A stretch of 64,000 bases of DNA from Massilia polaris (GTDB taxonomy: Bacteria; Pseudomonadota; Gammaproteobacteria; Burkholderiales; Burkholderiaceae_D): the NCBI RefSeq assembly GCF_012927275.1, contig NZ_JABBGG010000014.1, forward strand, positions 1 to 64,000, read 5' to 3'. A program made the position numbers and the translations under genes. Positions 1 through 64,000 of this stretch are shown in pieces. The number at the start of each line of letters is the position of its first letter. Positions within the stretch are counted from its first letter, which is position 1. The notes below the pieces were generated by a model. It did not search any database, was not told where the DNA came from, and saw only the letters and a program-made list of their open reading frames with translations.

Positions 1-46
1 GAGACTCGAGATGGTTGGCCAGGAAGTGAAGGGTATCGTCGAACAT
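1..46 (-). CDS. 5' end of an unidentified gene (partial)
   Basis: On the minus strand an ATG at 44-46 opens a frame that stays open to the window edge and reads MFDDTLHFLANHLES. Codon choice looks like the neighbouring genes (C or G in most third positions). A strong terminator for the upstream yaiI-like gene lies just before it (88-125), so this gene would be a separate transcription unit. No convincing ribosome binding site is visible and 15 residues are too few to assign a family. It could also be chance. Confidence 0.35.
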   Translation of the reverse strand, partial: MFDDTLHFLANHLES

Positions 47-87
47 CGCGACGAAGGTTAACAGCGATGCCCGGCGTTTACAACAGC

Positions 88-125
88 AAAATAAAAATGC
101 CGTTCAGTCTTAACTGAACGGCATT
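88..125 (-). terminator. Rho-independent terminator after the YaiI-family gene
   Basis: A perfect 13-bp inverted repeat (96-108 with 113-125, arm AATGCCGTTCAGT on the plus strand) encloses a 4-nt loop. On the minus strand it is followed by a T-rich run (TTTTATTTTG, counting the stem end), the classic intrinsic terminator layout. It sits 20 bases downstream of the stop codon of the minus-strand gene at 145-603. Confidence 0.9.
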
Positions 126-144
126 AGGCCGCCGGCCCCTTTTT

Positions 145-603
145 TCATGTCGTTCGTTTCACGTGCCGGCTCAGGTGCCGGTCCAGCGCGTTGGCAAAAT
201 TACGCTGGTCGGCCTGGTTGAACGGCGCCGGGCCGCCGGTATCGACGCCATTCTGCCGCAGCTCCTCCATAAATTTACGCATCGTCAGCATCTGCGCGAT
301 ATTCGCATCGGTATAAAATTCGCCGCGCGGATTGAGCGCGAAGCCGCCCTTCGCCAGCACATCGGAGGCAAGCGGAACATCGCCCGTCACGACCAGGTCG
401 CCGGCGTCCAGCAGGCGCACGATTTCGGCGTCGGCCACGTCCGCACCATTTGGCACCTGCAGCGCGCGCACGAAGCGTGAGCCCGGCACGCGCATCAACT
501 TGTTCGCGACCAGCGTCACCTCCATCTCGAGGCGTTCGGCCACCCGGTAGAGGATTTCCTTGATCACGCCGGGACATGCGTCCGCATCAACCCAAATCCG
601 CAT
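145..603 (-). CDS. YaiI/YqxD family protein (UPF0178, DUF188)
   Basis: A 152-residue protein of the UPF0178/YaiI family, whose members have a PIN/NYN-like nuclease fold; no cellular role is firmly established. The family signature is intact: the N-terminal acidic motif WVDADACP (residues 4-11, Asp6 and Asp8) and a second acidic motif TGDVPLASD (73-81). The length matches the family (about 150). It starts at ATG 601-603, is followed by a strong terminator, and is divergent from the VOC gene at 705. The family assignment is firm; any nuclease activity is inferred from fold relatives only. Confidence 0.93.
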
Positions 604-704
604 GCTGTCTTTCGTATCGTTGTGATGGCGGGCAGTATAACGGACGCTGCACGACAGCTGGAAAATGTGGTATTGATGGTCGAAATAACAATGGAGCTGG
701 CACC

Positions 705-1082
705 ATGATCAAAAGCGCGATGTTTGTCCTTGCCGTACCTGACCTCAAACGCTCAGCCGATTACTACCGGGACGTGTTGGGATTCGAGATACAGGAGATG
801 GGCGATCCCGGCTGGCGCTTTCTTGTGCGCGACAGCTGCCGGATCATGGCGGGCGAATGCCGCGACGCCATGCCGGTCGCCGACACGGGTGACCATTCCT
901 ACTTCGCCTACCTCGTGGTCGATGACGCCGACGCCTTGCTGGCGCGCGTCACCGAGGCCGGCGCTGACATCTGCAAGCCGATCGCGAGCGAACCGTGGGG
1001 CATGCGCGAGTTCGGAGTGCGAACGGTTGACGGCCATCGCATGATGTTCGGGCAGGACCTCGAACCAGCTTCAGCTGCCTAG
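705..1082 (+). CDS. VOC family (glyoxalase/bleomycin resistance-like) protein
   Basis: A 125-residue single-domain vicinal-oxygen-chelate fold protein. The N-terminal pattern [21 protein letters not shown] (residues 7-27) is the usual first beta-alpha-beta unit, and the C-terminal [15 protein letters not shown] is the matching final strand with a Glu/Gln metal-ligand position. The frame is open further upstream, but ATG 705 is preceded by GGAG at a good distance and begins exactly at the domain. The substrate is unknown. The gene is convergent with ruvB and its last 12 bases overlap the end of ruvB. Members of this group range from glyoxalases to drug-binding and dioxygenase-like proteins, so no reaction is proposed. 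Confidence 0.88.
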
Positions 1083-2135
1083 GTTATCCCACAAATCCCC
1101 GGCTAGGTTCAGGCGCGGCGCGGCGACGCCAAAGTGCTGGTACGCCGCTGGCGTGGCGACACGGCCGCGCGGGGTGCGCTGCAGGTAGCCCTGCTGGATC
1201 AGGTACGGTTCGAGCACGTCTTCGATGGTATCGGCCGCTTCGCCGATTGCCGCCGCCAGGTTGCCGATGCCGACAGGCCCGCCGCCAAACTTGAACAGCA
1301 CCGCCTCCAGCAGCTTGCGGTCCATGACGTCGAAGCCGACCGAGTCGACATCCAGCATGATCAATGCCGCATCGGCCATCTCCTTGGTGATGTCGCCGGT
1401 ACCCTTCACCTGCGCATAATCGCGCACGCGCCGCAGCAGGCGGTTGGCGATCCGCGGCGTGCCGCGCGCGCGCATCGCGATCTCATGCGCGCCCTCTTCC
1501 GTGATCGGCGCATTGAGCAAGGCCGCGCTACGGGTGACGATGCGGGTCAGTTCAGCGGCATTGTAGAACTCGAGCCGCGCGACGATGCCGAAGCGGTCGC
1601 GCAGCGGATTGGTCAGCATGCCGGCGCGCGTGGTCGCGCCGACCAGCGTGAATGGCTGCAGGTCGATCTTGACCGAGCGCGCGGCAGGGCCCTCGCCAAT
1701 CATCAGGTCGATCTGGTAGTCCTCGAGCGCCGGATACAGGATCTCTTCAACCACCGGCGACAGGCGGTGGATCTCGTCGATGAACAGGACGTCGTTGGCT
1801 TCGAGGTTGGTCAGGATCGCCGCCAGGTCGCCCGGGCGTTCCAGCACCGGGCCTGAAGTCTGGCGCAGGTTGACGCCCATCTCGCGCGCGATGATGTGCG
1901 CCAGCGTGGTCTTGCCCAAGCCGGGAGGTCCGAACAGCAGCGTGTGGTCGAGCGCTTCGCCGCGCTTGCGCGCCGCCGAAATGAAAATCTCGAGCTGGCC
2001 GCGGATCTTCTCCTGGCCGACATATTCATCGAGCTGCTTCGGTCGCAGCGCGCGCTCGATCGCCTCCTCGTTGGGCGAGGACGGCTTCGCGTCGATGATG
2101 CGCTGCTCGGTGAAATTGTCGGTCTGGATACTCAT
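1071..2135 (-). CDS. ruvB: Holliday junction branch migration ATPase RuvB
   Basis: RuvB is the hexameric AAA+ motor that drives branch migration of Holliday junctions with RuvA, ahead of RuvC cleavage. The 354 residues show Walker A GPPGLGKT (69-76), Walker B with DEIH (120-123), the sensor/arginine-finger region [19 protein letters not shown] starting near 166, and a C-terminal winged helix ending TPRGR. Length and motifs are standard. It is the last gene of a ruvC-ruvA-ruvB run, with a 3-bp gap from ruvA. No LexA box was recognised upstream of the run. Its 3' end overlaps the convergent VOC gene. Confidence 0.98.
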
Positions 2136-2138
2136 CGT

Positions 2139-2717
2139 TTAAGCTTTCGACAGCGCCTTCAGCGCGAACTTGATGCCGTCGGACACGCTCGCGCCGGCCG
2201 GCATGTTCTTCAGTGCGGCCGTGGCCTCCTTGTCAGAATACCCCAAAGCCAGCAGCGCGTTGAGGATGTCGGACTGGGTATCGTCGCGCGGTGCGCCAGC
2301 CACCGCGCCAACGTCGGCGCCCAGCTTGCCCTTGAGCTCCAGCAGCAGTCGCTCAGCCGTTTTTTTGCCGATGCCGGGAACTTTTACCAGCCGCCCTGCC
2401 TCCTGCAAGGTGACCGCTTGCGCCAGGTCGGCGATCGTCATGCCCGACAGGATCGACAGCGCGGTGCGCGCGCCGACGCCGCTGATCTTGATCAGCTGGC
2501 GGAACACCGCACGTTCGTTGGCGTTGCCGAAGCCGAACAGCAAGTGGGCGTCCTCGCGGATCGCCTGGTGGGTGAACAGCGTCACCTTCTCGCCGGTGTG
2601 CGGCAGGTTGTAATAGGTACTCATCGGCACATCGACTTCATAGCCGACGCCGTTGCAATCCACCAGCAGTTGCGGCGGGTTCTTTTCGAGCAGGATTCCG
2701 GAAATGCGACCGATCAT
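2139..2717 (-). CDS. ruvA: Holliday junction DNA helicase subunit RuvA
   Basis: RuvA is the tetrameric junction-binding protein that loads RuvB rings on the arms of a Holliday junction. The 192-residue protein begins [12 protein letters not shown], the conserved OB-fold start, and has two helix-hairpin-helix motifs (around ISGVGARTA at 78-86 and VPGIGKKTA at 113-121). The C-terminal domain (about 145-192), which contacts RuvB, is present. It lies 3 bp upstream of ruvB and 16 bp downstream of ruvC, consistent with one transcript and coupled translation. Confidence 0.98.
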
Positions 2718-2733
2718 CGGGAGCCTCTATACA

Positions 2734-3270
2734 TTAGACGAGGCGGCCGCGCTTCATGCGCAGGCCGCCGAGGGATGGTGCGAGCGACTGGATCAGGGCC
2801 AGCGCGTCGTAACTGTTGGCATGGCAGATGGCGACGCCAAGCGCATCGGCGGCGTCCGAACCAGGCAGGCCGGGCAGCATCAGCAGGCGCGAGACCATGT
2901 CTTGCACCTGCTCCTTGGCCGCCTTGCCGGTGCCGACCACTGCCTGCTTGACCTGGAGCGCGGTGTATTCGGCGACCGACAGGTCGGAGCCGACCAGCGC
3001 GGTAATGGCCGCCCCGCGCGCCTGCCCAAGCAGCAAGGTCGATTGCGGATTGACGTTGACGAAGACTTTTTCGATTGCCGCGCAGTCGGGCTGGTAGGTC
3101 CGGACCACCTCGCCGATGCCGTTGAGGATGACTTTCAGGCGGGGCGGCAAGGCGCCGTCGCTGCCGGTCTTGATGGTGCCGGAAGCGATGTATCGCAGCT
3201 TGCTGCCTTGCTTTTCGATGACGCCGAAGCCGGTCGTGCGCAGGCCTGGGTCAATGCCTAGAATAATCAT
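2734..3270 (-). CDS. ruvC: Crossover junction endodeoxyribonuclease RuvC
   Basis: RuvC resolves Holliday junctions by paired symmetric nicks. The four acidic catalytic residues of the RNase H-like fold are all visible at the expected places in 178 residues: Asp7 ([12 protein letters not shown]), Glu67 (AAIEKVFVN), and Asp139 and Asp142 ([14 protein letters not shown]). The gene begins the ruvC-ruvA-ruvB run. About 100 bases with two hairpins separate it from purH upstream, so it may be reached by read-through from dusB-fis-purH or have its own weak promoter there. Confidence 0.98.
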
Positions 3271-3310
3271 TACCGAATGTTATACCGACCGGCAACGCTT
3301 GTGGGGAAAT

Positions 3311-3363
3311 ACTGTGTAAAAACACAGTTGTCGGGCTCCCGCCGTGCGGCGGAAGCCCTTTTT
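3311..3363. terminator. Two stacked hairpins between purH and ruvC
   Basis: The first is a 7-bp stem (3311-3317 with 3322-3328, ACTGTGT/ACACAGT). The second is an almost perfect 12-bp GC-rich stem (3333-3344 with 3347-3358, one mismatch). The T-run after the larger stem lies on the plus strand (3359-3363), although both flanking genes are on the minus strand. In the minus direction the T-run (TTTTT) forms the loop of the smaller stem. This could weaken read-through from purH into ruvC. Function is inferred. Confidence 0.5.
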
Positions 3364-3370
3364 GAACTGC

Positions 3371-4957
3371 TTAGTGGCGGAAGTGGCGGGTGCCGGTGTA
3401 CAGCATGACGACGCCGCGCTCGTCGGCAGCGTCGATCACTTCCTGGTCGCGCATCGAGCCGCCCGGATGGATCACGCAGGTCGCGCCCGCGTCCACCACC
3501 ACGTCGAGGCCGTCACGGAACGGGAAGAAGGCGTCCGACGCCACTGCCGAGCCGGACAGCGACAGGCCAGCGTTCTGGGCCTTGATCGAGGCGATGCGGG
3601 CCGAGTCGATGCGGCTCATCTGGCCGGCGCCGACGCCGAGGGTCATGCCATTGCCGCAGAAGACGATGGCGTTCGACTTGACGAACTTGGCCACGCGCCA
3701 GGCGAACATCATGTCCTGCAGCTGCTGCTGGGTTGGCTGCTTCTTGGTGACCACGCGCAGCTCGCCGATGCCGACGTTCCTGGCGTCAGGCGATTGCACC
3801 AGCAGGCCGCCGCCGACGCGCTTGACGTCGAACGGGTTCTGGGCGTCGCCGAGGGGAATTTCAAGCAGGCGCACGTTCTGCTTGGCCGACATCGTCGCGC
3901 GCGCTTCCGCGGTGAACGATGGCGCGATCAGCACTTCGACGAACAGCTTGGCCAGCGCTTCGGCTGCCTTGCCGTCGACTTCGACGTTGAAGGCGATGAT
4001 GCCGCCGAAAGCCGAGGTCGGATCGGTCTGGAGTGCGCGGTGGTAGGCGTCCAGCGCATCGGTGCCGATTGCCACGCCGCACGGGTTGGCGTGCTTGACG
4101 ATCACGCAGCCTGCGCTCTGGCCGAGGCCGCCGAGCGACTTGACGCATTCCCACGCCGCATCAGCGTCGGCGATGTTGTTGTACGACAATTCCTTGCCCT
4201 GCAGCTGCTTGTAGGCAGCGAGCGAACCGGCGGCCGGCGCCAGGTCGCGGTAGAACGCGGCGGCCTGGTGCGGGTTTTCGCCGTAGCGCATGTCCTGCAC
4301 TTTTTCGACGGTGATGTTGAGCGTCTGCGGGAAGTTGCTGCGGGTGGCGTGCGCCTTGTCCGCGCCGAGGCTGGTCAGGTAGTTGGTGATCGCGCCGTCG
4401 TACTGGGCGGTATGGGCGAAGACTTTCTTGGCGAGCATGAACTTGGTGTCGTAGCTGACTGCGCCGGCGGCCGCGCCGGTGCCCTTCATTTCCGCCAGCA
4501 CCAGGCCGTAGTCGGCCGGATCGCACACCACCACCACGTCCTTGTGGTTCTTGGCCGCCGAACGCAGCATGGTCGGGCCGCCGATGTCGATGTTCTCGAT
4601 TGCATCTTCCAGGGTGCAGCTGTCTTTTGCGACGGTCTGCTGGAACGGATACAGGTTGACCACCACCATGTCGATTTCCGGAATGTTGTGCTCGGAAAGC
4701 TTGGCGACGTGTTCAGGGAAATCGCGGCGCGCCAGGATGCCGCCGTGAACTTTCGGGTGCAGGGTCTTGACCCGGCCGTCCAGCATTTCCGGGAAGCCGG
4801 TGTAATCGGCCACTTCCGTGACTGGCACGCCATTGTCCTGCAGCAGCCTGGCGGTGCCGCCAGTGGACAGGATGTTGACGCCGAGCGCGGACAATGCGCG
4901 TGCAAAGTCGAGCACGCCAGTCTTGTCGGAGACGGAAATGAGGGCTTGTTTGATCAT
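3371..4957 (-). CDS. purH: Bifunctional AICAR transformylase / IMP cyclohydrolase PurH
   Basis: PurH carries out the last two steps of IMP synthesis: formylation of AICAR by 10-formyl-THF, then ring closure. The 528 residues comprise an N-terminal methylglyoxal-synthase-like cyclohydrolase domain (about 1-145; starts [13 protein letters not shown], with STGGTARLL) and the AICAR transformylase domain with the catalytic Lys-His motif VKHANPCG. The C-terminus YTGTRHFRH is the conserved family end. It is third in a dusB-fis-purH order seen in Burkholderiales. About 125 bases containing an 11-bp hairpin separate it from fis. Confidence 0.98.
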
Positions 4958-5049
4958 GTGAGTGGCCTGGTTGTTGAGTATTCGAAGATGCCTGCCGGGA
5001 CAGCTGCGGGGAGCAAGCGTCGCCCGCGCGGCGGCGCGAATGGCTCGCG

Positions 5050-5080
5050 CTCGCTAGCACGGCCACTCGGTGCTAACGAG
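5050..5080 (-). other. Hairpin between fis and purH
   Basis: An 11-bp stem with one C-A mismatch (5050-5060 with 5070-5080) lies 2 bases after the fis stop codon. There is no T-run on the minus strand, so it is not a normal intrinsic terminator. It may protect or define the 3' end of a fis message or modulate read-through into purH. Only the structure is seen; the role is inferred. Confidence 0.4.
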
Positions 5081-5082
5081 GT

Positions 5083-5316
5083 TTACAGCAGTCCGTGCTC
5101 TTGCAGTTTCTTGCGCAAGGTATTCCGGTTGATGCCCAGCATCTGTGCCGCGTGCGACTGGTTACCTTCGGCGCGCGTCATCACGACTTCAAGAACCGGC
5201 TTTTCAACAGTCAATACGACCATGTCGTAGATGTTCGACGGTAGCTGTTCGCCCAGATCATTGAAATAGTCTTCAAGGCTCTTCTGGACAACTTCCTGGA
5301 TGCTTTCTTTGCTCAT
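5083..5316 (-). CDS. fis: Fis family nucleoid protein / transcriptional regulator
   Basis: Fis is a small homodimeric DNA-bending protein that shapes the nucleoid and regulates growth-linked promoters. The 77-residue protein has a C-terminal helix-turn-helix ending NQSHAAQMLGINRNTLRKKL (52-71) followed by the terminal QEHGLL, typical of Fis. It is shorter than the 98-residue enterobacterial protein, which is usual for Betaproteobacteria. It lies 73 bp after dusB, the widely conserved dusB-fis arrangement in which fis is expressed from a promoter ahead of dusB. Confidence 0.95.
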   Translation of the reverse strand: MSKESIQEVVQKSLEDYFNDLGEQLPSNIYDMVVLTVEKPVLEVVMTRAEGNQSHAAQMLGINRNTLRKKLQEHGLL

Positions 5317-5389
5317 GTTCGTGCTTATCCTGCGTGTGGTGTGTTTCCGCCTGCCGCTTTTGACGACAGGGTCCGCCCCATGGTTTTTC

Positions 5390-6433
5390 TTATGCTGCCA
5401 GCGCTTCGCTGGCGTTTTCGCCTGCGGAGGAAACGTCCGCGGGGCGGTATTGTAACCTCTCCCCGTGACTGTGTTGCGATTCGAAAAATTTATCTACTGC
5501 CAATAACTGTTCGGCGGTGAACTCGAGCCGGTTCATTTGCTGGCGGAAAGTTTCGCCGCCGGGCAGATCTTGAACATACCAGCCGATGTGCTTGCGCGCG
5601 GTGCGCACGCCGACGAATTCGCCGTAGAAGGCGTAATGGGCCTGCAGGTGCTGGTTCATCAGGTGGCGCACTTCGTCGACGTACGGCGCCGGCAAATGGG
5701 TGCCGGTGCGCAGGTAATGATCGATTTCGCGGCAGATCCACGGGCGCCCTTGCGCCGCGCGGCCGATCATGACCGCGTCCGCGCCGGTGTAATCGAGTAC
5801 GTAGCGCGCTTTTTCCGGCGTTGTGATGTCGCCGTTGGCAACGACCGGAATGCCCACCGACGCCTTGACGGCGGCAATGGTGTCGTACTCGGCATCGCCT
5901 TTGTAGCCGTCGGCGCGGGTGCGGCCGTGCAAGGTCAGCATCTGGATGCCGGCCTGCTCGGCAATGCGCGCGATGCGCAATGCATTCTTGTTTTCGCGGC
6001 TCCAGCCGGTACGGAATTTCAGGGTGACGGGCACGTCGACGGCTTGCACCACCGCATGCAGGATGCGCTCGACCAAATCCTCGTGCTGCAGCAGCGCGGA
6101 GCCGCACCAGCTGTTGCACACCTTCTTGACCGGGCAACCCATGTTGATGTCGATGATCTGGGCGCCGCGGTCGACATTGAATTTTGCGCAATCCGCCAGG
6201 TCTTGCGGGTCGGCGCCGGCGATCTGCACCGCCTTCGGCTCCATTTCGCCGGCGTGGTCGGTGCGGCGCGAACTCTTCTCCGTTGCCCACAGGCGCGGAT
6301 TCGACGCCGCCATTTCGGACACCGCATAGCCCGCGCCCAGCTCCTTGCACAGCTGGCGGAACGGGCGATCCGTCACGCCTGCCATCGGGGCGACGAAAAC
6401 ATTATTGCGCAGTAAATACGGTCCGATTTGCAC
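5390..6433 (-). CDS. dusB: tRNA-dihydrouridine synthase DusB
   Basis: DusB is an FMN- and NADPH-dependent enzyme that reduces specific uridines of tRNA to dihydrouridine. The 347 residues form a TIM barrel with VAPMAGVTDRPFR (14-26) as the FMN-binding start, the catalytic cysteine motif NMGCPVKKV (98-106, Cys100), and HGRTRADGYKGDAEYD followed by VVANGDI in the phosphate-binding part. A C-terminal alpha-helical domain is present. The last ~30 residues are variable. It leads the dusB-fis-purH cluster. Confidence 0.96.
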   Translation of the reverse strand: MQIGPYLLRNNVFVAPMAGVTDRPFRQLCKELGAGYAVSEMAASNPRLWATEKSSRRTDHAGEMEPKAVQIAGADPQDLADCAKFNVDRGAQIIDINMGCPVKKVCNSWCGSALLQHEDLVERILHAVVQAVDVPVTLKFRTGWSRENKNALRIARIAEQAGIQMLTLHGRTRADGYKGDAEYDTIAAVKASVGIPVVANGDITTPEKARYVLDYTGADAVMIGRAAQGRPWICREIDHYLRTGTHLPAPYVDEVRHLMNQHLQAHYAFYGEFVGVRTARKHIGWYVQDLPGGETFRQQMNRLEFTAEQLLAVDKFFESQHSHGERLQYRPADVSSAGENASEALAA

Positions 6434-6561
6434 AGGTCAGCATGGAAAGAATGGCGGGAACCTTTTATTTTAACCGATATACTGCTCAATTAATTAGCAG
6501 TTTTTTCGCATGAGGCTGACGGAAAACTCTAAATGGCGCTTGATCGGTGTTGATTTATCGG
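6434..6561. promoter_or_regulatory. Intergenic region ahead of dusB with an AT-rich hairpin
   Basis: This 128-bp AT-rich gap precedes the minus-strand dusB-fis-purH cluster. It holds an ACTGCT/AGCAGT inverted repeat (6481-6486 with 6496-6501) followed on the plus strand by TTTTT. On the minus strand the sequence AATTGAGCAGTATATCGG is followed by TAAAAT, a plausible -10 element, about 40 bp from the dusB start. No -35 element at ideal spacing is evident. It probably carries the promoter for dusB and fis, by position. Confidence 0.4.
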
Positions 6562-7209
6562 CTACGGGAGTTCATCCAGCGCGCCCTGGCGCAGGTGGCC
6601 GACCTCGCCCCAGCTGTCCAGCACCAGGTTTCCTTCTTTAATCGTGAAGCGGTTGATGCTTGCGTTCATGACCTTGAAGGTGCGCGGGGTTTCGAGCGAC
6701 AGCCCGAGCGCAGCGCGGTAGGCGCACTCGAGCACGCCTCCGTGGGCGACCACGGCAAGTGTGCCACCCGGATGGGCACCGGCCCATGCCAGGATGGCGT
6801 CGACGGCGCGCCGGTAGAACTGGCGGAAGGTTTCGGCGCGGCGCTCGCCTTCGGGCATCGTCGAGTCGACGTCCCTTGATTGCCATGCGGCGAATTCGGC
6901 TGGGTAGCGTTGTTCGATTTCTGCGTAGAGCAAGCCTTCGAAACCGCCGTAGCAGCGTTCGCGCAGGGAGGGATCGGTCTCGACTGGAAGATCGTGCAGG
7001 CGGGCGACGGCCGTGGCGGTCTGGTACGCGCGTTGCAGGTCGCTCGAGACGATCGCGTCGAAGCGCTCGCCTGCCAGTGCCGAGGCCAGCGCGTCGGCCT
7101 GGCGCTCGCCTTCGGCGTTCAGGGCGATGTCGATGTGGCCTTGCAGGCGGCGCTCGGCGTTCCAGGCGGTTTCGCCGTGTCGGATCAGGATGATGCGGGT
7201 TGTTGGCAT
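6562..7209 (-). CDS. Histidine phosphatase family protein (phosphoglycerate mutase-like)
   Basis: A 215-residue member of the histidine phosphatase superfamily. The phospho-accepting signature is LIRHGETAWN (8-17; Arg10, His11, Glu13), the acidic residue region is SLRERCYGGFEG (81-92), and the second histidine is His156 in VVAHGG. The cofactor-independent small-phosphatase subgroup includes GpmB-, CobC- and YhfR-like enzymes; the substrate cannot be told from sequence. It lies on the same strand as dtd, with a 33-bp gap, so it may be the distal gene of a tyrS-dtd transcript. Confidence 0.93.
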   Translation of the reverse strand: MPTTRIILIRHGETAWNAERRLQGHIDIALNAEGERQADALASALAGERFDAIVSSDLQRAYQTATAVARLHDLPVETDPSLRERCYGGFEGLLYAEIEQRYPAEFAAWQSRDVDSTMPEGERRAETFRQFYRRAVDAILAWAGAHPGGTLAVVAHGGVLECAYRAALGLSLETPRTFKVMNASINRFTIKEGNLVLDSWGEVGHLRQGALDELP

Positions 7210-7242
7210 GTAATACCGGGGTAGGCCGTCAGGGTTGTAACA

Positions 7243-7689
7243 CTATTTCGGCTCAACCTGGAGCCAGAACGTCACCGGCCCATCATTGGTCAGCGAAACC
7301 TGCATGTCGGCGCCAAACTGGCCCGTTTCGACCGTCGGATGACGCTTGCGTGCAGCCGCGACAAAATGATCGAACAGCCGCCGTCCATCCTCCGGGCTGG
7401 CGGCCGGCGTGAACGACGGCCGCGTACCGGACTTGGTATCCGCCGCCAGGGTGAACTGGGGAACCAGCAACAGCCCCCCTTCCACATCGGTCACGCTGCG
7501 GTTCATCTTGCCTGCGTCGTCAGAAAACACGCGATAGCCAAGCAACTTGGCCAGCAGCGCATCGGCTTCACGCCCGGTATCGCCTCGTTCGGCGCAAACC
7601 AGCACCATCAGGCCGGGCCCGATGGCGCCGATCGCCTGCCCGTCGACCGTCACGCTGGCCTGGCTGACCCGCTGAAGCAGGCCGATCAT
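7243..7689 (-). CDS. dtd: D-aminoacyl-tRNA deacylase Dtd
   Basis: Dtd hydrolyses D-aminoacyl-tRNAs (D-Tyr-tRNA is the classic substrate) and so protects translation from D-amino acids. The 148-residue protein begins [17 protein letters not shown], the family start, and carries the two active-site motifs PQFTLAAD and NDGPVTFWL (near the C-terminus), the latter being the cross-subunit Gly-Pro motif. The frame is open upstream to 7842, but this start is set by homology and by the ATGA overlap with the tyrS stop codon. Direct coupling to tyrS fits its substrate. Confidence 0.96.
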
Positions 7690-8954
7690 GCGCTCAGCGT
7701 CACTCGGGCGAACTTGCGCTTGCCAACTTGCAGCACGACGGTGCCGGCGTCCAGCTTCAGCGCCTTGTCGCTGACCACCGTGCCGTCGATGCGCACGCCG
7801 CCCTGGTCCACCATGCGCATCGCTTCCGAGGTGGAAGCGCACAGGCCAGCCTGCTTGAGCAGGTGGGCAATGCCAAGTGGCGCGCCGGAAACCGACACTT
7901 CCTGCACATCATCCGGAATACCACCCTTCGAGCGGTTCACGAAGTCCGCCAGCGCATCGTCCGCCGCCTGGGCCGAATGGAAGCGCGTGACGATCTCTTG
8001 CGCCAGTGCCACTTTGGCGTCGCGCGGGTTGCGCCCACCTTCCACTTCGGACTTGAGCTGGGCGATGTCGGCAATCGAGCGGAACGACAGCAGATCGAAA
8101 TAGCGCCACATCATGACGTCGCTAATGCTCATGAGTTTGCCGAACATCGTATTGGCAGGCTCGGTGATGCCAATATAGTTGTTCTTGGACTTGGACATCT
8201 TCTCGACGCCGTCCAGGCCTTCGAGCAGCGGCATTGTCAGGATGCACTGTGGTTCCTGCCCGTAGTCTTTCTGCAGTTCCCGGCCAACAAGCAAGTTAAA
8301 TTTCTGGTCTGTTCCACCTAGCTCAAGATCTGCCTTCAAAGCGACGGAATCGTATCCCTGCATTAAGGGATAGAGGAACTCATGGATCGAAATTGGAGTC
8401 CCACCCTTGAAGCGCTTGGTGAAGTCGTCGCGCTCCATCATCCGGGCAACCGTGTAGCGGGAAGAAAGTTCGACCATGCCCCGCGCCCCCAGCGGGTCGC
8501 ACCATTCGGAGTTGTAGCGGATTTCAGTGCGCGAAGCATCCAGCACCAGTGAAGCCTGGCGGAAATAGGTTTTGGCGTTTTCCTCGATCTGCTCGCGGGT
8601 CAGCGGCGGCCGCGTTACATTGCGGCCCGAAGGGTCGCCGATCATCGACGTAAAGTCGCCGATCAAAAAGATCACCTGGTGCCCGAGGTCTTGCAGCTGG
8701 CGCAGCTTGTTCAGCACCACGGTGTGGCCCAGGTGCAAGTCGGGCGCGGTCGGGTCGAGCCCGAGCTTGATACGCAGCGGCTGGCCGGTTTTTTCGGAAC
8801 GCGCGAGTTTTTGCGCAAATTCGCTTTCGATCAGCAGTTCGTCGACGCCACGCTTGGTAATGGCGAGCGCTTCCAGGACAGCGTCTGTCAGCGGCAAGGG
8901 GGCCGAACCATGCACGGCGGCAGCGGTTCTAGGTGTTACGGAAGGGTTCGTCAT
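7686..8954 (-). CDS. tyrS: Tyrosyl-tRNA synthetase
   Basis: TyrS charges tRNA-Tyr. The 422-residue class I synthetase shows the HIGH-type motif as HLGH (74-77 in [15 protein letters not shown]), the KMSKS loop ([10 protein letters not shown]), and a C-terminal S4 RNA-binding domain (about 355-420, with DQGGVRIDG). The length and HLGH form fit the TyrZ-like subgroup common in proteobacteria. It overlaps dtd by 4 bp downstream and is divergent from the M23 peptidase gene. Confidence 0.97.
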
Positions 8955-9018
8955 ATTGTCAAAATCGAAATTGTCCTACATTCTTTGCGAGATTCGTCCT
9001 ACAAACGGATTTGTTTGG

Positions 9019-9024
9019 TATAAT
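9019..9024 (+). promoter_or_regulatory. -10 element (TATAAT) ahead of the M23 peptidase gene
   Basis: A consensus TATAAT lies in the 144-bp gap between tyrS and the M23 peptidase gene, about 75 bp before the chosen start. No good -35 is visible at 16-18 bp, so the promoter may need an activator or rely on the -10 region. The gap is otherwise AT-rich, with no terminator. Confidence 0.55.
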
Positions 9025-9098
9025 CCTCGATCCCATCAATCTTGCTGACCGAAAACATCTAACACAGATAACAAAAACAAAAAGTTGTAGCCTTACGG

Positions 9099-10502
9099 AT
9101 GTTCAAGCAGCAAATTTTAACTGATTGCATGAACCCTACAAACAAAATCACAGGCAAAAGCTGGACCAGCCTGCTAGGCACCACGCGAAAGGCGCGCATT
9201 TTGAGCGCATCCGCGATCTTCCTGGCAGCTTGTGCTTTCGGCGCCGCTGGTGTCGCGCCGATTGCACCCGACGCGTCCGAAGTTCCCCAAGTTTCCATCG
9301 CACAAGATCTCGAGTTGCCGAACCTGGCAGACCAGATCGCGGCCCTCCAGGATGACGAACAGCAGTTCGCCCAGGAAGAGCGCGTTCGCGCCGGCGACAC
9401 CCTTGCCGCGCTGCTGACCCGCCTTGGTGTCGACGATGCCGAAGCCGTCCAGTTCATCAAGTCCGACAAGCTCGCCCGTGGTGTCATGCAGCTCAAGAGC
9501 GGCAAGCGCGTCCAGGCCCGCACCGGCGAAAACGGTGAACTGCTGTGGCTGCGCACGACCGTGGTCGACAGCCGCGACCTGCCGATCAAGAACATCACCA
9601 TTTCCCGCAAGGGCGAGCGCTTCACGGCGGAAGAAAGCCAGGTCCAGCTCGAGCGCCGCGTCGAAATGCGCGCACGCGAAATCAATTCCTCGTTGTATGC
9701 GGCAACCGATTCGAACTCGGACGGCAGCAAGCTGCCAGATTCGATCGTCGCCCAGATCATCGAAATGTTCTCGACCAACATCGACTTCCGCTCGGACCTG
9801 AAGCGCGGCGACCGTTTCAACGTCGTCTACGAAACCTTCTGGCAAGACGGCATGATGGTACGCGCAGGCCGCATCCTGGCTGGCGAATTCACCAACCGCG
9901 GCACCACTTATCAGTCGGTCTGGTTCGAAGATCCGCACAGCAAGCAGGGCGGCGGCTACTACAGCCTGGACGGCAAGTCGCTGAAAAAGGCGTTCCTGAA
10001 GTCCCCACTGTCATTCTCGCGTATTTCGTCCGGCTTCTCGATGCGCTCGCACCCGATTTCGGGCGTGTGGAAGGCGCACAAGGGCGTCGACTACGCCGCA
10101 TCGACCGGCACCCCGATCCGCGCAGTGGGCGATGGCGTCATCGATTTCGCCGGCAAGAAGGGCGGCTACGGCAACTTCGTGCAGATCAAGCACTGGGCCA
10201 GCTATTCGACCGCTTATGCACACATGAGCCGCTTTGCTCCTGGCATCCGCCGCGGCAGCAAGGTCAGCCAGGGTGACGTCATCGGCTACGTCGGCTCGAC
10301 CGGCTGGTCCACTGGCGCTCACCTGCACTTCGAATTCCGCGTCAACAACGAAGCACGCGATCCGGGCAAGGTGGCCCTGGTCCAGCAAGCTCCGCTGAAC
10401 GCAGCTGAAATGACCCGCTTCCGCATGGCCGCAGCCGACATGTCGCACCGCTTCGCGCTGCTGCGTCCGGCTGGTGCAGGCACCGCGATGGCTGCCCGCT
10501 AA
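9099..10502 (+). CDS. Membrane-anchored M23 family metallopeptidase (murein endopeptidase-like)
   Basis: A 467-residue envelope protein that probably cleaves peptide cross-links in peptidoglycan. A single hydrophobic anchor lies at about 34-57. A LysM/OapA-like region follows (RVRAGDTLAALLTRLGV, 95-111), and the zinc peptidase domain (about 305-420) has its ligands in place: His327 and Asp331 in HKGVD and His408/His410 in HLHFE. The layout resembles MepM-type endopeptidases. ATG 9129 is a possible alternative start, since neither start has a strong Shine-Dalgarno. A strong terminator follows. Its neighbour anmK recycles muropeptides, so the two are linked in wall turnover. Confidence 0.92.
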   Translation: MFKQQILTDCMNPTNKITGKSWTSLLGTTRKARILSASAIFLAACAFGAAGVAPIAPDASEVPQVSIAQDLELPNLADQIAALQDDEQQFAQEERVRAGDTLAALLTRLGVDDAEAVQFIKSDKLARGVMQLKSGKRVQARTGENGELLWLRTTVVDSRDLPIKNITISRKGERFTAEESQVQLERRVEMRAREINSSLYAATDSNSDGSKLPDSIVAQIIEMFSTNIDFRSDLKRGDRFNVVYETFWQDGMMVRAGRILAGEFTNRGTTYQSVWFEDPHSKQGGGYYSLDGKSLKKAFLKSPLSFSRISSGFSMRSHPISGVWKAHKGVDYAASTGTPIRAVGDGVIDFAGKKGGYGNFVQIKHWASYSTAYAHMSRFAPGIRRGSKVSQGDVIGYVGSTGWSTGAHLHFEFRVNNEARDPGKVALVQQAPLNAAEMTRFRMAAADMSHRFALLRPAGAGTAMAAR

Positions 10503-10531
10503 GCAATCGAGCCGCAAGGCGTCAGCAAATT

Positions 10532-10562
10532 AGCCTTCCCCCACCTGGCGGAAGGCTTTTTT
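10532..10562 (+). terminator. Rho-independent terminator after the M23 peptidase gene
   Basis: An 8-bp perfect stem AGCCTTCC/GGAAGGCT (10532-10539 with 10550-10557) is followed by TTTTTT. It lies 29 bases after the stop codon of the plus-strand M23 gene and 37 bases before anmK, so anmK needs its own promoter. Confidence 0.9.
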
Positions 10563-10598
10563 ACGCCAGCGCCCGGCACAATCGCGGATAATTCGACT

Positions 10599-11699
10599 AT
10601 GAACAATCCATCTACTCTCTACATCGGCCTGATGTCCGGCACCAGCATGGACGGCGTCGACGGCGTGCTGGCCGACTTCGGCAACGGCAAGATCACCACC
10701 ATCAAGGCGGCCTTCACCAGCTTCCCCCCTGCCCTGCGCAGCGAACTGATGGTGCTGCAGGCAAATAGCGACAACGAAATCGAACGCGAGGCGCTGGCGG
10801 CAAACCAGCTTGCGGCATGCTACGCGGAATGCGTCGCCGCCCTGCTGCCCGACGCGCCGGGCCCGGTTGCTGCCATCGCCGTGCACGGCCAGACCATCCG
10901 CCATCGTCCGGAACTGGGCTTCACGTGGCAGACCAATAACCCGGCCCTGCTGGCCGAAGTGACCGGCATCGACGTGATTGCCGACTTCCGCAGCCGCGAC
11001 ATCGCCGCCGGCGGCCAGGGCGCGCCGCTGGTGCCCGCCTTCCACCAGGCGCAGTTCGGCCAGCCCGGCCAGAACCGGGTGGTAGTAAATATCGGTGGAA
11101 TCGGCAACATCAGTGTGCTGCGCGCGGACGGCCGCGTGAGCGGTTTCGATACCGGCCCCGGAAACGTGCTGATGGATGCGTGGATTGGCCGCCATTCGGG
11201 CAAGGAATACGACGCCGACGGCGCATGGGCGGCGACCGGCACGGTCAATCCCATGCTGCTTGGCATCCTGCTCGACGAACCCTACTTCTCGCAGCCGGCG
11301 CCGAAAAGCACCGGGCGCGACCTGTTCCACGCCGAGTGGCTGGACGCGCGCCTGGCGCAATGCCCTGGCCTGCCGCCGGAAGATGTGCAGGCGACCCTGA
11401 CCGCGCTGACCGCGCTGACGATCGCGCGCGCGATCAACGACGAGACCGCCGAAGTGGACGCGGTCTATGTGTGCGGAGGCGGGGCGTACAACGGCACGCT
11501 GCTGCGCGAACTGGCGGCTGCGCTGGGAGGAAAAACGCGGGTGGAATCGACTGCGGTGCTGGGCGTGGCGCCCAACCGGGTGGAAGCGCTGGCGTTTGCC
11601 TGGCTCGGCTACCGCTTCACACAGCGCGAAGCGGGCAACCTGCCGGCGGTGACGGGAGCAAAGGGACCCAGGATCCTGGGCGCCCTCTACCCCGCTTAA
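10599..11699 (+). CDS. anmK: Anhydro-N-acetylmuramic acid kinase AnmK
   Basis: AnmK opens the 1,6-anhydro ring of anhydro-MurNAc and phosphorylates it to MurNAc-6-P during recycling of the cell's own murein. The 366-residue protein shows the actin-fold phosphate loop [15 protein letters not shown] (9-23), the conserved AVHGQTIRH, the catalytic [14 protein letters not shown] motif, and GGGAYN near the C-terminus. Length is normal for the family. It is convergent with erpA, only 3 bp apart, with no terminator between them. Confidence 0.97.
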
Positions 11700-11702
11700 G
11701 GC

Positions 11703-12065
11703 TTAAACCGAGAACGACGAGCCGCAGCCGCAGGTCGAACTTGCGCTTGGGTTCTTGATGACGAACTGGGCGCCTTCGAGGTCGTCCTTGTAGTCGATCT
11801 CGGCGCCGACCAGGTACTGGTAGCTCATCGAATCGATCAGCAGCTGGACGCCGTTCTTGACCATCGTGGTGTCGTCTTCGTTGACAATTTCGTCGAAGGT
11901 AAAGCCGTACTGGAAGCCGGAACAGCCGCCGCCCTGCACGAATACACGCAGTTTCAGGTCGGGATTGCCCTCTTCCTCGATCAGTTGCGCGACTTTATCG
12001 GCGGCGCTATCGGTAAAGATGATCGGCGCGGGGATCGCGTCCAGGTTTTCGACGACTGCATTCAT
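11703..12065 (-). CDS. erpA: Iron-sulfur cluster insertion protein ErpA
   Basis: ErpA is an A-type carrier that delivers Fe-S clusters to target proteins, for example in isoprenoid synthesis and respiration. The 120-residue protein has the three conserved cysteines Cys48 ([11 protein letters not shown]) and Cys112/Cys114 (CGCGSSF near the C-terminus). It starts at ATG 12063-12065, preceded by AGGAG. It sits between anmK and the bactofilin gene as its own short unit; the tyrS / M23 / anmK / erpA order is common in Burkholderiales. Confidence 0.97.
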
Positions 12066-12117
12066 GGGGAACTCCTACTTGGGGGATACAACGCTCATTA
12101 TAGTCCGTTGGCGCTAC

Positions 12118-12516
12118 TCATGCTTCGGAGAGTTCAGCTGTTGCCAGATGAAACACTGGCTCGCCGGTCTGCATGTGCGTCAACTGCCCGGTCACCATGG
12201 CGCCGCCATGCATTTCCAGGGTTTTGTAATGGACATCTCCTACAATGCAGGCTTTCGGCTGTAATTCAAGCATTTCAGACGAATACACCGGCCCGGCAAT
12301 GTAGCCGTTGACGATTAAGTTGCCACATCGCACCTCGCCTTCGATGCGCGCATGCTCGGACACCACCAGCATGCTGTCGGCGCCCTCGGCCGCGATCACG
12401 CTGCCGTGGACCTCGCCATCGATGCGCAGGCCGCCGGTAAAGCAAAGGTCTCCCTCGATACGGGCGGAAATGCCAACCAGACTATCAATCTCGCTTTTAG
12501 CGTTGCGACCGAACAT
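12118..12516 (-). CDS. Bactofilin family protein
   Basis: A bactofilin (DUF583): a self-assembling right-handed beta-helix scaffold protein of the cell envelope. The 132 residues show the repeating short-strand pattern with Gly/Val/Ile periodicity (IEGDLCFTGGLRIDGEVHGSV and IEGEVRCGNLIVNGYIAGPV), flanked by short tails. The frame is open to 12579, but ATG 12516 is chosen because AAGGGG stands just upstream and MFGR is a common bactofilin start. In Burkholderiales bactofilin genes often neighbour erpA and argC, as here. Its specific role in shape or localisation cannot be told. Confidence 0.93.
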   Translation of the reverse strand: MFGRNAKSEIDSLVGISARIEGDLCFTGGLRIDGEVHGSVIAAEGADSMLVVSEHARIEGEVRCGNLIVNGYIAGPVYSSEMLELQPKACIVGDVHYKTLEMHGGAMVTGQLTHMQTGEPVFHLATAELSEA

Positions 12517-12622
12517 GATGGGCCCCTTGTAAATTCGACCAGACGATCTGGTTAATTTACCGTGCTCAACCTTAGACACTTTGATCTAAGTCGTCCTGAA
12601 GCAACGCTTGCGAGTTATAGCT

Positions 12623-13672
12623 CTACGGTAACAGTGCGATTTGCTGGAGGCCGGTGGTTTCCGGCAGGCCGAACATCAGGTTCATGCACTGGACCGCCTG
12701 GCCGGACGCGCCCTTGACGAGGTTGTCCTGCACCACCAGGATGACCAGCATGTTGCCGGGTGCGCCATCCTGCTCGGGACGGTGCAAGGCCAGGCGCAGC
12801 ATGTTCGAACCGCGGGTCGAGCGGGTTTCCGGATGTGAACCGAATGGCATCACGTCGACGAAATCGGAATCCTTGTAGGCATCTTCGAACAAAGCCTGCA
12901 GGGCGGCGTTGTCGATTTCTTTGGTCAGGCGCGCGTACAGGGTCGAATGCATGCCCCGGATCATCGGCACCAGGTGCGGCGTGAACACCAGCCCGACCTT
13001 CTGGTCCGTGAAGCGCTGCAACTGAGCAACCGTTTCCGGGGTGTGGCGGTGGCCGGACACGCCATAGGCCTTGAAGTTGTCGCTCGACTCCGAGAACAAG
13101 GTGCCGATCTCGGCTTTGCGGCCCGCGCCCGACACGCCCGACTTGGCATCGGCGATCAGGGAACCGGCATCGATGACACCAGCCCTGAGCAGCGGAACGA
13201 AGCCCAGTTGCACCGTGGTCGGATAGCAACCCGGGTTCGCGATCAGGCGCGCCGACTTGACCGCCTCGCGGTTCAGCTCCGGCAAGCCGTAGACGGCCTC
13301 TTCCAGCAAGTGCGGCGCGGTGTGCGGGATCTTGTACCACTGCTCGAAGGACGACTGGTTCTTGAGGCGGAAATCCGCGGCCAGGTCGATCACCTTGACG
13401 CCGGCGGCCAGCAGCTCGGGGGCCTGGGACATGGCGACGCCGTGCGGGGTCGCAAAGAACACGACGTCGCACCGTGTCAGGTCGACTTTGTCTGGCGCCG
13501 AGAACGTCAGGTCGACGCGGCCGCGCAGCGACGGGAACATGTCGGCCACGGGCAGGCCATCTTCCTTGCGCGACGTAATCGCGGTCAGCCTCACATCCGG
13601 GTGGACGGCCAGCAAGCGCAGCAACTCCACACCCGTGTAACCGGTACCGCCGACGATGCCAACTTTGATCAT
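12623..13672 (-). CDS. argC: N-acetyl-gamma-glutamyl-phosphate reductase ArgC
   Basis: ArgC catalyses the NADPH-dependent third step of arginine synthesis. The 349-residue protein has the Rossmann start [20 protein letters not shown] (2-21) and the catalytic cysteine in ANPGCYPTT (Cys149). The start at 13672 is chosen over an upstream extension because AAGGAA precedes it and it begins at the dinucleotide-binding motif. It is followed by the bactofilin gene after about 105 bp. Upstream lie a palindromic repeat (13790-13819) and then the rpsI terminator. Confidence 0.97.
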
Positions 13673-13789
13673 ATTCGTTCCTTCGTAAAATGGTTGGGCG
13701 AAGCCCGATAAGCTAATAATTTTAACAGCGTCGCCAAATCCCCGCCGCGCCGCAGCGACTGGAAACATTCAAATTCAAAACATTCCAAA

Positions 13790-13819
13790 TCGGGGTCCGT
13801 CCCCGGGGACGGACCCCGA
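13790..13819. repeat. 30-bp perfect palindrome, copy 1 of a dispersed repeat
   Basis: A perfect palindrome made of TCGGGGTCCGTCCCC and its reverse complement with no loop. The same 30 bp occur inside the larger palindrome at 63323-63358. Here it lies between argC and rpsI, upstream of argC and downstream of the rpsI terminator, in a short AT-rich segment with partial direct repeats of the form AAACATTC. No T-run follows directly. It is most simply a member of a dispersed intergenic repeat family. Confidence 0.8.
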
Positions 13820-13854
13820 AGTGTTTTGCAATTGATTTAAGACACTCCACAAGC

Positions 13855-13884
13855 AAAAAGCCGCGGGCTTCGCAGCCGGCGGCT
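13855..13884 (-). terminator. Rho-independent terminator of rplM-rpsI
   Basis: A GC-rich stem with outer arms AGCCGC/GCGGCT (13859-13864 with 13879-13884) and inner GGCT/AGCC pairing. On the minus strand it is followed by TTTTT. It lies about 38 bases after the rpsI stop codon. Confidence 0.85.
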
Positions 13885-13921
13885 TTCTGGGAGCAGCGCC
13901 GGAGCGCTGCCAGGAAACGAA

Positions 13922-14314
13922 TTAACGCTTCGAGAATTGCTTTGCGCGACGTGCTTTGCGCAGACCAACTTTTTTACGCTCGACTTCACGTGCGTCACGA
14001 GTGACGAAGCCTGCACGAGCCAGATCTGGCTTCAGTGCTGCGTCGTAGTCGATCAGTGCACGGGTGATGCCGTGACGAACCGCGCCAGCCTGGCCGGATT
14101 CGCCGCCGCCGTGGACGTTAACCTTGATGTCGAAACGCTCGACATTGCCGGTCAGTTCCAGTGGCTGGCGAATGACCATCAGGCCGGTTTCGCGCGAGAA
14201 GTATTCCGACGCTGGCTTGCCGTTGACGATGATTTGGCCAGTGCCAACTTTGATGAAGACGCGAGCGACTGCACTCTTGCGACGGCCGGTGCCGTAATTG
14301 TAGTTACCGATCAT
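13922..14314 (-). CDS. rpsI: 30S ribosomal protein S9
   Basis: Small-subunit ribosomal protein S9, whose C-terminal tail reaches the P-site tRNA. The 130 residues start [20 protein letters not shown], contain [21 protein letters not shown], and end in the invariant [17 protein letters not shown] basic tail with terminal Lys-Arg. It is the second gene of rplM-rpsI, 9 bp after rplM, and is closed by a strong terminator. Confidence 0.99.
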
Positions 14315-14323
14315 GTCAGCTCC

Positions 14324-14758
14324 TTACTTAAACAGCACGAGTGCTTGAGGTTGCTGGGCCGCGTGCGGGTGGGAACCCTCTGCGTACACTTTGAGCTTCT
14401 TGATCATTGCGTAACCGAGCGGGCCCTTAGGCAGCATGCCCTTGACCGCTTTTTCAAGCGCGCGACCAGGAAAACGCTCTTGCATTTTCTTGAAATTGGT
14501 TTCGTAGATGCCGCCTGGGTAGCCGCTGTGACGGTAGTACGTCTTTTCAGTTGCCTTGGTGCCAGTTACGCGCAGCTTGCCTGCATTGACGACGACGATG
14601 AAATCGCCGGTGTCGACGTGAGGAGTGAATTCTGGCTTGTGTTTGCCGCGCAGTCGGAGTGCCACTTCGCTGGCAACACGTCCGAGGACCAAGTCCGTCG
14701 CGTCAACCACGAACCAATCGCGCTGGACTTCGTGTCCTTTAGCGGAAAAAGTTTTCAT
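14324..14758 (-). CDS. rplM: 50S ribosomal protein L13
   Basis: Large-subunit protein L13, an early assembly protein. The 144 residues begin [20 protein letters not shown] and contain the conserved HTGDF-type motif as [13 protein letters not shown], and [12 protein letters not shown]. It is followed directly by rpsI, the near-universal L13-S9 pair. A good sigma70 promoter lies 102-131 bp upstream (14860-14889), leaving a leader of roughly 90 bases that could carry autoregulation. Confidence 0.99.
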
Positions 14759-14859
14759 GATGACTTCCTAATTGTTTAAATCGCTCAAATGGTGGTTCCG
14801 CCTTCACTACCAGCGGACTCTGCCTTATTTACTTTTCCTGAGCAAACGGAAAGCCGACA

Positions 14860-14889
14860 ATCATAACGCATCGGGCCTTGCCGCGTCAA
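14860..14889 (-). promoter_or_regulatory. Sigma70 promoter of rplM-rpsI
   Basis: On the minus strand, TTGACG (-35, 14884-14889) and TATGAT (-10, 14860-14865) stand 18 bp apart. This is the best promoter match in the window and points at rplM. A 9-bp GC-rich inverted repeat (14911-14919 with 14924-14932) lies just upstream of the -35. Confidence 0.8.
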
Positions 14890-14910
14890 GGCGCTGCTGG
14901 GATCGGTGTC

Positions 14911-14932
14911 GCTTGCCGGCACACCGGCAAGC
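14911..14932. other. 9-bp perfect inverted repeat between two divergent promoters
   Basis: GCTTGCCGG and its complement CCGGCAAGC are separated by 4 bases. The repeat sits between the rplM promoter (minus) and the peptidase promoter (plus), with no T-run on either side. It may be a protein-binding site or a transcription-insulating hairpin; nothing in the sequence decides. Confidence 0.4.
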
Positions 14933-14957
14933 CGCCTCGCATGCTCCGCCAAAGTTG

Positions 14958-14987
14958 TTGACTCTTGAAACAATGGCAATCTACTAT
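14958..14987 (+). promoter_or_regulatory. Putative sigma70 promoter of the TAP-like peptidase gene
   Basis: TTGACT (-35, 14958-14963) and TACTAT (-10, 14982-14987) are 18 bp apart on the plus strand, about 27 bp before the GTG start of the downstream gene. Confidence 0.65.
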
Positions 14988-15013
14988 TGCTCCGCATCTA
15001 CTAAGGAGTCCAT

Positions 15014-16450
15014 GTGAAATTTAGTGCCCGCCTTGCCGCCCTGCTGCTTCCCGTCCTGTTGTCGGCGACTGCCGCCCACGCCCTCCCTGCGTCGGCAACC
15101 GGGCGCGGCTGCCACCTGCCCGGCTCCGAAGAACCGCTGCGCTGCCTGAGCGTCAAGGTACCGTTCGACTACGCCGCGCCCGCCAAGACCATGGACATCC
15201 ATGTGACGCTGGCGCCGGCGTTCCGCGAGTCGGCCCAGCCCGACCCGCTGTTCATCCTCGCCGGCGGTCCCGGCCAGGCCGGCAGCGACCTGCTGCCGAT
15301 GCTCGATACCGTGTTCCGCCGCGTGCGCGCCACCCGCGACATCGTGTTCATCGACCAGCGCGGCACCGGCCTGTCCGGCAAGCTCGATTGCGCCAGCAAG
15401 CCCGAACACGAAGCCATGAGCGACGCGCAGCTTGAGAAAGTCGCTGCCGACTGCATCACCAGCCTCGGCAAGCACTTCGCCGCCTACACCACCGCCAATG
15501 CAGCGCGCGACATCGAGATGGTGCGCAAGGCGATCGGCTACGGCCAGATCAACCTGTGGGGCGGCTCGTACGGCACCCGCCTCGGGCAGGAATACGCGCG
15601 CGCCTTCCCTTCCCAAGTCCGCTCGCTGGTCCTCGATGGCGTGGCCGCGCCGGACCAGATCATCCCGGCCGGCGGGGTCGATGGCAAGGCCGCGCTCGAC
15701 GGCCTGTTCCGCGCCTGCGCGAACGACCGCGCGTGCAACCAGGCCTTCCCCGCTTTGCGCAGCGAATTCGACGCGCTGGTGATGCGCCTTGGCGCCGGCC
15801 CGGTCGACGTCTCGCTCGCCAATCCGCGCACCACGCTGCCGCTGCGCGAGTCGATGACGCGCGCACGCTTCCTGTCGACCGTGCACAGCGTACTGTATTC
15901 ACCGCTCGACAGCCGCCGCCTGCCATACATGATCCATAGCGCCCACCAGGGCCGCTGGGAACCGTTCGTCGCGCGCCGCAACGCCAGCGGCGACTTCGCC
16001 ACCGATGGTCCGATGGCAATGGGACTGTACGTCGCGGTCGTCTGCGCCGAAGACTATTCGCGCCTGACGCAGCAGATAGCGGACGACGACGCGCGTGCGT
16101 CGCTGCTGGCCGTCGCCAACGTCAAGCAGATGGGAACGATGTGCAAGGCCGCGCGCGTGCCGCCGGTGCCGCTGCGCGCGCCGGCGCGGATCGACGCACC
16201 GGTGCTGATGCTGTCCGGCGCGCTCGACCCGGTCACGCCGCCGCGCCGCGCCGAAGCCGCCGGCAAGCACATGGCGCGCGCCCAGCACGTGGTGGTCACC
16301 CACGCGGGCCACGGCATCTCGCCGCTCGGCTGCGGTCCGCGCCTGCTGCGCACCTTCCTCGACGACCCGGCGCAGAAGCTCGACGCCAAGTGCCTGTCCG
16401 AGATCCCGGCCCCGACCTTCCAGGTCGGCAGCGCCGGGCCACACCCTTAA
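15014..16450 (+). CDS. Secreted alpha/beta hydrolase, tripeptidyl-aminopeptidase (TAP)-like
   Basis: A 478-residue exported serine peptidase-type alpha/beta hydrolase. Residues 1-28 are a Sec signal peptide (basic start, hydrophobic core, AHA cleavage region). The fold shows ILAGGPGQAG (oxyanion region), FIDQRGTGLSG, the nucleophile in GGSYGTR (Ser185), the acid in SGALDPVTPP and the His in THAGHGISPLG. The TAP-like C-terminal domain suggests removal of N-terminal peptides in the periplasm or outside. It starts with GTG at 15014, with AAGGAG 5 bases upstream. It is followed after 26 bp by an ABC exporter, with which it may be co-transcribed. Confidence 0.92.
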   Translation: MKFSARLAALLLPVLLSATAAHALPASATGRGCHLPGSEEPLRCLSVKVPFDYAAPAKTMDIHVTLAPAFRESAQPDPLFILAGGPGQAGSDLLPMLDTVFRRVRATRDIVFIDQRGTGLSGKLDCASKPEHEAMSDAQLEKVAADCITSLGKHFAAYTTANAARDIEMVRKAIGYGQINLWGGSYGTRLGQEYARAFPSQVRSLVLDGVAAPDQIIPAGGVDGKAALDGLFRACANDRACNQAFPALRSEFDALVMRLGAGPVDVSLANPRTTLPLRESMTRARFLSTVHSVLYSPLDSRRLPYMIHSAHQGRWEPFVARRNASGDFATDGPMAMGLYVAVVCAEDYSRLTQQIADDDARASLLAVANVKQMGTMCKAARVPPVPLRAPARIDAPVLMLSGALDPVTPPRRAEAAGKHMARAQHVVVTHAGHGISPLGCGPRLLRTFLDDPAQKLDAKCLSEIPAPTFQVGSAGPHP

Positions 16451-16476
16451 TATTCAATAAGCGTACCGAGGCAAAC

Positions 16477-17208
16477 ATGATTGAAGCAAGCGACGTCCGT
16501 AAACACTTCGGCGAGGTGAAGGCGCTCGGCGGGGTGTCCTTCACCGCGCGCGACGGCCAGATCACCGCGCTGCTGGGCCCCAACGGGGCCGGCAAGACCA
16601 CCCTGCTGCGCCTGCTGGTCGGCCTGCTCGCGCGCGATCACGGCAGCATCGCCATCGGCGGCGTCGACCCGGCCGTCGACCCGATGTCGGTGCGCCGGAA
16701 TATCGGCTTCCTGACCGACCAGTTCGGGCTGTACGAGCGCCTCACCACGCGCGAATACCTGACCTACTTCGGTGAACTGAACGGCATGGGCGGCGCCGCG
16801 CTGCGCCAGCGCATCGACGAAGTGGCGGACCTGCTGTCGCTGGACGACATCCTGATGCGCCACACCAAAGGTTTCTCGCAGGGCCAGCGCATCAAAGTCG
16901 CGATGGCGCGCACCTTGCTGCACCGGCCGCGCCACCTGCTGCTCGACGAGCCGAGCCGCGGCCTCGACGTGATGAGCACGCGCGCGCTGCGCCATGCGCT
17001 CACCGTACTGCGCAAGGAAGGCTGCTGCGTGCTGATGGCCACCCACGTGATGCAGGAAGTGACCCACCTGTGCGATGACGTGATCGTGATCGCGCAGGGC
17101 CACACCGTGGCGCAGGGATCGCCCGAAGAACTGTGCCGGCGCACCGGCATCGCCAACCTCGAAGATGCATTTGTCAGCCTGGTGGGCGAAGAAGGGATTG
17201 CAGCATGA
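16477..17208 (+). CDS. ABC transporter ATP-binding protein (NatA/CcmA type)
   Basis: A 243-residue ABC ATPase: Walker A GPNGAGKT (34-41), a degenerate signature FSQGQR in place of LSGGQ, Walker B LLLDEPSRGLDV, and the switch His in MATHVMQE. It begins MIEASDVRKHFGEVKALG, the start of the nucleotide-binding domain; GAGG precedes the ATG, and the long upstream open frame is a shadow of the peptidase gene. Its stop overlaps the permease start (ATGA). The pair forms a sodium-exporter-like (NatAB) or ABC-2 exporter; the substrate is not known. Confidence 0.93.
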   Translation: MIEASDVRKHFGEVKALGGVSFTARDGQITALLGPNGAGKTTLLRLLVGLLARDHGSIAIGGVDPAVDPMSVRRNIGFLTDQFGLYERLTTREYLTYFGELNGMGGAALRQRIDEVADLLSLDDILMRHTKGFSQGQRIKVAMARTLLHRPRHLLLDEPSRGLDVMSTRALRHALTVLRKEGCCVLMATHVMQEVTHLCDDVIVIAQGHTVAQGSPEELCRRTGIANLEDAFVSLVGEEGIAA

Positions 17209-18386
17209 AGCCAAAGTTCATGGTCGTATTCATGAAGGAGTTCCGCGAGACCTTGCGCGACCGCCGTTCGCTGGTGCTGCTTGCGCTGTTCACGCTGATG
17301 TATCCGCTGATGCTCGGCTACATGCTGAACAAGCAGATCGAGCGCGCCACCAAGCCCGAACGCGAAGGCATGGAGCTGGCCGTCATCGGCGCGGCGCAGG
17401 CGCCCAACCTGATGGCGCAGTTCAAGCAGAAGAACGTGACCGTGCAGCAGGTCGACGCGATGGACGAAGAGGCCATCGGCGAACTGCTCAAGTCGCGCAA
17501 GGTGGTGGCGGTACTGCGCATCGACGACAAGTTCGCCGAGAACTACCAGGAGATGCGCCCGGCGCAGGTCGAGCTGTGGTTCGATTCGGCGATCGACAAC
17601 GGGCCGCGCGTGCGCGACGTCGAGGCGGTACTGAACGCCTACAGCATGGACATCGCCAGTGCGCGCCTGCTGGCGCACGGCGTCTCGCCGGTGACGATGG
17701 CGCCGGTGAAGGTGCAGCGCTACGACACCGGCGGCACCGCCGGCCGTTCGGGCGTGATCGGCGCGATGATCGGGTTCCTGTTCTTCCCGGCGTTCGGCTG
17801 CTGCCTGTCGGCCGCGGTCGACAGCACCGCGGGCGAACGCGAACGGCGCTCGATGGAAGTGCTGATGGCGCAGCCGGTGCGCACGTGGGAACTCATTGGC
17901 GGCAAATGGCTCGCCGCCGGCATCCTGTCGGTGATCGCCATTACGCTGGAACTGGCGCTGGCGCACGGCATCCTCAGCTGGCTGCCGCTGGAAGAAGTCG
18001 GCACGTCGTGGCGCGTCACGTCCGCCGACCTGGCGCTGATCTGCCTGGCCTCGCTGCCGCTGTCGCTGCTGGCCGCCGCGGTGCACATCGCGATGGCGAT
18101 GAACGCCAAGTCGTTCAAGGAAGCCCAGACCACGGCCAGCGTCGTAATGCTGGTGCCGATGATCCCGGGCGTGGTGGTATCGATGATGGAGCTGAAAACG
18201 GCCGCGTGGATGTATGCGGTGCCGATGCTGTCGAACCAGACCTTGCTCGGCGAAGTGGCCAAGGGCCAGGACATCGGCGCGATGCCGTACCTGCTGACCT
18301 TCTTCAGTTCGCTGATACCGGCGCTGGCCGGCGTCGCCTTCGCCAGCTGGCGCCTGCGCAGCGAACGTTACGTACTGGCGGTATAG
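17205..18386 (+). CDS. ABC transporter permease (NatB/ABC-2 family)
   Basis: A 393-residue membrane subunit. One transmembrane helix lies near the N-terminus (about 22-41), followed by a ~135-residue soluble extracytoplasmic domain. A cluster of about five helices begins near 185 (IGAMIGFLFFPAFGCCL) and runs to the C-terminus, with the ABC-2 motif STAGERERRSMEVLMAQPV (about 208-226). This layout is that of NatB/YhaP-like permeases. Its start overlaps the ATPase stop by 4 bp, so the two are translationally coupled. The substrate is unknown. Confidence 0.9.
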   Translation: MKPKFMVVFMKEFRETLRDRRSLVLLALFTLMYPLMLGYMLNKQIERATKPEREGMELAVIGAAQAPNLMAQFKQKNVTVQQVDAMDEEAIGELLKSRKVVAVLRIDDKFAENYQEMRPAQVELWFDSAIDNGPRVRDVEAVLNAYSMDIASARLLAHGVSPVTMAPVKVQRYDTGGTAGRSGVIGAMIGFLFFPAFGCCLSAAVDSTAGERERRSMEVLMAQPVRTWELIGGKWLAAGILSVIAITLELALAHGILSWLPLEEVGTSWRVTSADLALICLASLPLSLLAAAVHIAMAMNAKSFKEAQTTASVVMLVPMIPGVVVSMMELKTAAWMYAVPMLSNQTLLGEVAKGQDIGAMPYLLTFFSSLIPALAGVAFASWRLRSERYVLAV

Positions 18387-18409
18387 TCACGTTTTAAACG
18401 GAGGCAGCA

Positions 18410-18850
18410 ATGGATGTAAAAGTCAGCTGGAACGGGCCGTCGGGCATGAGTTTCCGGGCCGAGACCGGGTCGGGCCACATGGTGTCGATGGACGGCGCGC
18501 CTGAAGGCGGCGGCCATAACCTGGCGCCGCGCCCGATGGAGATGGTGTTGCTCGGTACCGGCGGCTGCACCGCCTACGATGTGGTGCTGATCCTGAAGCG
18601 CGGGCGCGAGCAGGTCGAAGGCTGCGACGTCAGCTTGCGCGCCGAGCGCGCCGAGACCGATCCGAAGGTCTTCACGCGCATCCACTTCCACTTTGTCGTC
18701 ACCGGCAAAAACCTCAAGCACGCGGCGGTGGAGCGCGCGATCAACCTGTCTCACGACAAGTACTGCTCGGCCTCGATCATGCTCGCCAAGACGGCGGCCT
18801 TCACCCATTCATTCGACATCGTCGACACCGGCGCGCCAGCTGCGGTGTAG
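18410..18850 (+). CDS. OsmC family peroxiredoxin-like protein
   Basis: A 146-residue OsmC/YhfA-type protein. The two redox cysteines are Cys53 (TGGCTAYDVV) and Cys119 (DKYCSAS), and the N-terminal Arg/Glu-containing strand region fits the fold. OsmC proteins reduce organic hydroperoxides by a thiol mechanism; the YhfA-like subgroup, to which the short length and HDKYCSA motif point, has no settled substrate. GGAGG lies 6 bases before the start. The gene is convergent with coq7. Confidence 0.92.
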   Translation: MDVKVSWNGPSGMSFRAETGSGHMVSMDGAPEGGGHNLAPRPMEMVLLGTGGCTAYDVVLILKRGREQVEGCDVSLRAERAETDPKVFTRIHFHFVVTGKNLKHAAVERAINLSHDKYCSASIMLAKTAAFTHSFDIVDTGAPAAV

Positions 18851-18862
18851 TTCGCTGATGGG

Positions 18863-19507
18863 TCAGATGTAGTAGGCGGTGGTGGTCATCACCTTGGACA
18901 TCGCCGTCATGCCTGCCTTCACCACGAATGGCGTATCGGCCGCGCCCATGGCCTGGGCTGCGGCGCCGTGGGCGATTTCATCGGCGCGCATCTGCTCGAC
19001 GATGGCGCGCGATTTGGCGTCCTGCGCCGGCAGCTCGACCAGGTGGCGGTCCAGGTGCGCCTCGACCTGGCGCTCGGTTTCAACCACGAAGCCGAGGCTG
19101 CGGGCGTCGCCAAGGTGCGCCGCGACCGCGCCAATCGCGTAGGCGCCGGCATACCACAGCGGATTGAACAGGCTCGGTTGCGAGCCGAGTTCCGACAAGC
19201 GCTGCGCGGTCCAGGCCAGGTGGTCTTCTTCCTCGCGGCCAGCCTGTTCGAACTGTTCGCGCATCTGCGGGTTCTTTGCACAGCGCGCCTGCGAATCGTA
19301 CAGCGCCTGCGCGCACACTTCGCCAACGTGGTTCACCCGCATCAGGCCGGCGCTATGGCGCTGCTCGCGCTCGTCGAGCGCGGCGTCGGCCGCATGGACC
19401 GCCGGGTTCGGGCGCGACGCGGTGGCCACGCCGCCGATGACGCGCAGCGCCTTGTCGACGTTGACGATCAGCTTATCGAGTGGATTGAGTAAACGCTGGG
19501 ATGGCAT
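18863..19507 (-). CDS. coq7: Demethoxyubiquinone hydroxylase Coq7
   Basis: Coq7 is a di-iron monooxygenase that hydroxylates demethoxyubiquinone in ubiquinone synthesis, replacing the flavoprotein UbiF in many Beta- and Gammaproteobacteria. The 214 residues hold carboxylate-bridged di-iron ligand motifs: Glu63 in [15 protein letters not shown], the EEDH motif (93-96), and later [14 protein letters not shown] and [10 protein letters not shown]. Length and order match bacterial Coq7. It is convergent with the OsmC gene, with 12 bp between. Confidence 0.96.
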
Positions 19508-19538
19508 GGCGGTGTCCAGTAATGCTGTAAAAACGTCA

Positions 19539-19985
19539 TTATAAAACGTCGCGCGGGGCCGGCGCGCCCGCCTCGGGCAGCTTCTGGCGTTCGATCCAGT
19601 CCAGCACCGGGCCGGCGATGTCGATCCCGGAGATTTTCTTCGCCACCGACAGGTTCAGCGAAAGCAGGAACGGCACGCTGCCGACCGGCACTTCCGCGCA
19701 GTGCTCGGCGAACGCGGGCAGGAAGCGCTTCGACTCCAGCACCGGAATCACCTTGGCGCCGCTCATGAATTGCAGCACGCTGGTAATCGTATGGCCCTTG
19801 CCGATCGACTGGTAAATGAAGACGTTGAATTCACGGTCGACCTTCTTGAAGTCGATCGCCTCGTCGGTCATCAGCGCGGCAAGATAGTACAGGCCGAGCG
19901 CGGTGCGGAAGAAGTCGGTCGATTCGAGCGCCGTCTGGCCGCGGCGAGTGACCGCGAGTACTTTTTCTTTGGTAGCAGTATCCAT
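19539..19985 (-). CDS. Conserved-looking protein of unknown function
   Basis: A 148-residue soluble protein (from ATG 19985; a GTG at 20000 would add five residues). Composition, codon use and length support a real gene, but no family is recognised. It has an amphipathic helical N-terminal half, a hydrophobic stretch [16 protein letters not shown], and a segment [22 protein letters not shown] without a clear membrane helix. It lies 31 bp upstream of coq7 on the same strand and is divergent from petA, so it may be co-transcribed with coq7. No function is proposed. Confidence 0.75.
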
Positions 19986-20110
19986 GCGGACATTATCCAC
20001 ATTTTCCGCTATGCCGGAACGGTTTCCGGGGCAATTGTCCGAACCTGGCCCGCACTTCTCAGGTCAAATAGACAAGCGCATTTGCGTGGCGAGACGAACG
20101 AGGTGAAGCC

Positions 20111-20713
20111 ATGGGCACTACACTGACGTATCAGCCAAGCCGCCGGCATTTTTTGACGGTGTCGACCGCCGCGCTCGGCGGCGTCGGGCTGGTTGCAACC
20201 GCAATCCCATTCATGGCGACGATGTCGCCCAGCGAACGGGCGCGCGCGGCCGGCGCCCCGGTCGAGGCGGACACCAGCAACATTGCCCCGGGCGCGCTGG
20301 TGACGGTCGAATGGCGCGGGCGGCCGGTGTGGATCCTGCACCGCACGCCGGAGCAGATCGCCGCGCTGGGCGGGCATGACGGCGAACTGGCCGACCCCGC
20401 GTCGCGCGTGCGCCAGCAGCCGGCCTACACGGCCAATCCGACCCGCTCCCTCAAGCCTGAATTCCTCGTGCTGACGGCCATTTGCACCCACCTCGGCTGC
20501 ATTCCCAGCTACCGCCCCGAGCCGGGCGCGGCCGATCTCGGCGATGACTGGCCGGGCGGCTTCTACTGCCCATGCCACGGATCCAAATTCGACCTGGCCG
20601 GACGTGTATTCCAGAACGTGCCCGCTCCGAGCAACATGGAAGTTCCCCCGCATTCGTTCAGGGGCGCAGGCAAGCTGCTGATCGGTATCGATCCCGACGA
20701 CGCCCTTCCCTGA
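20111..20713 (+). CDS. petA: Rieske iron-sulfur protein (ubiquinol-cytochrome c reductase subunit), isolated gene
   Basis: A 200-residue Rieske protein of the bc1 complex type. It has a twin-arginine signal/anchor (SRRHFL at 10-15, then a hydrophobic helix to about 38), the bc1 family motif SERARAAGAPVEADTSNI, and both halves of the 2Fe-2S site: CTHLGC (125-130) and CPCHGS (153-158). GAGGTGAAG precedes the ATG. Normally petA is followed by petB and petC; here a 221-bp gap and an ABC transporter follow instead. It may be a second, paralogous Rieske subunit, or the operon may be split in this lineage. The fold and cofactor are secure; the partner is not. Confidence 0.93.
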   Translation: MGTTLTYQPSRRHFLTVSTAALGGVGLVATAIPFMATMSPSERARAAGAPVEADTSNIAPGALVTVEWRGRPVWILHRTPEQIAALGGHDGELADPASRVRQQPAYTANPTRSLKPEFLVLTAICTHLGCIPSYRPEPGAADLGDDWPGGFYCPCHGSKFDLAGRVFQNVPAPSNMEVPPHSFRGAGKLLIGIDPDDALP

Positions 20714-20862
20714 CCCCCCTCGCCAAGTCACACCGTTGCCGTGTACGCGGCCCCGGTGTGCCGCCGCGTCAATACGCCCCGCCCCATTCCCCCAAAACTG
20801 CACTCTGTTCCAATCAAATCGCCGTGTATCGCAACGAGCCGCCATGCCGGCCATAAATTTAA

Positions 20863-20920
20863 TACAATGCAACTATCACAAAAGCGTAACCGTTGCATTT
20901 TTGGTTACGCATGGTTACGG
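20863..20920 (+). promoter_or_regulatory. Promoter with operator-like repeats ahead of the ABC/M1 cluster
   Basis: A -10-like TACAAT (20863-20868) is followed at about +10 by an inverted repeat GCGTAACC (20884-20891) and GGTTACGC (20903-20910), 11 bases apart. A third half-site GGTTACGG (20913-20920) lies in direct orientation. The ABC ATPase start is 15 bases further on. An operator overlapping the transcription start would fit repression, though the repeat could also form an RNA hairpin. The role is inferred from position and symmetry. Confidence 0.55.
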
Positions 20921-20934
20921 GATCTGGAGTCAGC

Positions 20935-21825
20935 ATGGAATTACGCATCCGCAATTTGTCGAAGACCTACGCCAATGGCGTGGTGGCGCTGGACAATGTC
21001 ACCCTGAACATCCCCACCGGGATGTTCGGCCTGCTCGGCCCCAATGGCGCGGGCAAGTCGACGCTGATGCGCATCCTCGCGACATTGCAGGAATGCGACT
21101 CCGGCTCGGTGTTCCTCGACGAGATCGACGTGCTCGACGAACAGGACGAAGTGCGCCGCATGCTGGGCTACCTGCCGCAGGACTTCGGCGTCTACCCGAA
21201 AGTGACCGCTTACGAACTGCTCGACCACTTCGCCGTGCTCAAGGGACTGTCGAGCCGTGCACGCCGCCGCGAGGTAGTCGACGGCCTGCTCCAGCAAACC
21301 AACCTGTTCGAAGTGCGTCACCAGCGCCTCGGCGGATTCTCGGGCGGCATGCGCCAGCGCTTCGGCATCGCCCAGGCGCTGCTGGGAGATCCGCAGCTGA
21401 TCATCGTCGACGAGCCGACCGCCGGCCTCGACCCGCAGGAGCGGGTGCGTTTCCACAACCTGTTGTCCGATATCGGCGAAGACAAGACCGTGCTGCTGTC
21501 GACCCACATCGTGTCCGACGTGGCCGACCTGTGCTCCAACATGGCCATCATTAACAAGGGCCACGTGCTGCTGTGCGGCGAGCCGCAAAAGCTGATCGAC
21601 GCCATCGACGGCAAGATCTGGGAGCGCTTCGTCACGAAGGCAGAAGTCGCAGCCTTCCAGACCCGCCACGCGGTGATTTCGACCCGCCTGCTGACCGGCC
21701 GAACCCTGATCCGGGTGTACGACGAGCGCGATCCGGGCGACGGCTTCGATCCGGCCATCGGCGATCTCGAAGACGTGTACTTCGCCACCATCGCCGGGCG
21801 CAGTTTCGCGGCCAGCAACTGCTAA
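20935..21825 (+). CDS. ABC transporter ATP-binding protein paired with the permease/M1 fusion
   Basis: A 296-residue ABC ATPase: Walker A GPNGAGKS (35-42), Q-loop in LPQDFGVYP, signature FSGGMRQRFGIAQAL, Walker B LIIVDEPTAGLDP, and switch His in LSTHIVSDV. A C-terminal extension of about 80 residues follows the core, as in CcmA-type ATPases. It starts at MELRIRN with TGGAG upstream; the longer open frame is not used. It ends 9 bp before the permease/aminopeptidase fusion, so the two encode the motor and membrane parts of one transporter. Confidence 0.94.
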   Translation: MELRIRNLSKTYANGVVALDNVTLNIPTGMFGLLGPNGAGKSTLMRILATLQECDSGSVFLDEIDVLDEQDEVRRMLGYLPQDFGVYPKVTAYELLDHFAVLKGLSSRARRREVVDGLLQQTNLFEVRHQRLGGFSGGMRQRFGIAQALLGDPQLIIVDEPTAGLDPQERVRFHNLLSDIGEDKTVLLSTHIVSDVADLCSNMAIINKGHVLLCGEPQKLIDAIDGKIWERFVTKAEVAAFQTRHAVISTRLLTGRTLIRVYDERDPGDGFDPAIGDLEDVYFATIAGRSFAASNC

Positions 21826-21834
21826 GGACAGTTT

Positions 21835-24800
21835 ATGCTGGCAATCGCACTGTTCGAAGCGCGGCAGCGGCTCAAGCTGCTGTCGACCTGGGTCTACTTC
21901 GGCATGTTCTTCGCACTGGCGATGCTGTGGATGGCCGCCGCCGGCGGCGTCTTCAAGGAAGCCGTCGTCACCTTCGGCGGCAAGGTCCTGATCAACGCGC
22001 CCCGTTCGATCGACCTGACGGTAGCCTTCCTCGGCTGCCTCGGCGTCGTGGTGGTGGCCGCGATCGCGGGCCGCTCGGTGCAGCAGGACTTCGAGTACGA
22101 CATGCACCACTTCTTCTTCAGCGCGCCGATCAGAAAGGCCGACTACGTGTTCGGGCGATTCTTCGGCGCCTGCTTCACGATGGCGATCGTCTTTTCCAGC
22201 ATCGTGCTGGGCGCGTGGCTCGGCACCTGGATCCCCGGCATCGAGCCGGACCGGCTCGGGCCTTCCAGCGTCATGATGTACCTGCGGCCATTCGTTTTCA
22301 CGCTGCTGCCCAACCTGTTCATCTTCGGTTCGATCTTCTTCGTGCTGGCCGCGCTGACGCGCCGCATGATGCCGGTCTACGTGGCCAGCGTGGTCATGAT
22401 GATCGGTTATATCGTGGCGCCGCAGCTGGCGCGCGACCTCGATTACAAGACGCTGGCCGCACTGATCGACCCGTTCGGCACCACCGCGCTGATCCGCGTC
22501 ACCGAGTACTGGCCCATCGCCGAGCGCAATGTGCGCACGATCCCGTTCGAAGGCGTCTACCTGCTCAACCGCCTGATCTGGTCGGGCTTCGGGCTGGTCG
22601 TGCTGCTGCTTGGATACTGGCGCTTCCACTTTATCAGCTCCGCCGACAGCGGCGCTGCGCGCCGGCGCGACAGCGAACTGCCGCTGCAGCTGTCGCACAC
22701 CGCCGCCGACACGCGCGAGAAGCCCGATTTCGCCAACCGCAGCCTGGCGCTGCTGCTGGCACGGTCGGCCTGGCTGAACTTCCGCGAATCGGTCAAGAAC
22801 ATCTACTTCGCCGTCATCGCGCTGGCCGCGGTGCTGGCGGTGTTCGCCAGCTCGCTCAACATCGGCGCGATCTATGGCACCAATACCTACCCGGTCACCT
22901 ACCAGGTGCTCGAGATAATCAGCGATACCTTCGCGCTGTTCATGCTGGTCGTGACCACCTTCTACGCCGGCGAACTGGTATGGCGCGAACGCGAAGCGCG
23001 CATGGCGCCGATGCTCGACGTGATGCCGGTGCCCACATGGGTGCGCATGCTGGCCAAGGTGTTCGCGCTGGTCGGCCTGCAGGCGCTGATGCTGTTTGTA
23101 TTGATGTTGTGCGGCCTGCTGGTCCAGGTCTTCAACGGCTACTTCGTGTTCGAGCTGGGGCTGTACGTCAAGACCCTTTTCCTGATCCAGCTGCCGCTGT
23201 ACGCGCTGATCGCGGTGCTGGCGATCGCCCTCCAGGTGCTCCTCAACCATAAGTACGTGGCGTACTTTGCGATGATCCTGTACTACGTCGCGACGATCGC
23301 CTTCGCCACGCTCGGCCTTGACCACCCGATGATCCTGTACGGCACCACGCCCGACGCCGTGTATTCGGCGATGAACGGCTTCGGCCACTACCTGGCGCGT
23401 GAACGCTGGTTCGAGCTGTATTGGGCCGGCGCGGCACTCATGCTGCTGGTACTGACGCTGGTGCTCTGGCCGCGCGGCTGCAACGATGAACTGGGAAGCC
23501 GGCTGCGCCTCGCGCGCCGCAACCTCAGCACGCCGGTGCTGGTGAGCTTCGCGCTTGGACTGGCGATCTTCGGCGGCGCCGGTTCGCTCCTGTACTACAA
23601 CCTCCACATCGCCAACGACTTCCACACAACCTGGCAGGACGAGCAGCAGCGCGCCGACTACGAACTGCGCTACAAGCGGCTCGCGGCGCTGCCGCAGCCG
23701 CGTGTGACAAGCGTCGACCTCAAGGTCGATATCAATCCGGAGCAGCGCAGCCTGGCGGTGCGCGGCACCTACCAGCTCGAGAACCGTTCCGGCCGTCCTG
23801 TCACCGACATCATGGTCAACCAGGACCGCCGCGCGGCGCTGAAGCTGCGCTTCAGCCAGCCGGTACGCCAGGTGATCGCCGACCGCGAACGCGGCGTCTG
23901 GGTCTACAAGCTCGTAAGCCCGCTGGCCGCAGGGGCGCGCATCGCCATGGCTTTCGACGTTGGCTACGCCCCGAAGGGCATCCTCGGCATGGGTCTCGAC
24001 ACGCCCGTGGTCGGCAACGGCACCTTCTTCAACAAGGACGTGCTGCCGTCGATCGGCTACCTGCGCTCAGCCGAACTTGAGGATGCGCGCGACCGCAAGC
24101 GCCACGACCTGCCGCCGCGCGAACGGATGCTGGCGCGCGACGACCCGAAGGGCCGCGCCAATAACTACATCAGCTCCGACGGCGACTGGATCGATTTCAA
24201 TGCCGTCGTCAGCACCAGCCCGGACCAGATCGCGATCGCCCCGGGGACGCTGGAGAAGGAATGGCTGGACAAGGGCCGCCGCTACTTCCACTACAAGATG
24301 GACAAGCCGATCCTGAACTTTTATTCGTTCCAGTCGGCGCGCTACGAAGTGCGGCACGACCGCTGGCGCGATGTCACGATCGACATCTACTACCATCCGG
24401 CGCACGACTTCAACCTCGACCGCATCGTGCGCGGCGTCAAGGCCTCGCTCGAATACTACTCGGCCAACTTCAGCCCGTACCAGCACAAGGTGGTGCGGGT
24501 GGTTGAATTCCCGCGCTACGAGACATTCGCGCAGTCGTATCCCGGCACGATCCCGTATTCGGAGAATATCGGCTTCATCGCCAAGGTGGACGACAAGGAC
24601 CCGAAGGACATCGACTACCCGTTCCACGTCACCGCGCACGAAATGGCCCACCAGTGGTGGGGCCACCAGCTGGTCGGCGCCGATACGCGCGGCGCGACGG
24701 TGCTGTCGGAAACGCTGTCCGAATATTCGGCGCTGATGGTGATGAAAAAGACGATGGGTCCGCACAAGATGCGCCGCTTCCTGCGCTACGACCTTGACCG

Positions 24801-25404
24801 CTACCTGATGGGACGCGCGCTCGAGAACCGCAAGGAACTGCCGCTGGCGCAGAACGAAAACCAGGACTACATCCACTACCGCAAGGGCGGGCTGGCGATG
24901 TACCTGCTGCAGGATGTGCTGGGCGAGGAAAAGATCAACGATGTGCTGCACGACCTGCTGGCGCAGCACGCGTTCCACGGCGCGCCCTACCCCGGCGTCG
25001 ATGTGCTGGTTTCTGCGCTGCGCGGCGTCACGCCGCCGGAATACGCATACCTGATCGACGACCTGTTCGAATCGATCGTCCTGTACGAAAACCGCGCCAC
25101 CACGGCGACCGCGCAGCGGCGTGCCGACGGCAAGTACACGGTCACCCTGGCCGCGACCGCCATCAAGATGCGCGCCGGTGAACTTGGCGAGGAAAAAGAG
25201 GCGGCGCTGAAAGACGTGATCGAATTCGGCGTCGACGACAAGGACGGCAGGCCGCTGGTGCGTGAGCGCCGCATCGTCGGCAGCCGCGATGTGGCGGTGA
25301 CGCTGGTGGTTGACGGCCGTCCGGCCAAAGCCGGCATCGACCCTGACAACAAGCTGATCGACCGCAAGCCATCGGATAATATGATCGACGTTGAAATGCG
25401 CTGA
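21835..25404 (+). CDS. ABC-2 type permease fused to an M1 family aminopeptidase
   Basis: A 1189-residue fusion. Two ABC-2 permease halves (about 1-265 and 314-560) each have around six hydrophobic helices. A further helix near 565-588 leads to a large extracytoplasmic M1 peptidase domain. Zinc ligands are visible: HEMAHQWW (His935, Glu936, His939) and Glu959 in [13 protein letters not shown]. There are 19 rather than 18 residues between the second His and this Glu, and the exopeptidase motif GxMEN is replaced by IPYSEN (906-911). AAGGA precedes the ATG. With two permease halves in one chain and an ATPase just upstream, it could form a complete exporter carrying its own periplasmic peptidase. 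Such fusions are known by annotation; substrates are not established. Confidence 0.93.
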
Positions 25405-25430
25405 CGCGCACGGCCTTACTGGAACTGACA

Positions 25431-26105
25431 ATGAAACGACTGACACTGATTCTCGCGGGCGCGCTGCTGACAGGCGGCGCGGCGGCAGCCCAGCCCGGGC
25501 CGACGTTTGGCTCGCATGGCATGGCCCTCTTTGGCGGCAAGGACGCGCTATACGCGTCGCACCTGCCGATGTTCCATGCGCCGCATGATTACCAGGTTGT
25601 GCTGCAGGTGCATGTCGCCGACCCGAAACTGGACGCTGCGCTGCGCCAGCGCCTCGACGGCAAGACCGCGCTGTGGACCATCGACCCTGAAAAATTTGAA
25701 CTGGACCGGCTCGCGCCGAACGCCGCGGCGCCGGTGCGCGAATTCAAGGCCGACCTGGTGGACGGCCACTTCGAACGAGGCGGCAAGACCCAGTACGCAG
25801 GCGCCACGGTGGTGGTCGACAAGGTGCTGGTGTTCCGCAAGCTCTCCGCCGACGCGGCCAAGCGCGACAGTGCGCGTTATGTGCAGCTTGGCAGCGGCAA
25901 GCAGCGCTACCTGGTGAAGGAAATCGACAGCCGACCGGACTTCGACCACATCGTGGCGATCACGTCACCCGCCGGCGCATCCGGCGCGCCTGTTGTGCTC
26001 GCAAAGCAGGGGCTCGACGAAACCGCGGCGGATACCCTCACACGTGCACTGCCCGGTGCGAAGGTCACGGGTACCGTCTATTTTGATACCGCAGACCTGA
26101 AGTAG
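25431..26105 (+). CDS. Secreted protein of unknown function following the ABC/M1 fusion
   Basis: A 224-residue protein with a clear Sec signal peptide (MKRLTLILAGALLTGGAAAAQ, cleavage about 20-21). The mature part is mostly beta-rich, with FGSHGMALFGGKDALYASHLPMFHAPHDYQ near its start (about 26-55; several His residues that could bind metal) and no cysteine. No domain is recognised. It lies 26 bp after the permease/M1 gene on the same strand and is probably co-transcribed, so a periplasmic partner or substrate of that system is a reasonable guess only. Confidence 0.82.
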   Translation: MKRLTLILAGALLTGGAAAAQPGPTFGSHGMALFGGKDALYASHLPMFHAPHDYQVVLQVHVADPKLDAALRQRLDGKTALWTIDPEKFELDRLAPNAAAPVREFKADLVDGHFERGGKTQYAGATVVVDKVLVFRKLSADAAKRDSARYVQLGSGKQRYLVKEIDSRPDFDHIVAITSPAGASGAPVVLAKQGLDETAADTLTRALPGAKVTGTVYFDTADLK

Positions 26106-26186
26106 CGACACCCCTCACGGGTACACACATTCGGGGTGAACTATACGGAGCCTGCCGGCTCTAACATTCACACCTCGGAGAAAGCG

Positions 26187-26297
26187 ATGATTACGGCTAA
26201 ACAACGCGTTGCTGCATTGCTGGAACACCTTCAGGATTCCTGTTCGCTTCACGAAATCAGTTTCTACCTGCAGACGCTGAAACGCGCGTCAAAATAA
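26187..26297 (+). CDS. Small protein of 36 residues
   Basis: ATG 26187 with GGAG six bases upstream opens a 36-codon frame ending TAA 26295-26297, immediately before a terminator. The product (starting MITAKQRVAALLEHLQDSC) is helical, with one Cys and two His in DSCSLHEISFYL. A good ribosome site, a compact frame and a terminator directly after the stop argue for a real gene. The pattern loosely resembles short antitoxin-like helical proteins, but no toxin gene is adjacent. The function is unknown. Confidence 0.6.
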   Translation: MITAKQRVAALLEHLQDSCSLHEISFYLQTLKRASK

Positions 26298-26336
26298 AAA
26301 AACCGCGCTACCGAAGATCGGATAGCACGGCTTTTC
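26296..26336. terminator. Bidirectional terminator between the small gene and topB
   Basis: An imperfect hairpin (26303-26314 with 26318-26330; one mismatch and one bulge) is flanked by seven A residues on the left (T-run on the minus strand, after topB) and TTTT on the right (plus strand). It sits exactly between the convergent genes ending at 26297 and 26355. Confidence 0.8.
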
Positions 26337-26354
26337 TTATCGCAACGGCGTGTG

Positions 26355-29006
26355 TTACTTCGCCACTGCCGCTTTCTTGGCAGGCGCCTTCTTGGCCGCG
26401 ACCTTCTTCGCCGCTGCCTTCTTCGCCGGTGCCTTCTTCGCAGCCGCCTTCTTCGCTGGCGCCACTACCGCACCGTCTTCCCCCTCGACCTCTGGCTCGG
26501 CCTTGGCGGCCTTACCTTTTGCCGGCGCCTTGGCCTTGCGCTCTTCGAACTCGAAGCTGGTCTTGCCGTCCTTGCCCCGCACCAGGAAGGCCTTGAACGG
26601 ACGGCGCGTGCGCTGCGAAACGAAGCCCGGCAGCAGGTCGGTCTTGCCTTCGTTGAGCAGCTTGGCCATCTGCTCCGGCAGGATCTCCTGCTGCAGGATG
26701 ATGCGGCCGCTGCGGAAGTCGCAGGTCTTCGGCTTGGCCACACTGTGCTCGCACACATACGCCAGGCCCATCTCGTAGACGCCGCCGGCGCATTTCGGGC
26801 ACGGTCCGAGCGGGGTCTGGCCGGTGAAGTCGACGCCTTCGCCGTCCTCGCCGCCTTCGTCGTTCTGGCCGAAGTCGAATTCGAGCTTGAAGTTGTTGAT
26901 GTCTTCATCGCGCACGATGCGCAGGATCGCCGCGAACGGACGGCCCATCTTCGAGCGGAAGCCTTGCAGCGGACCGATGGTGCGGTTCTTCAGCAGCTCT
27001 TCGACCTCAGGGATCTCGAACTGGCGGCTGCCCGGCGTCTTGCTCATGTTGAATTCGCACTTGGTGCAGGCGAAGCGGCGGTAGTTTTCCTTGACCACGC
27101 CGCCGCAGTTCGGGCACGGCGTCTGCAAAGTCGCATAGTCGCCCGGGATCGTCGCGTTGTCGTATTCCTTGGCGCGCTTGACGATAATCTGGGTCATCTG
27201 CGCGATCTCGCGCATGAATTCCTCACGCGAGATTTTGCCCTTCTCCATCTGCGACAGCTTGTATTCCCACTCGCCGGTCAGTTCAGGCGCGGTCAGCTCA
27301 TTCACGCCGAGGCCACGCAATAAGGTCATCAGCTGCGACGCCTTGGCGGTCGGGATCAGCTCGCGGCCTTCGCGCAGCAGGTACCTCTCGGTCAGCAGGC
27401 CCTCGATGATCGCCGCGCGCGTCGCCGGCGTACCGAGGCCTTTGCCGGCCATCGCATCGCGCAGTTCGTCGTCGTCGATCAGCTTGCCCGCGCCTTCCAT
27501 CGCCGACAGCAGTGTCGCTTCGCTGTAGCGCGCAGGCGGCTTGGTGACCAGGCCATTGGCCGTGACTTTCTCGGTCAGGACTTTTTCGCCCTTCGCCACC
27601 GGCACCAGCGTGCCTGCGTCTTCCTTGTCGTCGGCCGCAAGCTCCTTGCCGTAGATCGCCAGCCAGCCCGGGTTGGTCATGACCTTGCCTTCAGTCTTGA
27701 ACTGATGGCCGGAGACTTCCGTGTAGCGCGTCGTGACCTGGAATTCGGCCGCCGGGAAGAACACCGCCATGAAGCGGCGCGTCACCAGGTCGTACAGCTT
27801 CTGTTCGGGTTCCGACAGGTTCTTCGGCGCCAGCGTGGTCGGGATGATCGCGAAGTGATCCGAGATCTTGGTGTTGTCGAAGATGCGCTTGTTCGGTTTG
27901 ACCCAGCCGTTCTTGCTGATCTGCTTGGCGAACTGGTGGTAGTTGTTGTTCTCGGCAAGCGACTCCATCGTCTCCTTGACGGTGGCGATGTAGTCTTCCG
28001 GCAGGTGGCGCGAATCGGTACGCGGGTAGGTCAGCACCTTGTGCTTTTCGTACAGCGCCTGGGCCAGGCCGAGCGTGTTCTTGGCCGAGAAGCCGAAGCG
28101 GCCGTTGGCCTCGCGCTGCAGGCTGGTCAGGTCGAACAGGGCCGGCGCCATCGACGTGGTCGGCTTCGATTCTTCGGTGACGTTACCCTGGCGGCCCTTG
28201 CAGGCCATCGCGATGGTGTCGGCCGCCGCTTTGCTCCACAGGCGTTCCGGGCGCTTCTCAGGGTCGTTCTCGTCCTTTTTGAACGACTGGTCGAGCCAGC
28301 GGCCTTCGTAAATGCCGGCGGCGCAGACGAATTCGGCGCGCACTTCCCAGAAGTCGCGCGAGACGAATTTCTTGATCTTCTCTTCGCGTTCGACCACGAT
28401 CGACAGCGTCGGCGTTTGCACGCGGCCCACGGTGGTCAGGTAGAAGCCGCCCTCTTTCGAGTTAAACGCGGTCATCGCGCGGGTGCCGTTGATACCGATC
28501 AGCCAGTCGGCTTCGGAACGGCAGCGCGCGGCGTCGGCCAGCGGCAGCATTTCCTCGTCGCTGCGCAGGTGGCTGAAGCCGTCGCGGATCGCGCCCGGCG
28601 TCATCGACTGCAGCCACAGGCGCTTGATCGGCTGCTTGGCTTTCGCGTTCTGCGCGATCAGGCGGAAAATCAGCTCGCCCTCGCGCCCCGCATCGCATGC
28701 GTTTATCAGTTGGGTGACGTCTTTGCGCTTGATCAGACGGTTCAGCACCTTCAGGCGCGACTCGGTCTTGGCGATCGGATTGAGCGCGAAATACGGCGGA
28801 ATCATCGGCAGGTGGGCAAAGCTCCACTTGCCGCGCTTGACGTCATGCTCTTCCGGCACCGCGATTTCCAGCAGGTGGCCGACGGCGGACGACAGCACGT
28901 ATTCGTCCGACTCGAAATACTCATCGTGCTTGGTGAAGCCGCCCAGCGTCTTGGCGATGTCGTTCGCAACGGAGGGCTTCTCGGCGATGATGAGGGTTTT
29001 TGTCAT
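26355..29006 (-). CDS. topB: DNA topoisomerase III with a lysine/alanine-rich tail
   Basis: Topo III is a type IA enzyme that passes and decatenates single strands. The 883 residues include the Toprim start TLIIAEKPSVAND (4-16), the acidic DAGREGELIFRL (105-116), and the catalytic tyrosine Tyr327 in LTYPRTDSRHLP. Two C-terminal Cys-rich zinc-ribbon modules (CPNCGG...CTKC and CPKCAGG...C...C) follow. A final segment of about 25 residues repeats AKKAP/AAKK units like histone H1 tails. ATG 29006 starts directly at the Toprim domain; the upstream open frame to 29195 lacks coding character. Gene order topB-smg-dprA-LysM is typical for Burkholderiales. Confidence 0.96.
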   Translation of the reverse strand: MTKTLIIAEKPSVANDIAKTLGGFTKHDEYFESDEYVLSSAVGHLLEIAVPEEHDVKRGKWSFAHLPMIPPYFALNPIAKTESRLKVLNRLIKRKDVTQLINACDAGREGELIFRLIAQNAKAKQPIKRLWLQSMTPGAIRDGFSHLRSDEEMLPLADAARCRSEADWLIGINGTRAMTAFNSKEGGFYLTTVGRVQTPTLSIVVEREEKIKKFVSRDFWEVRAEFVCAAGIYEGRWLDQSFKKDENDPEKRPERLWSKAAADTIAMACKGRQGNVTEESKPTTSMAPALFDLTSLQREANGRFGFSAKNTLGLAQALYEKHKVLTYPRTDSRHLPEDYIATVKETMESLAENNNYHQFAKQISKNGWVKPNKRIFDNTKISDHFAIIPTTLAPKNLSEPEQKLYDLVTRRFMAVFFPAAEFQVTTRYTEVSGHQFKTEGKVMTNPGWLAIYGKELAADDKEDAGTLVPVAKGEKVLTEKVTANGLVTKPPARYSEATLLSAMEGAGKLIDDDELRDAMAGKGLGTPATRAAIIEGLLTERYLLREGRELIPTAKASQLMTLLRGLGVNELTAPELTGEWEYKLSQMEKGKISREEFMREIAQMTQIIVKRAKEYDNATIPGDYATLQTPCPNCGGVVKENYRRFACTKCEFNMSKTPGSRQFEIPEVEELLKNRTIGPLQGFRSKMGRPFAAILRIVRDEDINNFKLEFDFGQNDEGGEDGEGVDFTGQTPLGPCPKCAGGVYEMGLAYVCEHSVAKPKTCDFRSGRIILQQEILPEQMAKLLNEGKTDLLPGFVSQRTRRPFKAFLVRGKDGKTSFEFEERKAKAPAKGKAAKAEPEVEGEDGAVVAPAKKAAAKKAPAKKAAAKKVAAKKAPAKKAAVAK

Positions 29007-29217
29007 ATTTGGTTTCTCGTCGTACTTTGGTGATTTGGCACGCGCATCATACATGCTCTGCCGTAATACCGGGATTTTGTCATTCCGATATCTAATTTGT
29101 AACAATCGAATGAGTGCGGCCAATGATAAGCGGGTTGTCGTGAAATCCGCAAGTGGCATTGACGCTGGCGCCTGGGGCCGGCGCGAGCGGTGCATCGAAG
29201 GGGAAAGCGCGGTACGG

Positions 29218-29682
29218 TCAGTGCAGCAGGCGCGGCGCCTGCTCGTCGTCCGAACCGAACAGGTCGTCGAACATCAGCGCGTCAGGTTCCTTGCCCTGGC
29301 TCCAGAGCAGCATCAGCACGATGATTTTCAGCTTGCCGAGGCCGACCGGGGATTCGTCCAGCACCAGCGCACGCTCGATGACGATTTCGCGCTGCACCGG
29401 ACTGAGCACCCGTGCGCTTTCGAGGAACTGGATAAAGCCGACGGCCGCGGTGCCGAGCACATCGTATTCCTGGTCGACGTAGAAGCGGATGCCGTCAGAG
29501 GAGGCGGCGAATTCGAGGTCGCCGCCCGCCATTTCGGTCAGGTCGGTCAGCCATACCAGCGCTTCCGATATCTCGTCGTCGTCGAATCCCACCGCGGACA
29601 GCTTGCGCGCCAGAGCGGCCGGCTCGGGGCAGGCGTCGGGGCGGTAGTAGGTCTCGTAGAGGTAGACAAGGATATCGAACAT
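29218..29682 (-). CDS. smg: Smg family protein (DUF494)
   Basis: A 154-residue Smg/DUF494 protein. It begins [13 protein letters not shown], the conserved family start, has the [16 protein letters not shown] segment (about 33-48), and ends with the typical region [25 protein letters not shown]. Smg is found beside dprA across Beta- and Gammaproteobacteria, which suggests a link to DNA uptake or processing, but its molecular role is not established. It lies 85 bp after dprA on the same strand. Confidence 0.96.
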
Positions 29683-29767
29683 GGCTCTACTCTATCAGTT
29701 AAGTTCATTGTGGCACAAGGGGCTGACGTACCGTCCGGCAATGCCGTCAGGAATGGAAAATCCGCGT

Positions 29768-30880
29768 CTAACGGTTCACCCGCTGGATCAAACCTCCAGG
29801 CAGGCGCTCGAGATGGCCGGCCAGTTCAAGGGTTAACAAGTGCGCGCTGAGCGTGCCCGCGTCCAGCCCGCAAGCCTGCGCCAGCGCATCGGCGCCGACC
29901 GGGTCGTATCCCAATGCGTCCAGCAGCTGCCCGGAAGACGCCGCCGCGGCGTCCTCGCCGTCAGATGGCGCCGCTCCGGGCAGGATCTCGCCGAGCACGT
30001 CGGCCGCGGAATCGACCAGCTTGGCGCCCTCGCGGATCAGCTGGTGGCACCCCTTGCTCATGGGCGCGTGGATCGATCCGGGAATGGCGAACACGTCCCT
30101 GCCCTGTTCGGCCGCCATGCGGGCAGTGATCAGCGAGCCGGACTGCGCCGCCGCTTCGACCACCAGCACGCCGGCCGACAATCCACTGATCAGGCGGTTA
30201 CGGCGCGGGAAGTTGGAGGCGAGCACCGGATGTCCCAGTGAGTACTCGCTAATAATACAACCCGTGTCCGCGATGCGATGCGCCAGCTTGTGGTTGCGTG
30301 ACGGGTAGACGATGTCGGCGCCGGTGCCGATCACGGCCACGGTCGATCCCGGACCGGCCAGCGCCCCTTCGTGGGCGGCGGCATCGATACCCAGCGCCAG
30401 CCCGGAGACGATGGTCAGCCCTGCGTTGCTGAACGCCTGGGCGAACGCCTGCGCGTTGGCCTTGCCCTGGTTACTGGCGTTGCGGCTGCCGACAATCGCG
30501 ACCGACACGGCCGACAGCAGCTCGACGCGGCCTACCGCGTACAGCAACAAAGGGGGATCGTAGATTTCGCGCAGCATGCGCGGGTAGGCGGGATCGTGCA
30601 GCGTCAGCACGTGGTTGCCGGATGTGGCCAGCCAAGCCTGGGTACGTGCAATCACTTGCCGGGTCGATGCGGGCGGCGCCGCCGCGATGGCGTCGGCAAG
30701 AAGAAAGCCGCAGATGGCGGCAACCGCGTCGCGGCTGGCCGTCAATACGCCCGCGGGTGAACCGAACGCATCCAGCAGGCGCGCACCCAGCACGCAGCCA
30801 ATGCCCGGCACTAAAGCCAGGCGCAGCCAGCCGGAGATGTCCGGCCCGGCTGTTTGCTGCGTGGGGTCCGTGTCCTGCAC
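29768..30880 (-). CDS. dprA: DNA-processing protein DprA
   Basis: DprA binds incoming single-stranded DNA during transformation and loads RecA. The 370 residues have an N-terminal SAM/HhH-like part (GWLRLALVPGIGCVLGARLL), the Rossmann core with VAIVGSRNASNQGK and SGLALGIDAAAHEGAL, and FPRRNRLISGLSAGVLVVEAA. A C-terminal winged-helix-like domain (about 310-370, ending GGLIQRVNR) completes the family layout. It lies 7 bp after the LysM gene, so the two are surely co-transcribed. Confidence 0.97.
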   Translation of the reverse strand: MQDTDPTQQTAGPDISGWLRLALVPGIGCVLGARLLDAFGSPAGVLTASRDAVAAICGFLLADAIAAAPPASTRQVIARTQAWLATSGNHVLTLHDPAYPRMLREIYDPPLLLYAVGRVELLSAVSVAIVGSRNASNQGKANAQAFAQAFSNAGLTIVSGLALGIDAAAHEGALAGPGSTVAVIGTGADIVYPSRNHKLAHRIADTGCIISEYSLGHPVLASNFPRRNRLISGLSAGVLVVEAAAQSGSLITARMAAEQGRDVFAIPGSIHAPMSKGCHQLIREGAKLVDSAADVLGEILPGAAPSDGEDAAAASSGQLLDALGYDPVGADALAQACGLDAGTLSAHLLTLELAGHLERLPGGLIQRVNR

Positions 30881-30887
30881 GGCGGTT

Positions 30888-31988
30888 TTACTCCGGTGAT
30901 TTGGCCACGTCGCCGACTTGCACCGGCTCGGTCACTTGCATGACCAAGCCGTACGAGACGTTCTTGAACACGCGGAAGATAAACAGGTTGCCGTATTGCT
31001 CGTCCGGCAGCTTGATGGTCGGCTTGCGCATTCCGAGCATGCCTTTGTCGCCGCCCGGATCCGCCACAACCTTACCAAAATGGTACAGCTGGAGCACGGA
31101 GCCGACATCGAGTCCGTCAAGCGAACCGCGATTGACGCTGATGATCTGGTTCTGGCCGGCGTACGTCACGCCGCCGTAGATCGACACGACGCGTGCGGCG
31201 ACCTGGCGCTCGGGCGGATGCGGGACGTAGCTGCGCATCGACTCAGGCGGCACCGGCGCCAGGCGGTCGCCCACGCCCATTTCCTGGTGCGAGCTGCCGA
31301 CGATGAACGTATGCACATCGACGCCCGGCTTCGCTTCGGCCTGCAATGCCACGGTGCCGAGGTACTGCGCTTCGTAGCCGAGCAGCGCGCCGGTGTCCGG
31401 ATCCTTCAACGGCGTACCCGGACGGAACACCTGCCACGACTTGACGCCGTTCAGCTCGCCCTTGACGTAAACCTTGTCGCCCTGCCCCAGGTAAACACGG
31501 CCCTCCTGCGACGCGGCGATGCGCGGCGCGGCGGCCAGTTCATCGACGCCGATCACCAGCGGGCGGGTCAGGAATGGTTCGATGACCGATGCCGGAATCG
31601 ACGGCACCGCATCGCGGCCGAGGCCTTCGGTGCGCCGCTGCGGCGACAGGCGGGTGATGCCCGGCTGGCCGGCGCCAGCGCCATCGCCCGGCTTGTTCAG
31701 CGACAGGCGGCCGGTCTTGCGGTCGAAGTAGACGATCTGGCCCGGATAGATCCAGTGCGGATTGCGGATCTCGTCGCGGTTCATGCCCCACACTTGCGGC
31801 CAGCACCATGGATGCTCGAGGAACTTGCCGGAGATGTCCCACAGGGTGTCGCCTTTGACGACCAGGTGCTGGTCAGGCGCGTTCGGGCGGAACGCGCAGG
31901 TTTTTGCTGCCTGGGCCGGGGCGGCCATCACGCCCGCCAGAAGCGCTGCTCCAGCAAGACGGGCACCGACTGTGCTAAAATTTTTCAT
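30888..31988 (-). CDS. Secreted LysM domain protein
   Basis: A 366-residue exported protein: signal peptide 1-28 (MKNFSTVGARLAGAALLAG..., APAQAA cleavage region) and one LysM domain (about 43-90: VVKGDTLWDISGKFLEHPWCWPQVW, then IYPGQIVYF), followed by a ~270-residue C-terminal region of mixed beta strands with no known domain. The Trp/Cys-rich LysM form is the type found next to dprA in Burkholderiales. It probably binds peptidoglycan. ATG 31988 is preferred to the upstream 32063 because the signal peptide begins there. It is divergent from def. Confidence 0.93.
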   Translation of the reverse strand: MKNFSTVGARLAGAALLAGVMAAPAQAAKTCAFRPNAPDQHLVVKGDTLWDISGKFLEHPWCWPQVWGMNRDEIRNPHWIYPGQIVYFDRKTGRLSLNKPGDGAGAGQPGITRLSPQRRTEGLGRDAVPSIPASVIEPFLTRPLVIGVDELAAAPRIAASQEGRVYLGQGDKVYVKGELNGVKSWQVFRPGTPLKDPDTGALLGYEAQYLGTVALQAEAKPGVDVHTFIVGSSHQEMGVGDRLAPVPPESMRSYVPHPPERQVAARVVSIYGGVTYAGQNQIISVNRGSLDGLDVGSVLQLYHFGKVVADPGGDKGMLGMRKPTIKLPDEQYGNLFIFRVFKNVSYGLVMQVTEPVQVGDVAKSPE

Positions 31989-32270
31989 TGAGATGTCCGA
32001 AAAGTGCGGCATTACACAAAAATTGCTGGCTGAAACTTTTACCCACTGCGCGCCACGGCGCAAAAGGCAGCAGAATGAGCGCTCCCCTATGCAACTTGCT
32101 GATAGTCAAGGGTTGCCGTACTGGATCAAATTCTGCACATAAATCCTTGAAGTAGCAAGAAATACTGCGCCCGATCACCGTGGCGGACTGTGTGACTTTG
32201 TTGTTTTAAGGCATTTTTCTGCTTGCATGACCGAATCGATTATTAAATTGCTACTGAGCTGAACGAACCT

Positions 32271-32813
32271 ATGGCCATCCTGAATATCCTCCGCTACCCT
32301 GATGCACGCCTGCACAAGGTCGCCAAGCCGGTCACCGAGTTCGGCGACCGCATCACCAAGCTCGTCGCCGACATGGCCGAGACGATGTACGACGCGCCTG
32401 GCGTCGGCCTGGCCGCGAGCCAGATCGACGTGCACGAGCAGCTGGTCATCATCGATATCACGGAAACCATGGACGACCTGCGCGTGTTCATCAACCCGGA
32501 AATCATCTGGGCCAGCGACGAAAAAACCATTTACGACGAAGGCTGCCTGTCGGTGCCCGGCATCTACGATGGCGTCGAACGCCCCTCGAAAATCAAGGTG
32601 CGCGCGCTCGATGCCCAGGGCGTGCCGTTCGAACTGGCCGCCGATGGCCTGATGGCGGTCTGCATCCAGCACGAGATGGACCACCTGAACGGCAAGATCT
32701 TCGTCGAATACCTGTCGCCGCTCAAGCGCAACCGCATCAAGGCCAAGATGGTCAAGGAAGAACGCGGGCTCGAACGTGACGCCGCCCTGCGCGCCGCCGG
32801 TCGCCGCTACTGA
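32271..32813 (+). CDS. def: Peptide deformylase
   Basis: Deformylase removes the N-formyl group from new proteins using a metal ion (Fe2+ or Zn2+). The 180 residues contain all three family motifs: GVGLAASQ (44-51), EGCLSVP (90-96, ligand Cys92) and QHEMDHLNG (133-141, ligands His134 and His138, catalytic Glu135). It is followed 8 bp later by fmt, the universal def-fmt pair that undoes and creates formyl-methionine. The 282-bp divergent region upstream contains its promoter, not clearly defined. Confidence 0.98.
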
Positions 32814-32821
32814 CCCGCGCG

Positions 32822-33778
32822 ATGAAAGTCGTCTTTGCCGGCACCCCGGAATTTGCCGCTGTCGCCTTGCGTGCCTTGCATGAGGCTGGCTTTGAAATCC
32901 CGCTGGTCCTGACCCAGCCCGACCGCCCGGCCGGGCGCGGCATGCAGCTGCAGGCCTCAAGCGTCAAGCAGTACGCGCTGGCGCAGGGCATCGAGGTGCT
33001 GCAGCCGCTGTCGCTGCGCATGGACAGCAAGGATCCGGAGCGCGCCGCCCAGGCCAGCGCAGCACATGCGCGCCTGACTGCGCTCGACTACGACGTGATG
33101 GTGGTGGCCGCCTACGGCCTGATCCTTCCGCTCAGCACGCTCAATATCAAACCCTGCATCAATATCCACGGTTCGCTGCTGCCGCGCTGGCGCGGCGCCG
33201 CGCCGATCCACCGCGCCATCGAAGCGGGCGATACGGACACCGGCGTGACCATCATGGAAATGGAAGAAGGCCTGGACACCGGCCCGATGCTGATGATGGA
33301 AAGAGTCGCGATTGGCGCGTCCGACACCACCGCGGCCTTGCACGACAAGCTCGCCGCACTGGGCGGGCAGATGATCGTCGCGGCCCTGCGCGAACTCGCG
33401 CAGGGCAAGCTGAAAGCCGTGCCGCAGCCCGAAGCGGGCGTGACCTACGCGGCCAAGATCAGCAAGGATGAAGCGGCGATCGACTTTTCGCTGCCGGCCG
33501 CCGCTATCGCACGCAAGATACGCGCGTTCAACCCGTTCCCCGGCGCCCACGCCCAGGTCAACGGTGTAACGATCAAGATCTGGGGTGCGCAGGCACTGCC
33601 CGCCAGAAGCGCTACCCTGGCGGGGCAGGTGCTGGCGGCCGATGCGCAGCATGGCATCGTGGTGGCATGCAAGGAAGGAACTTTGCGCCTGAACGAACTG
33701 CAAAAGCCAGGCGGCAAACGCCTTCCAGCGCAGGAATTCCTCAAGGGATTCCCGCTGGAAGGACTCTGTTTCGATTAA
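32822..33778 (+). CDS. fmt: Methionyl-tRNA formyltransferase
   Basis: Fmt formylates initiator Met-tRNA using 10-formyl-THF. The 318 residues start [17 protein letters not shown]; the active site has the conserved Asn114 and His116 ([16 protein letters not shown]) and Asp137 in [11 protein letters not shown]. The C-terminal tRNA-contacting OB domain (about 210-318) is present. It lies 8 bp after def. Its last four bases overlap the 3' end of the convergent BrnA-like gene. Confidence 0.98.
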
Positions 33779-34029
33779 GCGGCGTCGTCGTTTGCCGCTG
33801 CGGCCTTGGCGCGCGCGGCATCCATGTGATCGCGCAGCAATTGGTTGATGCGGGTCTGGTAGCCCGGGCCTGCCGATTTAAACCAGTCCAGCATGTCCAC
33901 GTCCAGGCGGATCGTCACGATCTGCTTCTGCTGGGTGTTGGTGGGCTTGGCGGTTGGCTGCTGCGGCGCGCTGGACAGATAGCTTCCCTGGACGGGCTCA
34001 TCCCATACCGGTGCGAAATCCTTGTTCAT
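33775..34029 (-). CDS. BrnA antitoxin family protein, no toxin gene adjacent
   Basis: An 84-residue protein whose core [33 protein letters not shown] matches the BrnA antitoxin family (ribbon-helix-helix type DNA-binding C-terminal part with the GPGYQTRIN signature). N-terminal 1-35 is a Pro/Gln-rich linker. BrnA normally follows its toxin BrnT in one operon; the 327 bp upstream hold no BrnT-sized open frame on this strand. It therefore looks like a solitary regulator or a relic. It overlaps the fmt stop by 4 bp. Confidence 0.85.
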
Positions 34030-34356
34030 TCTTCATCCCTCATATCGACGGCGGATCCTCCGCGCACGCGACAAGCGGCGCGATTCCTGCCTATTGTTTG
34101 ATTTGCGGGGCAAAGGCTGCGCCCGAAACCTGTCAATACTGTGATTGTCGCCTTGGCATGTATCCAAAAGATTGCTAGGGGATCAGGTTTTGTATCCTCA
34201 TGTTTCAGTGCCTCCGTTTAATACATAAAGATACAAACGCAGTTGAAGAATGGAAATGCTGCACTGCGAAAAGCAAACCGGAATGTTGACGTATAATTTT
34301 AAACCCGGGTTGCGCCCGCCTGCCCCAGCCCGGTCCCTGCCAACTGAAAGCACAAC
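34030..34356. promoter_or_regulatory. 327-bp intergenic region between the BrnA-like gene and metH
   Basis: An AT-richer region holding the metH promoter. A TATAAT (34292-34297) lies 60 bp before the metH start; no -35 of good quality is seen at 16-18 bp. I searched by eye for the SAH riboswitch core and for a cobalamin box and found neither. No protein-coding frame with a ribosome site was seen. Confidence 0.5.
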
Positions 34357-38121
<3,765 letters not shown>

Positions 38122-38233
38122 GCAAACGCGCAGAACTTTTGCCTCCCGACCGCGGTCCAAGCATGATGGCGGGCGTGTCGGCGCCGCGCCCGTAACGCGC
38201 CAATACGCGCCGGCTTGTCTACACGGAGGCAAT

Positions 38234-38611
38234 ATGGCACTGCACTTCTCCGCCAGGCGCTGGCAGGACCAGGTCATCCTGCTGCTGGGCGCCTGGCTAT
38301 GCGTTTCACCCTGGGTGCTTGGAATGCCCAGCGACTCGCCGCGCGCAATCAACGCGTACGCCGTGGGCGCCGCGATGGCCGTACTGGCGGCGTTCGACCT
38401 GTACAAAACCTATCTATGGGCGGTGGCGGCGAACCTGCTGCTGGCTGCATGGATAGCGATTTCGCCGTGGGTACCCGCATTTTTCGACCGCGGCGCGATG
38501 ATGACGAACTCGGTCATTGTCGGCGTTGCCGTCGTCATGCTGGGTTTGTGGGAGCTGAAAAGCGATCCCGACCTGCATCGCCAGTGGGCCGGGACCGGCG
38601 GCGCACACTGA
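38234..38611 (+). CDS. SPW repeat membrane protein
   Basis: A 125-residue integral membrane protein with four hydrophobic segments arranged as two repeats, each containing the family motif SPW (VSPWVLG at 25-31 and ISPWVPAF at 77-84). The SPW family has no known function. CGGAGG precedes ATG 38234. A perfect 14-bp hairpin follows. The start upstream of this in the same frame overlaps metH and lacks membrane character, so it is not used. Confidence 0.9.
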   Translation: MALHFSARRWQDQVILLLGAWLCVSPWVLGMPSDSPRAINAYAVGAAMAVLAAFDLYKTYLWAVAANLLLAAWIAISPWVPAFFDRGAMMTNSVIVGVAVVMLGLWELKSDPDLHRQWAGTGGAH

Positions 38612-38620
38612 GCGCCCAAA

Positions 38621-38652
38621 CGAAAACGCGAACCCAACGGTTCGCGTTTTCG
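38621..38652. terminator. Bidirectional hairpin terminator
   Basis: A perfect 14-bp stem CGAAAACGCGAACC (38621-38634) with its complement (38639-38652) and a 4-base loop. The TTTT run is within the right arm for the plus strand, and the mirrored run serves the minus strand. It lies 9 bases after the SPW gene and about 50 bases after the end of the convergent EAL/HDOD gene. Confidence 0.8.
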
Positions 38653-38704
38653 TCCTCCCTGTGGGGTCAGGCCCGCCCCCAAAAGGAAACCGGCTCAAAC
38701 GGCG

Positions 38705-39985
38705 TCAGATGGCGTAGCGGGCGACGCTGTCGCACCATTCGAACGCAGCCACTTCGAGCTCGCCGAGGTCGTCGGCGGACAGGGCCAGCTCAGCCAGCGC
38801 CGGCGCGACTTCTTCCTCACTCTCGTCCATCATCTCGATGCGCTCGGCCAGGCGCAGCAGTTCGCCGAAGAAGCCGGTGCGCTTCAGCAACGCTTCGGCC
38901 ACCTCGGCGCTGACCGGTATCTGCTCGACGATCTCGTTCATCGGCATGCCGAACAGCGCATCCATCAGCGACATGATGCCGACCGTAAACGCGATGTCAG
39001 GCACGCGCCGCTGCCCCGGCCGCAGGCGCTGGGCCAGCAGTTCGAGCAGGCGGCCGCGCGCGGTGGCCAGGGTCAGCAGCGGCGGCATGCTTTCGCCGCG
39101 CCGCGCCGGCTCCGCATACAGCATGATCTGCAGCCAGCGCTGCAGCTGGCGGCGGCCCAGTATCGTGACCGCCTGGCTGACCGAGTCGATCCGGTGCCCC
39201 GCTCCGACCGCGGGCGTGTTCACCAGGCGCAGCAGGTTCAGCGCGAGGGTCACGTCTTTCTTCACCGCACGTTCGATGACGATGTTGTCGGCGTCGGCCG
39301 CGATCAGCTTCATCAGTTCGAGCAAGGCCAACTGTCCCGGCGACAGCTTGCGCCCGCTGATGATGGCCGGGCGCGCGAAATAGAAGCCCTGGAAATAATC
39401 GAAGCCGAGCGCCTTGCAGCAATCGAATTCCTCGCGCGTTTCGACTTTTTCGGCCACCAGCTTCTTGCCGGAGGCCTTCAGCGCCGGGACCAGGCGCTGC
39501 AGGTCCGGCTGCGATATGTTGCGCAGGCTGAGCTTGAGGTAGTCCATCATCGGCAGCAGCTTGCCCAGAGCCGGCGTCTCGGCGACGACATCCGACAGCG
39601 CAAAACGGAAACCATGGCCGGCCAGTTCGGCAATCCGGTCAAGCAGGGGCTGGGTCGGCTGCATGGCCTCGACAATTTCAAGCACCAGTTTTTCGCGCGG
39701 CAGGAAGGCGAAGATGTCGCTGGTCAAGATCGCGGCGTCGACGTTGAGGAAGCCGCAGGCGTCGCCCAGCACCCGGTTCATGCCAAGCTGGGCCGCATGC
39801 GCGATCACCGCCGCGGTGGCCGACAGGTCGCTATCGATACTGGCCGGGCCGACGGGCGCGTTGCGGAACAGCAGTTCGTAGCCGAACAGCGACTGGTCGC
39901 GCGCGAGGATGGGCTGGCGTCCAAGATAAAAATCGCGGACCCGCACCTGGGCGCGGGCATTGTCGGGACTTGCGGTATCGATCAT
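38705..39985 (-). CDS. EAL/HDOD domain signalling protein (YuxH-like)
   Basis: A 426-residue cytoplasmic protein with an N-terminal EAL-like domain (about 12-210) and a C-terminal HDOD domain (about 215-410). The EAL core begins YLGRQPILARDQSLFGYELLFRN, where the catalytic Glu-Ala-Leu is changed to Glu-Leu-Leu and other metal ligands are not evident. This subfamily is generally regarded as lacking c-di-GMP hydrolysis and acting as a signalling scaffold. It is a single gene convergent with the SPW gene. Confidence 0.92.
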   Translation of the reverse strand: MIDTASPDNARAQVRVRDFYLGRQPILARDQSLFGYELLFRNAPVGPASIDSDLSATAAVIAHAAQLGMNRVLGDACGFLNVDAAILTSDIFAFLPREKLVLEIVEAMQPTQPLLDRIAELAGHGFRFALSDVVAETPALGKLLPMMDYLKLSLRNISQPDLQRLVPALKASGKKLVAEKVETREEFDCCKALGFDYFQGFYFARPAIISGRKLSPGQLALLELMKLIAADADNIVIERAVKKDVTLALNLLRLVNTPAVGAGHRIDSVSQAVTILGRRQLQRWLQIMLYAEPARRGESMPPLLTLATARGRLLELLAQRLRPGQRRVPDIAFTVGIMSLMDALFGMPMNEIVEQIPVSAEVAEALLKRTGFFGELLRLAERIEMMDESEEEVAPALAELALSADDLGELEVAAFEWCDSVARYAI

Positions 39986-40072
39986 CGGGGCCAGTTATAA
40001 ACGGAAATTATTGCCGGTACTTTAACCCATTATTCCCGCTTTTGTGGCTTTTTTGTCACGGGCCAGGCGAAG

Positions 40073-40840
40073 TCATTCGAGCGGCAAGCCATCCACAAAC
40101 ACTTTCATCTCGCCGGTGGCGAACGCGGTCCATGCCTCGTTGGTCGTCAGCGGCGCCGTCACGATCAGCGCGACCCGGTCCCGCGGCGTGGTGACCTGGG
40201 CGAAATCGACGCTGACGTCTTCATCGGCGAGCTTGGCCGTCGGGAACGGGTACTGGCGCACGACGTAGTGCAAGGCGGTCGAGCAATGGGCAAACAGGGC
40301 CGAACCGTCGGACAGCATCATGTTGAAGGTGGCGTGCCCGGCGACGTGATGGACCAGCTCGCCGAGCGCGGCGCGCAAGGCCTCCAGCGCCGGCGGCGCG
40401 TCGCCGAAGCGCGCGCGCAATTCCTGCAGCAGGTAGCAGAACGCGCGCTCGCTGTCGGTATTGCCGACCGGGCGGAACGGGCCGGTGAGTGGTGGATGGA
40501 ATTCCTTCAGGTCGCCATTGTGCGCGAAGACCCAGTAGCGTCCCCACAGCTCGCGCACGAAGGGATGGCAGTTTTCCAGCGCGACATGGCCTTGGGTCGC
40601 CTTGCGGATGTGCGCAATGACGTTTTTGGATTTGATCGGGTAGCGCTTGATCAGTTCGGCGACGGGCGACTCGATCGCCGGCATGTGATCGACAAACAGC
40701 CGTACGCCGGCGCCTTCGAAAAATGCGATGCCCCAGCCGTCGTGGTGGGTGTCGGTGCGTCCGCCGCGCAGGGCGAAGCCGGTGAAGCTAAATACAATGT
40801 CCGTGGGGACATTGCAATTCATTCCGAGGAGTTGGCACAT
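40073..40840 (-). CDS. Class II glutamine amidotransferase (YafJ family)
   Basis: A 255-residue Ntn-hydrolase-fold amidotransferase. The N-terminal nucleophile is Cys2 (MCQLLGMNCN), freed by methionine removal. HDGWGIAFFEG and ahead of it GGRTDTHH bind glutamine, and VFAHNGDLKEF is the conserved glutaminase motif. The family (YafJ/DUG3-like) lacks a synthase domain; its acceptor is unknown. It stands alone, with 87 bp to the EAL/HDOD gene upstream and 116 bp to the DUF3567 gene. Confidence 0.93.
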   Translation of the reverse strand: MCQLLGMNCNVPTDIVFSFTGFALRGGRTDTHHDGWGIAFFEGAGVRLFVDHMPAIESPVAELIKRYPIKSKNVIAHIRKATQGHVALENCHPFVRELWGRYWVFAHNGDLKEFHPPLTGPFRPVGNTDSERAFCYLLQELRARFGDAPPALEALRAALGELVHHVAGHATFNMMLSDGSALFAHCSTALHYVVRQYPFPTAKLADEDVSVDFAQVTTPRDRVALIVTAPLTTNEAWTAFATGEMKVFVDGLPLE

Positions 40841-40956
40841 GGTGCAAGCTTACCATGCGCGCTTTGAGCAGGACGAACCGGGACGGGCCGCGGGGCCCTG
40901 AGGCGGAGGCGCCGGGTGCGTGGGCCGCCCGAAGGGGACCCACGGCCGGCACAGGT

Positions 40957-41214
40957 TTAGTGCAGGAGCACGGGATTGCTCATCAGCGAATCATAAGAAC
41001 CGAGGAAGTCGTCAATCTCTTCCATGGTCGGTTCGCTGGCGATCAGCGTGTTGACGTCGCGCCGGAACGATTGTGCCAGCTTGCCACCGATGAAGGCTTC
41101 GCGACGGCCCGACTTGTCGACGATCTCATAACCGCCGAAGCGCAGGGCCTCGAGGTTCTGGTCAACGCCGAACTCGACGACGCTGTACTGTTCGCTGTTG
41201 TAGATCATATTCAT
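40957..41214 (-). CDS. DUF3567 family small protein
   Basis: An 85-residue protein of a family restricted to Betaproteobacteria. It starts MNMIYNSEQYSVVEFG, contains GGYEIVDKSGRREAFIGG, and ends with the acidic/hydrophobic PTMEEIDDFLGSYDSLMSNPVLLH. AAGGAG stands 6 bases before the ATG. The function is not known. Its presence supports the betaproteobacterial origin of the window. Confidence 0.93.
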   Translation of the reverse strand: MNMIYNSEQYSVVEFGVDQNLEALRFGGYEIVDKSGRREAFIGGKLAQSFRRDVNTLIASEPTMEEIDDFLGSYDSLMSNPVLLH

Positions 41215-41323
41215 AAGTCACTCCTTCACTCGATCAGACGGGTTTGCAGATCGGAACCGCCTCAATTCAGACGGCTGACTTTCCACTCCGTTCACTTGGG
41301 AGGTGGGGGTCCCGGAACCAATT

Positions 41324-41695
41324 TCAAGTGCTGAGGTCCGGGGTCAGTTCCAACAGCTGATCGTATGGCGGTTGCTGCAGCCACGATCGCAACTGATCAA
41401 GATGTTCTGTGCTAGCAAGTCCGATATACAGGCGTTCGGGCCGGCGGCGCAGGACACGATTTAATGTTACACGCAAAACCAGATTGCCGCTGCAGCATAC
41501 GCAACCGGGTGCGACCCGGTGGACTTCGAGCGAGCTTGAGGGAGTGAGGATGGAGCGCGGATCGGGCAGGCCTTCGAGGATGACGGCAGCGCTGCCGCCT
41601 TGCCCTGCGCGCGCCAGGCTGGCCTGGATGCCCGCCTCGCGCGCGGCGGCGCTGGCGCCGGTCACGAGCGTGGCCGGCAGCGCTGCGGCGGTCAT
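41324..41695 (-). CDS. Degenerate CobW/G3E GTPase-like protein
   Basis: A 123-residue protein resembling the N-terminal half of CobW-type G3E GTPases. ATLVTGASAAARE (8-20) lines up with the P-loop region but lacks the Gly-Lys-Thr core, while the CxCC metal-binding motif GCVCCSG (64-70; Cys65, Cys67, Cys68) is intact, followed by a helix NLVLRVTLNRVLRRRPERLYIG. It probably cannot hydrolyse GTP but may bind a metal or interact with partners. The frame is open upstream, but ATG 41695 overlaps the response-regulator stop (ATGA), implying coupled translation. The assignment is by motif and order, not by search. Confidence 0.75.
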   Translation of the reverse strand: MTAAALPATLVTGASAAAREAGIQASLARAGQGGSAAVILEGLPDPRSILTPSSSLEVHRVAPGCVCCSGNLVLRVTLNRVLRRRPERLYIGLASTEHLDQLRSWLQQPPYDQLLELTPDLST

Positions 41696-42411
41696 TGGCC
41701 TTTTTTGGCCAGCTTGCCCGGCTCGACGCCGAGTTGCTTGAGCTTGCGGTACAGGTGGGTGCGTTCGAGGCCGGTTTTTTCGGCCACGCGGGTCATGCTG
41801 CCCCCTTCGCGCCCGAGGTGGTGTTCGAAGTACATACGCTCGAAGGCGTCGCGCGCCTCGCGCAGCGGCAGGTCGAACGACAGGTTGGAGCCGTGTCCTT
41901 CGCCATTCGGCAGGCCAGCCACGCGGGCGGAAATCCCGGCCGGCTGCGGCGTGGATGCGAACATCGCGGCGCCAGTGACGATGCTTTCCTCGACCTGCGC
42001 CGCCATCATCGGGCGCGCGGCGATGGCCGGGGCGCGCACCACTTCCTGCGCGCGCGACAGGCCCTGCTGCACCGCCTTGAGCAGTTTTTGCAGCGCGATC
42101 GGTTTTTCGAGGAAGTTCAGTGCGCCGATGCGGGTCGCCTCGACCGCCGTATCGATGGTCGCGTGGCCGGACATCATGATCACCGGCATGGTCAGCAGGC
42201 CGTCGCGCTGCCATTCCTTGAGCAGCGTGACGCCGTCCGTATCCGGCATCCAGATATCGAGCAGTACCAGGTCGGGCGTGCTCGCCGCACGCGCGTCGCG
42301 TGCCTGCTGCGCATTTTCGGCGAGTTGGATCGCATGGCCTTCATCGCCAAGGATCTCCGAGAGGAGCTCGCGGATGCCCATTTCATCATCAACTACGAGT
42401 ATGTTTGCCAT
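41692..42411 (-). CDS. Response regulator, NtrX-like without the AAA+ domain
   Basis: A 239-residue two-component regulator. The receiver domain (1-120) has Asp9/Asp10-type acids (VVDDE), the phosphorylation site Asp52 in LLDIWMPDTDG, Ser81 in MMSGHAT and Lys103. The C-terminal part (about 195-235) is a Fis-type helix-turn-helix (MTRVAEKTGLERTHLYRKLKQLG). The sigma54-interaction AAA+ module of full NtrX is absent, replaced by a ~70-residue linker. It lies 93 bp after the NtrY-like kinase gene and overlaps the G3E-like gene by 4 bp. Confidence 0.93.
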   Translation of the reverse strand: MANILVVDDEMGIRELLSEILGDEGHAIQLAENAQQARDARAASTPDLVLLDIWMPDTDGVTLLKEWQRDGLLTMPVIMMSGHATIDTAVEATRIGALNFLEKPIALQKLLKAVQQGLSRAQEVVRAPAIAARPMMAAQVEESIVTGAAMFASTPQPAGISARVAGLPNGEGHGSNLSFDLPLREARDAFERMYFEHHLGREGGSMTRVAEKTGLERTHLYRKLKQLGVEPGKLAKKGQ

Positions 42412-42504
42412 CTAAGCTTGCCTTCCTGATTTCGCCCATGCTGGGCCGCACGCATGGCATGCCGCCGAAGCCATGATTCTATTCTTGATTCTTACCTGAC
42501 GCCA

Positions 42505-44781
<2,277 letters not shown>

Positions 44782-45345
44782 TTACTCGGCCTTGTATTTG
44801 AAAGTTTTGGTATCGGACGACAGGCGCCAGCCCGCGTTGCTGACGGCGTTGACCTGGATCGGTTTCGACAGGTATTCGCGGTTCATCCCCATGCGCAGGC
44901 TGACGTCGTAGGTCTCGCCGGGCGTCAGCGCGCTTTTCTGCGCGATCACCCAGCGGCTCGGGCGGCGGATCAGGAACAGCGCGTCTTCCAGCGTGGGGAA
45001 GCTTTGCTGCACGCTGCCGAGGGTCAGCACGTTGTACTGGCGGGTCAGCACGTTGTACCAGATGCGGATGGTCTGCTTGGCCGACGCGGCCTTCTCGTCG
45101 CGCCAGTACCAGCGCGGGCGCGTCAGCCGCACCTCGGTGGTGAAGTACAGCGAGACGCCGTGGTGGATCGCGTCCTCGACGCTGGGATTGAGTTCGAAGG
45201 AATAGGCCGCGTCCAGCTTGTAACCGTCCTCGGTGGCCTCGATGCGGGCACGGGTGACGTCTACGCCGTCGGCCGCATGCGCCTGGGCGCACGCAAGCGC
45301 CAGCAGCAGCTGGCATGCCAGGAGTCGAAGAAATCGTAGTGTCAC
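44782..45345 (-). CDS. DUF4390 domain secreted protein
   Basis: A 187-residue exported protein. Residues 1-24 form a signal peptide (ALACAQAHAA cleavage region). The rest is a single DUF4390 domain with DAAYSFELNPSVEDAIHHGVSLYFT and NREYLSKPIQVNAVSNAGWRL near the C-terminus. In Burkholderiales this gene sits between rsmB and the ntrY-like kinase gene, as here. Start is GTG 45345, with no strong ribosome site. Its function is unknown; the context suggests a periplasmic partner of the kinase. Confidence 0.92.
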   Translation of the reverse strand: MTLRFLRLLACQLLLALACAQAHAADGVDVTRARIEATEDGYKLDAAYSFELNPSVEDAIHHGVSLYFTTEVRLTRPRWYWRDEKAASAKQTIRIWYNVLTRQYNVLTLGSVQQSFPTLEDALFLIRRPSRWVIAQKSALTPGETYDVSLRMGMNREYLSKPIQVNAVSNAGWRLSSDTKTFKYKAE

Positions 45346-45393
45346 AAGTGGGCCAGAGCCTTAATCATTGTTTGAATTGCCGGAGGACCCGTG

Positions 45394-46860
45394 TTACGCC
45401 GCCTTCTTTTGGAATAGCGCGTAAAACAAACCGTCGTGATCCTGCCCGGCAGCGGCGCCCGGAAGCAGCTGGCCTGGCGCGTCGAGGCGGATCGCCTGGT
45501 GGCGCACCGCGAACGCGGCGGCCTGCGCCTCCGATTCCTGGGGCCATAGCGAACATGTCACGAACAGCAATTTACCATTTGGCCGCAGCATCTGCCAAAG
45601 GTTGTCGAGAATTTTGGCCGAAAGTGTTGCAAGTTGGAGCGTGTCGCCTTTGCGGCGCAGCCAGCGGATATCCGGGTGGCGCCGCACGATGCCCGAGGCG
45701 GTGCACGGCACGTCGGCCAGGATGCGGTCGAACTGCTGGCCGTCCCACCAGTCGCTCTCCTGCGCCAGGGCGGCGGCCAGCGTGGCCTGCATGCCGAGGC
45801 GGTCGAGGTTCTCGCGCACCCGCACCAGCCGCTTGGGGTCGGAGTCGAGCGCGGTCAGGTCGACCCCGGCCAGTTCCAGGATATGCCCGGTCTTGCCGCC
45901 CGGGGCGGCGCAGGCGTCCAGCACGCGCATGCCGTCGGCCAGGTCGAGCAGCGGCGCGGCGATCTGGGCGCCGGCGTCCTGCACCGACACCACGCCGTCC
46001 TCGAAGCCCGGAATCTGCGTCACCGGCAGCGGCTTGTCGAGGCGGACCGCGCTTGGGCCGATCTGGCTGGCTTTGACGCCTGCCTCATGCAGCTGCGCCA
46101 GGTAGTCCGCGACGCTGCTCTTGCGCTGGTTGACGCGCAGGGTCAGCGGCGGCGCTTGATTGCCCGCAGTGAGTATCTGCTGCCACTGGCGCGGGTATGC
46201 CGCCTTGGCCGCGTCGATCCACCAGTCAGGATAGTTCCACTGCGCGACCGGCTGCCTGACCGCCTCGGCGACCAGCACGCTGCGCTCGCGCAGGAAGCGG
46301 CGCAGCACCGCGTTGACCATGCCGCGCGCATGCGCCATGTCGGGATGCGAGGCGGCCGCCGTGACAGCCTGGTCGACCACCGTGAATTCCTCGTAGGCCG
46401 CGGCCTCGCCTTCAGGCGTATCGAGCAGCGCCAGCGCGCTGCACAGCAGGCCGGCCAGCATCGGCGGCTCCGGCGCTTTCGATGTCATCAGGCTGACCAG
46501 TACCTCGCTGCGTCCCAGCTTGCGCATGGCGCGGTAGGCGATGTCCTGGATGGCGCCGCGCGCCGGCGGCGACGCGTCCATCACGCCGAACGCGACGCCG
46601 AGCGCCTGCGGCAAGGTCACTCCGCCGCGTACCTGCGCCACCGCGTGGGCCGCGCCGGTCAGCGCCAGCGCCAGCGAATCGTCGCGCAGGTCGGGCCGAT
46701 AGCCGCTTTGCAGCACCGGCTTGACCTCGTAGCTGGGCCGGATCGCGGGCGCCGGGGCGCGTTTCGGCGCGCCGGTCTTGCTGGGCGCAGGCTTCAGGGA
46801 GAGCGTCGGGCGCTTATCGGTCATGGTCGTCTTTGCAATAGTGCTATGTAAAGGCGTCAT
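45394..46860 (-). CDS. rsmB: 16S rRNA m5C967 methyltransferase RsmB
   Basis: RsmB methylates C967 of 16S rRNA. The 488-residue protein has a variable basic N-terminus, a NusB-like RNA-binding domain (about 60-200), and a SAM methyltransferase core with LDACAAPGGKTGHILEL, the DVPCTASGIVRRHPDIRWLR motif and the catalytic cysteine in FVTCSLWPQESEAQ. The first 12 residues are uncertain: ATG 46824 is an alternative start, and neither start has a strong Shine-Dalgarno. It heads the rsmB-DUF4390-ntrY-ntrX-like run. Confidence 0.96.
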   Translation of the reverse strand: MTPLHSTIAKTTMTDKRPTLSLKPAPSKTGAPKRAPAPAIRPSYEVKPVLQSGYRPDLRDDSLALALTGAAHAVAQVRGGVTLPQALGVAFGVMDASPPARGAIQDIAYRAMRKLGRSEVLVSLMTSKAPEPPMLAGLLCSALALLDTPEGEAAAYEEFTVVDQAVTAAASHPDMAHARGMVNAVLRRFLRERSVLVAEAVRQPVAQWNYPDWWIDAAKAAYPRQWQQILTAGNQAPPLTLRVNQRKSSVADYLAQLHEAGVKASQIGPSAVRLDKPLPVTQIPGFEDGVVSVQDAGAQIAAPLLDLADGMRVLDACAAPGGKTGHILELAGVDLTALDSDPKRLVRVRENLDRLGMQATLAAALAQESDWWDGQQFDRILADVPCTASGIVRRHPDIRWLRRKGDTLQLATLSAKILDNLWQMLRPNGKLLFVTCSLWPQESEAQAAAFAVRHQAIRLDAPGQLLPGAAAGQDHDGLFYALFQKKAA

Positions 46861-46943
46861 TGTACCGGGTGAATCCCTAAGCCAAGCTTAAACACGGCAT
46901 CGGCGCGCCGCTGCTGCCGGTACTCCGGGCCGCTCCAAACCAG

Positions 46944-46949
46944 TATAAT
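46944..46949 (+). promoter_or_regulatory. -10 element (TATAAT) ahead of argS
   Basis: A consensus TATAAT lies 58 bp before the argS start, in the 146-bp gap that divides it from the divergent rsmB. No -35 match is obvious at standard spacing. Confidence 0.5.
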
Positions 46950-47006
46950 TGACCAATCTTTGCCCGTGGCTTCGCCACCGCACCTTCACTTTACAGACCA
47001 CCGCAC

Positions 47007-48716
47007 ATGCTCGCCCAACAAAAACAAGAAATCGCCGCCCTGTTCCAGGCCGCCCTCGCCCCTGTCCTCGAAGGCAGCGGCTTGAGCCCGACCGTCGTGC
47101 TGGAACGCCCGCGCGACCCGTCGCACGGCGACATCGCCTGCAATATCGCCATGCAGCTGGCCAAGCAGCTGAAGATGAACCCGCGCGACCTGGCCACCAA
47201 AATCGTCGCCGGCCTGCTCGAGAACCCGGCCGGCAAAGGCCTGGTCGAAAGCGCCGACATCGCCGGCCCGGGCTTCATCAACCTGCGCGTGGCCGCCAGC
47301 GCCAAGCAGTCGGTGGTGCGCACGATCATGCAGCAGCAAGCGCAATTCGGCCGCAGCGAACTTGGCCGGGGCAAGAAGGTCATCCTCGAATTCGTCTCGG
47401 CCAACCCGACCGGCCCGCTGCACGTCGGCCACGGCCGCCAGGCCGCGCTGGGCGACGCGCTGTCGGCGCTGTTCCAGGCGCAGGGATTCGCCGTCACCCG
47501 CGAGTTCTACTACAACGACGCCGGCGTGCAGATCGCGACGCTGGCCAACTCGGTGCAGGCGCGCGCGCACGGCATCAAGCCGGGCGACGCCGGCTGGCCC
47601 GAGTCGGCCTACAACGGCGACTACATCCAGGACATCGCCGACGATTTCATGGCCGGCAAAACCGTCTCGGCCAGCGACAGCACGCCGGCAACCGCCAGCG
47701 GCGACGCCGGCGACATCGAATCGATCCGCAAATTCGCGGTGACCTACCTGCGCAACGAGCAGGACATCGACCTGCAGGCGTTCGGCGTCAAATTCGATAA
47801 CTACTACCTCGAATCCTCGCTTTACTCCGAAGGCAAGGTCGAAGCGGCGGTCGGCACGCTGGTCGGCTCGGGCAAGACCTACGAGCACGAGGGCGCGCTG
47901 TGGCTGCGCACCACCGAATACGGCGACGACAAGGACCGCGTGATGCGCAAGTCCGACGGCACCTTCACCTACTTCGTGCCGGACGTCGCCTACCACATCA
48001 CCAAATGGCAGCGCGGCTTCGGCCAGGCCATCAACATCCAGGGCAGCGACCACCACGGCACCATCGCGCGCGTGCGCGCCGGCCTGCAGGCGGTCGCCAT
48101 GGGCGTCCCGCAAGGCTATCCCGACTACGTGCTGCACAAGATGGTCACCGTGATGAAGGACGGCGAAGAGGTCAAGATATCCAAGCGCGCCGGTTCCTAC
48201 GTCACCGTGCGCGACCTGATCGAATGGTCCGGCGGCGGCGAGATCGGCAAGGGCCGCGACGCGGTGCGCTTCTTCCTCATTTCGCGCAAGGCCGATACCG
48301 AATTCATTTTCGACGTCGACGTCGCGCTCAAGACTTCGGACGAGAACCCGGTGTATTACGTGCAGTACGCCCACGCCCGTATCTGCTCGGTGCTGGCGCA
48401 GTGGACCGGCGACGAGGCGCAGCTGGCCGGCGTCGACCTGTCGCCGCTGACCGCTCCGCGCGAGGCGACCTTGCTGGCGACGCTGGCGGCCTACCCGGAG
48501 ATGCTGGAACGCGCGCTGACCGAACTGGGTCCGCACCAGGTGGCGTTCTACCTGCGCGAGCTGGCCGGCGAACTGCATGGCTACTACAACGCCGAACGCG
48601 TGCTGGTCGACGACGAAGCAACCAAACTGGCGCGCCTCGCGCTGATGGTCGCCACCCGCCAGGTCCTGCGCAACGGCCTCGCGCTGATCGGCGTGTCCGC
48701 ACCAAACAAGATGTAA
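47007..48716 (+). CDS. argS: Arginyl-tRNA synthetase
   Basis: A class I synthetase charging tRNA-Arg. The 569 residues carry an N-terminal additional domain (1-110), the HIGH-type motif HVGH (139-142 in [16 protein letters not shown]), the catalytic fold with DVAYHITKW and [11 protein letters not shown], and a KMSKS-like loop KISKRAG. A C-terminal DALR domain (about 450-569, with RICSVLAQW and [11 protein letters not shown]) is present. It leads a same-strand run with the SPOR, dsbA, SDR, birA and coaX genes. Confidence 0.98.
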
Positions 48717-48735
48717 CCCCCAAACCAGGGTCCAG

Positions 48736-49371
48736 ATGAAAGCACATTTCCGCTCCGTTTCACCCGCGCGCCAGCGCGGCAATACGCTCACCGGCATCAT
48801 CATCGGCCTGATCATCGGCCTGGTGATCGCCGTCATCGTGGCGCTCCTGATCACCAAGGGCGCCACCCCGTTCACCGACAAGTCCGGCAAGCTCGGAAAG
48901 ATGGGCGAGCCGCAGGCCGGCCAGGCCGCCGATCCGAACAAGCCGCTGTACGGCGACAAGCAGGCGGCACGCGAAGCCAACAAGCAGTTCGCGGGCCAGC
49001 CGAAGGCCCCGGAGGCCGACCCGCTGGGCGACGTTATCGCCGCACTGCCGGCCGATCCGGCGCCGGCAGCACCAGCCGCCCCGGCTCCCGCAGCAGCGCC
49101 GGCGCCTGCGGCCAGCCCTGACGCGGGCGAAGACAAGATCATCTACTACCTGCAGGCCGGCGCCTTCCGCGAGATGGCCGACGCCGAGAACACCCGCGCC
49201 AAGCTGGCCCTGCTCGGCTTCGAAGCCGCCATCAGCGACCGCGCCAACGGCGCCGACGTGCTGCACCGCGTGCGTATCGGCCCGTACAACCAGGTCGAGA
49301 CGATGAACCGCGCACGCGCCAAGCTGATTGACGCCGGTGTCGACGTCGCGATCGTGCGCAACCAAAAATAA
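48736..49371 (+). CDS. Membrane-anchored SPOR domain protein (FtsN-like)
   Basis: A 211-residue single-pass protein. A short cytoplasmic part is followed by one membrane helix (about 17-41, LTGIIIGLIIGLVIAVIVALLI), a Pro/Ala-rich linker of roughly 85 residues, and a C-terminal SPOR domain (about 133-211: YYLQAGAFREMADAENTRAKLALLGFEA). SPOR domains bind septal peptidoglycan. The layout resembles FtsN, but this gene always follows argS in related genomes and the true division role is unproven. It lies 19 bp after argS. Confidence 0.92.
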   Translation: MKAHFRSVSPARQRGNTLTGIIIGLIIGLVIAVIVALLITKGATPFTDKSGKLGKMGEPQAGQAADPNKPLYGDKQAAREANKQFAGQPKAPEADPLGDVIAALPADPAPAAPAAPAPAAAPAPAASPDAGEDKIIYYLQAGAFREMADAENTRAKLALLGFEAAISDRANGADVLHRVRIGPYNQVETMNRARAKLIDAGVDVAIVRNQK

Positions 49372-49395
49372 CTTTTCTCCCGGGAGCCTTCCAGC

Positions 49396-50067
49396 ATGCG
49401 ATTCATTCGTACCATCCTGTGCGCCGCGGCGCTGTGCGCCGTCACCGCAACCGCCAGCGCCTCGCCGGCCAATCCGGCCAACGGCGTCGAGTACCTGACC
49501 CTGCCGGAAGTCCAGAACACCGACTCGGGATCCAAGGTCGAAGTAACCGAGTTCTTCGATTACGCATGCCCGCACTGCCACGCTTTCGAGCCGGTGCTGG
49601 CCGAGTGGGTGAAAAAACAAGGCGCCAGCATCGTCTTCAAGCGCGTGCACATCACGCGTGGCCAGGGCGTGCTGCCGCAGCAGCGCCTGTACTACACGCT
49701 GGAGTCGCTGGGACTGGTCGAGCAGTACCACGCCAAAGTGTTCCATGCGATGCACGTGCAGCGCCAGCGTTTCGCCAGCGATGAAGCAGTGTTCGCATGG
49801 GCGGAGAAAGCCGGCATCGACCGCGCGAAGTTCATCGATGCCTACCGTTCGTTCGGCATGGAAGCCAAGACGCGCCGCGCCGCGGCCATGATGGAGGCCT
49901 ACAAAATCGACCACTGGCCGATCCTCGCCGTCGGCGGACGCTACCTGACCTCCCCTTCGCTGGCCAGCGCCGCCGTCAAGACCGACCAGACTGAAGAAGA
50001 TCAGCAGCAAAGCGGGCTACTGGTGCTGAACCACCTGGTCGCCAAAGCAAAAGCAGCCAATAAATAA
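49396..50067 (+). CDS. dsbA: Thiol:disulfide interchange protein DsbA
   Basis: A 223-residue periplasmic oxidoreductase. Signal peptide 1-22, then a thioredoxin fold with the CPHC active site (Cys58 and Cys61 in FFDYACPHCHAFEP), the helical insert (about 90-165), and the cis-Pro region HWPILAVGGRYLT. This is a close DsbA match rather than DsbG/DsbC because it lacks a dimerisation domain. GGGAG precedes the ATG. It follows the SPOR gene by 24 bp. Confidence 0.95.
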   Translation: MRFIRTILCAAALCAVTATASASPANPANGVEYLTLPEVQNTDSGSKVEVTEFFDYACPHCHAFEPVLAEWVKKQGASIVFKRVHITRGQGVLPQQRLYYTLESLGLVEQYHAKVFHAMHVQRQRFASDEAVFAWAEKAGIDRAKFIDAYRSFGMEAKTRRAAAMMEAYKIDHWPILAVGGRYLTSPSLASAAVKTDQTEEDQQQSGLLVLNHLVAKAKAANK

Positions 50068-50074
50068 GCAGGCG

Positions 50075-50860
50075 ATGCGCCCGGCCATGACACGCGTATT
50101 CATTACGGGCGCATCCAGCGGCATTGGCGCGGCCCTCGCCGCCGAATACGCGGCGCGCGGCGCCACGCTCGGCCTGGTGGCGCGCCGCCATGAAGTCCTG
50201 GCGCAGCTTGCCGCCAGCCTTCCCAACGCCCACCTGCACAAGGTGTACGCGCTCGACGTCACCGACCATGCGGCGCTGGCCGCGGCGGCGCAGGACTTCA
50301 TCGCCATCCACGGCGGCGCCGATGTGGTCATCGCCAACGCCGGCATCTCGCATGGCACCCTCACTGAATTTGCCGCCGACCTGCCGGTGTTCGACGCCAT
50401 TCTCGCGACCAACGTCAGCGCGACCGTCGCCACCTTCGCGCCGTTCATCGCCACCATGAAGGCGCAATCCGGGCCGTGCCGCCTGGTCGGCATCGGCAGC
50501 GTGGCCGGCATCCGCGGCCTTCCGGGCGCCGGCGCCTACAGCGCATCGAAAGCGGCAGTGCTCAGCTACTGCGAATCGCTGCGGCTTGAACTCAAACGGG
50601 ACGGCATCAAGGTCGTCACCATCGCACCCGGTTATATCGACACGCCGATGACCCGCCACAACAAGTATCCAATGCCGTTCCTGATGCCGGCTGCGCGCTT
50701 TGCCGTCAAGGCCGCCGACACAATCGAACGGGGCGCCAGCTACGCCGTCATCCCGTGGCAGATGGGGGTGGTCGCGAAGGTGCTGCGCTCACTGCCCAAC
50801 GCGGTCTACGACTTCGCCTTTTCGCGCGCGCCGCACAAGGCGCGCAAGGCGACGCCATGA
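50075..50860 (+). CDS. Short-chain dehydrogenase/reductase (SDR) family oxidoreductase
   Basis: A 261-residue classical SDR. The NAD(P) motif is TGASSGIG (11-18), NAG is present at 88-90, the catalytic residues are Asn113, Ser142, Tyr155 and Lys159 (YSASKAAV), and PGYIDTPM follows the active site. Substrate is unknown. An internal ATG 50087 is an equally good start. The C-terminal ~35 residues are basic and may contact membrane. The gene overlaps birA by 4 bp (ATGA). Confidence 0.92.
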   Translation: MRPAMTRVFITGASSGIGAALAAEYAARGATLGLVARRHEVLAQLAASLPNAHLHKVYALDVTDHAALAAAAQDFIAIHGGADVVIANAGISHGTLTEFAADLPVFDAILATNVSATVATFAPFIATMKAQSGPCRLVGIGSVAGIRGLPGAGAYSASKAAVLSYCESLRLELKRDGIKVVTIAPGYIDTPMTRHNKYPMPFLMPAARFAVKAADTIERGASYAVIPWQMGVVAKVLRSLPNAVYDFAFSRAPHKARKATP

Positions 50861-51624
50861 ACGCCGCTGCGATCGAACAGCGCAGCCGCGCGCAGGTGGC
50901 GGTCGAAGTGGTCGGCCAGACCGGTTCGACCAACGCCGACCTGCTGGCGCGCGCATCCACGCTTGAAGGCCCTGTCCTGCTGGTCGCCGAACACCAGACC
51001 GCGGGGCGCGGACGGGCCGGCCGCAGCTGGCTATCCGCTCCCGGCGATTCGCTGACCTTCTCGCTCGCGTGGAAATTCGACCTGCCGCTGCAGCAGCTGG
51101 CCGGCCTGCCGCTGGCGGTCGGCGTCGCGCTGGCCGACGCGCTGTCCGCCTGCGGCGTACAGGTCCAGCTGAAGTGGCCAAACGACGTGCTCAAGGACGG
51201 CAGCAAGCTGGCCGGAGTGCTGATCGAAACCCAGGCGGCGCCTGGCGGCGGCATCTGGGCGGTGATCGGCATCGGCATGAACCTGCGCATGCCGGACGAC
51301 CTGGAGGAACGCATCGGGCGCACCGTGGCCGCCGCGCCATGGCTGGCCCGGATGGACCGCGACGACCTGATGGCGGCGCTGCTGGCCAGCCTTGCGGCCG
51401 CCCTGGGCGAATTCCGCCAGGCCGGCTTTGGCGCCTTCAGCGCGCGCTGGAACCGCCTGCACGCATGGCCGGGCCGCCGGGTATCGATCCTCGACAATGG
51501 CGCCGTCCTGCACGACGGGATCGCCGCCGGGGTCGACGACAGCGGACGCCTGCTGCTCGACGGCGCCGAAGGCCGCATCACGGTGCTGGCCGGCGACGTC
51601 TCGCTGCGCACGCGGGAGCACTGA
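50857..51624 (+). CDS. birA: Biotin--[acetyl-CoA-carboxylase] ligase, single-function BirA
   Basis: BirA attaches biotin to the carboxyl carrier protein. This 255-residue form lacks the N-terminal repressor helix-turn-helix. Catalytic motifs are GQTGSTNADLL (20-30), AEHQTAGRGRAGRSWLS (47-63) and KWPNDVLKDGSKLAG; a C-terminal beta domain follows. It would act only as a ligase. It overlaps the SDR gene upstream and stands 1 bp before coaX, so three genes are coupled. Confidence 0.96.
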   Translation: MNAAAIEQRSRAQVAVEVVGQTGSTNADLLARASTLEGPVLLVAEHQTAGRGRAGRSWLSAPGDSLTFSLAWKFDLPLQQLAGLPLAVGVALADALSACGVQVQLKWPNDVLKDGSKLAGVLIETQAAPGGGIWAVIGIGMNLRMPDDLEERIGRTVAAAPWLARMDRDDLMAALLASLAAALGEFRQAGFGAFSARWNRLHAWPGRRVSILDNGAVLHDGIAAGVDDSGRLLLDGAEGRITVLAGDVSLRTREH

Positions 51625-51625
51625 C

Positions 51626-52354
51626 ATGATCCTCCTGGTCGACGCCGGCAATACGCGCATCAAGTGGGCGCTGGTGGAACAAGGCGCCTCGCCGGGCCAA
51701 TGGGCAGCCAGCGGCGCCTCCGCGAACGCCGACCTGAACCACCTGCCGGAAGCCTGGCAGGGCGCCAGCATTGAACGGGTCATCGTATCCAACGTGGCCG
51801 GACAGCGGCTGCGCGACCAGCTGCAGCTGATGCTGCCGCCGGTCGCGGTCAGCTGGTTTGCTTCCGTGCCCGAACTGGCGGGCCTTCGCAACAGTTACCG
51901 CAATCCTTCACAGCTTGGCTGCGACCGTTTTGCCGCGGCCCTTGGCGCACGCGCGCTGGCGCCGGGGCAGGCGCTGGTGGTCGCCACCTGCGGCACCGCA
52001 ACGACCATCGACGCGGTCGGCGCGGATGGCGTGTTTTTAGGCGGGATGATTTTGCCGGGACTGGGCCTGATGGCCGCTTCGCTGGCGGCCAACACGGCGC
52101 AGCTGCCGCAGGTGGCAGCCGGCAGTGCGGCGGCGCCGCCGTTCGCCGACAATACCGACGACGCGATCCGGTCCGGCTGCCTGTCGGCGCAGGTGGGCGC
52201 TATCGAGCGCGCCAGCCGCCTGCACGGGGGCGCGTTGTGCCTTATCTCGGGGGGCGCCGCTCCGCACATCGCGCCGGCACTGTCCATCCTTCACCGGCTG
52301 GTCGATAATATCGTGCTGGTCGGATTGCATGCCGCCGCCACATCTACGGGATAA
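51626..52354 (+). CDS. coaX: Type III pantothenate kinase CoaX
   Basis: CoaX phosphorylates pantothenate, the first step to coenzyme A; the type III form is not inhibited by CoA. The 242-residue ASKHA-fold protein begins MILLVDAGNTRIKWALVEQG and has LGCDRFAAALGAR, ATCGTATTIDAV and LGGMILPGLGLM motifs. ATG 51626 is chosen at the family start, 1 bp after the birA stop. birA-coaX adjacency is typical of Burkholderiales. Confidence 0.97.
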   Translation: MILLVDAGNTRIKWALVEQGASPGQWAASGASANADLNHLPEAWQGASIERVIVSNVAGQRLRDQLQLMLPPVAVSWFASVPELAGLRNSYRNPSQLGCDRFAAALGARALAPGQALVVATCGTATTIDAVGADGVFLGGMILPGLGLMAASLAANTAQLPQVAAGSAAAPPFADNTDDAIRSGCLSAQVGAIERASRLHGGALCLISGGAAPHIAPALSILHRLVDNIVLVGLHAAATSTG

Positions 52355-52357
52355 GCT

Positions 52358-53056
52358 GTGCTGAAATTTCTCTTCTGGATTCTGCTGTCGATTAACGCCG
52401 CCCTGTTTGCGTATGGGCGCGGCTACCTTGGCAACTTCAAGGGTAACGAACGCGAGCCGGCGCGCACGAAAAACCAGGTCAGCGCCGACAAGCTGAAAGT
52501 GGTGCCCGCCGCCCAGGCCACTGCCGCAAAAGCGGCGGAGCCTTCACCCGCGCCGCCGGCGCCTGCATTGCAAGCAGTGGCGGCCAGCCCGGCGCTGATC
52601 GCCTGCGTCGAAGTCGGCAACCTGACCGCCCAGGAAGCGCGCCGTTTCGACAGCCGCATCGCCGCCCTCGGGCAGCTCAAGCCGGTGCGCCAGAACGTGA
52701 CGACGACGGAAGTGGGCAGCTACATGGTGCATATCGCGCCGCAGGCGACGCGCGCGGCAGCCGACAGCAAGGCGGAAGAATTGAAAAACCTCGGCGTCAC
52801 GAATTACTACGTCATTCCGGACAATACGCCGATGAAGTGGGCGATTTCGCTGGGCGTGTTCAAATCGGAAAACGCGGCCAAGACCTTGCTCGCTGCGCTG
52901 AACAAGCAGGGCGTGCAAGACGCCCGCATCAGCGGCCGCGGCACGCAGGTGACCCGTGTGAACTACCGTTTCCGCGATATCGACACGGCCACCCGCGACC
53001 GGCTCGATCGAATCGCCGCATCCTTCCCCGGCCAGCGCGCACGCAGCTGCAAGTAG
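52358..53056 (+). CDS. SPOR domain protein, second copy
   Basis: A 232-residue protein with an N-terminal membrane helix or uncleaved signal (about 4-20), an Ala/Pro-rich linker, one Cys in LIACVEVGNLTAQEARRF, and a C-terminal SPOR-like domain (about 125-205: YMVHIAPQATRAAADSKAEELKNLGV). Start is GTG 52358, 3 bp after the coaX stop, implying coupling. It probably binds peptidoglycan. The tail is near the 3' end of the convergent rlpA. Confidence 0.88.
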   Translation: MLKFLFWILLSINAALFAYGRGYLGNFKGNEREPARTKNQVSADKLKVVPAAQATAAKAAEPSPAPPAPALQAVAASPALIACVEVGNLTAQEARRFDSRIAALGQLKPVRQNVTTTEVGSYMVHIAPQATRAAADSKAEELKNLGVTNYYVIPDNTPMKWAISLGVFKSENAAKTLLAALNKQGVQDARISGRGTQVTRVNYRFRDIDTATRDRLDRIAASFPGQRARSCK

Positions 53057-53062
53057 CGCGCC

Positions 53063-53971
53063 TTAGCGCCTGACCACCATCGGGTTCAGGCCCATCGCCT
53101 TCAGTTCGCGCATCGCTTCGTTGGCCTCGTCACGGCTGGCGAACGGGCCGCTGAACAGGCGGTGCATGGACCCGCCCTTCACCACTTCAAGCGCGCCGCG
53201 CACAGCGGCACGGTTGCGCAGGCGCGCGCGCGCCTGTTCCGCCTTTTCGGCGAGCGTGTAGGCGCCCAGTTGCAGGTAGAACGCGTTCGCCGTTTGCGGC
53301 GCATTGCGCCTCTGCGCGGCGACGTTGATGACGCCGTCAGGCAGCAGGCGCTCGACTTCCACCTCGTGGCTGCCTTTCCCGAGCAGGCCAAGCTTGAGCG
53401 CGGCCGTAAACGACACGTCGATCACGCGGCCGGCATGGAACGGGCCGCGGTCGTTGATGCGCACCACCACTTGCTTGCCGCTGGAGATATTGGTCACGCG
53501 CGCATATGACGGGATCGGCAAGGTCGGATGGGCCGCGGTCATCTTGTACATGTCGTACAGCTCGCCGGACGAGGTGCGCTGGCCGTGGAATTTCTTGCCG
53601 TACCAGCTGCTGACGCCGCGCTGCACGAACGCCTCCTCGTTGACTATCGGGACATAGGTCTTGCCGAACACGGTGTACGACCGGTTGGCGTATTTCGAGT
53701 ACGGCTCGGCGCGCACTTCGGCGTCAGCCACGTCCTTCAGGTTGGAAGGCGGATTGTCGCCCGGGCCATCGTCCTTGTAGTAACCGCCGCGGCCTGATCC
53801 GGCGGCCGGCAGCAGCGGCATGTCCGGGTCGACCGACGGGTGGCGCTCCGCCTTGTGCAAAGGAGTCGGGAACGGCCACAGCGAACGCTGCTTGCCGCCC
53901 GAGGTGCTGCCGCAACCGGCCAGCACCAGGGCGAGCAGCGCAAGGGACAGCCTTGCCAGCGCGGGCGCCAT
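53063..53971 (-). CDS. rlpA: Septal ring lytic transglycosylase RlpA family lipoprotein
   Basis: RlpA cleaves glycan strands lacking stem peptides. The 302-residue lipoprotein has a lipobox ending LVLAGC (Cys20), a double-psi beta-barrel domain (about 125-210: GVSSWYGKKFHGQRTSSGELYD and VRINDRGPFHAGRVIDVS, with catalytic Asp and His residues), and a C-terminal SPOR domain (about 225-302). Start at 53971 shares one base with the rodA stop codon (TGATG), so it is translated right after rodA. It is convergent with the SPOR gene, 6 bp away. Confidence 0.95.
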   Translation of the reverse strand: MAPALARLSLALLALVLAGCGSTSGGKQRSLWPFPTPLHKAERHPSVDPDMPLLPAAGSGRGGYYKDDGPGDNPPSNLKDVADAEVRAEPYSKYANRSYTVFGKTYVPIVNEEAFVQRGVSSWYGKKFHGQRTSSGELYDMYKMTAAHPTLPIPSYARVTNISSGKQVVVRINDRGPFHAGRVIDVSFTAALKLGLLGKGSHEVEVERLLPDGVINVAAQRRNAPQTANAFYLQLGAYTLAEKAEQARARLRNRAAVRGALEVVKGGSMHRLFSGPFASRDEANEAMRELKAMGLNPMVVRR

Positions 53972-55083
53972 CAAGTCTGCACCAGCTTGCGGTGGCGCTG
54001 GATACTCATCAGGATGCCGAGGCACAGTCCCAATGTCATCAGCGCGGTGCCGCCGTAGCTCAGGAACGGCAGCGGGACGCCGACAACCGGCAGGATTCCG
54101 CTCACCATGCCCATGTTAATAAACACGAAGGTGAAGAAGATCATCGAGATCGCCCCGGCCAGCAGCCGTGAGAACAGGTTGGCCGCATTCGCCGCGATCA
54201 TGAGACCGCGCCCGATCAGCAGCAGGTACAGGAACAGCAGGACCAGGATGCCCACCAGCCCGAATTCTTCGGCAAACACCGCGAACACGAAGTCGGTGGT
54301 GGCCTCGGGGACGAATTCAAGGTGGGCCTGCGAGCCATGCAGCCAGCCCTTGCCCCACACTCCGCCGGAACCGATCGCGATGATCGACTGCAGGATGTGG
54401 AAGCCCTTGCCGAGCGGGTCGGCGGTCGGGTCGATCAGCGTCATCACGCGGTCGCGCTGGTAATCGTGCATCAGCGACCAGGCCACCGGCAGGCTGGCGA
54501 AGAACGCCACCACCAGGCCGGCTATCGCCTTCCACGACAGCCCGGCCAGGAAAATCACGTACATGCCGGCGGCGAGCACCAGCAGCGAGGTGCCGAGGTC
54601 GGGCTGCAGCTGGATCATTCCGACCGGGATGGCTAGCAAGACAGCCGCGACCAGGAATGAACTCAACTTCACCACCCCGGCGCGCTGCTGGAAGTACCAG
54701 GCAAGCATCAGCGGCATCGCGATTTTCATGATTTCGGACGGTTGGATATCGATACCGATGTGCAGCCAGCGGCGCGAGCCTTTTTTGATAATCCCGAACA
54801 TGAACACCGCAATCAGCAGCGCGACGCCGAACGCATAAATCGGCACTGCGAGGCGCATCAGCAACTGCGGCGGCACCAGGGCGGCAATCCACATGAAGAC
54901 GAACGACACGATGATGTTGCGGATCTGGCCTTCGACCCGGCCCGGGAAATCGATACCGGCCGAGTACAGCGTCACCAGGCTGGTGGCAAACAGCAGGAAC
55001 ACGATCATCGCCAGCGGGCCGTCGAAGACGGTGAAGTAGGGCCGCATGCGGCGCCAGAGCGAGCGGCGTTCGTTGATGCGCAT
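53971..55083 (-). CDS. rodA: Rod shape-determining glycosyltransferase RodA
   Basis: RodA is the SEDS-family peptidoglycan polymerase of the elongasome and works with PBP2. The 370-residue multi-pass membrane protein contains the SEDS signatures LQPDLGTSL (about 165-173), GKGFHILQS and PFLSYGGTALM, with about ten helices. AAGGAA precedes ATG 55083; the longer open frame is inside mrdA in another frame. It lies 8 bp after mrdA. Confidence 0.97.
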   Translation of the reverse strand: MRINERRSLWRRMRPYFTVFDGPLAMIVFLLFATSLVTLYSAGIDFPGRVEGQIRNIIVSFVFMWIAALVPPQLLMRLAVPIYAFGVALLIAVFMFGIIKKGSRRWLHIGIDIQPSEIMKIAMPLMLAWYFQQRAGVVKLSSFLVAAVLLAIPVGMIQLQPDLGTSLLVLAAGMYVIFLAGLSWKAIAGLVVAFFASLPVAWSLMHDYQRDRVMTLIDPTADPLGKGFHILQSIIAIGSGGVWGKGWLHGSQAHLEFVPEATTDFVFAVFAEEFGLVGILVLLFLYLLLIGRGLMIAANAANLFSRLLAGAISMIFFTFVFINMGMVSGILPVVGVPLPFLSYGGTALMTLGLCLGILMSIQRHRKLVQT

Positions 55084-55091
55084 GTTATTCC

Positions 55092-56999
55092 TTAGTGTGC
55101 AGGCGCTGCCGCGGGATCCGGCTTCGGCTGGTCCTTGATCACCGGGCGCTTCCCGAGCAGGTAGTAATCCATCGCCTTGCGCGCGATCGGCGCTGCAGTA
55201 GCGGCGCCGAAGCCGGCGTTCTCGACCACCATCGCCAGCGCGATGCGTGGCTTGTCGGCCGGCGCGAACGCGACGTACAGCGCGTTGTCGCGGAACCGTT
55301 CGGCGATCCGGCTGGCGTTGTACTTCTGGCCTTTCAGCCCGATCACCTGCGCGGTACCGGTCTTGCCGGCCGACGTGTAGCCTGCATTCGCAAACGCAAT
55401 GCGGCCGGTGCCGGTAGGTTCGGTATTCACGCCTACCAGCGCGCGCTTGATCACGTCGATGTTTTCCTGCTTGAGCGGCACGCGCCGCGTTTCCTTCGGC
55501 ACGGTCAGGGTGCGGGCGCGAGTGGCGCCGTCCTCGACGATCTTGACCAGGTGCGGCTTCATCACCACGCCGTTGTTGGCCAGGATCGAGACGGCGTGCG
55601 CCAGCTGCAGCATGGTGTAGTTGTTGGCGCCCTGCCCGATGCTCACCGAGATGGTCTCGCCCGCGTGCCACTTCTGCATGGCCTTGTTGTTCTTGTAGCG
55701 CTCGCGCTTCCAGGCGGTCGACGGCAGCACGCCGGTTTTTTCGTGTTCCAGGTCGATGCCAGTCTTTTCGCCGAACCCGAACTGCTTCATGAAGGCGTGG
55801 ATGTTATCGACCCCCATCTCGTTGCCGAGCTGGTAGTAGTAGGTATCGCATGAGGCGACAATCGAATCGTGCATGTTGACGAAGCCGTGGCCGCCAGGCT
55901 TGTCGTCGTTGAAGCGGTGCCCGCCGAGCATGAAGAAACCGGCATCCGAAATGCCCTGCGACGGCGTGCGGCGGCCCTGCTCGAGCGCGGCCAGCGCCAT
56001 GAACGGCTTGAAGGTCGATCCGGGCGGGTAGGTGCCCGACAGCGGACGGTTCATCATCGGCCGGTCCTCCGACGTATTGAGTTCGTTCCAGTTCTGCGAG
56101 TCGATACCGTCGACGAACAGGTTGGGGTCGTAGCCGGGGCGCGAGACGTAAGCCAGCACGTCGCCGGTTTCCGGCTCGATCGCCACGAAGGCGCCCTTGA
56201 AGTCACCGTACGCCTGCTCTACGATCTTCTGCAGCTCGATGTCGACCGACAGGATCAGGTTGCTGCCGGGGGTCGACTCGGTGCGCGACAGGGTCGATAC
56301 CGCGCGTCCGCCGGCGGTCTTGATGACTTTTTCGTAGCCGGTGCGGCCGTGCAGGTGCGCCTCGTAGCTTTTTTCGAGTCCTTCCTTGCCGATGTGGTCG
56401 GTGCCGGCATAATTGGCCGCATCTTCGCTGGCGTCGATCACCTTGGCATCGCGTTGGTTGATGCGGCCGATGTAGCCGATCACGTGCGACGCGACCTCGC
56501 CCTGCGGATACTGGCGGAACAGGCGCGCCTGCACCTCGACGCCAGGGAATCGAAAACGCTGCGCGGTAAACCGGGCCACTTCGTCGTCGGTCAGGCGGGT
56601 ACGCAGCGGCACGCTGGCGAAGCTGCGCGACTCTTCCAGCAGGCGCTTGAAGCGCTTGCGGTCGCGCGGCGTCACTTCGACCAGCGTGGACAGCTCGTCG
56701 ATCACCGACTCGAGGCTGGACTGCAGCTTGGACGGCGTGATTTCAAGCGTGTAGGCCGAGAAGTTACGGGCCAGGACCACGCCGTTGCGGTCCACGATCA
56801 GGCCGCGGTTCGGCACGATCGGCACGATCGCGATGCGGTTGTCCTCGGCCTGCGCCGCGTAGTCGTTGTACTTGATGACCTGCAGCCAGACGAAGCGCGC
56901 CACCAGCACGCCGAAACCGATAAACACAATACCGACGAACGCCGCAAGGCGCATGCGGAAGCGGTGGATCTCCCGGTCGTTGTTCTTAATTTCAGTCAT
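55092..56999 (-). CDS. mrdA: Penicillin-binding protein 2 (transpeptidase MrdA)
   Basis: PBP2 cross-links side-wall peptidoglycan during elongation. The 635 residues have an N-terminal membrane anchor (about 14-36), a dimerisation/pedestal domain, and a transpeptidase domain with the active-site STFK (Ser328), SCD in place of SxN, and KTGTAQ (from Lys546). AHLHGRTGYEKV is the typical PBP2 linker. It is 7 bp after mreD and 8 bp before rodA, within mreBCD-mrdA-rodA. Confidence 0.97.
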   Translation of the reverse strand: MTEIKNNDREIHRFRMRLAAFVGIVFIGFGVLVARFVWLQVIKYNDYAAQAEDNRIAIVPIVPNRGLIVDRNGVVLARNFSAYTLEITPSKLQSSLESVIDELSTLVEVTPRDRKRFKRLLEESRSFASVPLRTRLTDDEVARFTAQRFRFPGVEVQARLFRQYPQGEVASHVIGYIGRINQRDAKVIDASEDAANYAGTDHIGKEGLEKSYEAHLHGRTGYEKVIKTAGGRAVSTLSRTESTPGSNLILSVDIELQKIVEQAYGDFKGAFVAIEPETGDVLAYVSRPGYDPNLFVDGIDSQNWNELNTSEDRPMMNRPLSGTYPPGSTFKPFMALAALEQGRRTPSQGISDAGFFMLGGHRFNDDKPGGHGFVNMHDSIVASCDTYYYQLGNEMGVDNIHAFMKQFGFGEKTGIDLEHEKTGVLPSTAWKRERYKNNKAMQKWHAGETISVSIGQGANNYTMLQLAHAVSILANNGVVMKPHLVKIVEDGATRARTLTVPKETRRVPLKQENIDVIKRALVGVNTEPTGTGRIAFANAGYTSAGKTGTAQVIGLKGQKYNASRIAERFRDNALYVAFAPADKPRIALAMVVENAGFGAATAAPIARKAMDYYLLGKRPVIKDQPKPDPAAAPAH

Positions 57000-57006
57000 C
57001 GCTGCT

Positions 57007-57519
57007 TCAGATCGGGCGCGTGTGGTCGCGGTCGACCGCGCGCCGTTGCGGCGCCATCAGCAAGGACGAGATCACGGGCCACAGCGCGATCGCCACGGCG
57101 CTTTCGACAAACTGCAGCCAGCCGGAGAACTTGCCCGAGCCGATCAGGTGCACCAGCATCTGGATCGCCTGCGCCATCAGCAGCAGCGGCAGGACGTGGA
57201 TCGCCTGCGTCATCACCGGGAACCACAGGACGCGGCGGTGGATCATGATCGCGAAGTAGGACAGCAGCGTATAGGCCAGCGCGTTCTCGCCCAGCAGGGT
57301 CGCTTCATGCACGTCCATCAGGAGGCCCATGAAGAAGGCGACGCCGATGCCGACCTTGCGCGGCTGCTTGATGCCCCAGAAGACCAGCACCAGCGCGACG
57401 AAGTCGGGAACGCCGATCCACTTCCCCCAGGGGAGCAGGTTGAGCATGAAGGAGCAGGTCAGGCTGAACGCGATGAACAGCGGGCTGACCGGCAGCAGGA
57501 TGTAATGTGGACGGTTCAT
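57007..57519 (-). CDS. mreD: Rod shape-determining protein MreD
   Basis: MreD is a small integral membrane protein of the elongasome. The 170 residues are mostly hydrophobic, with about five helices, and contain the conserved segment LDVHEATLLGENALAYTLLSYFAI (about 89-112). Its start overlaps the mreC stop (ATGA), and mrdA follows 7 bp later. Confidence 0.95.
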   Translation of the reverse strand: MNRPHYILLPVSPLFIAFSLTCSFMLNLLPWGKWIGVPDFVALVLVFWGIKQPRKVGIGVAFFMGLLMDVHEATLLGENALAYTLLSYFAIMIHRRVLWFPVMTQAIHVLPLLLMAQAIQMLVHLIGSGKFSGWLQFVESAVAIALWPVISSLLMAPQRRAVDRDHTRPI

Positions 57520-58538
57520 CGTGTGGTCTCCGGAGCCGTGGCCGTGGCCGTGGCCGTCGCAGGTGCGGCGGCGGGCGGCGCCGCCACGGCCGGGCGCGCG
57601 GACGGCGGCAGCTGCGGTGCGCGCGGCGTGTCGAGCGGCGCCATTTTCGGAAGCAGGCTGCGCTTGGCCGGCGGCGGCGCCTCTTCAGGCGGACGCGGAG
57701 GCAGGTCGGGCAGCGACATCAAAATCAGCAGCTGGCGGTTGCGGTCGACGCCGGCCAGCGGCTGGCACACCACGCGGCCGAATGCGCCGGCGGCGTTGTT
57801 TTCGACCTGGACCACTTTCGCCACGGCCAGGCCGGCCGGATAGACGCCATCCATGCCGGACGTGATCAAGACGTCGCCGACCTGCACGTCCGCGTTCGGC
57901 GCGACAAAGCGCAGCTCCAGCGTGCCGGCGTTGCCGCGGCCATGGGCGACGCTGCGCAAGCCATTGCGCAGCACCTGGACCGGGATGGCCTGCTCCTTGT
58001 CGGTCAGCAGGGTCACTTCGGACGTGAACGGGAATACGCGGGTGACCTGGCCGACCACGCCGGCGTTGTCGATCACCGGAAGGCCGAGCGCGACGCCGTT
58101 GCGCGCGCCGCGGTCGAGCACGATCTTGCGCGCCGACGGGTCACGCGCGTCGTACAGGATCTCGCTCATCATCGACTTGACCGGAATGTGGGCACGCGCG
58201 CCCATCAGCTTGCGCAGGTGCGCGTTTTCGGCCATTTCAAGGCGCGCCTGCTGCATCAGCTGCGCGCTGGACGCCTGCTGGCTTTTGAGGTCGTGGACTT
58301 CCTTCTGCAGCGCGGACAGCGACGAAAAGTAGCTGCCCATGGTCGTTACGACCTCGCGCGGCATCAGCGCGGCCATCTGCAGGGGATAAAGGACGGTGCC
58401 GGCGACCTGGCGGATTGTGGCCAGCGTGTTCATGCGCGCGTCGACCAGCAGCAGCATGATGGAGATAAGAGCGAACACCGTCACCTTGACCCGCGCTGGG
58501 GCGCCTTGCTTGAAGAGTGGCGGTGGGCTGTATTCCAT
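57516..58538 (-). CDS. mreC: Rod shape-determining protein MreC
   Basis: MreC is a bitopic membrane protein that contacts PBP2 and links MreB to the periplasmic synthases. The 340-residue protein has one N-terminal membrane helix (about 17-35), a coiled-coil (about 65-110), and a beta-rich MreC domain with VTLLTDKEQAIPV and GVYPAGLAVAKVV. A C-terminal Pro/Ala-rich tail of about 60 residues, partly built of Ala-Thr repeats (ATATATAPETT), is species-variable. A GC-rich hairpin separates it from mreB upstream. Confidence 0.96.
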   Translation of the reverse strand: MEYSPPPLFKQGAPARVKVTVFALISIMLLLVDARMNTLATIRQVAGTVLYPLQMAALMPREVVTTMGSYFSSLSALQKEVHDLKSQQASSAQLMQQARLEMAENAHLRKLMGARAHIPVKSMMSEILYDARDPSARKIVLDRGARNGVALGLPVIDNAGVVGQVTRVFPFTSEVTLLTDKEQAIPVQVLRNGLRSVAHGRGNAGTLELRFVAPNADVQVGDVLITSGMDGVYPAGLAVAKVVQVENNAAGAFGRVVCQPLAGVDRNRQLLILMSLPDLPPRPPEEAPPPAKRSLLPKMAPLDTPRAPQLPPSARPAVAAPPAAAPATATATATAPETTR

Positions 58539-58584
58539 GAATTTCAGGTATGAAGATGACGGCGCGCTGCGCCAGGGTCACCGT

Positions 58585-58606
58585 GCGGGGCGCGCACACG
58601 CCCCGC
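58585..58606 (-). other. GC-rich hairpin between mreB and mreC
   Basis: An 8-bp perfect stem GCGGGGCG/CGCCCCGC (58585-58592 with 58599-58606) lies in the 133-bp gap between mreB and mreC, without a T-run. It could lower the level of mreC and later genes relative to mreB, for example by RNA processing or partial pausing. The role is inferred. Confidence 0.5.
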
Positions 58607-58671
58607 GCCGAAACAGGCATCCGTGCCGGGGCACAGGGCGGGCCGCCGCAAGTGCGGCCAGCGCAGGCCGA

Positions 58672-60024
<1,353 letters not shown>

Positions 60025-60327
60025 ATGTCCCTGACACTTTCAGATGTAAAACGCATTGCCCACCTGGCGCAGCTCGATATGGACGAGGCCCACGCCGCGA
60101 CCGCATTGAATGAATTGAACGGCATTTTCGCGCTGGCCGAGCAAATGCAGGCGATCGATACCACCGGTGTGGCGCCGCTGTCGCAGCCGCTGGCCGCCGT
60201 CATGGATACGCTGACGCTGCGCCTGCGCGACGACGTGGTCACCGAGGAAAACCGCCGCGACGATTACCAAGCGCCGGCGCCGAAAACCCAGGACGGCCTG
60301 TACCTGGTACCAAAAGTTATTGAGTAA
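60025..60327 (+). CDS. gatC: Asp/Glu-tRNA amidotransferase subunit C
   Basis: GatC is the small scaffold subunit that stabilises GatA-GatB in making Gln-tRNA and/or Asn-tRNA from misacylated precursors. The 100 residues show the family pattern [20 protein letters not shown] and [25 protein letters not shown], ending with LYLVPKVIE. It is first in gatCAB, 21 bp before gatA. Confidence 0.97.
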
Positions 60328-60348
60328 TCACGGATTCGACCACCAGCC

Positions 60349-61824
60349 ATGCATACTAAAACCCTGAAACAGCTGTCCGAACTCCTGCATGCGAAACAGG
60401 TGTCCGCCACCGAACTGGCCTCGCAATACCTTGCGCGCATCAAGTCGAGCGACCTGAACGCCTTCCTGCACGTCGACGAATCGCTGACCCTGGCGCAAGC
60501 GGCGGCGGCCGACGTACGCCTGGCCGGCGGCAGCGCCGGCCCGCTGACCGGCGTGCCGATCGCGCACAAGGACATCTTCGTCACGCGCGACTGGCGCTCG
60601 ACGGCCGGCTCGAAAATGCTGGGCAATTACACCAGCCCGTTCAACGCCACCGTGGTCGAGCGCTTCAACGCGGCCGGCATGGTCCACCTCGGCAAACTCA
60701 ATTGCGACGAATTCGCGATGGGCTCGTCGAACGAGAACTCGGCCTTCGGCGCGGTGAAGAACCCGTGGGACAAGCTGGCGGTGCCGGGCGGCTCCTCGGG
60801 CGGCTCGGCCGCCGCGATTGCCGCGCGCCTGGCGCCGGCGGCCACCGCGACCGACACCGGCGGCTCGATCCGCCAGCCGGCAGCGTTCTGCGGCGTCACC
60901 GGCATCAAGCCGACCTATGGTCGCGTCTCGCGCTTCGGCATGATCGCGTTCGCCTCGTCGCTCGACCAGGGCGGCCCGATCGCGCAGACCGCGGAAGACT
61001 GCGCGCTGCTGCTCAACGAGATGATCGGCTTCGACGAGCGCGACGCGACTTCGCTGACCGCTGAACAGGGCAACGTGCGCGAAGACTTCGCGCGCGACCT
61101 CGCCAAGCCGCTCGGCGGCCTGCGCATCGGCGTGCCGACGGAGTACTTCGGCGAAGGCCTGGCCGCCGACGTCGAACAGGCGGTGCGCGCAGCGCTCGAC
61201 GAATTCGTCAAGCTCGGCGCGACCCTGGTCGACATCACGCTGCCGAAAACCTCGCTGTCGATCCCGGTCTACTACATCATCGCGCCGGCGGAAGCATCGT
61301 CGAACCTGTCGCGCTTCGACGGCGTGCGCTACGGCCACCGGGCCCCCGAGTACAAGGACCTGCAGGACATGTACAAGAAGACGCGCGCCCAAGGCTTCGG
61401 CCCGGAAGTACAGCGCCGCATCATGGTCGGCACCTACGTGCTGTGCCACGGCTACTACGACGCCTACTACCTGCAGGCGCAGAAGATCCGCCGCATGATC
61501 GCCGACGACTTCCAGTCGGTCCTCGGCGACAAGTGCGACGTCATCATGGGCCCGGTGGCGCCGACGGTAGCGTGGGACCTGGGCGACAAGTCGAACGACC
61601 CGGTGGCCAACTACCTGGCCGACATCTTCACGCTGTCGACCAGCCTGGCCGGCCTGCCGGGCATGTCGATCCCGTGCGGCTTCGGCCAGGGCGACAAGAA
61701 CAGCAAGCGCCCGGTCGGCCTGCAAATCATCGGCAACTACTTCGCCGAAGCGAAGCTGCTGAACATCGCGCACCAGTTCCAGCAGGCGACCGACTGGCAT
61801 ACGCGCGCTCCAAGCGGCATCTAA
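60349..61824 (+). CDS. gatA: Asp/Glu-tRNA amidotransferase subunit A
   Basis: GatA is the amidase that releases ammonia from glutamine. The 491 residues have the amidase-signature triad Lys74 (IAHKDIF), Ser149 ([15 protein letters not shown]) and the nucleophile Ser173 ([10 protein letters not shown]). The C-terminal half holds the remaining fold and ends near [10 protein letters not shown]. It lies between gatC and gatB (22 bp). Confidence 0.98.
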
Positions 61825-61846
61825 CATTCAAAGAAGCGAGAAACCT

Positions 61847-63307
61847 ATGCAATGGGAAGTCGTCATCGGTCTTGAGAACCACGTCCAGCTCACGACCAAC
61901 TCCAAAATTTTCAGCGGCAGCTCGATCCAGTTCGGCGCCGAGCCGAACACCCAGGCCAGCCCGGTCGACCTGGCGCTGCCCGGCGTGCTGCCAGTGATGA
62001 ACAAGGGCGCGGTCGAACGCGCCATCCGCCTCGGCCTGGCCGTCGGCGCAAAGATCGCGCCGAGCTCCGTCTTCGCGCGCAAGAACTACTTCTACCCCGA
62101 CCTGCCGAAGGGTTACCAGATCAGCCAGTTCGAAGACCCGGTGGTCATCGGCGGCCAGCTCACCTTCGGCTACGAAAAGGACGGCAAGCTCGAGACCAAG
62201 ACGGTCAACCTGACCCGCGCCCACCTCGAGGAAGACGCCGGCAAATCGCTGCACGAAGACTATGCCGGCATGACCGGCATCGACCTCAATCGCGCCGGCA
62301 CGCCGCTGCTGGAGATCGTGTCGGAACCGGAGATGCGCAGCTCGGCCGAAGCGGTCGCGTATGCGAAAGCGCTGCACTCGCTGGTGGTCTGGCTCGGCAT
62401 CTGCGATGGCAATATGCAGGAAGGCTCGTTCCGCTGCGACGTCAACGTTTCGGTGCGGCCAAGCGGCCAGAAGGAATTCGGCACCCGCTGCGAGATCAAG
62501 AACCTGAACTCGTTCCGCTTCATGGAAGAAGCGATCGCCTACGAAGTGCGGCGCCAGATCGAACTGATCGAAGACGGCGGCAAGGTGCAGCAAGCGACGC
62601 GCCTGTGGGACCCGGACAAGAAGGAAACGCGCGCGATGCGCACCAAGGAAGACGCCCAGGACTACCGCTACTTCCCTGACCCTGACCTGCCGCCGCTGGT
62701 GATCTCGCAAGAGTGGGTCGAGCGGATCAGGGCCGACATGCCGGAACTGCCGGCGGCGATGCGCGTGCGTTTCGTCAGCGACTACGCGCTGCCGGAATAC
62801 GACAGCCTGATCCTGACCTCGTCGCACGAGATGGCGGCCTACTTCGAAGCCGTCGTGGCCAAGGCCGGCAAGGAAAATGCGAAGGCCGCCGCCAACTGGC
62901 TGATGGGCGACGTCTCGTCGACCCTGAACCGCGAAGGCGTCAGCATTGCGGAGTCGCCGGTCGAAGCATCGCAGCTCGCGCTGCTGCTCAAGCGGATTGC
63001 CGACGGCACCATCTCGAACAAGATCGCCAAGGAAGTGTTCGGCGCGATGTGGGAAGCGAAGTCGACTGACGAGCACATTGCCGACGCGATCATCGACCAG
63101 AAAGGCCTGCGCCAGATTTCGGACAGCGGCGCGCTGGAAAAGATTGTCGACGACGTCCTCGCTGCCAACGAAAAATCCGTTGAACAATACCGCGCCGGCA
63201 AGGAAGCGGCCATCAACGCGCTGATCGGCCAGGCGATGAAAGCCTCGAAAGGCAAAGCCAATCCTGCCCAGCTGACGGAACTGCTGAAGAAAAAACTCGC
63301 GGGATAA
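61847..63307 (+). CDS. gatB: Asp/Glu-tRNA amidotransferase subunit B
   Basis: GatB binds the misacylated tRNA and carries out ATP-dependent activation and transamidation. The 486 residues start [15 protein letters not shown], contain [12 protein letters not shown] and [17 protein letters not shown], with [10 protein letters not shown] as the active-site motif, and have the C-terminal YqeY-like helical tail (about 420-486). GAAGCGAGA precedes the ATG. It is followed by a long palindrome with a T-run that can end the operon. Confidence 0.98.
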
Positions 63308-63322
63308 AGTTTTCGCTTAATT

Positions 63323-63360
63323 AAATCGGGGTCCGTCCCCGGGGACGGACCCCGATTTTT
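63323..63360 (+). terminator. 36-bp palindrome acting as terminator after gatB (repeat copy 2)
   Basis: A perfect palindrome whose arms AAATCGGGGTCCGTCCCC (63323-63340) and its complement (63341-63358) touch without a loop, then T residues to 63360. It shares the inner 30 bp with 13790-13819. The position 15 bases after gatB and the trailing T-run make it a good intrinsic terminator for gatCAB. It could serve the convergent pyrE as well. Confidence 0.8.
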
Positions 63361-63384
63361 ATATGCCGAAACATTCTAAAATCT

Positions 63385-64000
63385 TTACACGCCGTAACGG
63401 GTGCGGTAGGCGGCGACGGCTTCCTTGTACTGGCCCAGCTGCCGGTCGGCGCCTTCGGCGTTGAGGTAGGTGAACAGGTCGTCGAGGTTGGCGATCGAGA
63501 TCACCGGGATGCCGAACTCGCGGCTGACTTCCTGTACCGCCGAACTGGCCGACAGCGCGTCGTCCTTGCCCGAACGTTCCATGCGGTCGAGCGCGATCAG
63601 TACCGCGCATGGCTCGGCGCCGGCCGCGCGGATCATCTGCACCGATTCGCGCACCGAGGTGCCGGCCGAGATCACGTCGTCGATGATGACGACCTTCCCT
63701 TGCAGCTTGGCGCCGACGATCGTGCCGCCTTCGCCGTGGTCCTTGGCTTCCTTGCGGTTGAAGGCGAACGAGGTGTCGCGGCCCTTGCCGGCCAGCGCCA
63801 CAGCGGTCGCGGAGGCGAGCGTAATGCCTTTGTAGGCGGGCCCGAACAGCATGTCGAATTCGACGCCGGAGTCGAGCAGCGTCTGGGCGTAGAATTGCGC
63901 CAGCTGGCCGAGCGTCGCGCCTTCGTGGAACAGGCCCGCGTTGAAGAAGTACGGCGACAGGCGCCCCGCCTTGGTCGTAAATTCACCGAAGCGCAACACG
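63385..64000 (-). CDS. pyrE: Orotate phosphoribosyltransferase, 5' end outside the window
   Basis: PyrE makes OMP from orotate and PRPP in pyrimidine synthesis. The visible 205 residues lack the first ~15. They begin in [23 protein letters not shown], continue with [10 protein letters not shown], and contain the PRPP loop [16 protein letters not shown]. The apparent GTG start at 63999 is an internal valine of the usual VLRFGEF motif, so the real start lies beyond the window. It is convergent with gatB, with the palindrome between. Confidence 0.96.

Follow-up and report, generated by a model that had tools for sequence, protein, structure and literature searches.

A single-chain ABC-2 permease carrying an M1-fold peptidase domain in Massilia polaris: is the fused domain an aminopeptidase?

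Gene layout and domain architecture

The locus considered here, from a soil bacterium, lies within a window of 64,000 nucleotides (the whole stretch of DNA that was analysed) and raises the question of what an ABC transporter does with a peptidase built into its own permease chain, and whether that peptidase is an aminopeptidase at all. As described in the initial annotation, three genes follow each other in tandem, all on the + strand and in the same direction. The first encodes an ABC ATPase of 296 aa (20935..21825, +), whose best start is the ATG at 20935; the second encodes a fusion chain of 1189 aa (21835-25404, +), beginning 9 bp past the ATPase stop; and the third is a secreted-protein ORF of 224 aa (25431..26105, +), which begins 26 bp past the fusion stop and has a signal-peptide-like N-terminus, as judged by eye. 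A MAFFT alignment of the upstream regions of the window and eight relatives delineates a conserved block 5' of the ATPase gene (20790..20892, +), consisting of a TCGCAA element and TAAATTTAATACAATGCAACTAT, which is likely to be the promoter or operator of that gene.

The ATPase matches PF00005 at 102 bits and carries a Walker A motif (GPNGAGKST, at residue 35), a signature motif (FSGGMRQR, at 135) and a Walker B motif (LIIVDEPT, at 155), while its top NCBIfam match, GldA (TIGR03522), was rejected at 201.9 bits against a cut-off of 402.6. Residues 1-588 of the fusion (21835..23598, +) form the permease part, made of two ABC-2 halves with about 12 transmembrane segments and a 13th (aa 566-588) leading outside; PF12730 scores 33.6 bits (cut-off 27), the first half reaches 15.9 bits with PF13346, which is below the cut-off of 25, and crude hydropathy gives 13 membrane segments in all. 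The remainder, residues 589-1189 (23599..25401, +), is an M1-fold part with PF01433 (Peptidase_M1) at aa 869-1049 (48.3 bits, cut-off 27.7) and PDB matches to ERAP2 and ERAP1 both by sequence and by fold, in which N-terminal beta, catalytic and C-terminal beta domains follow one another in an order taken from a weak model. Loop charge agrees with an outside location of the M1 domain, and Pfam, hydropathy and charge together bear out the architecture first proposed, i.e. an ATPase plus a single chain with two ABC-2 halves and a C-terminal extracytoplasmic M1 domain.

By script, 88 of 94 loci have the ATPase next to the fusion; the remaining six are explained by cut loci, start artefacts or, in one case, a tandem copy. 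Judged from gene order, ATPase and fusion are a two-gene unit. Genes in the loci were called by our own scripts, with several start positions uncertain. Neighbourhood clustering, in which some loci have no row since the gene was uncalled, revealed no constant third gene beside the pair across families, in keeping with a substrate that is general, not dedicated. The same clustering led us to reject a steady link to a NatA/NatB-like pair: several loci within the window's family have it, and the other families showed no such link. In several loci of Bacteroidota, Pseudoalteromonas and other proteobacteria, a histidine kinase and a LytTR or other response regulator adjoin the pair, as they do for systems switched on by an envelope signal. 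In the window's phylum, at least 27 of 398 sampled genomes carry a full-length fusion, as do many Bacteroidota; since neither scan scored more than a few candidates per genome, these are lower bounds.

The zinc site and the GxMEN position

The zinc site had been read correctly down to its spacing: the HEMAH motif (24637..24651, +) supplies H935, E936 and H939, all three of which are kept in 114 of 120 fusions, and E959 (24709..24711, +) follows as third zinc ligand 19 residues past H939. This spacing is a family feature, present in 89 of the 91 fusions on which the search pattern worked (it failed on 6 of the 97 examined). Y1015 (24877..24879, +), within a Y-x-K-G motif, is likely to be the catalytic tyrosine, as seen from the alignment of relatives. 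The zinc ligands, catalytic Glu and Tyr are retained together with E910 in 88 of 95 fusions (the 97 were reduced to 94 unique ones before the conservation count) and in 21 of 25 further ones; the complete zinc/catalytic set is thus present in 109 of 120 fusions, the window's included. The gene pair, its domains and its zinc and catalytic residues can be regarded as established at the level of sequence.

The exopeptidase motif is a different matter. No GxMEN, the motif with the amine-binding Glu by which M1 aminopeptidases are recognised, occurs anywhere in the fusion chain. In the initial annotation, IPYSEN was taken to replace it, with a possible change in the recognition of the N-terminus. 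Most alignments make this placement doubtful and instead put GAMEN against F898-A-Q-S-Y902 (24526..24540, +), where S901 stands at the place of the amine-anchoring Glu. This was found with HMMER against human ERAP2, with MAFFT in two modes on a set of 12 fusions plus 7 standalone M1 proteins, and in a profile-profile comparison that set 12 fusions against 5 of the standalone proteins, L003 and L004 being left out (probability 99.4, E 7e-22); with all three approaches, IPYSEN itself pairs with an ITYRET/IVYNEA segment downstream of GAMEN. When the standalone proteins were compared singly with the fusion profile, four of the seven gave exactly 898-902, L205 was off by one residue and L004 gave no answer. 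The LTA4H-like L003 alone dissents: its GGMEN falls at 905-909, close to IPYSEN, which speaks against the reading that we prefer below; in this register the amine Glu would be kept within IPYSEN, as ordinary N-terminal trimming would have it. In the seven standalone proteins, HExxH lies 24 (L003), 32, 32, 33, 33, 33 and 36 residues beyond the GxMEN Glu, to be set against 34 for S901 to H935 and 25, close to that of L003, for E910 to H935.

Position 901 is Ser or Ala in all 95 aligned fusions, and S, A, L or T, never acidic, in the 25 further ones. E910 is nearly invariant (91 of 95 fusions) and could serve as an alternative holder of the substrate amine; as part of an altered GxMEN, it is disfavoured along with IPYSEN by HMMER, MAFFT and the profile-profile comparison. 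By contrast, the four M1 proteins encoded elsewhere in the window's genome carry G-x-M-E, as GAMEN, GAMEN, GGMEN and GGMEY. FAQSY is thus favoured as the GxMEN position over the L003-type register, and the glutamate is likely, although not certain, to be absent from the fusion family, with Ser or Ala in its stead. The idea of an altered exopeptidase motif affecting N-terminus recognition survives in most alignments, through the loss of the Glu at 898-902 rather than through IPYSEN, and the label "aminopeptidase" appears doubtful for the fusion. In the favoured alignment, the hallmark acid of M1 aminopeptidase specificity is missing from every one of the 120 fusions, yet 109 keep the complete zinc/catalytic set, and this loss of the acid with retention of the zinc set gives a prediction that can be tested on a transporter family both widespread and uncharacterised.

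Modes of action and the secreted neighbour

The reading that we prefer, though tentatively, is that an ATP-driven ABC-2 machine handles a peptide or protein, which the fused M1-fold peptidase cuts outside in a non-aminopeptidase fashion. One ATPase subunit, presumably as a dimer, would power the single-chain 12-TM permease, and the 13th segment would carry the zinc peptidase into the periplasm. At the inner membrane, ATP hydrolysis would then drive the export or extraction of a peptide or protein, which the fused domain may cut on the far side, at internal or blocked sites. Ordinary N-terminal trimming is not expected, since Ser or Ala probably stands here in place of the residue with which M1 aminopeptidases grip the free alpha-amine. 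The structure prediction proposed as a check on the fusion gave a poor full-length model (mean pLDDT 61.5, below 50 at aa 881-927; built on an alignment of 30 close sequences), which speaks against this reading; the M1 relationship in it is usable, but the fold of the whole chain is not. It is possible, if on the unlikely side, that the family dropped the aminopeptidase anchor on joining the ABC-2 permease and turned into ATP-fed enzymes that cleave internal or N-blocked bonds at the membrane, and that later branches lost zinc and became substrate-binding modules, some of them in TonB/siderophore uptake operons. The fit of domain divergence across fusions leans mostly on close relatives.

M1 enzymes alternate between open and closed states, and ABC systems of the FtsEX and MacB type drive periplasmic work by mechanotransmission. 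The ATPase and permease might accordingly move no cargo and instead drive the opening and closing of the periplasmic peptidase, to which the permease is covalently tied. We consider this unlikely: two complete ABC-2 halves are retained, presumably more membrane machinery than a transmitter needs, and the zinc ligands are lost in 6 of 120 fusions that still keep their permease and ATPase. The latter also counts against our preferred reading, as not every member can depend on cutting peptides.

The same six chains suggest a further possibility, in which the M1 domain serves chiefly to bind substrate and cuts peptides as a side activity or not at all. Three of the six lie in TonB-receptor operons (Zymomonas pZM39, Pedobacter L208, and L257 with a siderophore-interacting protein), and the probable loss of the GxMEN Glu would suit such a role; the 109 fusions that retain the whole zinc/catalytic set make it improbable for the family, as this conservation would be needless for binding alone. 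TonB receptors were rejected as general partners, since in a home-made scan, built from the zinc-less loci and restricted to proteins above 400 aa, they lie directly in the operon for zinc-less members only. The zinc-competent locus L192 also has a TonB receptor, on the ATPase strand and two genes upstream of that gene, and L056 has one three genes downstream.

The secreted protein, originally proposed as substrate or chaperone of an exporter that trims cargo N-termini outside, has no Pfam or NCBIfam match, and its 46 relatives give scattered weak Pfam matches of one or two members each; its model (pLDDT 92) gave a single significant hit, the distant 6ebn (two chains, TM 0.53-0.56), which gives no function. 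The two genes do share genomes above expectation, in 4 of 7 versus 23 of 391 (Fisher p 0.0005) and, in a second genome set, in 10 of 10 versus 14 of 50 (p 3e-5), kinship being ignored in both; all 10 of the 60 genomes with the secreted gene carry the fusion too. This raised sharing also speaks against our preferred reading. A full or split fusion was found in 11 of the 16 genomes reached via secreted-gene loci, and 41 of the 44 best such loci have a same-strand fusion, intact or truncated where the locus stops, no more than 10 kb upstream. Co-occurrence thus holds at the genome level, whereas adjacency is not conserved in relatives, an outcome that the initial annotation had named as refuting its reading: the secreted gene adjoins the fusion in 2 of 80 loci besides the window, and among 38 loci with a full fusion it is adjacent in 2 and more than 1 kb off in 32. 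In 14 of the 24 related fusion genomes no copy of it was found, L051 with its 88% identical fusion among them, and of 36 further secreted-gene loci (L140-L175), 35 have no fusion in the fetched stretch and L160 has fragments only. In the 398-genome phylum scan, both genes occur together in at least 4 genomes, and among these they are adjacent in the window's genome alone. Its commoner direct neighbours are CurA (29 of 80 loci) and a divergent LysR gene (those 29 and 12 more); the LysR/oxidoreductase module often houses it elsewhere, and the window's genome is without that module.

On its adjacency, the failure to find it in those 14 genomes and its other neighbours, the secreted protein was rejected as a conserved partner, and the N-terminal trimming exporter with such a partner is very unlikely. 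The gene would rather be a separate one that came to adjoin the pair in the window's lineage, and an apparent operon partner that might have misled experiments is thereby corrected.

Comparison with known systems

Fusions of ABC-2 and Peptidase M1 have already been described as TCDB 3.A.1.145, with Myxococcus xanthus Q1D520 (PMC3924187), the one paper describing them among the literature matches listed. Like the window's fusion, the TCDB family has 13 TM, an ABC-2 permease followed by a C-terminal M1 domain and about 1200 aa; with its permease of about 13 TM and its M1 domain in the same chain, the fusion can by description be set beside Q1D520. In the portions of PMC3924187 available, the exported compound is proposed to be an amino acid, one of its derivatives or something formed in amino acid metabolism, the function not being established, and no mention of GxMEN was found. 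Homologous chains on Hymenobacter, Granulicella, Sphingomonas, Pseudoalteromonas and Zymomonas plasmids are recorded as "M1 family aminopeptidase" or "ABC transporter permease"; the former name lacks support from the exopeptidase motif in most alignments, and the Zymomonas member, of which no discussion was found in the available parts of PMC5930841 and PMC8600466, has no zinc ligands.

The fusion shares with M1 aminopeptidases (ERAP1/ERAP2, PepN and LTA4H type) the M1 fold, HExxH, the third Glu and the Y-x-K-G tyrosine, and differs from them in having 19 instead of 18 residues to the third ligand, probably Ser or Ala for the GxMEN Glu, and a fused permease. An analogy, and an analogy only, is offered by antigen processing, in which the TAP transporter and ERAP1/2 place an ABC machine before an M1 peptidase on the far side of the membrane. 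TAP and ERAP differ from the fusion in that they involve another ABC class and separate proteins, and in that ERAP2 has GAMEN.

The ATPase-fusion pair and its distribution

The initial annotation had described three genes in tandem, encoding an ABC ATPase, a chain of two ABC-2 permease halves fused to a C-terminal M1 zinc peptidase domain, and a secreted protein, and this arrangement is borne out by the ORF positions. The ATPase gene has its best start at ATG 20935 and comprises 297 codons including the stop, with an ABC_tran match of 102 bits in Pfam; the fusion gene begins 9 bp past it (21835) and ends at 25404, and the ORF of the secreted protein, which has no Pfam match, begins 26 bp further on (25431) and ends at 26105. 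Within the fusion, Pfam recognizes Peptidase_M1 (48.3 bits against a cut-off of 27.7) and, in the second permease half, ABC2_membrane_4 (33.6 bits against 27), the first half scoring below the cut-off only, and NCBIfam gives only a weak similarity to PepN (29.9 bits against 591). Thirteen membrane segments are predicted by a crude method using hydropathy and charge, and the M1 part would therefore lie outside. The structure prediction proposed in the initial annotation gave a weak model of the fusion (mean pLDDT 61.5), whose best Foldseek matches are ERAP1 and ERAP2 (E about 1e-12, low TM). A promoter-like block conserved among relatives lies 5′ of the ATPase gene (20790-20892), with the inverted repeats TGCAAC/GTTGCA and CGTAACC/GGTTACG seen by eye. 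The region about 2.5 kb upstream (16477-18386) encodes a NatA/NatB-like ABC-2 exporter pair, and a similar pair stands immediately 5′ of the ATPase and fusion in several relatives (e.g. loci L048, L050, L053, L057, L058, L063, and L064).

The conserved unit is the two genes, ATPase and fusion. An ATPase homologue immediately precedes 88 of the 94 unique fusions, and the six misses comprise three loci that end there (L122, L129, L136), two in which the ATPase is there but was missed through an ORF-start artefact (L128, L059), and the second of two tandem fusions at L202. In this last case (Solirubrum puertoriconensis, 5179-12410), a single ATPase is followed by two complete fusions; in Undibacterium sp. 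Jales W-56 (L203, 4405-7973), the permease and the M1 domain occupy two overlapping ORFs, through either a genuine split of the gene or a frameshift in sequencing. Neighbors outside the pair vary among families: a histidine kinase and a LytTR response regulator recur (L204, L205, L218, L217, L209, and Hymenobacter pHsw1), a kinase adjoins the pair at L263, a kinase and response regulators do so in Pseudoalteromonas, and L259 carries a small Cro/C1-type regulator. Seven Bacteroidota loci (L258-L261, L264, L266, L270) have a 169-174-residue protein shortly 5′ of the ATPase, six of them also one of 67-68 residues, and L259, the only one of the seven that was scanned, encodes DUF2975 along with its Cro/C1-type regulator.

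Genome searches, which scored few candidates per genome, found matches in 27 of 60 genomes including that of the window (24 with the fusion, fragmented in one, G006, and three with M1 only), and in 57 of 398 genomes of a phylum sample, 27 of them with full-length alignments (two with an in-frame stop), to which two full fusions recognized later (G402, G426) are additional. In Bacteroidota, 123 of 198 genomes gave a match, many full-length and others standalone M1 proteins, and 27 plasmid records matched, with query coverage of 80% or more in 10.

The GxMEN position and the zinc site

The zinc-site residues H935, E936, H939, and E959 and the 19-residue spacing from H939 to E959 are exactly those of the initial annotation, which had also taken IPYSEN (906-911) for an altered GxMEN motif. 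This second assignment is disfavored, since most alignments give F898-A-Q-S-Y902 instead. HMMER comparison with human ERAP2, as a single sequence and as a profile, aligned the segment GAMENWGLITYRET with F898 to residue 911, matching GAMEN to FAQSY and YRET to YSEN; the same register came from MAFFT, run in two modes on 12 fusions plus seven standalone M1 proteins, and from hhalign of the 12 fusions against five of the seven (L003 and L004 omitted). Aligned singly, four of the seven standalone proteins place GxMEN exactly at 898-902, L205 is one residue off, L004 gave no register, and the LTA4H-like L003 puts its GGMEN at 905-909, near IPYSEN. The GxMEN glutamate precedes HExxH by 24 residues in L003 and by 32-36 in the remaining six proteins; in the fusion, the corresponding distance to H935 would be 34 from S901 and 25 from E910. 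The alignments and these distances thus favor FAQSY, with IPYSEN as a minority register.

In M1 aminopeptidases, the acid of GxMEN binds the substrate amine, and the four additional M1 genes in the window's genome carry GAMEN, GAMEN, GGMEN, and GGMEY. Residue 901 is serine in 67 and alanine in 28 of 95 fusions (the 94 unique ones plus that of the window), with Q900 retained in 81 and E910 in 91; in 25 further fusions, fitted to the existing alignment columns, which may misplace individual gaps by one or two residues, it is S (13), A (10), L (1), or T (1). If the favored register is correct, the amine-binding acid is absent from all 120.

E910, H935, E936, H939, E959, and Y1015 are all retained in 109 of the 120 fusions (88 of 95 and 21 of 25). 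Five keep the zinc site and lose E910 (L204, L205, L206, L218, L223), and six lack zinc ligands (L212, L195, L208, L257, L273, and L219 on Zymomonas pZM39). The L212 fusion (Massilia sp. Mn16-1_5, 5389-8901) is an open frame with the site E-Y-T-H-D-R and is the sole fusion matched in its genome; in L219, arginines replace the zinc histidines. In the seven site-altered fusions among the first 95, the catalytic part resembles that of the window's fusion less than expected from a linear fit on the permease (residuals of -2.4 to -4.4 s.d.), a fit based mostly on close relatives and weak for distant fusions.

Three of the six zinc-less fusions share a strand with TonB receptors. L219 (1141-11925) encodes AraC, a TonB receptor, two ABC half-transporters, the ATPase, and the fusion; L208 has a TonB receptor 111 bp 5′ of the gene next upstream of the ATPase start region, with MATE, a TonB receptor, and DUF4249 downstream; and L257 runs TonB receptor, DoxX, ATPase, fusion, siderophore-interacting protein. 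At L195, the receptor is two genes off, beyond an opposite-strand gene, and neighborhood scans saw none at L212 or L273. A crude, home-made scan derived from the zinc-less loci also places TonB receptors near some zinc-competent fusions, none directly adjoining the pair; the nearest, at L192, is co-directional and two genes upstream.

The secreted protein and its linkage to the fusion

The secreted protein is predicted with a mean pLDDT of 92.2, and the significant PDB matches of the model are two chains of one entry, the Psilocybe decarboxylase 6ebn (E 4.5e-05 and 1.9e-04, TM 0.53-0.56). Invariant residues in 46 sequences include H29, H44, H52, H113, E115, and D222. A small ORF of about 36 codons, noted by eye, follows the gene (26187-26297), and at L054 and L055 proteins of 65-70 residues lie shortly 3′ of the fusion.

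The initial annotation had proposed this protein as a partner of the fusion. A fixed operon is ruled out by spacing and absence among relatives: of 80 secreted-gene loci (named-genome scan, retained from 97 relatives, the nearest being Massilia), 38 have a complete, co-directional fusion upstream, with gaps below 100 bp in two, of 0.1-1 kb in four, and larger in 32 (maximum 6259 bp), and searches of the 60 genomes did not find the gene in 14 of the 24 that carry the fusion. At three more loci, the upstream fusion runs off the end (L129, L131, L136), and at L160 it is in fragments.

The two genes share genomes above expectation. Ten of the 60 genomes encode the secreted protein, and all ten have the fusion (10/10 vs 14/50, p 3e-5); among the 398, seven encode it and four of these (G000, G066, G074, G390) hold both (4/7 vs 23/391, p 0.0005), in Fisher tests uncorrected for kinship; in G066, G074, and G390, the two genes are on separate contigs or about 0.98 Mb apart. 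In sixteen genomes reached through a selection of the 80 loci, the fusion is full-length or split in 11, one has only an M1 match, and four have no match.

Our preferred reading is that LysR and CurA genes were lost in the window's lineage, the secreted gene ending up beside the fusion. An oxidoreductase of the CurA type (PF16884, PF00107) ends within 85 bp 5′ of the secreted gene with a divergent LysR gene beyond at 29 of the 80 loci, and LysR occurs without it at 12 more, both counts being lower bounds from one query each; the window's genome holds no close copy of either (best identities 37% and 39%). In Burkholderiales-type loci (e.g. L048, 5414-8101), LysR, CurA-type oxidoreductase, and the His-rich secreted protein recur together as a module. 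Against the preferred reading stand the raised co-occurrence and the linkage over several kb that persists within one clade: the first 44 loci, most of them from Massilia, Duganella, Pseudoduganella, Janthinobacterium, and Rugamonas, have a fusion within 10 kb in 41 cases, versus only L160 among the remaining 36 (Undibacterium, Roseateles/Pelomonas, Flavobacterium, Pedobacter, and others, a few on short stretches). Because of this linkage and the raised co-occurrence, a functional tie between the secreted gene and the fusion is possible.

Proposed mechanism and relation to described fusions

In the model suggested by the sequence, a peptide or protein would be handled at the expense of ATP and cut outside, elsewhere than at free N-termini, by the M1 domain, in which the amine anchor is likely missing. 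We consider this mechanism tentative, somewhat less probable than its alternatives taken together, in part because the GxMEN register is uncertain. The part of the open-access literature searched yielded no mention of such fusions lacking GxMEN. Of interest to specialists are the zinc-less branch and the probable disappearance of the anchor throughout the family. The fusion of the window belongs to an already described type, the ABC-2/M1 fusions published as TCDB 3.A.1.145 (PMC3924187), for which that paper proposes, as a guess, that they export an amino acid, one of its derivatives, or a product of amino acid metabolism.
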